Assembly: GCA_021739625.1 (NCBI GenBank)
Contig: JAIPBJ010000023.1
Location: 1 to 36,882, forward strand
DNA length: 36,882 nucleotides
Direction of reading: 5' to 3'
From: Flavobacteriales bacterium
GTDB taxonomy: Bacteria; Bacteroidota; Bacteroidia; UBA10329
Below the pieces are notes generated by a model. That model was given only the letters and a program-made list of their open reading frames with translations. It did not search any database and was not told where the DNA came from. Shown here in pieces: positions 1-36,882 of this stretch. How positions within the stretch are numbered: position 1 is the stretch's first letter; each line of letters begins with the position of its first letter. The position numbers were made by a program, and so were the translations under genes.

Positions 1-2
1 CA

Positions 3-521
3 CATACAGCAGAGAAGACACTCGGCAATGTCTATTTCGAGAGCCACATCGATGCTTTGATGGCCATAGGTCTGGGTTCGTCCAGAAGGAACTTCAGCGA
101 CCCCGGACTCTTTTTCGGGGCCTACTCGGCCAATGGCGTAGGCATCAGGCAGTCCGTCTTCATCGGTCTGGGTGTCGGGTTCCAAGGTCACACCGAGAAG
201 CCCAGCTTCACCATCCCATTGGCATTGGATGTGCGCTGGCGTATGTTGAAGGGTAGAAAGTTCAGCCCCATCATGGCCGGCATGGGAGGCATTGGCTATC
301 ATGAGGGCGGCCTCGGAAGCATCCTGTTCGGTGGCAGTGCCGGACTCAATATCAGCATGAAAGAGAAGCTTGGCATCAACCTCATGCTGTTCTATCACTA
401 TCACAAGTTTGACAAGCAGCTTACGGCCGGTGGCACAGAGGCCATAGGTCCGCTTGCCAATGTGGAATTCAACTACTTGGGGCTGAGGGTCGGCATCCAG
501 TTAAAGGCCGGAGGCAAGTGA
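3..521 (+). CDS. Outer-membrane beta-barrel-like protein, 3' part only
   Basis: The reading frame is open from the first complete codon of the window, so the true start lies upstream. A TTG/ATG pair at 57-62 is internal, because well-formed coding sequence continues before it. The visible 172 residues alternate polar and hydrophobic residues with many Gly and aromatic residues (IGLGVGFQGH, SAGLNISM, LGLRVGIQLK), the look of transmembrane beta-strands. The protein ends a few residues after such a strand, as outer-membrane barrels do. I infer an outer-membrane barrel of about 8-10 strands. The exact family is not recognised and no partner can be named, since upstream genes are outside the window. 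The next gene starts 69 bases downstream on the same strand. Confidence 0.6.
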   Translation, partial: HTAEKTLGNVYFESHIDALMAIGLGSSRRNFSDPGLFFGAYSANGVGIRQSVFIGLGVGFQGHTEKPSFTIPLALDVRWRMLKGRKFSPIMAGMGGIGYHEGGLGSILFGGSAGLNISMKEKLGINLMLFYHYHKFDKQLTAGGTEAIGPLANVEFNYLGLRVGIQLKAGGK

Positions 522-590
522 GAAGGCAGGCTTCAACAGCATATCACCTCATCGGAACCGTGCCACGTCCAACAAAATAATCAGAACACC

Positions 591-1628
591 ATGGAAACAC
601 CCTCATCTTTCACCGCCCCGGACATCCTGATCACAGCTTCACACTTGGCTGCGGTCTCTCTGGAGAAAGAGAAGCAGGAACTGCATATCGACCTCCGTCC
701 CTATTTTCCAGAGGCATGCTGCTTTGAGGTGGTTGCGGTTCAATCCCTGCGGTGGCATCGCAGTCGAGGTACGTTCATAGACAATGACCGATGTGGCCTC
801 ACCTACATCTTCAGCAACGAAGACCATCATTGGGACGATGAGGATGCGAGCGACACGCTGGAGTATGTGGTGCGCGAGCATGGCACCGGACACACTGCCT
901 CAGGCATCATCACCGTTCAATGCATCGCCCCTGCGCACTTCGAGGCCGTGGACATCCATTACATGATCGCCTTGGAGGACATGATGCCCAATGGGCGTAG
1001 GCCGCGGCCGATTGAAATGTCGCTTGGCCTTGTCAACAAGTTTGACGAGGTGGAAGTGGTGGAGGTCGGCATCTACGACCGGAAGCTCTTCAGTTCCATA
1101 CGTTTTGATGCGGATATGTCCGACACGCTGATCTTTGACATTGAAACCGCATGCAGTCCATGGTATTCAGAGAAACGGACGGAATTGGAATATGCCATCC
1201 GCGCCTTCGTGGACGGAGAATATGGCATTGCCAAAGGCAAGATCACTTTTGAGGTCTATTCCCGTGGATTCTATGCCGAGATGATCCACATGGAAATGAG
1301 CGACCCGCTGCCATCGGAGAAACTCATTGACGTTCGCAAACACAATCCCAATTTTGCGAACATCAGTCTTATTGATGTAGGCGATACGGTGACAGTGAGG
1401 GGTGCGGTGAACCATGTCGGGGGTTTCATGGTGCAGTACGTGCCCAATGGCCCATCCGGTTTTTGGGATGATGCGAATACGCTGGATGCAGTGTCTTACA
1501 CGCTGAGGAACGACATCACAGGTCAGGAGGCATCGAATTACATCATCTTGAAGAAGAGCGCGCCCACTGTCATATCAGGCGGAGGAAGCGGCCATGGTGG
1601 TGGGCTGGGTGAAGATCTGTTGGACTGA
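591..1628 (+). CDS. Uncharacterised protein with three degenerate beta-sandwich-like repeats and a Gly-rich tail
   Basis: The protein has 345 residues, no signal peptide and no membrane segment. I do not recognise the family. Three stretches share a pattern of the type 'LEY-x(6-11)-G-x-x-A-x-G-x-I-x-h': around residues 90-110 (LEYVVREHGTG..ASGIITV), 200-220 (LEYAIRAFVDG..AKGKITF) and 300-320 (VSYTLRNDITG..ASNYIIL). Each is preceded by an acidic loop and an aromatic strand. This resembles the last strands of cadherin-like or bacterial Ig-like modules, so I infer three divergent beta-sandwich domains. The C-terminus is a Gly/Ser/His linker (SGGGSGHGGG) followed by an acidic end. The start ATG follows an A-rich stretch and no Shine-Dalgarno, usual for Bacteroidota. 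The fusion gene downstream begins 64 bases later on the same strand, so the two may be co-transcribed. Confidence 0.6.
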   Translation: METPSSFTAPDILITASHLAAVSLEKEKQELHIDLRPYFPEACCFEVVAVQSLRWHRSRGTFIDNDRCGLTYIFSNEDHHWDDEDASDTLEYVVREHGTGHTASGIITVQCIAPAHFEAVDIHYMIALEDMMPNGRRPRPIEMSLGLVNKFDEVEVVEVGIYDRKLFSSIRFDADMSDTLIFDIETACSPWYSEKRTELEYAIRAFVDGEYGIAKGKITFEVYSRGFYAEMIHMEMSDPLPSEKLIDVRKHNPNFANISLIDVGDTVTVRGAVNHVGGFMVQYVPNGPSGFWDDANTLDAVSYTLRNDITGQEASNYIILKKSAPTVISGGGSGHGGGLGEDLLD

Positions 1629-1692
1629 TGGGAAAGGGATGCCACAACGGAGACACAGGTTCGACCACCGTAGTGGATAGCGTTCATATTGC

Positions 1693-3102
1693 ATGAGGGC
1701 GGTCTATACCTACTGGACAGACGGCAAGGACATCAGCACCTTGAACGCTGGGTTCAACAACCTGCGCGACATGGCCGCGATGGTGTCGCTCAGCATCCGC
1801 ACGTTAAGGCGGAACAACCCATGGATAAGTTCGGTGCAGCTTGTGACCAACAGCGTGGGCAGGCGGGTGTTCGCTGACAGGTATCCCATGCCGTTCGATG
1901 AGGTGGCCGTCATCCTTGACCATCTGGACGGACGTGTGCATCCCGACCATTGGGGCTACGCCAAGATATGCGCTTATGCGCATCAGGACGGGCCTTTCAT
2001 CCATATTGACAATGACGTGGTGCTGTGGCGACCACTGAGCAGTGCGTTCACATCAGCACCATTGTTCTTTCAGAATCGGGAGAACATCTCTTCGCATCAG
2101 GGCTATGCGGGCATGCTGAATGCAGCGACAGGATTTCTGCTAGCCAACATCTCCCAGAATGTGGAGTGGGCCTACAACTGTGGAATAGTCGGGGCCAACG
2201 ACCTCGACATCGTCAAGCATTGGAAGGTGGCCGTGGACGAGTTCCTGTTCGATGAGGGTAACGCCCGCTACTGGCAGCAGACCATTGACAGGCACAGCAC
2301 CAACCACCTCTTTGAACAGTACTTCATCAGTTCGCTGGCCCGTTCGATAGGCGTTGTGCCCAAGGAACTGCTCACCGATTTCCGTTACGGGATGGATCAG
2401 AAGGAGATCACCCACCTGTGGGGAGGGTCTAAGCGGCTCGGTCACAATATGGACCGCGTACATGCCAAACTGGCAAGCATGTTTCCTGACGACCATGCCG
2501 CCATCATGGCCGTGCGGCCAGACCATGCCGATGTTTTCGCATCTGTCTATCGCACGAAGAAATGGGGGAATGGAAGTGGCGGGGGCAGCACTGTTGAGGT
2601 CACGGAAGCATACAGGGAGTTCCTGTCAGCCTTTGTCAAGCAGAATGACATAGGCAGCGTGGTCGACCTCGGCTGCGGCTATTGGGGATTCAACGGGCTT
2701 GTGAGATGGAATGGCGCAAAGTATCACGGCATCGATGTGGTGGATGCGGTGGTGGCCGACAATCGGGAAGGACACCGGTCCAATGACCGCACTTGGGAGG
2801 TGGCAGACATCCGCACTTGCCCGATACCGCCCTGCGACCTACTCATCATCAAGGACGTGCTCATTCACTGGACCAACAAGGAGGTTCAAGACTTCTTTCA
2901 GCGTGACCTGCCAGCCAGATACATCCTCATCACCAATGACGACCGTGTGCAGGAAGTGAATACGGACATTCACGTGCCTGGTGAATTCAGGGATGTGGAC
3001 ATCACAAAAGCACCCTTTCACATCAATGCCGATGTGGTGTTCAAATGGTCTAATGTGAGCAAGAGCACTTGGTTGATATCGAATCCGTATATAGGCTCGT
3101 AA
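1693..3102 (+). CDS. DUF6734-type glycosyltransferase-like domain fused to a class I SAM methyltransferase
   Basis: The protein has 469 residues in two modules. Residues 1-280 look like the Bacteroidota family DUF6734: an N-terminal MRAVYTYWTDG, a substrate-loop-like HPDHWGYAKI, then HIDNDVVLWRPL with a D106-N107-D108 triad like the metal/nucleotide-sugar DxD site of GT-A glycosyltransferases, and later HLWGGSKR. Residues 300-465 are a SAM-dependent methyltransferase. VVDLGCGYWG (D325, G327, G329) is motif I, YHGIDVVD carries the acidic residue of motif II, and LLIIKDVLIHW is the motif IV region. No signal peptide is seen, so the enzyme is probably cytoplasmic. I infer sequential sugar or glycan transfer and methylation, but the substrate is unknown. 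The start is the first ATG in frame, giving the family's usual N-terminus. The fusion is supported by one uninterrupted frame. Confidence 0.7.
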   Translation: MRAVYTYWTDGKDISTLNAGFNNLRDMAAMVSLSIRTLRRNNPWISSVQLVTNSVGRRVFADRYPMPFDEVAVILDHLDGRVHPDHWGYAKICAYAHQDGPFIHIDNDVVLWRPLSSAFTSAPLFFQNRENISSHQGYAGMLNAATGFLLANISQNVEWAYNCGIVGANDLDIVKHWKVAVDEFLFDEGNARYWQQTIDRHSTNHLFEQYFISSLARSIGVVPKELLTDFRYGMDQKEITHLWGGSKRLGHNMDRVHAKLASMFPDDHAAIMAVRPDHADVFASVYRTKKWGNGSGGGSTVEVTEAYREFLSAFVKQNDIGSVVDLGCGYWGFNGLVRWNGAKYHGIDVVDAVVADNREGHRSNDRTWEVADIRTCPIPPCDLLIIKDVLIHWTNKEVQDFFQRDLPARYILITNDDRVQEVNTDIHVPGEFRDVDITKAPFHINADVVFKWSNVSKSTWLISNPYIGS

Positions 3103-3234
3103 ATGGGGATATGACATGGTGTGACCATTGTGCTTTACACCACCCAGCTGTGGGCCATCGACTATCGTCTGTGAACTCCGCGCATCCTTTCCCCCATCAA
3201 CCAATGGCCATTGACCAATAACCAATCTCCATTA

Positions 3235-3378
3235 CCCCTAACCTTCCCGCATTCGCATATTCGCACCCATTCGTAATTCGCAACCCCTAACCTTCCCGCT
3301 TTCGCATATTCGCGCCCATTCGCAATTCGCAACCCCTAACCTTCCCCCATTCGCAACCATTCGTAATTCGCAACCCAG
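3235..3378 (+). repeat. 49-bp tandem repeat, about 2.8 copies
   Basis: Units start at 3235, 3284 and 3333, each beginning CCCCTAACCTTCCC and ending near ATTCGCAA. The first two are 49 bp. The third lacks about 8 bp around the CATATTCG segment. A single copy of the distal 34 bp of this unit occurs in inverted orientation at 33778-33811 with 32 of 34 bases identical, so the unit is dispersed in the genome and not only local. Confidence 0.85.
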
Positions 3379-3388
3379 CACCCTTCCC

Positions 3389-3619
3389 GCCATATTGTCC
3401 ATCCAGCAGGCCATATCCACCATTCTTCCTGCCATATTGACCATTCTTGCACCCATAGCGGGCATTCTTCCTCCCATGGCCGCCTATCCATGCGACCATG
3501 CCCGGCATCCCTCCGCCAATATGTTCCATTACGCTGTCTATAAGCGCTGTTCTTGCGCCAATATGTTCCATTATGCTGCCCGTAGGCTCCAATACGCTGC
3601 CCCTGGCCTCCATTCTTAA
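3389..3619 (+). repeat. 21-bp degenerate tandem repeat, 11 units
   Basis: Eleven consecutive 21-bp units start at 3389, 3410, 3431, 3452, 3473, 3494, 3515, 3536, 3557, 3578 and 3599. Most begin GCC or CCC and carry a TCCATT or ACCATTC core in the second half. The units at 3515 and 3557 are nearly identical (GCCAATATGTTCCATTA). Spacing is exactly 21 bp throughout although the bases drift, which fits old slippage-type expansion. Read on the minus strand it gives a YGxKNGx-like heptapeptide repeat. Confidence 0.8.
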
Positions 3620-3709
3620 GGCCATATCTCGCAAAGGCCCATCGGGGTCGTGCCCCTTCTTGGGCTGTCCACCGTCCTTTAGGTTCCTTGCTCCACCCCC
3701 TCCACACAA

Positions 3710-3741
3710 ATTGCCTTCTAAAAGGCATCCTATTACCTTTA
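3710..3741 (+). promoter_or_regulatory. Bacteroidota-type promoter of the large surface protein
   Basis: ATTG at 3710-3713, a 20-nt spacer and TACCTTTA at 3734-3741 match the -33 TTTG / -7 TAnnTTTG promoter with one mismatch in each box. The ATG at 3751 follows only 9 nt after the -7 box. A second ATG at 3760 would give a short leader. This argues against the in-frame ATG at 3688, which lies upstream of the promoter. Confidence 0.6.
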
Positions 3742-3750
3742 TCCCGTTCT

Positions 3751-6700
3751 ATGTTTCACATGAGACTTTTCTCTGCCCATCACGGTTCCATTAAGGCTTG
3801 CCTGTGCTCCTTTCAGGGTATTCTTCTCGTCCTGATGCTGTCCGTTGGCGATGTATGGGCGCAGGTGGACACCGAGTTCTGGTTCGCTGCCCCGGAGGTG
3901 TCTCAGGACGGCTCCAACTTCGACCGGCCCATCACGCTGCGTATCACCACCTTGGGTCAGGCCAGCACCGTGACCGTCACCCAGCCCGCCAACGGTGGTT
4001 TTGTGCCGATCGCAATCAATGTGGCGGCCAATGCCAGTGCCAACATCGACCTCACCCCTTTCATCAACACCATTGAGAACAAGCCCGCCAACGCGGTGCT
4101 GAACTTCGGGCTTCACATCACTGCCACGGCCCCGGTAAGCATCTACTACGAGGTGGTGAGTCAGCAATGCCTCTGCAATCCCGAGATATTCGCGCTGAAG
4201 GGAATGAATGCGGTCGGCAACGGATTCATAGTTCCATTCCAGACCTTTCTCAATAATGGCGGGGGTTATGCGCCCACTCCATATTCCTCCTTCGACATTG
4301 TGGCCACCGAGAACACGACCACGGTGACCATCACGCCCACACAGGCCATCGTGGGCCACCCGGCCGGAGTGCCTTTCACCTTCAACCTCGATCAGGGACA
4401 GACATGGTCGGGCACTGCAAGTTCGCAGGCGGCAGCACAGCACCCGAGCGGCACCGTGGTCACGTCCGACAGGCCCATCGCCATCACCATCAAGGACGAC
4501 CTGCTCTCTGGCGCACCCTACGGAGGCTGTGCCGACCTGATGGGCGATCAGATCGTTCCCATCGACAAGGTCGGAGAGGAATACATAGTGATGAAAGGAG
4601 GTCTGAACGGCCCCGACCGCGTCTTCATTGTCGGCACCCAGAACGGGACCACAGTGGCAGTGGCAGGCGCAGGTGCCGGAACCATCAACGCGGGCCAGAC
4701 CCTGACCGTTGACATCACTGCGGCTTCGACCTACATCGTGGCATCGGCACCGGTCTATGTGCTGCATCTTTCGGGTTTCGGCTGCGAAGTGGGCGGAGCG
4801 CTGCTGCCGCCCATCATCTGCACCGGCTCCGCACAGCTCGGATTCACGCGCAGCACCAACGAGAATTTTGCCGTTAACCTGATGACCCGAACGGGCAACG
4901 AGGGAGGATTCACCATCAACGGGAATGCCGGGCTCGTTCCTGCCGGGGCGTTCCAACCTGTTCCTAACACCAATGGCGACTGGATGGCGGCCCAGATCTA
5001 TTTCACCGTAGGCCAGATTGCGGCCGGAAGCGGCAACATCATCGCCAATTCGCTCGGAAAGTTCCACATGGGCATCATCCATGGTTCGGGAGGTGGCGGC
5101 ACGCGCTATGGCTATTTTTCAGACTTCAATGCCCTCGATCCGCCCATTGTGGCCTCTTCGGTCAACGCCTGCACAGGTGGCGAGATCCTGCTTTCGGCCA
5201 GTTCCGATCCCGGTGCCACTTTCGATTGGACGGGGCCGAACGGATTCACCAGCACGGTGCAGAATCCCGTGATCATGAATGCTGCTTTCATCCATCAGGG
5301 CATTTATACGGTGATCGCAGAATTGGACGGATGCGTCAGCGACTCTGCCCACGTGCCTGTGACCGTGGAGGACTGCGGATGTGTTGAGACCGTCTCTAAC
5401 GGTGGGTTTGAACAACCTGTTGCCAGCGCGTGCTGGGACGTGTTCAATCAGGCGCAGGTGCCCGAATGGCGCACATTGAGCGCGATGAACATCATGGAGA
5501 TATGGAACGGGGCCTGCATGGGTGTTCCTGCTTATGAAGGTGCCCAAATGGCTGAAATGGATGCGGGCATCGCTCCCTATTTCATGGATGTCTGCACCGA
5601 TTGCGCTGAGATCGTCAATTGGGGACTTGCCCACCGTGGCCGAATGGGCGTGGATGTGATGGGGCTGGAGGCCGGCCCACCGGGAGGCCCCTACGTTCCG
5701 CTGGGCGCCTTTACCGATAGCAACAATGCATGGGGCTATTACACGGGTGTTTACAACGTTCCTGCTGGCCAAGCGATGACACGTTTCCTGCTCACTTCCA
5801 TCTCTGCATCGGGCGGAAATTCTTCCATCGGGAATCTGGTGGATGCCGTGACCTTCGTGCAGGCCGTCATTCCAATAAATGTGTCTGCGCTCATCTGCGA
5901 TGGCGGCAGCTACCTGCTGCCTGGAGGCACCACGGTCGCTGTACCAGGGGTTTATACCGACACATTGGTATCCTCAGCAGGTTGCGACAGCGTCATAGTC
6001 ACCACACTGGCCTTCCATCCACAGCCCGTGGCAAATGCCGGACAAGATGCGGCCGTCTGTGCCGGTGAATCCGTCCAATTGAATGGTTCGGGCGGTGTTG
6101 CCTACGCATGGACGCCTGTTCCCACACTTTCCGACCCTGCTACGGCAAACCCGACAGCCACGCCTGCCTCAACCACTGCCTACACGCTCACAGTGACCGA
6201 TGCAAATGGCTGCGAGGACAACGGAACGGTCACTGTCACCGTCAATCCGCTCCCGAGTGTGAATGCCGGAACGGACGCATCCGTCTGCATCGGCACAACC
6301 GCACAGCTTGGCGCAAGTGGGGCCGATAGTTACGATTGGTCACCGGCCGCTGGCCTTGACGATGCGGCCATTTCCGATCCCACATTCAGCGGCCTTGCCA
6401 CGCAGACCTTCACCGTCACTGGCACAGATGCCAACGGATGCCAGAACACCGATGATGTGACGGTGACGGTGGTGGACCTGCCTTCTGTGAATGCGGGCAA
6501 CGACACTGCCATCTGCATCGGTAGCACCCTCCAGCTCAATGCAACAGGCGGAGTGAGTTATGTGTGGGATCCGGCCACAGACCTGAACAATGTGAACATT
6601 GCCAATCCCATATTCTCCGGAATCCAAACAACAGCCTTCACAGTAACGGGGACAGACGCGGCAGGGTGCGTGAACACGGACGATATCACCATCACGGTGA

Positions 6701-8718
6701 ATTCCCTCCCGATCATCAACGCTGGGAATGATGCTGAGATATGCGCGGGACAGACTGCACAGCTCAATGCTTCGGGTGCTCAAAGCTATGTGTGGTCGCC
6801 CGCTTCGGGTCTGAATGATGCCGCCATCGCTACACCCACTTTCAGTGGAACAAATTCCACCATATTCACCGTGTCAGGAACAGATGCGAACGGCTGCCAG
6901 AACACGGACGATGTCATCATCACCGTGAATCCGCTTCCTATAGCAGACATCGATCCACCGGCAGACGTGTGTCTGGGCAACGCCACCCAGTTCACGCACA
7001 GTTCTACTGGCAGCATCACCGGTTTCAACTGGGTGCTGGCCGCTGGTGTGACGCCCACTATCGAGAACCCATCGCACACTTATGCTTCGGACGGCACATT
7101 CAACGTCTCACTCACCGTCACCGACATCAACGGCTGCGTGGACAGCGACAATGCCTCGGCCACTGTGCTGCCTCTTCCGCAGCCCGACATGAACATTCAG
7201 AACGCAGCGAATTTCTGCGAGAATGAGACCATTCAGTTCAATGCGCTCAATGTGGCCGGGGCAGCAGCATTCGCTTGGAACTTCAACTATCAGCCAGGAC
7301 TGCCACCGCAGCCAGATTTCAGCAGTTCGCAGCAGAATCCATCCTTCACCTACAACCAGTTCGGGAGTTACAACGTGCGATTGCTGGTGCTTTCTCAGGG
7401 CGGGTGTGTGGGCGATGTGGTAAGGAGCGTCAATGTGCATGACGTTCCTGTGGCCGACTTCTCGTTCAACGTGGCCTGCGAGGGAGAGAGCACGCTGCTC
7501 AACAGCCTCAGCACAGTGCAGGGCAATACTGTGGTGAATGGTTGGCAATGGAACATGGCCGATGGCAGCCCGATCCAGTATGGTGAAATGTATGTTCACC
7601 AATATGCCACGGCCGGAACATATACCGTTCAGCACATTATTCAGACCAACCAAGGATGCCGCGACACCATTGTGCAAGATGTCTGGATGAATCCTACGCC
7701 TGTCATGGATTTTTCAGGAAACAATGTCTGTCTGGAGGACGAGACGGTCTTCGGGAACAATTCGACCCCGCAGGATGCCACCATCATAGCGTGGGAATGG
7801 GATTTCGGGGACGCGCAGACCATGCAGACCCTGGATGCGTCACACACGTATGCTGCTTTCGGCACCTACAGCGTCACCCTCACTGCCGAGTCGGACAGCG
7901 GCTGCTCCGCGACAGGAATTATTCAGGTCGATGTATATCCCAATCCCGTCCCGGTCATCACGGTGCTGGTGCCGGAGGGCTGCGAACCGCTCACCGTGCC
8001 TATGCTCAGCAACAGCAGCATTCCTCAGGGCAGCATCGTAACGCATGACTGGGATTTTGGGGATGGGAATCTCGGCAATGGTGCCTCGCTCACGCATGTC
8101 TATCAGGACACACTGGGCACCTTCGACCTCACGCTCACTGTCACCAGCAATCAGGGTTGCGTCTCGACCATGACCGCAACGGGTGCTGTGACCGTGAACG
8201 TGACCCCTGTGGCCGATTTCGGCCAGAATGCCATCACCCTGTCGATGCTCGATCCGCTGCTGGTGCTCACCGACCTTTCACAGGACGCGCTGCTTCATGG
8301 ATGGACTTTCGGGGACGGCAGCACCTCTGCCCTGCCCTCACCGCAACACCGCTACTCCGATCCGGGCGAATATGACATCACCCTCACCGTTCGCAACGGG
8401 GACTGCATGGACACACGGCAGTCAAAGATCATCGTGGAACCGCTGTTCACATTCTATATCCCCAATGCATTCACACCTGATGCCAACAACCGGAACGAAC
8501 GGTTCTTCGCACAGGGCGAAGGCTATGAATTCTACGAAATGGTCATTTACGACCGCTGGGGCGAGGTAATCTATCAAGGCGTGGATGCTGCCGATGGTTG
8601 GGACGGTTCCTGCAAAGGGAAACAGGTGCCTCTTGGGGCATACATTTACAACATCACCGTGAAAGATCTTACAGGTGAGGTGCATGAGTTCACAGGCAAG
8701 GTGATGCTGGTGAGATAA
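3751..8718 (+). CDS. Giant T9SS-secreted surface protein: IgGFc-like head, Ig/PKD repeats, CHU_C sorting domain
   Basis: The protein has 1,655 residues and is probably exported by Sec and then by the type IX secretion system. A signal peptide (hydrophobic GILLVLMLSVGDVWAQ) ends near residue 36. Residues 40-390 start DTEFWFAAPEVS and resemble the IgGFc-binding N-terminal domain found in Bacteroidota adhesins. An Ig-like module (about 457-540) and a jelly-roll-like segment opening SNGGFEQP (about 545-705) follow, then an ICDGGSYLLPGG...GCDS repeat. Four Ig-like repeats of about 76 residues each open with NAG.D..C.G...QLNASG (760-1060). About six PKD-type repeats (WDFGDG...HTY) reach residue 1565. 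The last 90 residues (YIPNAFTPD...YDRWGEVIY) are the gliding-motility-associated C-terminal domain. Likely an adhesin or cell-surface fibre. The SprE-like gene at 30480 supplies matching secretion machinery. It converges on the next gene with an 11-bp gap. Confidence 0.88.
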   Translation: MFHMRLFSAHHGSIKACLCSFQGILLVLMLSVGDVWAQVDTEFWFAAPEVSQDGSNFDRPITLRITTLGQASTVTVTQPANGGFVPIAINVAANASANIDLTPFINTIENKPANAVLNFGLHITATAPVSIYYEVVSQQCLCNPEIFALKGMNAVGNGFIVPFQTFLNNGGGYAPTPYSSFDIVATENTTTVTITPTQAIVGHPAGVPFTFNLDQGQTWSGTASSQAAAQHPSGTVVTSDRPIAITIKDDLLSGAPYGGCADLMGDQIVPIDKVGEEYIVMKGGLNGPDRVFIVGTQNGTTVAVAGAGAGTINAGQTLTVDITAASTYIVASAPVYVLHLSGFGCEVGGALLPPIICTGSAQLGFTRSTNENFAVNLMTRTGNEGGFTINGNAGLVPAGAFQPVPNTNGDWMAAQIYFTVGQIAAGSGNIIANSLGKFHMGIIHGSGGGGTRYGYFSDFNALDPPIVASSVNACTGGEILLSASSDPGATFDWTGPNGFTSTVQNPVIMNAAFIHQGIYTVIAELDGCVSDSAHVPVTVEDCGCVETVSNGGFEQPVASACWDVFNQAQVPEWRTLSAMNIMEIWNGACMGVPAYEGAQMAEMDAGIAPYFMDVCTDCAEIVNWGLAHRGRMGVDVMGLEAGPPGGPYVPLGAFTDSNNAWGYYTGVYNVPAGQAMTRFLLTSISASGGNSSIGNLVDAVTFVQAVIPINVSALICDGGSYLLPGGTTVAVPGVYTDTLVSSAGCDSVIVTTLAFHPQPVANAGQDAAVCAGESVQLNGSGGVAYAWTPVPTLSDPATANPTATPASTTAYTLTVTDANGCEDNGTVTVTVNPLPSVNAGTDASVCIGTTAQLGASGADSYDWSPAAGLDDAAISDPTFSGLATQTFTVTGTDANGCQNTDDVTVTVVDLPSVNAGNDTAICIGSTLQLNATGGVSYVWDPATDLNNVNIANPIFSGIQTTAFTVTGTDAAGCVNTDDITITVNSLPIINAGNDAEICAGQTAQLNASGAQSYVWSPASGLNDAAIATPTFSGTNSTIFTVSGTDANGCQNTDDVIITVNPLPIADIDPPADVCLGNATQFTHSSTGSITGFNWVLAAGVTPTIENPSHTYASDGTFNVSLTVTDINGCVDSDNASATVLPLPQPDMNIQNAANFCENETIQFNALNVAGAAAFAWNFNYQPGLPPQPDFSSSQQNPSFTYNQFGSYNVRLLVLSQGGCVGDVVRSVNVHDVPVADFSFNVACEGESTLLNSLSTVQGNTVVNGWQWNMADGSPIQYGEMYVHQYATAGTYTVQHIIQTNQGCRDTIVQDVWMNPTPVMDFSGNNVCLEDETVFGNNSTPQDATIIAWEWDFGDAQTMQTLDASHTYAAFGTYSVTLTAESDSGCSATGIIQVDVYPNPVPVITVLVPEGCEPLTVPMLSNSSIPQGSIVTHDWDFGDGNLGNGASLTHVYQDTLGTFDLTLTVTSNQGCVSTMTATGAVTVNVTPVADFGQNAITLSMLDPLLVLTDLSQDALLHGWTFGDGSTSALPSPQHRYSDPGEYDITLTVRNGDCMDTRQSKIIVEPLFTFYIPNAFTPDANNRNERFFAQGEGYEFYEMVIYDRWGEVIYQGVDAADGWDGSCKGKQVPLGAYIYNITVKDLTGEVHEFTGKVMLVR

Positions 8719-8729
8719 CCGGATTTCTC

Positions 8730-9740
8730 TCAGAGACTGAGCCGCTCCCTTGACAACCCAAGCCACTCAAGGCTGCTATTGCAGAAGATGTTCTCCACAT
8801 CCTGCTGCGGCAGACCCATCTCCTCGATGAATTTTCCAATCTCAAGGTCGCCCAATGGGAAGGGATAATCGCTGCCGAGACACACCTTCTCCGACCCCAC
8901 AGAGTCGAGGATGAACTGAAGAGCGGCTGCATCATGCGTGATGCAATCGACCCAGAATTTGCCAAGATATTCTCGTGGATTGTGCCCGTTGTCAATGGCC
9001 ACGAGATCAGGACGGCAGTTGAAGCCATGCTCTATGCGTCCGATAGTGGGGATGAACGACCCGCCAGCATGGGCAAAGCAGACCCGCAGTTTGGGCATTT
9101 GTTCGAAAATGCCCGCAAAGACCATTGAGCAGATGGCGCGGCTCGTTTCGGCAGGCATGCCCACCAGCCACGGCAGCCAGTATTTGCGCATGTGCTCCAT
9201 GCCCATCATGTTCCACGGATGGACAAACACGGCCATGTCAAGGTCTTCACATGCTTTGAAGATGGGGAAGAACTCCGGTTCGCTCAGGTTGCGGTCGTTG
9301 ATGTTGGAACCGATCTGTACACCGGGAAATCCCAAGGCCTTGCAGCGTTCCAGCTCCCGGATAGCGAGGTCGGTGTCCTGCATGGGCAGTGTGCCGAGGC
9401 CGATATAGTTCTTGGGGTGGGGTGCGATGCTCTCAGCAAGGTCGTCATTGAGGAAACGCGCCACCTCGGCTCCGTCCTTCGGTTTGGCCCAGTAGCTGAA
9501 CAGCACGGGGATGGTACAGGCCACCTGCACCTGCGTGTTGAACTTGGCGTACTCAGGAATCCGAACCTCCGCGTCCCACACGTTGCGCTGCACCTTGCGG
9601 AAGAACCGCGAACCCTGCATCATATTGGCCTCGCCCTCATTCACGTGCTCCATCATGATGAAATCACCATAGCCGAACTTCTTGGCGAAGTCGGGCATGT
9701 GCCGAGGCATGATGTGGGTGTGCATGTCAATCTTCAGCAT
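8730..9740 (-). CDS. 2-amino-3-carboxymuconate-6-semialdehyde decarboxylase (ACMSD)
   Basis: The enzyme has 336 residues, the family's usual length, and belongs to the amidohydrolase superfamily. It decarboxylates 2-amino-3-carboxymuconate semialdehyde (EC 4.1.1.45), steering tryptophan/kynurenine degradation away from quinolinate. Metal ligands are visible: H7 and H9 (DMHTHI), H174 (FVHPWN) and D291 (GSDYPFPLG). H224 (CFAHAGG) is the expected catalytic histidine. Long stretches match known ACMSD, for example FSYWAKP, GLGTLPMQ, KYWLPWLVGMPAET and FPGVQIG. It is cytoplasmic. No other kynurenine gene lies in the window. It is 89 bases downstream of hemB on the same strand and may be co-transcribed with it, although the gap contains repeat-like sequence. 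Confidence 0.92.
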   Translation of the reverse strand: MLKIDMHTHIMPRHMPDFAKKFGYGDFIMMEHVNEGEANMMQGSRFFRKVQRNVWDAEVRIPEYAKFNTQVQVACTIPVLFSYWAKPKDGAEVARFLNDDLAESIAPHPKNYIGLGTLPMQDTDLAIRELERCKALGFPGVQIGSNINDRNLSEPEFFPIFKACEDLDMAVFVHPWNMMGMEHMRKYWLPWLVGMPAETSRAICSMVFAGIFEQMPKLRVCFAHAGGSFIPTIGRIEHGFNCRPDLVAIDNGHNPREYLGKFWVDCITHDAAALQFILDSVGSEKVCLGSDYPFPLGDLEIGKFIEEMGLPQQDVENIFCNSSLEWLGLSRERLSL

Positions 9741-9756
9741 CTTCTCTCGTTGGGGT

Positions 9757-9850
9757 TTACAGAAAATTGGAAATGGGGAAATGGTGCAAGCTGGGTTCCG
9801 TTAACTCCGGCCCACACAATTTCCCATTTTCAATATTTCATTTTCTTCAT
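9757..9850. repeat. Simple-sequence inverted repeat between ACMSD and hemB
   Basis: A purine-rich arm at 9762-9786 (GAAAATTGGAAATGGGGAAA onward) is an imperfect inverted match, 19 of 25 positions, to a pyrimidine-rich arm at about 9815-9839. The right arm has a 14-bp period (AATTTCCCATTTTC, AATATTTCATTTTC) and runs into the hemB stop codon and last codons, so the KKMKY end of HemB is written in repeat sequence. It could fold in the hemB transcript and act as a weak terminator. It is listed here as part of the 7/14-bp-periodic repeat set. Confidence 0.45.
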
Positions 9851-10810
9851 CAATTCCGCATACTCCTTCGCGAAATAGGTCAGAATGGCCGTAGCCCCCG
9901 CCCTGCGGATGCTCAGCAGCATTTCGGGCATCGCCTTGTCATAGTCCAGCCAGCCTTTTTCGGCAGCGGCTTTGAGCATGGCATATTCTCCACTCACGTT
10001 GTATGCTGCGATGGGAAGGTCGTGCTGCTGGCTAAGGGCGTGGATGATGTCGAGGTAGAGCAACGCAGGCTTCACCATCAGAAAGTCCGCGCCTTCTGAC
10101 GCGTCCAATGCAGCTTCCCGCAGTGCTTCTCGACTGTTGGCGGGATCCATCTGGTAGGTTTTCTTGTCGCCCATCTTGGGGGCACTTTCCAGCGCATCGC
10201 GAAAGGGGCCGTAGTACGCGCTGGCATACTTGGCAGTATAGGCCATGATGCCCACGGTCTCGAAATCGGCATCGTCCAACTCTTCGCGAATGTGGGCCAC
10301 GCGGCCGTCCATCATGTCGCTGGGGCCGATGATGTCGATGCCCGCCTCGGCCTGCGCCACGGCCATGCGGCCAAGGATGCCGAGGGTCTCATCGTTGAGG
10401 ATGCGGCCATTCTCGACCAGCCCATCGTGACCATCAGAGCTGTAGGGATCCATCGCCACATCGCTGACGAGACAGCTTTCGGGAAATTCCTGCTTCATCT
10501 TCTTGATGATGCGCAGGTAGAAGTTCTTCTTGGAATAGGAATAGGTGGCCTCTGCGTCTTTCAATTTCTCGTCCACGGCCGGGAACAGTACGAACGAACG
10601 AAGGCCCAATTCCATACACTCCTCCATCTCGCGCAGGGCGTTGTCCTCAGAGAAACGTGAAATGCCCAGCAGCGACTTTATGGGTTCTTTCTTCCCCTTT
10701 CCATCCAACAGGAAAAGCGGAAATATGAGGTTGTCCAGATGGAGGCGTGTTTCGCGCACCATGCCACGGATGGCTTCTGTGTTGCGATTTCTGCGGGGAC
10801 GTTCGAGCAT
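9830..10810 (-). CDS. hemB: Porphobilinogen synthase (delta-aminolevulinate dehydratase)
   Basis: The enzyme has 326 residues and condenses two 5-aminolevulinate molecules to porphobilinogen in haem and tetrapyrrole synthesis (cytoplasm). Active-site Schiff-base lysines are K194 (YTAKYASAYYGPFRDA) and K247 (FLMVKPALLYLD). The metal loop at about 118-130 reads DVAMDPYSSDGHDG: the three zinc cysteines of the zinc-dependent enzymes are replaced by Asp/Ala/Ser, which places it in the magnesium-type, cysteine-free group. I chose the ATG at 10810 (MLERPRRNR), the usual family N-terminus. A frame extension to 10834 would run into the -7 promoter box at 10832-10839. The orphan membrane-fusion-protein gene is divergent. 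Confidence 0.95.
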   Translation of the reverse strand: MLERPRRNRNTEAIRGMVRETRLHLDNLIFPLFLLDGKGKKEPIKSLLGISRFSEDNALREMEECMELGLRSFVLFPAVDEKLKDAEATYSYSKKNFYLRIIKKMKQEFPESCLVSDVAMDPYSSDGHDGLVENGRILNDETLGILGRMAVAQAEAGIDIIGPSDMMDGRVAHIREELDDADFETVGIMAYTAKYASAYYGPFRDALESAPKMGDKKTYQMDPANSREALREAALDASEGADFLMVKPALLYLDIIHALSQQHDLPIAAYNVSGEYAMLKAAAEKGWLDYDKAMPEMLLSIRRAGATAILTYFAKEYAELMKKMKY

Positions 10811-10831
10811 GGTCTTGGAATGAGGGAGCGT

Positions 10832-10839
10832 CAAAAGTA
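10832..10839 (-). promoter_or_regulatory. -7 box of hemB
   Basis: On the minus strand this reads TACTTTTG, an exact TAnnTTTG, 21 nt upstream of the chosen hemB ATG. No good -33 TTTG is seen at 19-21 nt spacing. Confidence 0.55.
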
Positions 10840-10899
10840 AGCAGGCACAAATGAAGGGCCTATGATGCCAATACCCGAGCCTAGCAGGGCCAATGTGCG

Positions 10900-10907
10900 T
10901 TTCTTTG
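10900..10907 (+). promoter_or_regulatory. Candidate -7 box of the membrane-fusion-protein gene
   Basis: TTTCTTTG matches TAnnTTTG at seven of eight positions and lies 25 nt before the ATG at 10933. No convincing -33 box. Confidence 0.35.
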
Positions 10908-10932
10908 CGGGGCCCTTACGAATCTGGTCCCA

Positions 10933-12045
10933 ATGAACATCCTGCTGAGAAAAATATCAATCCTTGGTGCGATCGCACTGCTTGCCCTCGGTGTGATTGG
11001 AATGAGAAAACTTGGACAGCAGGGAGAACCAGAGCCCGCCTCCACTGCCGAGCATGTAAAGCTCGTACAGATATATGTGGTGACAGTGGGTGACCAACCT
11101 GTGAACGAGCGGCTCACGGGCAAAGTGACTGCCGCGAGACGTGTGATGCTGGTGGCCGAGGCTTCGGGCCAACTTCAGCCCGGGAGCAAGGAGATCAAGG
11201 AGGGCGTGACCTTTTCGGAAGGTGAACATCTTTTCAGAATTGACGATGCCGAGGTGCGCTTGGCCCTTGTGGCACAGCGCAGCCAGTTCAGCACGCTGAT
11301 CACCCAATTGCTTCCCGACCTTACGCTCGACCACCCGGCATCGGTGGCCAGATGGACGGCCTATCTTGCCAAAGTGAACGAAAAGGAACCCCTGCCTGAC
11401 CTTCTGAATGTGGACAATGAGAAGGAGAGGCGTTTCCTCACCTCGCGGGGCGTATTCAACCTGTTCTATTCAATTCGCAGTGCCGAAGCGAAGCTCAGCA
11501 AGTTCGGTTTCCGTGCCCCGTTCGGGGGAACCATCTCCAAAGGAAATGCAGTGCCGGGAAGCCATGTGCTGGCCGGCCAGCAATTGGGCGAACTCATCGA
11601 TGCCTCGGCTTTCGAGTTTGAGACAACGGTGTCGGCTGCATTGGCCGCCAGGATCAAGGTCGGAACGCCCATCAGTGTTTTCCATGCGGATGACACACTG
11701 ACGGCACGTGTGGTGCGCATCAGCGACCGTGTGGACGACCGTACACAGAATGTAGTGCTCTTCGCATCGCTTGCGGGCAAGGGGCTGCGCGATGGTGAAT
11801 ACATCTCTGGCAGCATCAGTCTCCCTGCCATTTCTGACGCGGCACTGCTGCATGGCAGGCATCTGGTGCATGGATCGCAGGTGTTCGTGGTCAGCAAAGA
11901 TTCCATGCTTTCGCTCCATCCTGTCGAGATGGTCTTCCGCGATGGCGACCACGTGGTCTGCACCGGCCTCTCGGAAGGAACACGCATTCTGGACAATCCG
12001 TTCCCCGATGCACATGAGGGAATGCGGGTGGTACCGAAGAGATAG
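10933..12045 (+). CDS. Periplasmic adaptor (membrane fusion protein, HlyD/RND type), orphan
   Basis: The protein has 370 residues: a short N-terminal membrane anchor (ISILGAIALLALGVIGM), then a family-typical adaptor. VNERLTGKVTAARRVMLVAEASGQL is the first half of the lipoyl-like barrel-sandwich. A helical hairpin follows at about 110-180. The returning half is FRAPFGGTISKGNAVPGSHVLAG, and a beta-barrel (ALAARIKVGTPISV) and membrane-proximal domain come last. Such adaptors bridge an inner-membrane RND or ABC pump to an outer-membrane channel. No pump or channel gene is adjacent, so the partner must lie elsewhere or is lost. The next gene, a regulator with a heavy-metal-like domain, starts 36 bases downstream, which hints at metal or toxic-compound efflux. 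That link is inference. Confidence 0.8.
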   Translation: MNILLRKISILGAIALLALGVIGMRKLGQQGEPEPASTAEHVKLVQIYVVTVGDQPVNERLTGKVTAARRVMLVAEASGQLQPGSKEIKEGVTFSEGEHLFRIDDAEVRLALVAQRSQFSTLITQLLPDLTLDHPASVARWTAYLAKVNEKEPLPDLLNVDNEKERRFLTSRGVFNLFYSIRSAEAKLSKFGFRAPFGGTISKGNAVPGSHVLAGQQLGELIDASAFEFETTVSAALAARIKVGTPISVFHADDTLTARVVRISDRVDDRTQNVVLFASLAGKGLRDGEYISGSISLPAISDAALLHGRHLVHGSQVFVVSKDSMLSLHPVEMVFRDGDHVVCTGLSEGTRILDNPFPDAHEGMRVVPKR

Positions 12046-12048
12046 GCT

Positions 12049-12056
12049 TACCTTCG
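12049..12056 (+). promoter_or_regulatory. -7 box of the HMA-AraC regulator
   Basis: TACCTTCG (TAnnTTTG with one change) sits just after the stop codon of the adaptor gene and 25 nt before the regulator's ATG at 12082. This suggests the regulator has its own promoter. The identical octamer occurs before the genes at 33732 and 36535 on the minus strand. Confidence 0.5.
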
Positions 12057-12081
12057 CAAGACACTCGCAACAGAGCCTTCA

Positions 12082-12678
12082 ATGCCAACGATTGTCCTCC
12101 ATCTGCGCAACATGGTCAGTTCGCGCTGCATCCGCGCTGTGGAAGTGCTTGCGAACGACAACGGGTTGCAGGTGACCGAAATGGTGAGTCTTGGGCGTGT
12201 CGGGGTGCAGTTTGAATGGCCAGAACAGTTGGTCTCCTTTGAAGATGCTTTGAACGCGGAAGGATTCACCGTGGTGCGAAGTGCCGAAGAACAATTGGTG
12301 GAGGCCATAAAAGGCGCGGCCATAGAACTGTTCTATCACGGCAACAATACCAACTCGCTGCTGCGCAACAGCGACCACCTGAGCGAGCGGACCGGCCAGC
12401 CCTATACCGTGCTGAGCCGTGTGTTCTCTGAGCGCACAGGTATAACGTTGGAGCGATACATTATTCTATTGAAAGCCGAGCGCGTCAAAGAATTGCTGAG
12501 CTACCACGACCTTTCGCTCAGCGAGATCAGCTACCAGATGGGTTACAGCAGTGTGCAATACCTGAGCACGCAGTTCAAGCAGGTGACGGGCGTTACGGTG
12601 TCGGAGTTCAAAGAGGGAAAGGGGCCAGGACGCGTGGCGCTGGACAGGCTCTTGAATACTGATCTTATACAACGTTGA
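12082..12678 (+). CDS. AraC-family regulator with an N-terminal heavy-metal-associated-like domain
   Basis: The protein has 198 residues. Residues 1-65 have the beta-alpha-beta-beta-alpha-beta pattern of heavy-metal-associated (HMA) domains (IVLHLRNMVSSRC...VGVQFEWPEQLVSFEDALNAEGFTVV). In the related Bacteroidota HMA-AraC regulators that I recall, the loop is MVCxRC with two metal-binding cysteines. Here the first is Ser (S13) and only C16 remains. Residues 95-180 are a two-helix-turn-helix AraC DNA-binding domain (ERTGITLERYIILLKAERVKELL, LSLSEISYQMGYSSVQYLSTQFKQVTG). I infer a transcriptional activator, possibly of the adjacent adaptor gene, with altered or lost metal sensing. Confidence 0.82.
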   Translation: MPTIVLHLRNMVSSRCIRAVEVLANDNGLQVTEMVSLGRVGVQFEWPEQLVSFEDALNAEGFTVVRSAEEQLVEAIKGAAIELFYHGNNTNSLLRNSDHLSERTGQPYTVLSRVFSERTGITLERYIILLKAERVKELLSYHDLSLSEISYQMGYSSVQYLSTQFKQVTGVTVSEFKEGKGPGRVALDRLLNTDLIQR

Positions 12679-12729
12679 CCGAATTCCATAACAGGCGGAT
12701 CATTTGGCCGCTGCACATTTGCATCGAGC

Positions 12730-12764
12730 GTAGACCACAGGCCATAGACGATAGTCCACAGACT
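12730..12764 (+). repeat. Heptanucleotide repeat, five units
   Basis: Five consecutive heptamers, GTAGACC ACAGGCC ATAGACG ATAGTCC ACAGACT, follow a consensus AYAGNCC. The 11-mer AGACGATAGTC inside it (12746-12756) also occurs in inverted orientation at 3160-3170. It lies in the gap before the PqqD-like gene. Confidence 0.65.
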
Positions 12765-12839
12765 GGTGATTCGAAGCTTCAGCAACGTCCTTAATTCCGA
12801 CTTTATTACTTCGTTTCCAATTTCTCAATTTCCTAAGCC

Positions 12840-13088
12840 ATGGTCTCACTCAAAAAGAACATCGCCATCAGCGACTCTGGGTTTGTGTTCAACCCATCCA
12901 ACGGTGACTCATTCTCGCTCAATCAGATCGGTCTCGATATGCTGCTGCAATTGAAGGAAGCGCAGTCGGAAGAACAGGTGAAGGCCGCCATCATGGCCAA
13001 GTATGACATTGACCGCGACTCGCTGGACAACGACTACTATGATTTTCTCAAGATGTTGGGTCAATTCAAACTGCTGGAGCTGTCATGA
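12840..13088 (+). CDS. PqqD-like protein (RiPP recognition element fold)
   Basis: The protein has 82 residues. The pattern (MVSLKKNIAISDSGFVFNP, then SLNQIGLDMLLQLKEAQSEEQVKAAI, then DYYDFLKMLGQFKLL) matches PqqD-like chaperones: an N-terminal beta-hairpin, the 'LNxxGxxhLxLL' turn into helix 1, and a final helical pair. In known RiPP pathways this fold binds the leader of a precursor peptide and presents it to modifying enzymes. Its stop overlaps the start of the ATP-grasp gene by 4 bp (ATGA), so the two are translationally coupled and very probably act together. It may serve as a leader-binding element or as a carrier. A weak promoter-like TTACTTCG lies at 12806-12813. Confidence 0.75.
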   Translation: MVSLKKNIAISDSGFVFNPSNGDSFSLNQIGLDMLLQLKEAQSEEQVKAAIMAKYDIDRDSLDNDYYDFLKMLGQFKLLELS

Positions 13089-14131
13089 AACGCACCATAA
13101 CCATAGCCGTAACGGGCCTCAACGCAATCGATAGTCCGGGGCCGGGAGTGCCGGTGATCCGTGCGCTGCGCGAGAGCAAGGAATTTGATGTGCACATCAT
13201 CGGCCTGAGCTACGAAACGCTGGAGCCGGGCATCTACATGCACGATCTGGTGGACAAGACCTACCAGATCCCCTTCCCTAAATCGGGGCAGGAGGTGCTT
13301 TTCCAACGGTTGGCGCATATCCATGCGGTGGAGAAGATCGATCTGGTGTTCCCGAATTTCGATGCCGAACTGTTCAACTTCATCAAGCTGGCCCCACGCT
13401 TGGAAAAGGAGCTGGGTGTGAAGACCTTCCTGCCCACTGTGGAGCAGTTTGAGGCGCGCCACAAGGTGAACCTCAACGAATATGGCAAGAAGCACGGTAT
13501 CGATGTGCCGCACAGCAAGATGATCTTCAGCACGGCCGAGATACCATCATTGGCCTCAGAATTCACATATCCCGTGGTGGTCAAGGGCCAGTTCTATGAT
13601 GCGAGCATCGCATATAATGCCGAGCAGGTGGCCACGTATTTCCACAAGATCAGCGCGAAATGGGGCTTGCCGGTCATCATCCAGCAGTTCATCTATGGCA
13701 CGGAGGTCAACCTCATTGCCTTAGGCGATGGCAAGGGCGGCACGGTAGGGATGGTGCCCATGCGCAAGACCTACATCACCGATAAGGGCAAGGCATGGGC
13801 AGGCGTGGCGTTGGACGATGATGACCTTTTGAACGCTGGCCGCGAACTTATCGCTGCCACCAAATGGCGCGGTGGACTGGAGCTGGAATACATCAAGAGT
13901 AGTGACGACAAGTATTACCTCTTGGAGATAAATCCCCGATTCCCGGCCTGGGTCTATCTGGCGGTGGGCTGCGGACAGAACCTGCCCGAACAGTGGGTGA
14001 AACTGGCCATGGGCGATGAACCGACCTATTTCGACACCTACAGTGTGGGCAAGATGTTCATCCGCTACTCATGGGACATGATCGTGGATCTGAAGGAGTT
14101 TGAGACCATATCTACGCTTGGGGAGCTATGA
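13085..14131 (+). CDS. ATP-grasp ligase, carbamoyl-phosphate-synthase-like
   Basis: The protein has 348 residues. It opens with a Rossmann-like pre-ATP-grasp domain (TIAVTGLNAIDSPGPGVPVI) followed by an ATP-grasp fold. K167 (YPVVVKGQF) is an expected ATP-binding lysine, IIQQFIYGTEVNL is the adenine-side segment, and E281/N283 (LLEINPRFPAW) are the magnesium ligands. ATP-grasp enzymes activate a carboxylate as an acyl-phosphate and couple it to an amine or thiol. Here the acceptor is unknown. Overlap with the PqqD-like gene and the PLP decarboxylase 111 bp downstream suggest a pathway in which an amino acid or peptide carboxylate is activated and decarboxylated. It is cytoplasmic. It is not CarB itself, being far too short and lacking the second ATP-grasp half. 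Confidence 0.83.
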   Translation: MKRTITIAVTGLNAIDSPGPGVPVIRALRESKEFDVHIIGLSYETLEPGIYMHDLVDKTYQIPFPKSGQEVLFQRLAHIHAVEKIDLVFPNFDAELFNFIKLAPRLEKELGVKTFLPTVEQFEARHKVNLNEYGKKHGIDVPHSKMIFSTAEIPSLASEFTYPVVVKGQFYDASIAYNAEQVATYFHKISAKWGLPVIIQQFIYGTEVNLIALGDGKGGTVGMVPMRKTYITDKGKAWAGVALDDDDLLNAGRELIAATKWRGGLELEYIKSSDDKYYLLEINPRFPAWVYLAVGCGQNLPEQWVKLAMGDEPTYFDTYSVGKMFIRYSWDMIVDLKEFETISTLGEL

Positions 14132-14143
14132 GAAGAGTGTTGA

Positions 14144-14240
14144 GAAAATGGAAAACGGAAAATCGTTTGGGAGGACGCACCTTCTGAAATCATTACTCAC
14201 CAATTGTTAATTGCCAATAATTAATTGTTAATTGAAATAA
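14144..14240 (+). repeat. Heptanucleotide repeats upstream of the PLP decarboxylase
   Basis: Two runs occur: GAAAATG GAAAACG GAAAATC at 14144-14164, and CCAATTG TTAATTG CCAATAA TTAATTG TTAATTG at 14200-14234. Both have an exact 7-bp period. The second run ends 8 nt before the ATG at 14243, so it forms the translation-initiation region of the decarboxylase. It also interrupts the otherwise tight operon. Confidence 0.7.
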
Positions 14241-14242
14241 AG

Positions 14243-15601
14243 ATGGAAAAGCAACGCTACGAACGCCCCGTCATCAGGAGACTGAACGTGGGAGTGATGA
14301 ACAAATTCGGCACGCGCACCGAGTATGAGCCTGTGACCCACATTGATGACAATGCAGTGGCATCGCTCATCAAAGAGCACGGTTCGCCCCTGTTCGTCAT
14401 CTCAGAGAAGACGATACGCACCACCTTCCAAGATGCGCTGCGGGCCTTCAACACACGCTATCCGAAGGTGCAGTTCGCCTGGAGCTACAAGACCAACTAC
14501 ATCGCTGGCGTGTGCAACGTGTTCCATCAGATGGGCTCTTGGGCCGAGGTGGTGTCGGGTTTCGAGTATCTGAAGGCGCTGAAATCGAACGTGCCGGGCA
14601 ACAAGATCATCTTCAACGGACCGGACAAGACCGTGGAGGAACTGACCTTGGCCATCGACAACGACTCTCTCATCCACATCGACCACTTGGACGAGCTCTA
14701 CACGCTCACCGAGCTGGCCATTGCCAAAGCCAAGAAGCCTCGCGTGGCCATCCGTGTCAACATGGACACGGGCATCTATCCCATGTGGGACCGCTTCGGA
14801 TTCAACTACGAGAACGGACAGGCGTGGGATGCCATCAACAAGATCGTGCTGGCCGACAGGCTGCAACTGGTGGGCCTTCATGCGCACATCGGCACCTTCA
14901 TGCTGTCGCCAAGCGCCTATGGTGTGGCGGCAGGCAAGCTGAGCGAACTGGCCATCCGAGTACGTGACAAGTTCGGGCGCAAGATCGAATACCTCGACCT
15001 CGGTGGCGGTTTTGCATCGAAGAACACGCTCAAAGGCTCGTTCCTCTCGGGTCCCGACACATCGCCCACCTTCGATGATTTTGCGGAGACCATCGTAACA
15101 GCAATTGTCAATGCAGGTTTCTTGGAGGATGAGCTTCCGCTGCTGATCCTCGAAACAGGCCGCGCCTTAGTGGACGAGGCAGGTTATCTGCTCGGGTCGG
15201 TAATCAGCAACAAACGCCTCAGCGATGGCCGCAGGGCCACCATCATGGACTTCGGGGTCAACATCCTGTTCACCGCCTTCTGGTACGACCACAAGATCAG
15301 CCCCGCGCAGGACTTCAGTCACCACACCGAGGACACAGTGATGTACGGCCCATTGTGCATGAACATCGATGTGGTGCGCGAGAACGCCACACTGCCGCCC
15401 ATGAAGCGTGGCGAACACGTGGTGGTGCACAGCGTGGGTGCCTACAACATGACCCAATGGATGCAGTTCATCGCGCTGCGCCCGGCCGTGGTGATGATCG
15501 ACATGAAGGGCAAACCCCATCTGGTGCGCAAGCGCGAGACCCTCGCCAACATCGATGAGCAGGAAGTGTTGCCTGAGTACCTTCGGGCGTTTAAGCTGTA
15601 G
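14243..15601 (+). CDS. Fold-type-III PLP decarboxylase (LysA/ODC-like) with a RiPP-leader-like N-terminus
   Basis: The protein has 452 residues. From about residue 30 it is an alanine-racemase-fold PLP decarboxylase. K83 (WSYKTN) is the PLP Schiff-base lysine, H213-H215 (GLHAHIGT) stacks on PLP, G254-F257 (DLGGGF) holds phosphate, ETGRALVDEAG is the second phosphate segment, and C372 (GPLCMNID) is the catalytic cysteine at the dimer interface. Diaminopimelate decarboxylase normally reads CES.D there and ornithine decarboxylase CDG.D. The MNID replacement implies another substrate. Residues 1-24 precede the catalytic domain and read RYERPVIRRLNVG, a YxxPxI...G pattern like leader peptides bound by PqqD-type elements. 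I chose the ATG at 14243; the TTG at 14225 lies inside repeat sequence. It follows the PqqD-like and ATP-grasp genes on the same strand. Confidence 0.82.
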   Translation: MEKQRYERPVIRRLNVGVMNKFGTRTEYEPVTHIDDNAVASLIKEHGSPLFVISEKTIRTTFQDALRAFNTRYPKVQFAWSYKTNYIAGVCNVFHQMGSWAEVVSGFEYLKALKSNVPGNKIIFNGPDKTVEELTLAIDNDSLIHIDHLDELYTLTELAIAKAKKPRVAIRVNMDTGIYPMWDRFGFNYENGQAWDAINKIVLADRLQLVGLHAHIGTFMLSPSAYGVAAGKLSELAIRVRDKFGRKIEYLDLGGGFASKNTLKGSFLSGPDTSPTFDDFAETIVTAIVNAGFLEDELPLLILETGRALVDEAGYLLGSVISNKRLSDGRRATIMDFGVNILFTAFWYDHKISPAQDFSHHTEDTVMYGPLCMNIDVVRENATLPPMKRGEHVVVHSVGAYNMTQWMQFIALRPAVVMIDMKGKPHLVRKRETLANIDEQEVLPEYLRAFKL

Positions 15602-15657
15602 GTAATACTGTTCTCGCAGGTATCATTGAAAAACATTTCTCGAAAAGACGCAAGTAA

Positions 15658-16392
15658 ATGAACCCACAAGTAATCGTAGTTATTCTTCAAGTACTCCTAA
15701 TCACTATCGGACTCTACTTGGCTTTTTTTAAGTCGTACTTCACCGAGAAAGGGAAGAATTTAGCAACGTTTGAGGATATAGATGAGATCACCTCTAAAGT
15801 GGAAGCCATTAAAACGGACTTTATACGAGAGACTGAAAAATTAAAGTTGGAAATTCAGTTGACCAATCAGATTAAATTTTCCCTAAAGGATGAAGAACTA
15901 AAAGCGCTAATAGGCTTCTACGACAATTATTATTTATGGCTTAATACACTTCTAGATTTTTCCATTGCCAACTATACCGAAGACGGTGTTCATGACCGTA
16001 ATCGGGCTGTAGGAATAATCAATGATGTTTACTCCAAATACAACCTTTCTGAAGCAAAAGCGGAGTTGTTTCTTAAAGACGAAGAAATAGTAGCTCATAC
16101 TCGTCAGATGAAGACTAAAACTTTGGAATTGCACGCTTTCACTTTCGCTGCAATAAGACAATACAATGCCATGCTCTCTGAACTTGCATCAATCAAAGCA
16201 TCTACTGCTCCTGACCACCATATTGAGGAACACTCGAAATTCAATCAAAAGATGGTGCTTTTTGTGGAGAAATTCTATGCCGATCAACTAGAACGTTATG
16301 CAGTGATTTCTCCAATGAATTTGCAGTTTCAAAAACTTTCATATCGTTTGCTTATCTCGCTATCCAAATCAGAAGACTCAATCCCGAAATAG
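15658..16392 (+). CDS. AT-rich membrane-anchored coiled-coil protein, probably acquired
   Basis: The protein has 244 residues. An N-terminal transmembrane helix (VIVVILQVLLITIGLYLAFF) is followed by KSYFTEKGKNLATFEDIDEI. This is a junction I recall from many small Bacteroidota and phage-associated membrane proteins of unknown function, leading into a helical, probably coiled-coil cytoplasmic part. No enzymatic motif is visible. The DNA is strikingly AT-rich with A/T-ending codons, unlike the GC-rich genes on either side, and its promoter and 3' flanks are also AT-rich. This marks a recent arrival. A near-repeat (GTATCATTGAAA at 15620, GTATTATTGAAA at 16518) flanks the AT-rich block, but it is short and could be chance. 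The function is unknown. Confidence 0.72.
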   Translation: MNPQVIVVILQVLLITIGLYLAFFKSYFTEKGKNLATFEDIDEITSKVEAIKTDFIRETEKLKLEIQLTNQIKFSLKDEELKALIGFYDNYYLWLNTLLDFSIANYTEDGVHDRNRAVGIINDVYSKYNLSEAKAELFLKDEEIVAHTRQMKTKTLELHAFTFAAIRQYNAMLSELASIKASTAPDHHIEEHSKFNQKMVLFVEKFYADQLERYAVISPMNLQFQKLSYRLLISLSKSEDSIPK

Positions 16393-16481
16393 ACCAACAA
16401 TGATTGCTTGATTCATAAATCCCAACCCATTATAAATATGAAACAAGTCGACCGTAGATTTCCTTTTCTTCAAAACATTAG

Positions 16482-16503
16482 CAGAACTGAAATTCAAGTT
16501 CTG
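16482..16503 (+). other. Small inverted repeat upstream of the urea-transporter fusion
   Basis: CAGAACT (16482-16488) and AGTTCTG (16497-16503) form a perfect 7-bp stem with an 8-nt loop, followed by TGCCTTTCG. It could end transcription of the AT-rich gene or act as an operator. The choice cannot be made from sequence. Confidence 0.3.
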
Positions 16504-16528
16504 TGCCTTTCGTTATGGTATTATTGAA

Positions 16529-18721
16529 ATGACCCCTGCCGCACGCAAATATCTCTGGAACCTGTTCCGCGATGCGCTGCTGCACGGCTATTCGCAGATC
16601 TTCTTCAGTCTGGACAGGACGTTCGGCATAGTGCTGCTCATCGTGTCGTTTACCGACCCGTATGTGGCGCTGAGCGGACTGAGCGCAGGTCTGCTGGCCA
16701 ACTTCGCGGCCTATGCCCTGGGCTACGACCACAAGGGCATTCGCGAAGGGATGTACAGCTTCAACAGCATCATGATGGGCATGATGATGGGCGTTTATTA
16801 TGACGTGAACATCCAGTTCGTGCTACTGTTGGCCTTGTTGTCCATGCTGGTGCTCTTCCTCAGCATCGGGTTGCAGAGCCGCTTTGGTACAAAAGGATTG
16901 CCTGTGATGAGCATCCCGTTCCTCTTCGGGGTGTGGACGCTGCTGCTGGTGGGCCGTCAGTTCACCGGCCTCGACCTCTCGGAGCGCGGCATCTACACCG
17001 TGAACGAACTGTGGAGCTATGGCGGGCAGTTTCTCGTGAATCTCCACGCCACGGTAGAGGGGCTTCCTGTGCCTGAGCTGATGGCCGTCTATCTGCGGTC
17101 GTTGGGGGCCATCTTCTTCCAGAACACACTTTTTGCGGGCTTCATCATCCTGTTGGGGCTGGTGGTGTTCTCGCGCATTGCCTTTGTGCTGAGCGTCATC
17201 GGGTTTTTCAGCGGCTACTTTTTCTTCGGGTTCATGAGCGGCAGTTTCATGCAGCTTAACTACACCTTCATCGGGTTCAACTTTATCCTGTCGAGCATTG
17301 CGCTGGGCGGGTTCTTCATCATCCCTTCGTTCGGGTCGCATGTGCTGGTGGTGCTCACTGCGCCTGTCATCGCCATTCTCATCTCGGCCCTTTCGCAAGT
17401 GATGGGCACGTTCGGGCTGCCCATCTATTCCCTGCCCTACAACATTATTGTGCTGCTCACGCTCTACACTTTGCGCACGAGGGCAGTGCCGAAGGGTTGG
17501 CTCACACTCATCACCGAGCAGACCTATTCGCCCGAAAAGAACCTCTATCGCTTTCAGAACCGCATGGCCCGTTATGCCCGCGACACATGGTTCCATATCT
17601 ATCTCCCGTTCTATGGCGAATGGACCATAAGCCAAGGCCACGATGGTGACCAGACCCACAAGGGCGAATGGCAGCACGCGCTCGATTTCTCCATCATGGA
17701 TAGCGGTGGGTCGAGTTACAAGGCGCCCGGTTCGAAGTTGGAGGACTATTACTGCTATAACCGTCCGATCGTTGCTCCACAGGATGGCTGGGTGGTGGCG
17801 CTCCAAGATGGTGTGGCCGATAACCGCCCTGGTGAGATGGATCTGGACAAGAACTGGGGCAATGCCATCGTCATTAAGCATGGCGAGGGCATTTTCAGCA
17901 AGGTGAGCCACATCCGCGAAGGCACCTACAAAGTGGCCTTAGGCGACTATGTGAAGAAGGGACAGGTGTTGGCCAACATCGGCAACAGTGGCCGCTCGCC
18001 CGAGCCGCACATCCATTTCCAGTTGCAGGCCACGCCTTTCATCGGTAGCCGTACCATGGCCTATCCGCTGGCCTATTATGCCGTGAAGGAGAATGGGAAG
18101 CCATCGTTCCGCTCGTTTGCAACGCCCAAGGAAGGTGAAGTGGTGAGCAACATCGCCATCAACCCCGTGCTGAAGAAGGCCTTCTGGCTGCAACCCGGCA
18201 TGTGTTTCCAAGTGTTCGGAGAGAAGACACAGGAGCAATGGGAGGTGTACACCGATGCCTACAACCACAGCTACATCTGGTGCGCGAAGACGGAGAGCAC
18301 GGCCTATTTCGTGAACAACGGAACGCTGTTCTACTTCACGGATTTCATTGGCGACAGAAATTCCATCCTTTTCAGGTTCCATTTGGCTGCGCAACGCATT
18401 CTGCTCAGTTCGGAGGATGGACTGAAGGTGAACGACCGCCTCTCGGTGGATACCGTTTTCAGTGGGCCGAAGAAGGCCGCGTTGGATGCCGTGGCACCAT
18501 TCGCGCAAGTGGTGAGGGCAGACTTCGCGGAGTTCTGCGACAGTGCCGACCGGGACATCACCCCCAAGTGGGCCATTCTGCGTTCCAACATAAAGGTGCA
18601 GGCCTTCGGGCAGGTGCAGCGCAACATGGATTTCCGCATCGACATCGGCCCTGAGGGCGTCTCAGGCTTCGACATGGAAGTGGGCAAAACGAAATACCGG
18701 TACACATGCGCGCTACAATAG
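16529..18721 (+). CDS. Urea-transporter-like membrane protein fused to an M23-family peptidase domain
   Basis: The protein has 730 residues. Residues 10-335 hold about ten membrane helices with the two internal repeats of the urea transporter family: HGYSQIFFSLDRTFGIVLL near residue 20 and LGAIFFQNTLFAGFIILLG near 195, plus FNSIMMGMMMG. Residues 370-520 are a lysostaphin/LytM-type (M23) domain: WQHALDF (H383, D386), VVALQDG, VSHIREGTYKVALGDYVKKGQ and PHIHFQ (H494, H496). The H383-D386 spacing is HxxD rather than the usual HxxxD, so activity is uncertain. The last 200 residues are an extra beta-rich part. I infer an inner-membrane channel with a periplasmic peptidase or peptidoglycan-binding arm. 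It overlaps the TPR-barrel gene by 16 bp, so the three genes form an operon. Confidence 0.83.
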   Translation: MTPAARKYLWNLFRDALLHGYSQIFFSLDRTFGIVLLIVSFTDPYVALSGLSAGLLANFAAYALGYDHKGIREGMYSFNSIMMGMMMGVYYDVNIQFVLLLALLSMLVLFLSIGLQSRFGTKGLPVMSIPFLFGVWTLLLVGRQFTGLDLSERGIYTVNELWSYGGQFLVNLHATVEGLPVPELMAVYLRSLGAIFFQNTLFAGFIILLGLVVFSRIAFVLSVIGFFSGYFFFGFMSGSFMQLNYTFIGFNFILSSIALGGFFIIPSFGSHVLVVLTAPVIAILISALSQVMGTFGLPIYSLPYNIIVLLTLYTLRTRAVPKGWLTLITEQTYSPEKNLYRFQNRMARYARDTWFHIYLPFYGEWTISQGHDGDQTHKGEWQHALDFSIMDSGGSSYKAPGSKLEDYYCYNRPIVAPQDGWVVALQDGVADNRPGEMDLDKNWGNAIVIKHGEGIFSKVSHIREGTYKVALGDYVKKGQVLANIGNSGRSPEPHIHFQLQATPFIGSRTMAYPLAYYAVKENGKPSFRSFATPKEGEVVSNIAINPVLKKAFWLQPGMCFQVFGEKTQEQWEVYTDAYNHSYIWCAKTESTAYFVNNGTLFYFTDFIGDRNSILFRFHLAAQRILLSSEDGLKVNDRLSVDTVFSGPKKAALDAVAPFAQVVRADFAEFCDSADRDITPKWAILRSNIKVQAFGQVQRNMDFRIDIGPEGVSGFDMEVGKTKYRYTCALQ

Positions 18722-19962
18722 CCCTCATTCTGTTGGTGATGATGGCCACGCAGACCAAGGCGCAGGATGCGGTGTACAGCGACACCGCCCATTACGACTA
18801 TTATATGCTTGGCGAATGGGACGAGGTGATCGCCCATGGCAAGCTGGCCCGCAAACAAGGCGTGGACCACTACTATCTGCGGGCCCGCAACGGCTATGCC
18901 TATTATATGAAGGGGCGCTACATGGCCGCAGCTGCGGAGTTTCAGAAGGCCGTGGCCTTCAATCCCTATTCTGACCATGCACAGACCTATCTGCTATGGT
19001 CGCAGCAGGCGGCAGGGATGCGGAGTGAGAGTTTTCTCACCATGCGCAAGATGCCCATCTCCCTGCGCAACCATCTGGGTGTTCAAGGCCCCAAGTTCTT
19101 TGATGGCATCGCGGTGTCGGGCGGCTACCGCATCAGCACAGGCGATACGCTCATTGGCAGCACGCCCGTGGTGGCCCTGTCGCTTTCGCACTGGCTGGGC
19201 AGCAGGTTGATGTTGGAACATGGCGTGAGTTATATGAATGTGGAGCGTTTCTATGGTGATGCTTGGCAGGTGGCCTATCTGGCGCAGCTCGGCTTGCAAT
19301 TGGCTCCTCGGTGGAACGTGAAAGGCGCATTCACCGCCAATCATTGGGGTACCAAACAGGTATTGACCGATGGTACCACGACCGATTCGACCTACACTGA
19401 ATATGGGGGTGCGCTTTCGTTGCAGTGGCGCACAAGGCGCATTTCATTGAGCGGCTATGGCGGGTATCTGCAAGGCGGTGGTGCAGCCAACGATTCGCTT
19501 GTCAACACTACAGGTGCTCAGGGCGAAGTGCTTGAGCAGTTCTTTGGAGGAATGACCTTCGGTTGGTATCCTCTTGCGAATCTTGACCTGTATTCATTCA
19601 CATCGGTGCACTACGCCCATTTTCTTACACGCACTGCCGAAATTTCTGCCCGTCAGACCATCGGTGGGCGCATTGCCAAGGGCACATGGCTTACGGCCAC
19701 CTACACATGGAACCGCCCGATGTTCAACATGATGGGGCATCAGGCCACCTTTGCCGATAATGCCTTGGAACCATTGGACCACAGCGCATCGTTGCAGGCA
19801 CTCTATTCACCCAAGGGCCGTTGGGGCATCAGCCTTACCTATAGCTTTGAGGCACGCAGGATACGCCTTCCCAATGAGGTCGATAGCCCTATCGGTGCTA
19901 CGCCCCAAAATGCTTCTTTCAACTACCACGGACTATTTGCAGGCTTTCAACTAAAATTCTGA
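18706..19962 (+). CDS. TPR plus outer-membrane beta-barrel protein
   Basis: The protein has 418 residues. A signal peptide (IALILLVMMATQTKAQD) leads to a short TPR-type helical region at about 25-110 (YYLRARNGYAYYMKGRYMAAAAEFQKAVAFNP). From about 135 to the end there are alternating strands rich in aromatic residues and Gly, closing with FNYHGLFAGFQLKF. A terminal Phe after an amphipathic strand is the classic outer-membrane barrel signature. It starts within the end of the upstream fusion gene and is followed after 4 bases by another TPR protein, so the product probably works with both, spanning inner membrane, periplasm and outer membrane. The substrate is unknown; urea or a peptidoglycan product would fit the neighbour but is a guess. 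Confidence 0.75.
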   Translation: MRATIALILLVMMATQTKAQDAVYSDTAHYDYYMLGEWDEVIAHGKLARKQGVDHYYLRARNGYAYYMKGRYMAAAAEFQKAVAFNPYSDHAQTYLLWSQQAAGMRSESFLTMRKMPISLRNHLGVQGPKFFDGIAVSGGYRISTGDTLIGSTPVVALSLSHWLGSRLMLEHGVSYMNVERFYGDAWQVAYLAQLGLQLAPRWNVKGAFTANHWGTKQVLTDGTTTDSTYTEYGGALSLQWRTRRISLSGYGGYLQGGGAANDSLVNTTGAQGEVLEQFFGGMTFGWYPLANLDLYSFTSVHYAHFLTRTAEISARQTIGGRIAKGTWLTATYTWNRPMFNMMGHQATFADNALEPLDHSASLQALYSPKGRWGISLTYSFEARRIRLPNEVDSPIGATPQNASFNYHGLFAGFQLKF

Positions 19963-19966
19963 ACCC

Positions 19967-20575
19967 ATGAGAAACATTGCCCTTTCCCTTGCCCTTTTCA
20001 TCAGTGTGCATGCATTTGCCGGTGACCCAGTGAAGCTGCGCGAGGCCTTCAAGAAAAGCTATGTGGCCGAAAGCCGTGGCGACCTTGCGGCCTCCATCAA
20101 GGCACTTACAGATGTATATGATGATTCTGACTATGGCACCAATCTGCGCCTGGGCTGGCTGCACTACAGTGCCGGGGCTTTCACCGAATCGCAGGGCTAT
20201 TATCAGAAGGCCATAGATCTTATGCCCGCCAGCGTAGAGGCCCGGTTGGGCATGCTCTATCCGGCAGTGGCCCTTGGCCAGTGGGACAAGGTGGCGCGGC
20301 AGTATGAGGAAATACTGAAAGTTGACCCCAAGAACACCAAAGCGCTCTACAATCTTGGCCTCATCGTCTATGGCAAGGCGCAGTATGACAAGGCGCTCAC
20401 CTATTTCAGCACCGGGCTCAATCTCTATCCCTTCGACTACGATTTCAATTTGATGACGGCCTGGACCAGCTATCGCATGGGCAAGATGCGCGAAGCCAAG
20501 GTGCTGTTCGACAAAGCCTTGACCATCGCCCCAGACGATGCCAGCGCATTGGAAGGGCTTGAGTTGGTGAAGTGA
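19967..20575 (+). CDS. Periplasmic TPR protein
   Basis: The protein has 202 residues. A signal peptide (IALSLALFISVHAFAGD) is followed by about five TPR repeats: AAFTESQGYYQKAIDLMP-like, WDKVARQYEEILKVDPKNTKALYNLG, AQYDKALTYFSTGLNLYPFDYD and MREAKVLFDKALTIAPDDASALEGL. TPR proteins are protein-protein adaptors with no catalysis. It is the third gene of the operon with the urea-transporter/M23 fusion and the TPR-barrel protein, so I infer a periplasmic scaffold for them. The stop is followed after 45 bases by the cystathionine beta-synthase gene with its own promoter. Confidence 0.8.
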   Translation: MRNIALSLALFISVHAFAGDPVKLREAFKKSYVAESRGDLAASIKALTDVYDDSDYGTNLRLGWLHYSAGAFTESQGYYQKAIDLMPASVEARLGMLYPAVALGQWDKVARQYEEILKVDPKNTKALYNLGLIVYGKAQYDKALTYFSTGLNLYPFDYDFNLMTAWTSYRMGKMREAKVLFDKALTIAPDDASALEGLELVK

Positions 20576-20607
20576 TCACCACCCACCTGTGCCCTGCCAC
20601 AAGACAT

Positions 20608-20615
20608 TACTTTTG
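20608..20615 (+). promoter_or_regulatory. -7 box directly upstream of the CBS start
   Basis: TACTTTTG is an exact TAnnTTTG, only 5 nt before the ATG at 20621. Transcription starting a few bases downstream of the box would give a leaderless or nearly leaderless mRNA. No clear -33 box. Confidence 0.55.
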
Positions 20616-20620
20616 CCGCC

Positions 20621-21976
20621 ATGTGGTACAACAACATCCTCGAGACCATCGGCAACACGCCCTTGGTCAAATTGAATAAGGTGACCAAAAGTGTTCCCTG
20701 CACGGTACTGGCCAAAGTTGAGACCTTCAACCCCGGGCATTCCATCAAAGACCGCATGGCGGTGAAGATGATTGAAGATGCTGAGAAGGATGGCCGTTTG
20801 AAACCGGGCGGCACGATCATCGAAGGCACATCGGGCAACACCGGAATGGGCCTCGCATTGGCCGCTATTGTGAAAGGCTATCGCCTCATCTGCACCATGC
20901 CCGATAAACAGAGCAAGGAGAAGATGGACATACTGCGCGCCATGGGTGCGGAGGTGGTGGTCACACCTACGAATGTTGCAGCAGATGACCCACGCTCGTA
21001 CTATTCCGTGGCAAAGCGGCTCAATCACGAGATTCCCAATTCATTCTATCCGAACCAATATGACAACCTGAGCAACGTGACCGCCCACTATGAGCAGACC
21101 GGCCCCGAGATATGGAAGCAGACCGAGGGCAAGATCACCCATCTTGTTGTTGGTGTGGGCACAGGAGGCACCATCAGTGGTACGGCCCGCTATCTGAAAG
21201 AACAGAACCCGAACATCAAAGTCTGGGGCGTGGACACCTACGGTTCTACCCTCAAGGCATATCACGAGACAGGCAAGATTGATGAGAGCGAAATCTATTC
21301 GTACCTAACTGAAGGCATAGGCGAGGATATCATTCCCAAGTGCATCGACTTCAGTGTCATAGACCATTTTGAGAAGGTGACCGACCGCGAGGGCATGCTC
21401 ATGACCCGTGAACTGGCCAAGAAGGAAGGCATTCTTGTGGGCAATAGCGCGGGCTGCGCTATTCAGGGGCTTATCCAGATGAAGGACCAATTGAAACCCA
21501 CTGACCTCGTGGTGGTCATCTTCCACGATCATGGAACCCGCTATGTGGGCAAGATCTTCAATGACGATTGGATGCGCGACCGCGGTTTCCTCGACAAAGG
21601 AGCGGTGCGTGTGCGCGAGGTGCAGGGCGTGAGCAAGACCCTGCTGAAGGTGGATGTGAACGATACGGTGAACGATGTGGTACACATCATCACCGCCAAC
21701 GATGTGTCGCAATTACCGGTTTTTGATGGGGAAAATCCTGTCGGGTCCATCACCGAGGGAAAACTGTTCAGCGAACTCTTTGCCAATCCTGAGATTAAGA
21801 ACTGCCCAGTGCGTGAAATCATGCAGGATTCGTTCCCTGTGGTGGACGGCACGCTGCCCATATCTGAGATCACCGCCAAATTCGACAAGAAGACCTCGGC
21901 CGTGCTCTATCAGGATACATCTGGCAACTACCGTATCCTGACCAAGCACGACATCATCAAGGCGCTGGCGGATTGA
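20621..21976 (+). CDS. Cystathionine beta-synthase with C-terminal CBS pair
   Basis: The enzyme has 451 residues. The fold-type-II PLP domain covers residues 1-320: K43 (NPGHSIKDR) carries PLP, TSGNTG (70-75) binds the substrate carboxylate, GVGTGGTISG binds the cofactor phosphate, and GNSAGCA contacts the PLP nitrogen. Residues 330-451 are two CBS domains (VNDVVHIITANDVSQLPV, then VREIMQDSFPVV and ILTKHDIIKAL), a regulatory adenosyl- or nucleotide-binding module. The reaction is serine plus homocysteine to cystathionine (or a cysteine synthase activity), in cysteine and sulfur metabolism in the cytoplasm. The CBS tail favours cystathionine beta-synthase over plain cysteine synthase. The start ATG is 5 nt after an exact -7 box. 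Confidence 0.9.
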   Translation: MWYNNILETIGNTPLVKLNKVTKSVPCTVLAKVETFNPGHSIKDRMAVKMIEDAEKDGRLKPGGTIIEGTSGNTGMGLALAAIVKGYRLICTMPDKQSKEKMDILRAMGAEVVVTPTNVAADDPRSYYSVAKRLNHEIPNSFYPNQYDNLSNVTAHYEQTGPEIWKQTEGKITHLVVGVGTGGTISGTARYLKEQNPNIKVWGVDTYGSTLKAYHETGKIDESEIYSYLTEGIGEDIIPKCIDFSVIDHFEKVTDREGMLMTRELAKKEGILVGNSAGCAIQGLIQMKDQLKPTDLVVVIFHDHGTRYVGKIFNDDWMRDRGFLDKGAVRVREVQGVSKTLLKVDVNDTVNDVVHIITANDVSQLPVFDGENPVGSITEGKLFSELFANPEIKNCPVREIMQDSFPVVDGTLPISEITAKFDKKTSAVLYQDTSGNYRILTKHDIIKALAD

Positions 21977-21983
21977 TGTGATT

Positions 21984-22016
21984 ATTGGCCTTGCGTGTGT
22001 CGGGTGTGTAAGTTTG
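21984..22016 (+). promoter_or_regulatory. Promoter of the DUF1761 gene
   Basis: ATTG (21984-21987), a 21-nt spacer and an exact TAAGTTTG (22009-22016) fit the Bacteroidota -33/-7 promoter well. Transcription would start near 22022, giving a leader of about 33 nt to the ATG at 22055. It also shows that the in-frame start at 21995 is not used. Confidence 0.65.
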
Positions 22017-22054
22017 CATACCTTTTCACCCGTCTAACCAAAACCCTCACTCAC

Positions 22055-22567
22055 ATGTCCAATTTACTTGTCCTTCTGGCTGCGGCCATCATTCCCACCG
22101 TCATCGGTTTCATCTGGTACAATCCCAAAGTGTTCGGCAATGCCTGGATGAAGGCGGCCGACATGAGCGAGGAGAAAATGAAAGGCGCCAACATGGCCGT
22201 TATCTTCGGTGTCAGCCTTCTGCTCAGTTTCCTGTTGGCATTCTCCATGGCGCCCATCGTGATCCATCAGTTCGGTGTAATGGGCATGCTGGAAAGTGCC
22301 ATGCGGCCTGAAAGCCCTACCATGGCAGAGGCCACCACCCTGTTCAATAGCCTGATGGAAACATACGGGTCAAATCATCGCCATTTTGGTCATGGTGCTT
22401 TGCATGGTGCAATGACAGCGCTTCTGTTAGTTCTTCCTATAATGGGCACCAACGCCCTGTTTGAGCGTAAGAGCTTCAAGTATATCGCCATCAATGCAGG
22501 TTATTGGGCCGTCACCTTGGCCATCATGGGCGGCATCGTTTGCCAGTTCTTCAAATTCCCGATGTGA
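22055..22567 (+). CDS. DUF1761-family membrane protein
   Basis: The protein has 170 residues and about four membrane helices: LLVLLAAAIIPTVIGFIWY, a second helix ending AFSMAPIVIHQFG, HGAMTALLLVLPIMGTNALF, and AGYWAVTLAIMGGIVCQFF. WYNPKVFGNAWM after helix 1 is the DUF1761 hallmark (W-Y-x-P-x-h-F...W). Its function is unknown. I chose the ATG at 22055 (MSNLLVLL) because the first helix starts there and the promoter lies upstream of it. A strong hairpin terminator follows. Confidence 0.82.
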   Translation: MSNLLVLLAAAIIPTVIGFIWYNPKVFGNAWMKAADMSEEKMKGANMAVIFGVSLLLSFLLAFSMAPIVIHQFGVMGMLESAMRPESPTMAEATTLFNSLMETYGSNHRHFGHGALHGAMTALLLVLPIMGTNALFERKSFKYIAINAGYWAVTLAIMGGIVCQFFKFPM

Positions 22568-22589
22568 TCGGACCACGCATCGTAAACAG

Positions 22590-22624
22590 AAAGGGGTGCC
22601 TCATTCGCGTGAGGCAGCCCTTTT
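22590..22624. terminator. Bidirectional rho-independent terminator
   Basis: AAAGGGGTGCCTCA, loop TTCGCG, TGAGGCAGCCCTTTT forms a 13-bp stem with one internal mismatch and ends in T-rich sequence on both strands. It lies between two convergent genes (DUF1761 on plus, DUF4476 on minus) and can serve both. Confidence 0.8.
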
Positions 22625-22652
22625 CATTTCAGACCCATAAGGACCTGTTCGG

Positions 22653-23411
22653 TCACTGTCTGGTGCCGATGTAGTCGCGCACCTCCCGTTTCGAGCTGTC
22701 GAAACCGAGCACGTTGATGACGCGGAAATAGTTATCGCGGTCGATGCAGAAGTCGTAGGCAAACTTTGCAACGTCCACCTGCGAACTGGCGAAGCTGAAC
22801 AGGCTGACGATGGATGCGATCTGCTGGGAGGAATAGCACTGCTTGGCCTTGAGCAGCATCTTGGCCTGCTCAATCATCGAACTGTCGAAAGTTGCGCCTT
22901 TGATGGATGCGCGGACCTCCTGCATCTCGGCATCGGACACGAAGCACTGCGGCACAGGTGCGGGCTGTATGGGCACAGGAACCGGTGCTGGTTGTGGAAC
23001 AGGTTGGAAATGGATGGGATTCCACCGATAGGGCCTATTGCGTTGACCATCTATGAAGTCCATGTAATCGTGCATCCTGAAGGCACTTGAGAACTGCGAG
23101 AATACATCGAGCAGCATGTAGCGGTTGTCCTGATCGGTCATATTGGGGTAGGCCGTGGCAATGACATCATACTTGAAATGATCCTCGCGGAAGATGTTCG
23201 CCAGATCGAACAACTGACCCGAATGCAGGCAATAGACCTGCGCAAAATTGAGCGCCCGGGTCAGACGTGCCGCATCATTTGGAATGGCCCGCATCTGAGC
23301 TAGATTCTGACCGAATGTGCGCGAATCGATGCTCTGTGCGCAGGGTGCCTGAGCCTGAGCGAAAAGCGCCATCAACAGACCGAGAGAGACGGAGAGGAAA
23401 TGTTTTTTCAT
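22653..23411 (-). CDS. Secreted protein with two DUF4476 domains
   Basis: The protein has 252 residues. A signal peptide (FLSVSLGLLMALFAQAQA) is followed by two copies of the helical DUF4476 domain: residues 30-120 (FGQNLAQMRAIPNDAARLTRALNF...YMLLDVFSQFSSAFRMHDYM) and 160-250 (MQEVRASIKGATFDSSMIEQAKMLL...YFRVINVLGFDSSKREVRDYI). A proline-rich linker (PVPQPAPVPVPIQPAPVPQ) separates them. The first copy is less conserved at its start. DUF4476 is a common exported domain in Bacteroidota with no established function. Its start is 14 bases after the stop of the EamA transporter gene on the same strand, so the two are probably co-transcribed. Confidence 0.82.
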   Translation of the reverse strand: MKKHFLSVSLGLLMALFAQAQAPCAQSIDSRTFGQNLAQMRAIPNDAARLTRALNFAQVYCLHSGQLFDLANIFREDHFKYDVIATAYPNMTDQDNRYMLLDVFSQFSSAFRMHDYMDFIDGQRNRPYRWNPIHFQPVPQPAPVPVPIQPAPVPQCFVSDAEMQEVRASIKGATFDSSMIEQAKMLLKAKQCYSSQQIASIVSLFSFASSQVDVAKFAYDFCIDRDNYFRVINVLGFDSSKREVRDYIGTRQ

Positions 23412-23425
23412 GATGTTCAGGATTT

Positions 23426-24271
23426 TCAGAATAGCTTGACCAAAACTATGCCGAAGACAACGGTCGCAACACCAAGGAGTCTTACCAGACTGAAACTCTC
23501 CTTGAAGAACAGGTAGCCGGTCATGGCACCTAACACCACGGAAACCTCTCGAACAGCCACTATTCTGCTTATAGGGGCCAGTTGGAATGCAAAAAGGATG
23601 ATGAGATAACTGGCGAGAGCGAAGATGGAAATTCCCAGCACGGGAATCTTCAACGTTCCAACGGTCAGCCGCAGTTCCTTCCTCCTTTTCAGCAGCACAT
23701 AGGGGAGGAACATCACTGCCGATACCAGCTGCATGGCCGCCATGAGCACCATGGGGTGTATCCGGTCCACTATCATCTTGTCCAAAATAGTGTATGACAT
23801 GATGAAGGCGCCCGAAACAAGTGCCAACGCGATGCCTTTGACCGGTGTAGCCCTGCGGTCGCGCCTATAGGAGAGCAGCGCAATGCCCCCGATCACTGTG
23901 GCAACGCCTCCGTAGGCCTGCCAAGGAAGGTGTTCTCCCAACAGCAGAATGCCGAGCAGCACAGAACCCGCAATGCCACTGCCCCGCACAATGGGATAGA
24001 GCGTGCTGATATCTCCGTTGTGGTAAGTGAAAGAGAGCAGAAGCCCATAGATCCCGTGCAGTACCCCCGTGAGCAACAGCAGCGGCAGCATGAATGCCCA
24101 ATCGGTCGGGGCCGAGAGATGTGGCCACGCCAGTGGAAGACTCACCAGCAGACCTGCACAGAACGAGAGATAGATGAGGCTGTAGTTGCCCGAAAATCGC
24201 TTGGTGATGACGTTCCATCCCGCATGGAGTATGGCCGAGAACACCACAAGGGCAAAGGTCAGAAGCGTCAT
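23426..24271 (-). CDS. EamA/DMT-family transporter
   Basis: The protein has 281 residues and about ten hydrophobic helices arranged as two EamA repeats. It starts TLLTFALVVFSAILHAGWNVITKRF, with the helix-1 'hxAxxWxxxK' feature. LYPIVRGSGIAGSVLLGILLLGEHLP is the conserved end of repeat 1 and VAVREVSVVLGAMTGYLFFKE that of repeat 2. DMT transporters export small metabolites (amino acids, drugs, nucleotide precursors); the substrate cannot be read from sequence. It is located in the inner membrane. A TACATTTG -7 box lies 38 nt upstream at 24310-24317. The DUF4476 gene follows after 14 bases. Confidence 0.85.
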   Translation of the reverse strand: MTLLTFALVVFSAILHAGWNVITKRFSGNYSLIYLSFCAGLLVSLPLAWPHLSAPTDWAFMLPLLLLTGVLHGIYGLLLSFTYHNGDISTLYPIVRGSGIAGSVLLGILLLGEHLPWQAYGGVATVIGGIALLSYRRDRRATPVKGIALALVSGAFIMSYTILDKMIVDRIHPMVLMAAMQLVSAVMFLPYVLLKRRKELRLTVGTLKIPVLGISIFALASYLIILFAFQLAPISRIVAVREVSVVLGAMTGYLFFKESFSLVRLLGVATVVFGIVLVKLF

Positions 24272-24309
24272 GGCACAGTCTGGCCAAATTGTACGACCAT
24301 CCTTGAAGG

Positions 24310-24317
24310 CAAATGTA
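24310..24317 (-). promoter_or_regulatory. -7 box of the EamA transporter gene
   Basis: On the minus strand this reads TACATTTG, an exact TAnnTTTG, 38 nt before the ATG at 24271. An alternative box (ACAATTTG) lies 17 nt closer to the gene, for which the TTTG of this box could act as -33. Confidence 0.45.
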
Positions 24318-24384
24318 ATCGGTCACTGATGCGTATGACGGCCCAACTTGTTCTTGGACATCGTTGACCACCTGTCAAGCAGAA

Positions 24385-24416
24385 CGCCCCGCCACCGAAC
24401 GATCGGTAGCGGGGCG
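24385..24416 (-). terminator. Hairpin terminator of the phasin-like gene
   Basis: A 14-bp GC-rich stem (CGCCCCGCCACCGA / TCGGTAGCGGGGCG) has a 4-nt loop. The one non-Watson-Crick pair is a G-U wobble in the minus-strand RNA but a C-A mismatch in the plus-strand RNA, so it suits the minus-strand gene ending at 24437. The T-run after it is weak. Confidence 0.6.
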
Positions 24417-24436
24417 CTCAATAGCATTGCTGAGGA

Positions 24437-24781
24437 TTATGCCTTAGCAGTGGCAGCAGCTGGCTTGGCAGCAGCAGCTTTGGTGGAAACCTTGCCGATC
24501 TTGCTTTCGAGGTCAGCAACTTTCTGCTTCAGCTCGGCAAGGATCTCTTCTTCGGTCTTTTTCACCAGACCTACTTTCTCCTTGATCTCATGGTATTTGG
24601 CTTCGAACTCCTCTTTGCGGGCCTCTGTCTTCTCGAACAGCTCGTCAACGAGTTTCTTGCCTTCTACTTCTGAGATACGGCCTTTCTCAACAAGCTCTTT
24701 CACACCTGATTCGAACTTGCTTGACACTTCTGCAGCGAGGTCAACGCCAGCGTACAGAAACTTTTTGAATGCATCTTCCAT
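24437..24781 (-). CDS. Phasin-like helical coiled-coil protein
   Basis: The protein has 114 residues, nearly all helical and charged. It starts MEDAFKKFLYAGVDLAAEVSSKFESGVKELVEKG, then KLVDELFEKTEARKEEFEAKY, a heptad-rich segment (EEEILAELKQKVADLESKIGKV) and an Ala/Lys/Pro-rich tail (KAAAAKPAAATAKA). The layout resembles the phasin/PhaI-type granule-associated family, whose members coat storage granules or act as chaperones. No polyhydroxyalkanoate synthesis gene is nearby, so the role is uncertain. The ATG follows an A-rich run (CCCAAAAAAACAATTACC), typical of strongly translated Bacteroidota genes. A GC-rich hairpin follows the stop. Confidence 0.75.
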   Translation of the reverse strand: MEDAFKKFLYAGVDLAAEVSSKFESGVKELVEKGRISEVEGKKLVDELFEKTEARKEEFEAKYHEIKEKVGLVKKTEEEILAELKQKVADLESKIGKVSTKAAAAKPAAATAKA

Positions 24782-24961
24782 GGTAATTGTTTTTTTGGGT
24801 TAGTGATTAGGTTTTTGCTTGCCATTCAATAGGCAACTACCGTGCTCAGATATGTGCCAGACCACTTATTTCCTGGTGAGCACACACTTCAAACACCTAT
24901 GAATAAAGGGATTCAGAAATTTCCAACCTGTTCTGGCACGTGCCTGTGCCAAATTCCGGAC

Positions 24962-25031
24962 GGACTGACAGCACTGACATCCGGCCCTCCGATCGCGTCA
25001 TTGACGGACGGGTTGTCAGGCATGTCAGTCC
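24962..25031. promoter_or_regulatory. 21-bp inverted repeat, candidate operator
   Basis: GGACTGACAGCACTGACATCC (24962-24982, slightly abbreviated by its arms GGACTGACA and CTGACATCC) is matched in inverted orientation by 25011-25031 at 17 of 21 positions. Each arm carries two TGACA half-sites 9 bp apart. The right arm ends 10 nt upstream of the -7 box at 25042, overlapping the -33 region, so a bound protein would control the downstream membrane-protein gene. A separate perfect palindrome GGCACGTGCC lies at 24935-24944. Confidence 0.5.
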
Positions 25032-25041
25032 AGCGTACAGG

Positions 25042-25049
25042 TATATTTG
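25042..25049 (+). promoter_or_regulatory. -7 box of the polytopic membrane protein gene
   Basis: TATATTTG is an exact TAnnTTTG, 28 nt before the ATG at 25078. A TTG at 25013-25015 is 26 nt away, longer than usual. The box lies inside the longer open frame that starts at 24940, which rules that start out. Confidence 0.55.
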
Positions 25050-25077
25050 CCAGACAGCGGCATACGACCGCAGCCCC

Positions 25078-26481
25078 ATGATGAAGCGGAATTGGCCCAT
25101 CGTTCTCCTGTTGTCGGCATTTGTATTCTATGGATCCTGCGCACTGCTGTGGGGTGAGCGCATCCTTGTGAACAAGGGTCTGGGCTGGGACGGACAGGTT
25201 TACTTCTGGATGTCGCGCGACTTCTTTCAATATGTGGACGACCACCTATTGACGGCCTATCATGCCCTGCGTATCGTGCCCTCGCTGATCGTGAAGGTCA
25301 TGCACATCATCACCCGAACCGAGCACACCTACGAACTCACACCCGTCTATTTCGGGCTGCTCAATCTGGCGTCCATTGCTCTGGGCTCTCTGCTGCTCTG
25401 GAATTGTATGAAGGCTGTACGCCCCATCTGGAGAACCGTTGCCATCACGGCCATGCTCGCTTCATTTGCCTTTCTGCGAATGCCCTTCTACTACCCGATC
25501 CTCACCGATAGTTTTGCGTTTCTCATAGGTACGCTGCTGCTGTGGGGTCATCAGCGCGGCAGCACCCCTATCAAGGCGGGGGCTGCACTGCTGGGAGCAT
25601 TCACTTTCCCATCGACCTTGATCCTCGCACTTCCGTTGCTGGTGCTGCGCGCTTCGGACAGTTCTGCCATCTCTCGCAGGCAGGAGGTCTGGCTGACGCT
25701 GACGGGGGCCGGCATCTTTATCATCCTTGCGGTCACCGGGCCAGCATTCATGGGCGGGATGCCCAATGGCACAGTGCAACCAGAACGGTGGACGGTGCTG
25801 CTGTCCATTCCTTTTCCGCTGATATTCCTGATCTGGGTCTGGCGAGGCTTTCGCGGTCTTCCTCACAATAAAGAGCTGAAATGGATCTTGAACGGCCGAG
25901 GTGCAGTGGCATGGGGCGCGGTCATGGCATTTGTCGGGCTGATAATGTTGTGGGCAAGGCCATCAGACCTCCCAAATGGGTTCGCATTCGTTCATCTTGT
26001 AGATAGCGGACTCCTGCACCCTGCGGTCTCGTTGGTCTCGCACGTTTCCTACTTCGGCCCCATCATGCTCGTTCCACTCATCTTGCCTGCACGGTTCAAA
26101 CAGGAGATCGGAGATCTTGACCTGCCATTGCGCTGGACAGCCATGCTGGGTCTGAGCATGCTCGTGGCATCAGAATCCCGAACTGCCATCGTGGGGCTGC
26201 CATTCATCATACTGCTCTGCGCACGAACATTGGACCAACAGACCATCACAAACAGAGGTCTTCTCGTCCTGTCCATGTTGGCCCTGCTTTGGTCCAAGGT
26301 ATGGTTCACGATGAACAAAGGTGAAATGGAAGGGGTGCTGACGGAGTTTCCGATGCAGCGCTTTTTCATGCATATCGGCCCATGGATGGGCACTGCGGCA
26401 TATCTGATGCAGTTGGCAGCGGTGATCGCCACAGGACTGCTGATGTGGAGGATACTAAGGCCGGTCGAGGAGAAAAGCTGA
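25078..26481 (+). CDS. Polytopic membrane protein, possibly a lipid-linked-sugar glycosyltransferase
   Basis: The protein has 467 residues and about 11-12 membrane helices. After helix 1 (WPIVLLLSAFVFYGSCALLWG) comes a loop GLGWDGQVYFWMSRDFF. A 'G-x-D-G-x-x-Y' acidic loop after the first helix is a feature of GT-C type glycosyltransferases (GT39/ArnT-like), and that is the only functional hint. The remaining helices are separated by short charged loops. I do not recognise a specific family. I chose the double ATG at 25078 because the -7 box and the 21-bp inverted repeat lie upstream of it. The frame upstream (SGRTDSTDIRPSDRV...) reads like non-coding sequence. It converges on the DUF983 gene with a 6-bp gap. 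Confidence 0.68.
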   Translation: MMKRNWPIVLLLSAFVFYGSCALLWGERILVNKGLGWDGQVYFWMSRDFFQYVDDHLLTAYHALRIVPSLIVKVMHIITRTEHTYELTPVYFGLLNLASIALGSLLLWNCMKAVRPIWRTVAITAMLASFAFLRMPFYYPILTDSFAFLIGTLLLWGHQRGSTPIKAGAALLGAFTFPSTLILALPLLVLRASDSSAISRRQEVWLTLTGAGIFIILAVTGPAFMGGMPNGTVQPERWTVLLSIPFPLIFLIWVWRGFRGLPHNKELKWILNGRGAVAWGAVMAFVGLIMLWARPSDLPNGFAFVHLVDSGLLHPAVSLVSHVSYFGPIMLVPLILPARFKQEIGDLDLPLRWTAMLGLSMLVASESRTAIVGLPFIILLCARTLDQQTITNRGLLVLSMLALLWSKVWFTMNKGEMEGVLTEFPMQRFFMHIGPWMGTAAYLMQLAAVIATGLLMWRILRPVEEKS

Positions 26482-26487
26482 GTGGGA

Positions 26488-26871
26488 TCAATCCCTCTTC
26501 ACCGCGCCCTTCTCATACCCCACAAAAAAATTTATCCAAGCTGCCCTTGACGTTCTCAGTATCCAAGGGAAGAGCAAAAGGATGATTGCTGCATTGATGC
26601 CGATATACCACAGCGGACGGAACTCCCACAGCACCACCATGGCCACGAACACGGCCACGCTGAGAGCAACAGTGAGCGCATAGCTCACATACATGGCCCC
26701 ATAATAGAAGCCCGGCTCAAGCAGGAACTTCTGTCCGCAATGCCCGCACCTGTCCGGCATTGCGCTCAACTCGCCCACCCTATAGGCATTGGACGAAATG
26801 AAGAGGTCGCCCTCGTGGCAGCGTGGGCATTTCCAACGCAGTATGCTGTACATCTTATGTCCCTTTCTCAT
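26488..26871 (-). CDS. DUF983-family membrane protein with zinc ribbon
   Basis: The protein has 127 residues. The N-terminal MYSILRWKCPRCHEGDLF and following CGHCG give a four-cysteine zinc-ribbon-like knuckle (CPRC, CGHC). FLLEPGFYYGAMYVSYALTVALSVAVF follows as helix 1 with the family's EPGFYYGAMYVSY signature, and a second hairpin (LWYIGINAAIILLLFPWIL) ends in YEKG. DUF983 is widespread and of unknown function, located in the inner membrane. I chose the ATG at 26871 (MRKGHKMYS), 7 nt after a TTCCTTTG -7 box. A more upstream frame start would include the promoter. It is divergent from the ABC-F gene. Confidence 0.85.
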   Translation of the reverse strand: MRKGHKMYSILRWKCPRCHEGDLFISSNAYRVGELSAMPDRCGHCGQKFLLEPGFYYGAMYVSYALTVALSVAVFVAMVVLWEFRPLWYIGINAAIILLLFPWILRTSRAAWINFFVGYEKGAVKRD

Positions 26872-26878
26872 CGTGCCG

Positions 26879-26886
26879 CAAAGGAA
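26879..26886 (-). promoter_or_regulatory. -7 box of the DUF983 gene
   Basis: The minus strand reads TTCCTTTG, matching TAnnTTTG at seven of eight positions, 7 nt before the ATG at 26871. It predicts a nearly leaderless message. Confidence 0.4.
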
Positions 26887-26942
26887 AGGGATGCGATTCC
26901 ACCTCTTCGTAATGCACGTCACAATTCACCCTTTCGATTTCC

Positions 26943-26950
26943 GACTTTTG
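26943..26950 (+). promoter_or_regulatory. -7 box of the ABC-F gene
   Basis: GACTTTTG matches TAnnTTTG at seven of eight positions and lies 4 nt before the ATG at 26955, again predicting a leaderless message. The sequence TTTTGCGGC-ATG closely resembles the TTTTGCCGCC-ATG of the cystathionine beta-synthase gene. Confidence 0.4.
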
Positions 26951-26954
26951 CGGC

Positions 26955-28907
26955 ATGGTATCACTCAATCAGATCTCCGTTCAATTCAACGGGGAATTTC
27001 TATTCAACGGCATCTCATTTCTGGTGAATCCCCGCGACCGCATCGGTCTGGTGGGCAAGAACGGGGCAGGCAAATCGACCATGCTCAAGATCATTGCGGG
27101 CAAGCAGCAGCCCGAATCGGGCACTGTGACCTACCCGCAGGGAACGACCATCGGCTATCTGAGTCAGGACATCAAGCCCGCCAAGGGCCGCAGCGTTTTC
27201 GATGAGTGCTATTCTGCCCTCGCAGAACTGACCCATCTGGAGGAGCGCGTGGTGTTCTATGGCAAGGAACTGGAGACGCGCACCGACTATGAGAGCGATG
27301 CCTACATGGAGATCATTGAGAAGTTCAATGACTGCAATGAGCGTTTCATGCTGCTGGGCGGCCACACGGCCGGAGCTGAGGTGGAGAAGGTGCTTATGGG
27401 ACTCGGTTTCCTGCGCACCGACCTTCCGCGGCCCATCGAAGAGTTCAGCGGAGGCTGGCAGATGCGGGTGGAATTGGCAAAAATTCTGGTCCAAAGGCCC
27501 GATGTGCTGCTGCTGGACGAACCGACCAATCACCTCGACATTCTCAGCATCGAGTGGTTGGAGCAGTTCCTGAAGGACCATAACGGGTCGGTGATCCTTG
27601 TTTCGCACGACAGGGCCTTTCTCGACAACATCACCAATCGCACCATCGAGATCACGCTTGGCCGCATCAACGACTATAAGGTTCCCTATTCCAAGTATGT
27701 GGAGCAGCGGGCCGAAAGGCGTGCGTTGCAGATGGCCAGCTACGAGAACCAGCAGAAGATGATAGCCGACACCGAGCGGTTCATCGAGCGGTTCCGCGCA
27801 AAGGCATCGAAGGCCACGCAGGTGCAGAGCCGCATCAAGCAGCTGGACAAGGTGGAACGGTTGGAGGTGGAAGAAGAGGACAACGCCACGCTGCGGTTCC
27901 GCTTTCCTCCTGCGCCACGTGCAGGCAAAGTGGTGGTGAATGCGGTGGGCATCAGCAAGAGCTATGGCGAAAAGAAGATCCTGGACAACATCGACCTGAT
28001 GCTGGACCGTGGCATCAAGGTCGCATTCTTGGGCAAGAACGGGGAGGGCAAGACCACCTTCGCCAAGATAATCGTGGGCGAGATCAAGGACTATACCGGC
28101 ACCTTGGAACAGGTACACAACGTGTCGCTCGGCTACTATGCACAGGATCAGGCCGAGACCCTCAATCCTGAAAGAACTGTTTTCGAGACCTTGGACGATG
28201 TGGCCGTGGGCGATGTGCGCAAACGCGTGCGAGACATTCTGGGCTCGTTCCTTTTCAGTGGCGAGAGTGTGGACAAGAAGGTGAAGGTGCTCAGCGGTGG
28301 TGAGCGTGCGCGCCTGGCCATGGCAAAACTGCTGCTCGAACCCAAGAACCTGCTGGTGTTGGACGAACCGACCAACCACTTGGACATGCGCTCGAAGGAC
28401 ATCCTCAAACAGGCGCTCATCAAATATGACGGTGCGCTCATCATCGTGTCGCACGACAGGGATTTCCTACGTGGGATGACCGATAAGGTCTATGAGTTCA
28501 AGGACCGGAAGATCAAGGAGACCATCGGTGATGTCTATGATTTCCTCAAGAAGCAGAACATCCAGTCATTGGATGAGCTGAGCAAGGAGAAGAAAACTGT
28601 GAAGACCGAAGCTCCCAAGAAGGTGGAAGAACAGAAGGAGACCCACGCAGAACGCGAGGCGCGCAGAGAACAGGAGAAGAAAAAGCAGAACCTTGCCCGC
28701 AAGGTGGAACAGTGCGAGGCCGAGATTGCCAAACTGGAAAAGGAAATCTCTTCTTTGGACGAAGTGATGCTCGACCCCGAATTGGCCAAGGAGGCCATGA
28801 AAGAAGGCGACATTTTCGCACGCTATCAGTCCAAACAGACTGAGCTGGAGAAGAAGATGGGCGAATGGGAGAAAGCTCAGGCGGAGATGGAGGCGTTGGG
28901 GGTGTAA
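26955..28907 (+). CDS. ABC-F family ATPase (translation-associated)
   Basis: The protein has 650 residues in tandem ABC domains without membrane segments. Domain 1 has Walker A GKNGAGKST (34-42), signature FSGGW (164-168), Walker B with the Glu base (VLLLDEPTNHLD) and the SHDRAFL switch. Domain 2 has GKNGEGKTT (360-368), LSGGE (446-450), LVLDEPTNHLD and SHDRDFL. Between them is a charged helical linker (RAERRALQMASYENQQKMIADTERFI region), the P-site tRNA interaction motif of ABC-F proteins. The last 90 residues are a coiled coil (EKKKQNLARKVEQCEAEIAKLEKEIS). ABC-F proteins act on the ribosome in translation or antibiotic resistance. The length and tail resemble the Uup/YheS/YdiF groups rather than resistance-only members. 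It is cytoplasmic. Confidence 0.92.
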   Translation: MVSLNQISVQFNGEFLFNGISFLVNPRDRIGLVGKNGAGKSTMLKIIAGKQQPESGTVTYPQGTTIGYLSQDIKPAKGRSVFDECYSALAELTHLEERVVFYGKELETRTDYESDAYMEIIEKFNDCNERFMLLGGHTAGAEVEKVLMGLGFLRTDLPRPIEEFSGGWQMRVELAKILVQRPDVLLLDEPTNHLDILSIEWLEQFLKDHNGSVILVSHDRAFLDNITNRTIEITLGRINDYKVPYSKYVEQRAERRALQMASYENQQKMIADTERFIERFRAKASKATQVQSRIKQLDKVERLEVEEEDNATLRFRFPPAPRAGKVVVNAVGISKSYGEKKILDNIDLMLDRGIKVAFLGKNGEGKTTFAKIIVGEIKDYTGTLEQVHNVSLGYYAQDQAETLNPERTVFETLDDVAVGDVRKRVRDILGSFLFSGESVDKKVKVLSGGERARLAMAKLLLEPKNLLVLDEPTNHLDMRSKDILKQALIKYDGALIIVSHDRDFLRGMTDKVYEFKDRKIKETIGDVYDFLKKQNIQSLDELSKEKKTVKTEAPKKVEEQKETHAEREARREQEKKKQNLARKVEQCEAEIAKLEKEISSLDEVMLDPELAKEAMKEGDIFARYQSKQTELEKKMGEWEKAQAEMEALGV

Positions 28908-28986
28908 GCATGCGAATACTTTCAGCACTCAGTTCGCGAACGAAGACAGTTCTCTAAGAACTCTTGGCTGGGCGAATTGCTGAGGT

Positions 28987-29286
28987 TTACTTTCCTCTCA
29001 ATTTCCGTTTCGGATTCATTCGGGTATCGAAGAACGCAAGCAGATGTACTTCGTCCGCTCTCACTCTGTAGATCAGTAAACAGCGCGGGGCGATGACCGC
29101 CTCATGTATCCCCTTTTTCTCCGACTTCCTGAACATCAGCGGCATGACAGCCACCTGACCGATCACCCTATTCGATTCGTTGAGGAAGTTCCGCACCTCT
29201 CTATCCGTCCAATGTTCTTCCAGGTAGGTGACGATAGCTTCAAAACTATCCTCAGCCCTCGGTGTCCACTTGACCGTCAGAGCCAT
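28987..29286 (-). CDS. RelE/ParE-family toxin
   Basis: The protein has 99 residues. It starts VKWTPRAEDSFEAIVTYLEEHW, a ParE/RelE N-terminal strand and two helices, then QVAVMPLMF, EAVIAPRCLLIYRVRADEVHLLAFFDTRMNPKRK with the family's 'hhYxh...h.hl.hfd.R.nP' ending. Toxins of this fold either cleave mRNA on the ribosome or poison gyrase. The type cannot be told here. The start overlaps the antitoxin gene's end by 10 bp. The product is cytoplasmic and probably autoregulated with the antitoxin. Confidence 0.82.
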   Translation of the reverse strand: MALTVKWTPRAEDSFEAIVTYLEEHWTDREVRNFLNESNRVIGQVAVMPLMFRKSEKKGIHEAVIAPRCLLIYRVRADEVHLLAFFDTRMNPKRKLRGK

Positions 29287-29504
29287 TTCCGGTACTTTGA
29301 CATGGCCTTTGCGTGGGTCACCAATTCACCACGGTCTGCCTGCGCAATGGACTCGTCCACAATTTTCTGTTGAAGGGCACTCATCCCGTCCCAGAAGTCA
29401 GTGCCCTCTTCCTGAAACACAGCTCTTAGCCTTTTCAGCACCTGCTCATCATCTGTGCTGAGAATCATTCTCGCCAGCTCCACCTTCTGTTCTTGGATAC
29501 TCAT
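29277..29504 (-). CDS. Antitoxin of the RelE/ParE pair
   Basis: The protein has 75 residues. An N-terminal helical part (MSIQEQKVELARMILSTDDEQVLKRL) is followed by a linker (EEGTDFWDGM) and a C-terminal toxin-wrapping helix (QQKIVDESIAQADRGELVTHAKAMSKYRKWL). This order and size are usual for Bacteroidota antitoxins upstream of a ParE/RelE toxin. Two starts are possible: ATG 29513 (MLLMS) or ATG 29504. I prefer 29504 by family length, but the TACTTTTG -7 box at 29529-29536 allows both. It overlaps the toxin by 10 bp. Confidence 0.75.
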   Translation of the reverse strand: MSIQEQKVELARMILSTDDEQVLKRLRAVFQEEGTDFWDGMSALQQKIVDESIAQADRGELVTHAKAMSKYRKWL

Positions 29505-29528
29505 GAGCAACATGGTTTGTCAGAGAAA

Positions 29529-29536
29529 CAAAAGTA
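29529..29536 (-). promoter_or_regulatory. -7 box of the RelE/ParE toxin-antitoxin operon
   Basis: The minus strand reads TACTTTTG, an exact TAnnTTTG, 15-24 nt before the possible antitoxin starts. No -33 TTTG is seen. Confidence 0.5.
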
Positions 29537-29684
29537 CAGGCTTTTACGGCACCTGACCCCGTCCGCGAGAAGCTGGCATCGCGCGAACATGTCATTCCCC
29601 TATGTGATACCACTGTAGCAGGTGGTCAGGTCTGCGGGGTTCAGACCATAGCATCAGACGGTGAAGTTCTTCTTCCGCAACCGA

Positions 29685-29715
29685 TGTGACATTTCAAAAG
29701 GGGCTGTTATATTTC
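29685..29715 (+). promoter_or_regulatory. Promoter of the DUF4389 gene
   Basis: TGTG (29685-29688), a 19-nt spacer and TATATTTC (29708-29715) match the -33/-7 consensus with one mismatch each. The leader to the ATG at 29743 is about 22 nt. Confidence 0.5.
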
Positions 29716-29742
29716 CGTTCTCAAACCTGAATCCACCACACC

Positions 29743-30318
29743 ATGAAACTTACCATTGCCTATCAAGAGGAGTATTCCCGCGTTCAGCTCTTGCTGCGCG
29801 TTGCCTTCGGAGTGGTGTACATCGCCCTGCCGCATGCCATTCCGCTGATGGTGCTGGCAGTCGTCAGTCTGATGCTGATGCCGGCCGCATGGGTCGCTGT
29901 GCTCCTCACCCGAGAATATCCCCGTGCCCTGTTCGACTTTGAAGTAGCACTGCTCCGTTGGCAGATGCGGGTCAATGCCCGGCTCAATAACCTGACGGAC
30001 GGCTATCCCGCTTTCGGACTGAAAGCAAAAGACGAGCGGGTCAGCGTGGAAATTCCATATCCGGAGCAGCTCAGCAGGTCGCATCTGCTATTGAAACTGT
30101 GCTTCGGATGGCTGTTCTGCGCTTTGCCGCACATTGTGGTGCTCATTCCGCGAGGCATCGTCACCGTGCTCCTTATGACACTTGCCTTTTTCACCGTGCT
30201 CCTCATGGGCAGATACCCCGAAAGTTGGCACAGATTCAATGTGGGCACCATGCGCCATGTGCTCCGTGTGCGGCTCTATCTGGGCGGGATGACAGACACG
30301 TATCCCGCATTCAGGTAA
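29743..30318 (+). CDS. Membrane protein with two DUF4389 repeats
   Basis: The protein has 191 residues and is an internal duplication. Each half has a membrane-interface strand (VQLLLRVAFGVVYIALPHAIPL / HLLLKLCFGWLFCALPHIVVL), a second hydrophobic helix, then 'REYPRALFDFEVALLRWQMRVNARL..LTDGYPAF' or 'GRYPESWHRFNVGTMRHVLRVRLYL..MTDTYPAF'. That ending is the DUF4389 signature. The function of the family is unknown, and the location is the inner membrane. An inverted repeat follows the stop. Confidence 0.82.
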   Translation: MKLTIAYQEEYSRVQLLLRVAFGVVYIALPHAIPLMVLAVVSLMLMPAAWVAVLLTREYPRALFDFEVALLRWQMRVNARLNNLTDGYPAFGLKAKDERVSVEIPYPEQLSRSHLLLKLCFGWLFCALPHIVVLIPRGIVTVLLMTLAFFTVLLMGRYPESWHRFNVGTMRHVLRVRLYLGGMTDTYPAFR

Positions 30319-30332
30319 TGGTTCTGCCATCG

Positions 30333-30389
30333 GTGGCCCGGCATTGGCCGACCGGGATCCATGACGTTGACAGTGGCAGGCCGGGCCAC
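30333..30389. other. 10-bp perfect inverted repeat after the DUF4389 gene
   Basis: GTGGCCCGGC (30333-30342) and GCCGGGCCAC (30380-30389) are perfectly complementary with a 37-nt spacer. There is no T-run, so a classic terminator is unlikely. It could be a rho-dependent or structural element in the gap before the SprE gene. Confidence 0.35.
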
Positions 30390-30434
30390 ATGTCGCGCAC
30401 TTCACGAATTCGACAGTTTTCAGCCGAATAAGAA

Positions 30435-30469
30435 TAAATTTGCGATCCCTGCGTTAGAGCGGGCCTTTG
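30435..30469 (+). promoter_or_regulatory. Candidate promoter of the SprE-like gene
   Basis: TAAATTTG at 30435-30442 is an exact -7 box. Alternatively its TTTG (30439-30442) is a -33 box followed after 19 nt by GGCCTTTG (30462-30469) as -7, which would put transcription start at the TTG codon at 30480. Both readings are possible. Confidence 0.45.
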
Positions 30470-30479
30470 CAACCCTGTC

Positions 30480-33086
30480 TTGACCCGAATCAGACCCTTT
30501 CTTCATCTCCTTTCAGCACTGGTGCTGGTGGCGGCCCTCACTGGCTGTTCGACCAAGAAGAAGGGGTTCATCAACCGGTTCTATCACAACTCCACGGCCA
30601 AGTACAATGGCTATTGGAACGGGCGTGAGGCCATACGCGAGGGCGTGAAGACCCTGGAGAAGGACCAGAAGGACGACTTCGAGAAGATACTTCCCATCTA
30701 TCCCATCGGCAATGCGCAGACCGCCACGGCAGTGTTTCCGCAAATGGACCGCGCCATTGAGAAGGCAAGCATGGTCATCGGCAAACACTCGATGCTCATC
30801 AAGGGAAAGGAGTATTGCAACTGGATAGACGACTCCTATATGCTCATAGGACAGGCGCACTACTACAAACAGGACCAGATGAACGCGTTGGAGATCTTCA
30901 ACTATGTCATCAAACAGTATCAGAAGGAGAAGATCCGGTTCGATGGCTACATCTGGCTGTTGCGCACAAACACGGCCATGGCGCGGTTCAAGGACGGGGA
31001 GACCATGATCCTGAAACTGGACGAGGAGAAGGAGGCGAAGACCATCCCCAAGAAGCTGATGCCCGCGATAGCTGCGGCCAGAGCCGACTATTTCATTGAG
31101 AACGGTGAGTACACCAAAGCGAAGGACGAGCTGCTTTTCGCCATCCGCAACACCAAACGCGCCAAGACCCGCACACGCTATAATTTCATCCTTGCGCAGC
31201 TCTATGCCCAACTGAGCATGAACGACAGCGCTGTGTACTGGTATTCGCAGGTGCTGAAGAAGAGCACCCCCTATGACATGGAGTTCAACGCCCGCATCAA
31301 CCGTGCACTGCTCACCAGTGCCCAGTCGGGCAACTTGGAGGACATCAAGCGCGAGCTGGTGAAGATGGCCAAGGACGAGAAGAATCTGGACTATCTGGAC
31401 CGCATCTATTTCGCTCTGGGCAACATTGCGCTGGTGGAGGAACAGCCGGAACTGGGCATGGACTATCTGAAGAAGTCGGTGGCGGTGAGCACGACCAACA
31501 CCACCCAGAAGGCCGTTTCGTATTTCACCATTGCCGACCTCTATTTCGACAGGCCGGAGTATGTGCCTGCCGCTGCCTACTATGACAGTGCCATGAAGGT
31601 GCTGCCCGAGAAGCATCCGCAGTATGCACGGGTGTCGGCACGCAACGAGAGCCTGGCCGACCTGGTGCGCAACATCCGCATCGTTGCCTTGCAGGACAGC
31701 CTGCTGCGGTTGGGCAACATGACGGAATCGGAGCGCAATGCCTTCATTGAAGGCATGATCGAGGATGTGAAGCAGAAGGAGGAACAGCGGAAATTCGATG
31801 AGGCCAATGCCGCGCTCGTCAATCCGCTCGCACAGCAGGGGGCCAACAACAGGCCCACCACACCGGACGGTGGCGGTTCATCGTGGTATTTCTACAACAC
31901 CACGGCCGTGAGCTATGGCATCGGTGATTTCCGCCAACGGTGGGGCGACAGGAAGCTGGAGGACAACTGGAGACGTTCGGTGAAGACCGCCACCTTTGAC
32001 GGGGGTGATGAGGCCGATGGGGAACCCGTGGTGGAGGCCAGTGTGCAGGAACTGATGGACCCGGCCTTCTACCTCAAGGACATCCCTGTGACCGAGGCGC
32101 AGAAGGACAGCGCCCATCGGAAGATCCAGTATGCGGTCTATGATCTGGGCGTCATCTATAAGGAGAAACTCAAGGAACCGCAGCGTTCCATCGAGTCGTT
32201 CGAGGAACTGCTGCAACGCTATCCGAAAGGGCTGTTCAATCTGGAGACCTACTATCAGCTCTATCGCCTCTATACGCAGGTGGGCAATTCGGCCAAGGCG
32301 AATGAATACAAGAACAGGGTGCTGCGCGAATATCCCGACAGCGAGTATGCCAAGATACTGAGCGACCCCGACTATCTGAAGAAGATGGAGGCGATGAAGG
32401 GGCAGATCGCGCTGATGTATGAGCGCAGCTTCAAGAATTACAACAACGGCCAGCACGAGGAGGTGATTGCGACAGCCGACAGTGTCATCAGGCTTTTCAA
32501 GGAGGACAAGCTGAGGCCCAAGTTCGCGCTGCTGCGCGCCATGAGCATCGGGGCCACCCAACGGCTCACGGTCTATCGCGATGCGCTGGAGGACATTGTC
32601 CGCACCTATCCCGGTGACCCTGAAAAGGAGAAGGCCGAGGAACTTCTGGGCTATGTGCAGTCGTTGATGGGCGAGAAGCTGGCCGATGAGCCCATGGCAG
32701 TGGACACTGTCAAAGTGGAAGAGACCTACGTTTTCGATCTGGAGGCGAATCACTATTTCGCCATGGTGGTGAGCAAGGGGATCACCGTGGCCGACATCAA
32801 GAACCGACTGGCGGCATTCCATCAGCGACAGTTCTCGGTAGAGAATCTCACCATCAAGAATGTGCAGATGAGCCCGCAGCAGGAACTGGTGTTCGTGCAA
32901 GGCTTCGGCACCACCAAGAAGGCGCAGGACTACATGCTCTCGATCAATGCCGACACAGCGATGTATGAGGGCCTCGACCGCGCCAAACTGGAGCAGTTCC
33001 TCATCTCGGACAAGAACTTCACGGTGTTCTACAAGCGCAAGGACGTGGCGGAATACAAGGCGTTCTTCGAGGCGAACTATAAGTAG
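30480..33086 (+). CDS. sprE: SprE/PorW-type TPR lipoprotein of the type IX secretion system
   Basis: The protein has 868 residues, matching the roughly 870 of Flavobacterium SprE (the Porphyromonas relative is PorW). A lipoprotein signal ends LVLVAALTGC-S with the lipidated Cys near residue 23. Then comes the family start FINRFYHNSTAKYNGYWNGREAIREGV. The rest is TPR-like helical repeats, for example LIGQAHYYKQDQMNALEIFNYVIKQY, FALGNIALVEEQPELGMDYLKKS and SIESFEELLQRYPKGLFNLETYYQLYRLYTQ. A C-terminal alpha/beta domain (YFAMVVSKGITVADIKNRLAAFHQRQ) ends the protein. SprE/PorW is a periplasmic lipoprotein needed for T9SS secretion and gliding. The start is TTG at 30480: no ATG or GTG is available between the stop at 30435 and the signal peptide. 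It supports secretion of the CHU_C protein at 3751. Confidence 0.88.
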   Translation: MTRIRPFLHLLSALVLVAALTGCSTKKKGFINRFYHNSTAKYNGYWNGREAIREGVKTLEKDQKDDFEKILPIYPIGNAQTATAVFPQMDRAIEKASMVIGKHSMLIKGKEYCNWIDDSYMLIGQAHYYKQDQMNALEIFNYVIKQYQKEKIRFDGYIWLLRTNTAMARFKDGETMILKLDEEKEAKTIPKKLMPAIAAARADYFIENGEYTKAKDELLFAIRNTKRAKTRTRYNFILAQLYAQLSMNDSAVYWYSQVLKKSTPYDMEFNARINRALLTSAQSGNLEDIKRELVKMAKDEKNLDYLDRIYFALGNIALVEEQPELGMDYLKKSVAVSTTNTTQKAVSYFTIADLYFDRPEYVPAAAYYDSAMKVLPEKHPQYARVSARNESLADLVRNIRIVALQDSLLRLGNMTESERNAFIEGMIEDVKQKEEQRKFDEANAALVNPLAQQGANNRPTTPDGGGSSWYFYNTTAVSYGIGDFRQRWGDRKLEDNWRRSVKTATFDGGDEADGEPVVEASVQELMDPAFYLKDIPVTEAQKDSAHRKIQYAVYDLGVIYKEKLKEPQRSIESFEELLQRYPKGLFNLETYYQLYRLYTQVGNSAKANEYKNRVLREYPDSEYAKILSDPDYLKKMEAMKGQIALMYERSFKNYNNGQHEEVIATADSVIRLFKEDKLRPKFALLRAMSIGATQRLTVYRDALEDIVRTYPGDPEKEKAEELLGYVQSLMGEKLADEPMAVDTVKVEETYVFDLEANHYFAMVVSKGITVADIKNRLAAFHQRQFSVENLTIKNVQMSPQQELVFVQGFGTTKKAQDYMLSINADTAMYEGLDRAKLEQFLISDKNFTVFYKRKDVAEYKAFFEANYK

Positions 33087-33101
33087 GGCACCGCCACCTG
33101 A

Positions 33102-33151
33102 CTATGGTCCGGCAGGCTTCCGCTTGAAACGGTATCCGACCGAGAATCCTG
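33102..33151 (-). pseudogene. Remnant of the 3' end of an outer-membrane protein gene
   Basis: Read on the minus strand, this gives AGFSVGYRFKRKPAGP and a stop. The intact gene at 33847-35094 ends AGCSVGYRFKRKPRT and a stop. The DNA of 33114-33152 matches 33856-33894 at 35 of 39 bases, with two of the four changes at synonymous third positions. No start or upstream coding sequence survives: the MazF toxin stop lies directly at its edge. It is a vestige of a paralog or a duplicated end. Confidence 0.7.
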
Positions 33152-33152
33152 C
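33114..33152. repeat. 39-bp direct repeat, left copy
   Basis: AGGCTTCCGCTTGAAACGGT onward. It pairs with the copy at 33856-33894 (742 bp away, 35/39 identical). The two copies bracket the MazF-type toxin-antitoxin module. Confidence 0.8.
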
Positions 33153-33487
33153 TACTTCCTACAGATCAAGTGGCATAGGTTCGCAAGAGCTTCGTCAAGT
33201 ACCTCCTCAGCCACATGCCCGATGGCCCCCTCTATGCTGGAGAGCGGAATGGTGGCAAGAAAGCCTACCCTGATGAGTGCTGTGAACCGAAGTCCTGTTG
33301 CTGCGAAGGCGCTGTCCTCAGGACGCAGCAGCAGGTCGATTCCCTGCTGCTTTCGGTGAACCTTGCTGCTGATGCCGCATACAAGGACATCGAGATCGTT
33401 CAAACGTTTGAGCACAAGTGCGGGACGGGCCTTCAACCTCCCATCCGCCTGAGGAAGCACCACTTTTACAATGCTCCCCTGCTTCAT
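33152..33487 (-). CDS. MazF/PemK-family toxin
   Basis: The protein has 111 residues. It starts QGSIVKVVLPQADGRLKARPALVLKRLNDLDVLVCGISS, the MazF/PemK beta-barrel with the 'RPALVL' strand and catalytic-arginine region. RFTALIRVGFLATIPLSSIEGAIGHV follows with the typical 'hhr..kh.ti....i...iG.l' end. Such toxins are single-strand RNases that cut mRNA. It overlaps the antitoxin gene by 4 bp (ATGA), so the pair is translationally coupled. Its stop is at the boundary of a 39-bp repeat of a neighbouring gene's 3' end. Confidence 0.83.
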   Translation of the reverse strand: MKQGSIVKVVLPQADGRLKARPALVLKRLNDLDVLVCGISSKVHRKQQGIDLLLRPEDSAFAATGLRFTALIRVGFLATIPLSSIEGAIGHVAEEVLDEALANLCHLICRK

Positions 33488-33732
33488 TTGCCATACTTGG
33501 GATTCGGTTCTCTGACCACCCAGCTGGAGATGTCGGCCTCGTCCGCATCATAACCCGCCTCGAAGGCCGCAAGTCCGAGGGTGTGCGCATCCTCTACGGC
33601 CAAGGTCTCCTTTCCTTTTGAGGTCTTCGACACTTCCTCAGACGCTTCCGTGGCATTGAACCCAAGGGTGCGCAGAAAAACGAGCACCGCTTCATACACC
33701 CGCTTGTCCTGAACTCTGATCACATATTCCAT
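33484..33732 (-). CDS. Antitoxin of the MazF/PemK pair
   Basis: The protein has 82 residues. MEYVIRVQDKRVYEAVLVFLRTLGFNATEASEE is a small alpha/beta module, followed by a helical linker and the acidic, Trp-containing C-terminal tail (AGYDADEADISSWVVREPNPKYGK) that would wrap the toxin. I recall similar small proteins upstream of MazF toxins in Bacteroidota, but the family name is uncertain. The stop overlaps the toxin start. The promoter lies at 33754-33786. Confidence 0.72.
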   Translation of the reverse strand: MEYVIRVQDKRVYEAVLVFLRTLGFNATEASEEVSKTSKGKETLAVEDAHTLGLAAFEAGYDADEADISSWVVREPNPKYGK

Positions 33733-33753
33733 GACTTATGGCTTTCAATGACA

Positions 33754-33786
33754 CGAAGGTAGGAATCATGGGGAAGCGGTTGCGAA
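33754..33786 (-). promoter_or_regulatory. Promoter of the MazF toxin-antitoxin operon
   Basis: On the minus strand, TTCG (33783-33786), a 21-nt spacer and TACCTTCG (33754-33761) fit the -33/-7 pattern with one change in each TTTG. The -33 part lies within the dispersed 49-bp repeat copy at 33778-33811, so the repeat contributes to the promoter. Confidence 0.5.
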
Positions 33787-33824
33787 TTCCGAATGGGTAC
33801 GAATATGCGAACGTGGGGGTAATG
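33778..33824 (-). repeat. Solitary inverted copy of the 49-bp repeat unit
   Basis: On the minus strand, 33778-33811 reads TTCGCATATTCGTACCCATT onward and matches the plus-strand units at 3252-3285 at 32 of 34 bases. The adjacent CATTACCCC (to 33824) also matches 3230-3238, with a 13-bp deletion between the two blocks. It lies inside the toxin-antitoxin island. Confidence 0.8.
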
Positions 33825-33846
33825 AAGAGCTACCGAGGATTGTGCG

Positions 33847-35094
33847 TCAAGTGCGAGGCTTCCGTTTGAAGCGGTATCCGACCGAACATCCTGCCCACTG
33901 AGACACCCGTTGATAGCGGTGCACCTGCTCAGGGTCGAACATCGTCTGATAGCCCACACCCATCGTGATGCCATGGGCAACATGGAACTGTAGGTCGATG
34001 CCCACAAAACTGACAAGTTCCAACGCTCCTTCATTTGTGATGACGGGCGCCACTCCAGCCCCGATGCCGCCACCGCGATAGCCTTTCATCAGCATGATGC
34101 CGCCCGCAACCGGCATGGTGGCCACGGCCTTGGATTCGAAAACCCCTCCCGGAAGCCCGCTCAGGCCAACTCGGCCGTAGGCATGAACGATCGATGCGGG
34201 CTTCACCTGAGCCGTGAACTGATAGTTGACAGACCAGATATGGGCCGGGCCAAAGGCCTCCACGAAAACCTGATGGGGGCCATTGTCGCGCAGCTCGCGC
34301 AGTGCCATCCTCACCTCTCGCTCCTCCAGCTTCTTCATCCGCTCCGCAACAAGCTCCAGCTCAAGCGCACTCAAAGCAACTTCCTCTTCAGCTATTGGCG
34401 TCCCTTCGTCCTTGGCCTTCTTCACTTTATCATCGCGCGAGCGGAGCACTTTCCGCGCTTTGCGCTCCTTCCAGGTCAACAGTTGCAGCTGGCTTGGAAT
34501 GCGGTAGCCGAATGTGACTCCGCCCCAAGGATAGATGTCGCTATCTGGGAATGGTGTCATATGTCGCTGCTCCGTTGGCGTGAATTGCACAATCCCATAG
34601 GCATTCACACCGAAGAAGAAACCATGGTGATGCTGCAACACATATCCCAAGGAGAAAAATCCGCGATGCTGCGTTGGCCCCGGACAGTTTGAGCCACATG
34701 AAGGCCAAGGACTGTCCTTGAGTCCGGGCGTCCACGAGACCGAATAGCCGAGTTTGAAGTTCAGGCGGCTTTTCCTCCTTCCAAACTGCAGGCTCAGGGA
34801 AGTTGGAATGGTATAGCCCTCAATACCGCTGTTCACAATAGGAAGCTGATACGGATATAGTCCAACCGCGTAATCTAACAGCCACGCCTCTCGTTTGACA
34901 GCTGTGTAACCAATGTTGTACGAACTCGCAACCCCTGCACCCAAATGCTCCATGAACACGGAGAATCTTCCGAGGAACGGGGCGAAGGACACCTTTCTCC
35001 CATCGGGCAGCGTGTCCTTGGGATGTGCGAGCTGCGCCATGCAGGACACAGAAAGCAACAGGGCAAGCAGAGAAGTTCCAATTCCCATTCGCAT
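33847..35094 (-). CDS. Outer-membrane beta-barrel protein with a central coiled-coil insert
   Basis: The protein has 415 residues. A signal peptide (MGIGTSLLALLLSVSCMAQ) is followed by a set of amphipathic beta-strands to about residue 205 (SFAPFLGRFSVFMEHLGAGV, FKLGYSVSWTPG, GFFSLGYVLQHHHGFFFGVNAYG). A highly charged helical segment at about 209-267 (WKERKARKVLRSRDDKVKKA... ELVAERMKKLEEREVRMAL) follows, then a second strand set ending GCSVGYRFKRKPRT. The insert could be a long periplasmic helical loop or mark two fused barrels. The function is unknown. I chose the ATG at 35094 (or 35088): an exact -7 box, TAGATTTG, sits at 35098-35105 on the minus strand. The longer frame to 35163 runs into the terminator of the preceding gene. 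A copy of its 3' end lies beyond the toxin-antitoxin pair. Confidence 0.7.
   Translation of the reverse strand: MRMGIGTSLLALLLSVSCMAQLAHPKDTLPDGRKVSFAPFLGRFSVFMEHLGAGVASSYNIGYTAVKREAWLLDYAVGLYPYQLPIVNSGIEGYTIPTSLSLQFGRRKSRLNFKLGYSVSWTPGLKDSPWPSCGSNCPGPTQHRGFFSLGYVLQHHHGFFFGVNAYGIVQFTPTEQRHMTPFPDSDIYPWGGVTFGYRIPSQLQLLTWKERKARKVLRSRDDKVKKAKDEGTPIAEEEVALSALELELVAERMKKLEEREVRMALRELRDNGPHQVFVEAFGPAHIWSVNYQFTAQVKPASIVHAYGRVGLSGLPGGVFESKAVATMPVAGGIMLMKGYRGGGIGAGVAPVITNEGALELVSFVGIDLQFHVAHGITMGVGYQTMFDPEQVHRYQRVSQWAGCSVGYRFKRKPRT
33856..33894. repeat. 39-bp direct repeat, right copy (within the OMP gene 3' end)
   Basis: AGGCTTCCGTTTGAAGCGGT onward. It codes for the last strand of the outer-membrane protein and matches 33114-33152 at 35 of 39 bases. 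Confidence 0.8.
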
Positions 35095-35097
35095 GTC

Positions 35098-35105
35098 CAA
35101 ATCTA
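35098..35105 (-). promoter_or_regulatory. -7 box of the outer-membrane protein gene
   Basis: The minus strand reads TAGATTTG, an exact TAnnTTTG, only 3 nt before the ATG at 35094 and 9 nt before the ATG at 35088. It predicts a leaderless message. Confidence 0.5.
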
Positions 35106-35134
35106 TGTACAATGATGGTTCAAGAGCGCAACCC

Positions 35135-35182
35135 CTAAAAACCAAGAACCTCCCCTCGGCCATCTGGCTGAGGGGAGGTTCT
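35135..35182 (-). terminator. Rho-independent terminator of the 35225-36193 gene
   Basis: A 17-bp stem (AGAACCTCCCCTC-x-GCC with its complement, one mismatch) around a 4-nt loop is followed on the minus strand by TGGTTTTTAG. It sits 43 bp after the stop at 35225 and before the outer-membrane protein gene, separating the two transcription units. Confidence 0.8.
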
Positions 35183-35224
35183 CTGCAAACTGCCCATGCG
35201 ATAAGAGAGGGCAGGGCCGGTGCC

Positions 35225-36193
35225 TTAGGGCATTGGAGGTGGCAGCACCGGTGGGGTCATCAATACATTAAGCACCTGATTGACGCCCGGCACAAGGGTG
35301 ATGTTCTCTGTGCGGTCGTCAAACCCGACCAGTTTGAAACGCACCTGAACGTTCTCTGGGGCGACCACTGCCATGCCGTTGGCGGCATAGTTGCCCCCGG
35401 CATCGGTGAGCACGATGACGTTGCCATTCGTGCGCATGATGGTGACCTCCACGTTGAACAGCGGGGCACTGGTGACTGAGTGGGCCGCCTTTCCGGTCAG
35501 GTTCATCGCCTGCACAGGCGGCATGTTGGCAGTAGTGCCGCTCGGGGTGATCACATAGTCGTTGTATTTCGCCTCCGACCTATCGAACCAGTAGGTCTTT
35601 CCAGTGTTGCAGATCTTGACCACCTCTGCATAGATCTCGTTGCCGAGTTCAACGCGGTCCTCGGTGGCCTCATCGCGGTCTTCGATGGTATCCACCATCA
35701 CATCATAGGCATCATCTGCGGCCTCGCAAGCGGCTCTGAAATCTGCCAGCACCGTTGCCGTCAGCCCCTCGGGGGCCAACAGTGCAGCGTTCTGAACCGC
35801 TCTGCGGTGGATGCGGAAATACTCCCTGATGCGGTCTGCGTCCTTCAGCGAATTGATGCTGTCGAATCCGAACCGCCTGTATTTGGGCTTGCCCTCTCCG
35901 AAGATGTTGGCCGCCATCCTGCGGATGTTGCGGACGCCTGTCGCGCACACCTCAAGGGCGGCATCCTTCTCTTCCGTCCTTTCGCTCAGCAGCCCGGCCC
36001 ATTCCACATCGTCAGGCATGTCGCGGAAGGTGTCGTTGAGGGTGCCAAGGTCGGTCAGACGGGCGGGGGTCACCCCTTCCGGGGTCAGCTCTGCGGTGTC
36101 GCGGTTGCCGTTGCCGATCACCGTGTCGGTAAGCTGCATCAGCACACCGTCAGAGAAATTGTAGTCGCGTTGGGATTCAGGTTTTTTGCTCAT
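35225..36193 (-). CDS. Uncharacterised protein: helical domain plus C-terminal carboxypeptidase-regulatory-like beta domain
   Basis: The protein has 322 residues, with no signal peptide or membrane helix. Residues 1-200 are helical and acidic (DYNFSDGVLMQLTDTVIGNGNRDTAEL, GVTPARLTDLGTLNDTFRDMPDD, LEVCATGVRNIRRMAANIFGEGKPKYRRFGF). I have the impression of a recurrent Bacteroidota four-helix family but cannot name it. Residues 225-310 (AHSVTSAPLFNVEVTIMRTNGNVIVLTDAGGNYAANGM) have the pattern of a carboxypeptidase-regulatory-like/CNA-B-like sandwich, ending in a proline tail (PPVLPPPMP). It is followed by a clear terminator and preceded by an exact TATATTTG -7 box. The function is unknown. Confidence 0.65.
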   Translation of the reverse strand: MSKKPESQRDYNFSDGVLMQLTDTVIGNGNRDTAELTPEGVTPARLTDLGTLNDTFRDMPDDVEWAGLLSERTEEKDAALEVCATGVRNIRRMAANIFGEGKPKYRRFGFDSINSLKDADRIREYFRIHRRAVQNAALLAPEGLTATVLADFRAACEAADDAYDVMVDTIEDRDEATEDRVELGNEIYAEVVKICNTGKTYWFDRSEAKYNDYVITPSGTTANMPPVQAMNLTGKAAHSVTSAPLFNVEVTIMRTNGNVIVLTDAGGNYAANGMAVVAPENVQVRFKLVGFDDRTENITLVPGVNQVLNVLMTPPVLPPPMP

Positions 36194-36232
36194 TTCAGTT
36201 TTGGTCTATGAGGTGGATTAACAAGGAATGAG

Positions 36233-36240
36233 CAAATATA
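36233..36240 (-). promoter_or_regulatory. -7 box of the 35225-36193 gene
   Basis: The minus strand reads TATATTTG, an exact TAnnTTTG within an AT-rich stretch, 39 nt before the ATG at 36193. No clear -33 box at usual spacing. Confidence 0.55.
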
Positions 36241-36283
36241 TATAGGCAAAATGTCTGTGAATTTGGAAAAAACATGCTGCCTG

Positions 36284-36535
36284 TCATCCGACCCGTCTGA
36301 TCACCCATCCCAGGGGCGGTTGCAGCACCGCCTCGCACTCGAACCGTCTGTCGGTCTCCTTCTCCACCCTGCGGCACAGAAAGGCGGGGGTGGCCGTCTT
36401 CCATGTCCAGTCCTTGGGTTCGACCATCAGGATGTCATTCACATTCATGTTCATCAGCATGGTGCGCACCGGACTCTGCCTGCGCATCGGGCGGGTCACC
36501 AATGCAGCTCTTTCTTCTTCCGTTATCAGTTTCAT
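36284..36535 (-). CDS. Small uncharacterised protein
   Basis: The protein has 83 residues. MKLITEEERAALVTRPMRR is a helix, NVNDILMVEPKDWTWKTATPAF and FECEAVLQPPLGWVIRRVG are strand-rich. No membrane segment or signal peptide is present. I do not recognise a family. Codon use and the balanced alpha/beta pattern look like a real gene, and a TACCTTCG promoter box lies about 70 nt upstream at 36605-36612. It is on the same strand as the 35225-36193 gene, 90 bp upstream of it, but that gene has its own promoter. Its link to the neighbour is only positional. Confidence 0.5.
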   Translation of the reverse strand: MKLITEEERAALVTRPMRRQSPVRTMLMNMNVNDILMVEPKDWTWKTATPAFLCRRVEKETDRRFECEAVLQPPLGWVIRRVG

Positions 36536-36604
36536 GGCATCTGTTTCAGGTCAGGGGCGGTCAGCAGGGCGTTCCTGTCGGTCAGTTGCCCGTGCTCACC
36601 GCTA

Positions 36605-36612
36605 CGAAGGTA
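36605..36612 (-). promoter_or_regulatory. Candidate -7 box of the small gene at 36284-36535
   Basis: The minus strand reads TACCTTCG within ATTCCTACCTTCGT, a 14-mer also present at the MazF operon promoter (33752-33765 region). It lies 69 nt upstream of the ATG. Confidence 0.4.
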
Positions 36613-36620
36613 GGAATTTG

Positions 36621-36762
36621 GACGGCAATGGACAGCTATGCAATGACAATGGACAACGGTTTTATGACGATGGTCGGCTGTGCAATGTCAATGGACAACG
36701 GTCTTATGATGATGGTCTTCTATGCAATGGCAATGGACAACGGTCTTACAGTAATAGACGGC
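36621..36762 (+). repeat. 42-bp tandem repeat, about three copies, with 7-bp sub-period
   Basis: Units start at 36637, 36679 and 36721 (TATGCAATG / TGTGCAATG / TATGCAATG), exactly 42 bp apart, each with CAATGGACAACGGT. A partial unit precedes. Inside, the sequence is a chain of heptamers related to AATGGAC. Short frames here encode 7-residue peptide repeats and are not genes. The rest of 36536-36882 holds the small gene's promoter, this array and a G-rich stretch; I see no other gene before the window end. Confidence 0.8.
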
Positions 36763-36786
36763 TGGCATACGGTTGCGTATAGCTGA

Positions 36787-36820
36787 GGGGAAATTTGGGG
36801 GAAAAGGAGGGGTTTGGGGG
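36787..36820 (+). other. G-quadruplex-type motif
   Basis: Four G-runs (GGGG 36787-36790, GGGGG 36797-36801, GGGG 36809-36812, GGGGG 36816-36820) are separated by loops of 6, 7 and 3 nt, fitting the usual G4 pattern. It follows the 42-bp repeat array directly. Whether it folds is not known. Confidence 0.5.
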
Positions 36821-36882
36821 TGGAAGTGGGTCGGCTTCGCCACAGTGCAGCTCTGATCTGCGGGGGCCATTGAAAAAGGCCG

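Follow-up and report, generated by a model that had tools for sequence, protein, structure and literature searches.

The window analysed here, the 36,882 nucleotides of contig JAIPBJ010000023.1 of a Flavobacteriales bacterium, encodes in succession a PqqD-like protein, an ATP-grasp ligase and a fold-type-III PLP decarboxylase, and raises the question of what the PqqD-like protein binds and how it serves the two enzymes. The three reading frames lie where an earlier note on this DNA had placed them, all on the forward strand (Table 1). That note took them as a three-gene set; the conserved unit is in fact larger, reaches downstream to position 20575 and includes membrane and envelope proteins, in the order PqqD-like RiPP recognition element (RRE), ATP-grasp ligase, fold-III decarboxylase, UT::M23 fusion, outer-membrane/TPR protein and TPR protein, often with an AraC-type regulator added. 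Nor is the locus free of a possible exporter, as had been supposed: the UT::M23 fusion, the 418-residue outer-membrane protein, which we take to be YaiO-like, and the TPR protein form a candidate transport system. Pfam UT extends across residues 15-314 of the fusion and covers both internal repeats, and urea transporters of solved structure match the domain (E 1e-32), urea transport being its predicted function. The UT-M23 gene adjoins the decarboxylase gene in most loci. The AraC-type regulator has a short N-terminal domain with an NM-x4-C motif, HMA-like by eye, and a homologue lies directly upstream of the PqqD gene in 33 of 81 loci. The reading frame at 15658-16392 is an insertion, with no counterpart found in relatives.

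Table 1. Features of the conserved unit, in positions of the window.
Feature	Position	Strand	Remarks
AraC-type regulator, 198 aa	12082..12678	+	Pfam HTH_18 1.3e-15
PqqD-like discrete RRE, 82 aa	12840..13088	+	Pfam PqqD E 1.8e-9
ATP-grasp ligase, 348 aa	13085..14131	+	4-bp overlap with PqqD-like gene
Decarboxylase N-terminal leader-like tail, MEKQRYERPVIRRLNVGVMNKFGT	14243..14314	+	YERPVI at 14258-14275; K21 codon at 14303-14305
Fold-type-III PLP decarboxylase, 452 aa	14243..15601	+	ATG at 14243; Pfam Orn_Arg_deC_N E 9e-28
UT (urea-channel family) domain::M23/LytM metallopeptidase fusion, 730 aa	16529..18721	+	Pfam UT 2.4e-55, Peptidase_M23 5.4e-15
YaiO-like outer-membrane/TPR protein, 418 aa	18706..19962	+	homologue at same place in 69/81 loci
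TPR protein, 202 aa, end of conserved unit	19967..20575	+	homologue in 69/81 loci

This gene set is far from a chance neighbourhood. A search for co-occurrence, as the earlier note had proposed, finds that it is not confined to this genome: roughly 80 genome contigs share set, order and strand, as do 34 of 395 genomes of the phylum sampled in an independent draw. The gaps between coding regions are mostly overlaps or a few bases, and the neighbourhood is kept down to about 47% identity of the decarboxylase and 41% of the ligase. Starting from the ATP-grasp ligase, the decarboxylase is adjacent in all 30 best genomes, the PqqD-like gene being present in 29 of these genome fragments and, for the thirtieth, in a longer stretch; more distant ATP-grasp matches (L119, L130 and L131), which are without PqqD or decarboxylase, were left out. 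Two loci with an ATP-grasp gene but without neighbours (L193 and L194) were rejected as counter-examples, since the partners lie elsewhere in those genomes. In genus g339 the PqqD, ATP-grasp, decarboxylase and UT-M23 genes are on different contigs, yet all four are retained, and among the genomes tested a full-length UT-M23 protein occurs in 5 of 5 with the system and 0 of 25 without it. Both the gene set and its co-retention are well supported. PADLOC gave no match to a defence system, and no paper combining the features of this gene set was found in the open-access literature; the undescribed pathway suspected earlier is real, recurrent and apparently undescribed, and the locus is best read as encoding an accessory small-molecule pathway conserved among Bacteroidota.

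The feature that bears most directly on the ligand of the RRE, and which the earlier note passed over, is a conserved leader-like N-terminal tail on the decarboxylase, outside the region alignable with FslC and LysA. Its consensus is [YF]ERPxI-x5-Gxx-NK[FY]G, and P9, K21 and the aromatic residue [YF]6 are each present in 156 of 156 unique sequences. Discrete lasso-peptide RREs read the leader motif [Y/W]xxPx[L/V/I/F/A] (PMC13381572). The segment YERPVI fits this pattern and, at the level of sequence, the tail matches the YxxPx[LVI] leader motif of these RREs, a finding that is new here; the assignment of a putative leader motif to the tail is well supported. All 81 decarboxylases carry a comparable N-terminal motif, against 1 among the 1211 remaining genes of these loci, and the strict motif was not found in other operon proteins. 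The tail gave no meaningful match to NCBIfam or PDB sequences and its model found no second strong copy in the genome, the next match having an E of 0.9. Against a leader-like role, the Gly after the motif is placed two residues further on than in the leaders of lasso peptides, and the distance from tail to domain hardly varies (41 residues in 124 of 128 loci), so the tail may belong to the ordered structure of the decarboxylase.

By fold and sequence the PqqD-like protein qualifies as a true RiPP recognition element, with the stand-alone wHTH fold and a length below 100 residues. Its AF2 monomer model (pLDDT 89) is nearest in fold to TbiB1 with bound leader (TM 0.84-0.86), its profile matches TbiB1 with an E of 2.6e-12, and alignment places N28, D65 and F69 on the leader-contact residues N33, D70 and F74 of LppB. 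Among 109 unique sequences these are kept in 109, 104 and 104 respectively (in a larger set, N in 153 and F in 138 of 156), and conservation of the leader pocket is well supported. Furthermore, a tail Tyr is always paired with a pocket Asp or Asn, and a tail Phe with Tyr, His or Phe, across the 155 unique pairs that could be scored. The swap at Y6-D65, from Y with D to F with Y, H or F, amounts to two joint changes on the tree, one clade and one reversal, and the covariation score of this pair ranks 7 of 65,518 position pairs, lineage effects giving other pairs similar scores. We infer from sequence that the RRE and the tail may be in physical contact. The earlier note had the PqqD-like protein hold a peptide or protein; probably it neither holds an unknown peptide nor acts as the carrier, the evidence pointing to the decarboxylase's own N-terminal tail as the ligand. 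The RRE fold, the N/D/F contact residues and a YxxPxI motif near a protein N-terminus are shared with TbiB1, TfuB1/FusB1, PbaB1 and LppB. Unlike in lasso RRE systems, the motif is carried by a 452-residue decarboxylase and not by a short precursor, and the locus is without cyclase, protease and precursor.

The ligase is an ATP-grasp enzyme with invariant K127, K167, E268, E281 and N283, and Foldseek of its AF2 monomer model (pLDDT 90) returns ATP-grasp enzymes (E 2e-20), including 2pn1, the L-amino-acid ligases RizA (4wd3) and BL00235 type (3vot), and PylC; it groups with amide-forming ligases, in keeping with the earlier view that it activates a carboxylate. The decarboxylase has the alanine-racemase fold (fold III), with the PLP lysine K83 and G255 of the GGG phosphate loop each in 132 of 132 sequences and C372 in 130 of 132, and a specificity helix with T344, W347 and Y348. 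Its closest solved relative is 7kh2, of the FigC/FslC type (E 8e-52). The catalytic loop C372-M-N-I-D reads as earlier stated and is indeed not LysA-like (CES.D), but neither is it unprecedented, given the C-M-Q-H-D of N-citrylornithine decarboxylase. FigC/FslC shares the C-M-x-x-D loop and the specificity-helix Thr and Tyr; however, the citrate-contacting H357, R387 and N389 are I375, Q405 and M407 here, and the NCBIfam FslC score is 211 against a cut-off of 500. FigC/FslC has an NIS synthetase as partner, whereas this decarboxylase has a leader-like tail and an ATP-grasp ligase partner. FigC/FslC, SbnH, AcsE, MccE and BtrK belong to decarboxylase clade 2 (PMC7857480), and the subfamily assignment is well supported.

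The preferred reading, to which a probability of roughly 0.55 is given, is that the RRE docks the ligase on the decarboxylase's own tail and that an amino acid amide is then decarboxylated. The RRE would bind the lasso-type motif YERPVI and thereby bring the translationally coupled ligase onto the decarboxylase; the ligase would join an amino acid to a carboxylic acid through an amide bond; the decarboxylase would remove the alpha-carboxylate of the acylated or tethered amino acid to give an amine, and the UT::M23, outer-membrane and TPR proteins would transport the product or position it at the envelope. That ligase and decarboxylase share a substrate is only proposed, as are the identity of the amide, tethering to Lys21 and the transport step. 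The earlier scheme of activation, attachment and decarboxylation may survive as logic of the BtrI/J/K kind, but its peptide held by the PqqD-like protein probably does not.

This raises the possibility, a refinement of docking with predictions of its own, that the tail serves as the substrate: Lys21 (of NKFG) would be presented by the RRE to the ligase, which would link an amino acid to it through an isopeptide bond, and the decarboxylase would act on the amino acid attached there, much as BtrJ, BtrI and BtrK work with an acyl carrier protein. Like the PLP lysine, K21 never varies (132/132 and 156/156), and it lies 15 residues past the motif Tyr, near where the core residues of LppA begin (Tyr at -16; PMC13381572). 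BtrK falls within the decarboxylase's own clade (PMC7857480), and since the citrate-binding residues are missing the pocket may accept a neutral amide-linked group. However, this is unlikely: no enzyme that would release the Lys21 adduct was identified, unless that role falls to the M23 domain or to an enzyme encoded elsewhere, and the invariance of K21 may be structural. The fuller version, in which the amine formed in cis exits via the UT::M23 protein, is slightly less likely again. Were it true, a single polypeptide would act as leader peptide, carrier and catalyst, in a ribosomal carrier pathway of a new kind.

Given that precursors are the usual ligands of discrete RREs, the true ligand could instead be a precursor encoded elsewhere, the decarboxylase tail mimicking a leader to join the complex. 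The second-best match of the tail model in the genome is indeed a 47-residue reading frame (starting MKKKTYARPAIRKVAIDKEISMVMMSFGPNGDPEGS), but its E of 0.9 is at chance level. Comparison of all small intergenic reading frames across 81 loci found none conserved, in agreement with the earlier remark that no separate precursor gene is nearby; the sole recurring families trace to a group of 4 near-identical loci, and several of them run on the opposite strand. Nothing corresponding to the short precursor of a RiPP cluster, with its leader and core, turned up, either as such a frame or as a further strong match to the tail elsewhere in the genome. As every decarboxylase of the set has the tail, which varies together with the RRE pocket, a distant precursor is improbable.

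Less probable still is that the PqqD-like protein itself carries the amino acid in the manner of LysW or BtrI, as its small size (BtrI has 87 residues) and the BtrJ/BtrK pairing of ATP-grasp enzyme and fold-III decarboxylase might suggest: its C-terminus varies in length and sequence, with no phosphopantetheine motif and no invariant Lys or Cys, it has the fold and the conserved residues of a leader-binding RRE, and it is rejected as a carrier for want of a conserved nucleophile. An ordinary diaminopimelate or polyamine decarboxylase with neighbours by chance, the least probable reading, has in its favour a lysA similarity at annotation level and is dismissed, as the 208 bits fall below the lysA equivalog cut-off of 297.9, a separate true lysA (362 bits) lies elsewhere in the genome, the diaminopimelate-binding R343 of DAPDC is T344 and the loop Glu is Met within CMNID, and the neighbourhood is conserved to the identities given above.

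Among known systems, butirosin BtrI/BtrJ/BtrK offers a similar logic: BtrJ provides ATP-grasp activation and a fold-III PLP enzyme decarboxylates the amino acid while it is tethered, as proposed here. BtrI/J/K use an acyl carrier protein, whereas here there are an RRE and a decarboxylase tail; the unit has no carrier gene and the PqqD-like protein no DSL motif. Graspetides likewise combine an ATP-grasp enzyme and peptide recognition in one locus, but the present ligase is of the PRK12767/L-amino-acid-ligase type and no precursor with an Asp/Glu-rich core was found. RRE-guided decarboxylation, proposed here, has a parallel in daptides, where the C-terminal Thr of the precursor undergoes oxidative NAD(P)-dependent decarboxylation (PMC10036551) by an unrelated enzyme.

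The unit is widespread, patchy and conserved in Bacteroidota, where it is probably annotated as a diaminopimelate decarboxylase and a urea transporter. RREs serve as class-independent beacons for RiPP discovery, their ligand being assumed to be a precursor peptide. The present system points to an RRE that may bind a motif carried by a biosynthetic enzyme, in which case the logic of peptide leaders would serve enzyme docking or a cis-carrier.

The PqqD-like protein, ATP-grasp ligase and fold-III PLP decarboxylase proposed as a three-gene set in the earlier note are encoded by real ORFs with the 4-bp overlap it described, but the conserved unit extends beyond them. Across the 80 best contigs carrying a decarboxylase relative, the one-strand order PqqD, ATP-grasp, decarboxylase, UT::M23 (a urea-channel domain fused to an M23 metallopeptidase domain), YaiO-like outer-membrane protein and TPR protein recurs, and the gaps between adjoining genes are mostly overlaps or a few bases (medians -17, 35, 12, -13 and -4). 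An AraC regulator lies upstream in 33 of 81 loci. Multicopper oxidase genes lie within the unit in two separate genomes and the AraC N-terminus looks HMA-like, which together faintly suggest a link to copper.

Features of the window and of related loci (L, locus of a relative; C, contig of G000, the window's genome)
Feature	Position	Remarks
DUF6734 ORF	1693-3102	Single ORF; DUF6734 domain, then weak methyltransferase match
1676-aa protein	3688-8718	Repeated PKD domains, IgGFc-binding-like domain, CHU_C type IX secretion signal
AraC regulator	12082-12678	NM-x4-C motif in the N-terminal part; CxxC-like pairs (NMxCxC) in some relatives, loss of one Cys in others
PqqD-like ORF	12840-13088	4-bp overlap with ATP-grasp ORF
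ATP-grasp ORF	13085-14131	5' end overlaps PqqD-like ORF by 4 bp
Decarboxylase	14243-15601	Residues numbered from ATG 14243; longer TTG start at 14225 not required
244-aa ORF	15658-16392	Between decarboxylase and UT::M23; no family match; insertion absent from relatives surveyed
M23 domain	17640-18030	First zinc motif TH-x8-D, not HxxxD; HxH motif intact and conserved
Hybrid histidine kinase	L016:6442-8673	One of 9 such loci; directly 5' of PqqD, replacing AraC regulator
Multicopper oxidase	L075:7201-8913	In PqqD/ATP-grasp gap
Multicopper oxidase	L011:6270-7922	In decarboxylase/UT::M23 gap
47-aa ORF	L157:1396-1539	G000 contig C152, minus strand; MKKKTYARPAIRKVAIDKEISMVMMSFGPNGDPEGSLKLLNPLRWLR; tail-like motif, look of a small precursor-type Bacteroidota peptide; resemblance to the decarboxylase tail may be due to chance (E 0.9)
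Fold-III decarboxylase homolog	G000:C139:48803-49981	Third in genome, more distant; 83 bits, 660-aa frame

That the decarboxylase is the organism's ordinary LysA, with no other lysA in the genome, is rejected: it scores 208 bits against a lysA model whose curated cut-off is 297.9, and a true lysA on contig C50 scores 362 bits. Its nearest solved structure is the N-citrylornithine decarboxylase FigC/FslC (7kh2, E 8e-52). When aligned with FigC/FslC and diaminopimelate decarboxylase (DAPDC), the place of the DAP-binding R343 in DAPDC is taken by T344 here and by T327 in FigC, and Y348 aligns with FigC Y331. The loop C372-M-N-I-D does differ from that of DAPDC, as first remarked, but has a precedent in FigC C354-M-Q-H-D. 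In FigC, H357, R387 and N389 contact citrate (PMC7857480), whereas the decarboxylase has I375, Q405 and M407; the compared positions are essentially invariant among 132 relatives except M407. On this alignment the enzyme is placed among the clade 2 decarboxylases, which are specialised, not tied to polyamine metabolism and include BtrK and MccE (PMC7857480); judging by the pocket, citrate is unlikely to be its side group.

Alignments with FslC and LysA start only near residue 34 of the decarboxylase, and residues 1-24 are conserved as M-x-K-x-x-[YF]-E-[RKS]-P-x-[IVL]-x5-G-x-[MPT]-N-K-[FY]-G. Among 156 unique sequences of this tail, P9 and K21 never vary and G23 is kept in 155; in one additional locus, L165, KHG replaces K[FY]G. 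Discrete lasso-peptide RREs (RiPP recognition elements) read the motif [Y/W]xxPx[L/V/I/F/A] (PMC13381572), and the tail bears the same motif, close to the protein N-terminus as it would be in a precursor. A comparable motif within the first 45 residues occurs in all 81 decarboxylases as opposed to 1 of 1211 other genes in the loci. The PqqD-like protein itself models as an RRE (pLDDT 89) closest to TbiB1 with bound leader (TM 0.84-0.86), with profile matches to TbiB1 (E 2.6e-12) and TfuB1 (E 3.1e-6). In LppB, the leader is contacted by N33, by D70, which meets the Tyr hydroxyl, and by F74, and complex formation is almost abolished by N33A and weakened by D70A (PMC13381572); these residues align with N28 (conserved in 109/109), D65 (104/109) and F69 (104/109). 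The D65 exceptions are sequences in which the tail Tyr is replaced by Phe, a residue with no hydroxyl to bind. Extra genomes were fetched around these exceptions to test the pairing: in 156 unique pairs, one of them unscorable, tail Tyr pairs with pocket Asp (131) or Asn (2) and tail Phe with Tyr (20), His (1) or Phe (1), with zero exceptions among those scorable. A tree from the remaining columns places 2 changes in each trait and 2 in both together, so that statistically the covariation counts as two events and not as 22. Scanned blind by mutual information, the pair comes 7th of 65,518, other pairs coming close through lineage effects; its weight derives from having been predicted beforehand from crystal structures. 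Contact between the RRE and the tail is strongly inferred, with a probability of roughly 0.75.

To avoid the bias of a decarboxylase-first search, an ATP-grasp alignment was run against 395 genomes of the phylum, 34 of which gave a strong match (>370 bits). The decarboxylase adjoins the ATP-grasp gene in 30/30 fragments fetched and PqqD is present in 28 (BLAST) or 29 (profile); in the remaining genome, G255, it lies ~1.9 kb upstream of ATP-grasp in a longer stretch. The co-occurrence reaches well beyond the window's genome in both the 80 contigs and these 30 fragments, and in nearly every locus the set stays complete even where ATP-grasp identity has fallen to 41-43%. Within the window's genus the system occurs in just 4 of the 9 genomes and is hence an accessory trait, with the reservation that some of these assemblies are incomplete. 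In genus g339 (G734 and G788), the ATP-grasp gene is isolated among unrelated genes and the decarboxylase, its tail intact, is on a different contig. The intact tail predicted a PqqD elsewhere in these genomes, and it was then found on a third contig in both (E 6e-31) with the pocket Asp kept; UT::M23 is on a fourth. Full-length UT::M23 is present in 5/5 system-bearing genomes and 0/25 genomes without the ATP-grasp, the latter matched only by shorter M23 proteins. Given that the parts are kept on separate contigs and that UT::M23 is present or absent together with the system, the functional link is not an artefact of operon inheritance.

All parts belong to known superfamilies. Within the open-access full texts searched, neither an RRE paired with a leader motif borne by a biosynthetic enzyme nor the gene set of the unit was found described. 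The ATP-grasp protein keeps K127, K167, E268, E281 and N283, and its predicted model (pLDDT 90) is nearest to 2pn1 and also near the L-amino-acid ligases RizA (4wd3) and 3vot and PylC, among many ATP-grasp enzymes; the natural inference is that it would form an amide bond with an amino acid. Beyond the parts, their co-retention, the tail motif and the pocket, which are established at the level of sequence, the RRE would bind the decarboxylase tail and so bring in the ligase, whose translation is coupled to that of the RRE, to dock on the decarboxylase. The product might then be passed on as a free amide, or the amino acid might be attached to K21. The tethered version is an attractive hypothesis, given that K21, 15 residues past the motif Tyr, is near where a lasso-type core would start and varies no more than the PLP lysine does. 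The presence of UT::M23, the outer-membrane protein and the TPR proteins hints at a small, polar product that passes through the envelope or acts there.

Follow-up and report, generated by a model that had tools for sequence, protein, structure and literature searches.

The window, i.e. the whole stretch of 36,882 nucleotides analysed here, carries a six-gene operon encoding a PqqD-like stand-alone RRE, an ATP-grasp ligase, a PLP decarboxylase (DEC) with an N-terminal tag, a urea-transporter domain fused to an M23 peptidase, and envelope proteins (Table 1). The operon is conserved in Bacteroidota and seemingly undescribed; literature searches for this gene set, and for PqqD together with such decarboxylases, returned nothing relevant among open-licence papers. 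The product of the fifth gene is probably a TPR protein with an outer-membrane barrel, as we infer. In total 218 loci were read, drawn from relatives, the phylum, two classes, a family and two orders; the denominators 208 and 209 used below are complete ortholog sets and loci with enough upstream sequence, respectively.

Table 1. Features of the operon, with positions in the window.
Feature	Position	Strand	Remarks
PqqD-like stand-alone RRE, 82 aa	12840..13088	+	PF05402, 38.3 bits (cut-off 23.4); nearest solved relative TbiB1
RRE residue N28, equivalent of LppB N33, predicted to fix the kink at the tag proline	12921..12923	+	209/209
RRE residue D65, equivalent of LppB D70, predicted to hydrogen-bond the tag tyrosine	13032..13034	+	covaries with DEC residue 6
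ATP-grasp ligase, 348 aa	13085..14131	+	PF15632, 30.1 bits (cut-off 29.1)
DEC, alanine-racemase-fold PLP decarboxylase, 452 aa	14243..15601	+	PF02784 and PF00278
N-terminal tag of DEC, residues 1-24	14243..14314	+	kept in 208 orthologs; residues 1-26 modelled as coil, pLDDT <50
YERPVI, the YxxPxI core of the tag, residues 6-11	14258..14275	+	P9 in 208/208
GVMNKFG, second conserved block of the tag, residues 17-23	14291..14311	+	near-invariant K21
Urea-transporter domain fused to M23 peptidase, operon partner	16529..18721	+	PF03253 and PF01551
Operon partner with signal-peptide-like start	18706..19962	+	77/115 loci; no Pfam match
TPR protein, operon partner	19967..20575	+	TPR families; 94/115 loci

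The first three genes are tightly linked. The genes of the RRE and the ligase lie upstream of DEC in 209/209 loci long enough to tell, the ligase gene being present in all complete loci, and no DEC ortholog without the RRE was found among these 209. The nine loci in which the pair is not visible are all cut by a contig or locus end. The transporter/M23 fusion follows downstream in 103/115 loci. The earlier note on this DNA had read a PqqD-like element in the first gene of the cluster, in agreement with the PF05402 match at 12840..13088 (38.3 bits), upstream of ATP-grasp and DEC.

DEC meets the test for an alanine-racemase-fold PLP decarboxylase (PF02784 and PF00278, PLP lysine, catalytic Cys): the PLP lysine K83 is present in 143/143 orthologs, the catalytic C372 in 142 of the 143, and residue 373 is Met in all of them. 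Its closest match both in sequence and in fold is the N-citrylornithine decarboxylase 7kh2 (FigC/FslC), BtrK is among its solved homologs, and the best matches, judged without a tree, point to the conjugated-amino-acid decarboxylase clade (FigC/SbnH/BtrK). FigC, SbnH, AcsE, MccE and BtrK belong to one clade with diaminopimelate decarboxylase and act on conjugated or carrier-bound amino acids, BtrK decarboxylating carrier-bound glutamate (PMC7857480). DEC keeps the catalytic Lys and Cys of FigC/FslC and BtrK and shares with FslC the Cys-Met pair, where diaminopimelate decarboxylase has Cys-Glu. However, it passes neither family test: it scores 208.3 bits against a cut-off of 297.9 for LysA (TIGR01048), with Met and not Glu after the catalytic Cys, and 210.9 bits against a cut-off of 500 for FslC/FigC (NF041039), i.e. 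far under both. It also differs from FigC/FslC and BtrK in bearing the RRE tag, and from FigC/FslC in its partner, which is an ATP-grasp ligase and not a siderophore (NIS) synthetase. We infer that the ligase makes an amide conjugate and that DEC decarboxylates this conjugate; the substrate is unidentified.

The tag, MEKQRYERPVIRRLNVGVMNKFGT, starts from the ATG at 14243 and precedes the Pfam decarboxylase domain, which begins at residue 62; solved homologs align from about residue 34. There is an in-frame TTG at 14225, but the ortholog alignment begins at the ATG. The second LysA-like gene of the same genome is distant (26% identity), with a reading frame that starts at about DEC residue 36 and lacks the tag.

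All 208 complete DEC orthologs, the most distant at 47% identity, carry the pattern [Y/F]6xxP9x[I/L/V]11. P9 never varies, residue 6 is Y in 185 and F in 23, residue 11 is always I, L or V, and in the second block K21 and G23 are each kept in 207/208 and G17 in 199/208; these counts make the conservation more than chance. Among neighbouring ORFs of at least 100 aa the pattern falls within the first 30 residues in only 10 of 1018 (~1%). The codons at the conserved sites are diverse (all six Arg codons at R8, all four Pro codons at P9), hence the conservation acts on the protein. Residues 17-23 include positions that match core residues in conservation. Scans of Pfam and NCBIfam with the tag alone gave sub-threshold matches only (DUF5972, E 0.008).

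The spacing is that of the published leader motif, [Y/W]xxPx[L/V/I/F/A] (PMC13381572), and W/Y/LxxP/L/I is described as a broadly distributed RRE recognition sequence (PMC12710340); as a RiPP-leader motif near the N-terminus the tag has the right spacing in 208/208 orthologs if Phe is allowed at the first position. The proposal of the earlier note, that a leader-like extension with the YxxPxI spacing stands ahead of the catalytic domain, is therefore confirmed, and the alignment of ortholog N-termini that it had called for shows P9, residues 6 and 11 and, to a lesser degree, G17 to be kept. The note's reading of the extension as a built-in leader would have been refuted by orthologs that keep the RRE and lose the extension or leave it unconserved; this case did not occur, the extension being present in every ortholog with the PqqD-like gene. 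The tag resembles LPP and lasso leaders in motif spacing, in its position near the N-terminus and in a further conserved block after the motif. Unlike them, it has no cleavable core, the PLP decarboxylase following directly, and in two clades it has Phe at the first position, with loss of the RRE Asp.

The candidate reader of the tag meets the domain and size criteria for a YxxP-type discrete RRE (PF05402, about 80-110 aa, stand-alone). Its nearest solved relatives are TbiB1, a lasso B1 RRE (E 1.9e-6), and then PbaB1 (9x90; E 0.083). In the PbaB1-PbaA and LppB-LppA structures the aromatic and the third, hydrophobic, residue of the motif fill two pockets split by a Phe; in LppB an Asn side chain fixes the kink at the motif Pro and an Asp hydrogen-bonds the motif Tyr, and N33A almost abolishes binding while D70A weakens it (PMC13381572). 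We located the corresponding residues through the PbaB1 alignment (PbaB1 number minus 14). The cleft test (Asn, Asp and Phe equivalent to LppB N33, D70 and F74, or PbaB1 F83) is met: besides the invariant Asn, F69 is present in 193/209 and D65 in 184/208, the remainder having switched together with the tag except for one Y-N pair. Y55 is also among the YxxP-reading residues present. Hence, the protein shares with the YxxP-reading discrete RREs (TbiB1, PbaB1, FusB1; LppB; PqqD) the Pfam family, the size and the aligned pocket residues, and, with its tag, shares with LppB-LppA the invariant Asn and the Asp-Tyr pair. It differs from them in its ligand, which here would be the N-terminus of a 452-aa enzyme. 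The asparagine-synthetase-like cyclase and the transglutaminase-like B2 protease of a lasso cluster are both absent from the conserved operon genes.

If the tag binds the RRE, DEC residue 6 and RRE residue 65 are expected to change together. In the first sample the pairs were Y-D (114), F-Y (4) and F-H (1), with no others. The sample was then enlarged, targeting F-type lineages and after that two whole classes, and gave Y-D 184, Y-N 1, F-Y 14, F-S 7, F-F 1 and F-H 1, with no F-D; the seven F-S pairs belong to a second clade, which came to light only when the hypothesis was already recorded. By normalised and APC-corrected mutual information the 6-65 pair ranks first of 37,064. On a tree from which both the tag and the RRE were left out, non-Asp at RRE residue 65 arises in two supported clades, and Phe at DEC residue 6 can be traced to two to three changes, again within these clades. 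As a guard against clade effects we counted the columns at least 95% conserved outside these clades that had switched within them. In DEC (n=141) clade 1 switched Y6 only and clade 2 switched Y6 and R325; in the RRE (n=7) D65 alone switched, in both clades; in the ligase (n=74) zero and one columns switched. With only two independent events for D65 and two to three for Y6, no sign test that takes the tree into account could be significant, and the strength of the covariation rests on the prior structural prediction and on the switched-column result.

The top three pairs between DEC and the RRE, 6-65, 15-23 and 20-65, all fall in the tag. Pairs 15-23, 4-54 and 5-53 fit an antiparallel register by extrapolation, and since they were picked with the scores known, the strictly transferred set of published PbaB1-leader contacts was tested apart. 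This set has a mean z of 1.13 (p 0.0006 against the other pairs between tag and RRE), which falls to a borderline 0.50 (p 0.06) without 6-65.

In an AlphaFold2 model of DEC alone, built from an input of 52 orthologs, with loci that came from genome searches left out, the core is confident (many blocks >90) and residues 1-26 are coil with pLDDT <50, which places the extension outside the fold of the monomer core. The outcome that would have spoken against a docking tag, namely packing of the extension into the decarboxylase, thus did not occur, as far as a monomer model can tell. No locus has the RRE, the ligase and DEC in one frame, and a crude AlphaFold2 co-fold was therefore run as a read-through at locus L035, with the out-of-frame ATP-grasp gene as a nonsense linker. 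The RRE and DEC fold, and tag residues 9-16 reach a pLDDT of at least 50 versus about 20 in the linker; a two-residue bridge forms at residues 15-16, with a partner that cannot be identified from the output. This modelled result fits docking, and we regard it as weak evidence.

The absence of a precursor gene at the cluster, on which the earlier note had remarked, also stands. No conserved precursor ORF was found in 141 loci. Room for a small ORF (at least 66 bp) exists between the RRE and ligase genes in three of them and between ligase and DEC in 40, and YxxP-like patterns occur in small ORFs within or near the operon only sporadically, for the most part on the opposite strand and without conservation. 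A search of the organism's own genome with the tag matched DEC alone, with no second copy, though short weak tags would escape it; a precursor that is distant or has diverged strongly could still exist. The tag itself fails the test for a RiPP precursor, a short peptide with a modified and released core, as it is continuous with the 452-aa enzyme. A second PqqD-like gene lies elsewhere in this genome (6244-6522 of locus L132, contig C148); it adjoins ORFs resembling an HprK-type kinase and a nucleotidyltransferase and is possibly part of a separate RRE cluster.

Hence, we suggest that residues 1-24 of DEC form a recognition tag of RiPP-leader type that is part of the enzyme itself, and that the RRE of the operon acts as an adaptor with an enzyme, rather than a precursor peptide, as its ligand. 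The tag would be bound canonically: Tyr6 and Ile11 would fill the two pockets, with the kink at Pro9 lying over Asn28 and the Tyr6 hydroxyl anchored by Asp65, and residues 3-5 and 12-15 would continue the RRE sheet. This binding mode is supported by homology and covariation, without experiment. The RRE may also contact the ATP-grasp ligase and in this way let an amide conjugate formed there pass to dimeric DEC, which would remove the alpha-carboxylate; the product might then serve the urea-transporter/M23/outer-membrane part of the operon, and the GxxNKFG block might bind to the ligase or to the active site of DEC itself. In the absence of binding data, physical binding, recruitment of the ligase, channelling and export are all inferred. 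The RRE probably couples the ligase to the decarboxylase. As the tag and its neighbouring reader protein have switched together, the enzyme has probably replaced the precursor peptide missing from the cluster. We give this explanation as a whole a probability of about three in four. Of the two possibilities raised in the earlier note, tethering of the enzyme to the PqqD-like protein is the one that gains support, by computation only, from the linkage of tag and RRE, the YxxP-reading residues and the 6-65 covariation.

The other possibility, that the enzyme is its own substrate, is neither shown nor excluded, and it stays possible because K21 is near-invariant. The docking model leaves the near-invariance of K21 and G23 unexplained. 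Here the tag would be a fused RiPP-like substrate or carrier arm: the RRE would present it, the ligase would couple an amino acid at K21 (or crosslink a side chain), and DEC would act on its own tethered intermediate, with no separate carrier or precursor. Borosins, in which the precursor is fused to its methyltransferase, are a precedent and likewise combine leader and substrate logic with the enzyme in one chain; however, the borosin core lies in the chain and is modified, while neither a core nor a modification has been shown for DEC. K21 (207/208) and the NKFG block do stand just past the RRE motif, where a core would sit, and the solved homolog BtrK acts on glutamyl-BtrI (PMC7857480). On the other hand, contacts between proteins would account for the conserved block just as well, the operon shows no obvious enzyme that could release an isopeptide product, and no conserved acidic partner for a graspetide-type crosslink was seen. 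We therefore consider such an arm unlikely, while ranking it above the two readings that follow.

The conservation of the second block, core-like at some positions, would also suit an arm of purely structural function, a dimer clasp or active-site lid whose likeness to a leader is coincidental, with the RRE serving something else; monomer-only models leave a role in the oligomer possible. Two findings speak against it: the extension is disordered in the monomer model, and the enzyme's strongest inter-protein covariation joins the tag to the very RRE residue that the crystal structures had pointed to. We hold it to be improbable. A shade less probable still is a true precursor encoded elsewhere in the genome, beside which the DEC tag would merely bring in the enzyme, or with which it would compete. 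RREs usually serve precursors, unlinked precursors occur, and the genome does have a second PqqD-like gene at another site. Against this, the tag search of the genome returned only DEC (with the reservation on short weak tags), the 141 loci hold no conserved small ORF with the motif, and the RRE covaries with the DEC tag itself.

Recognition of leaders by RREs is known; its proposed use for docking an enzyme without a precursor is new as far as our searches show, i.e. within the open-licence literature. RREs serve as flags for precursor-peptide pathways, and RRE clusters without a precursor are hard to interpret. If the ligand of an RRE can be an enzyme, as appears to be the case here, the RRE-leader pair would be a docking module of general use in assembling enzymes. 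The tag is also a handle on the conserved operon, and the covarying pair, Tyr with Asp or Phe with another residue, offers a ready residue-swap experiment.

Several further observations concern the operon and its surroundings. No paper describing the urea-transporter/M23 fusion was found (open-licence papers only); in it D386, H461, H494 and H496 are each present in 97/97 sequences, and the His that usually comes first in the metal site is not conserved. Between DEC and the fusion lies a 244-aa ORF without Pfam match (15658-16392), which looks like a local insertion, since these two genes are only about 10 bp apart in most relatives. In a Cryomorphaceae locus (L087) a 567-aa ORF at 3213-4916, resembling a secreted multicopper oxidase, stands between the RRE and ligase genes, and both the tag and the PqqD-like gene are retained. 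Just past the operon, positions 20621-21976 of the window encode a PLP enzyme similar to cysteine synthase and cystathionine-beta-synthase, with a CBS domain.
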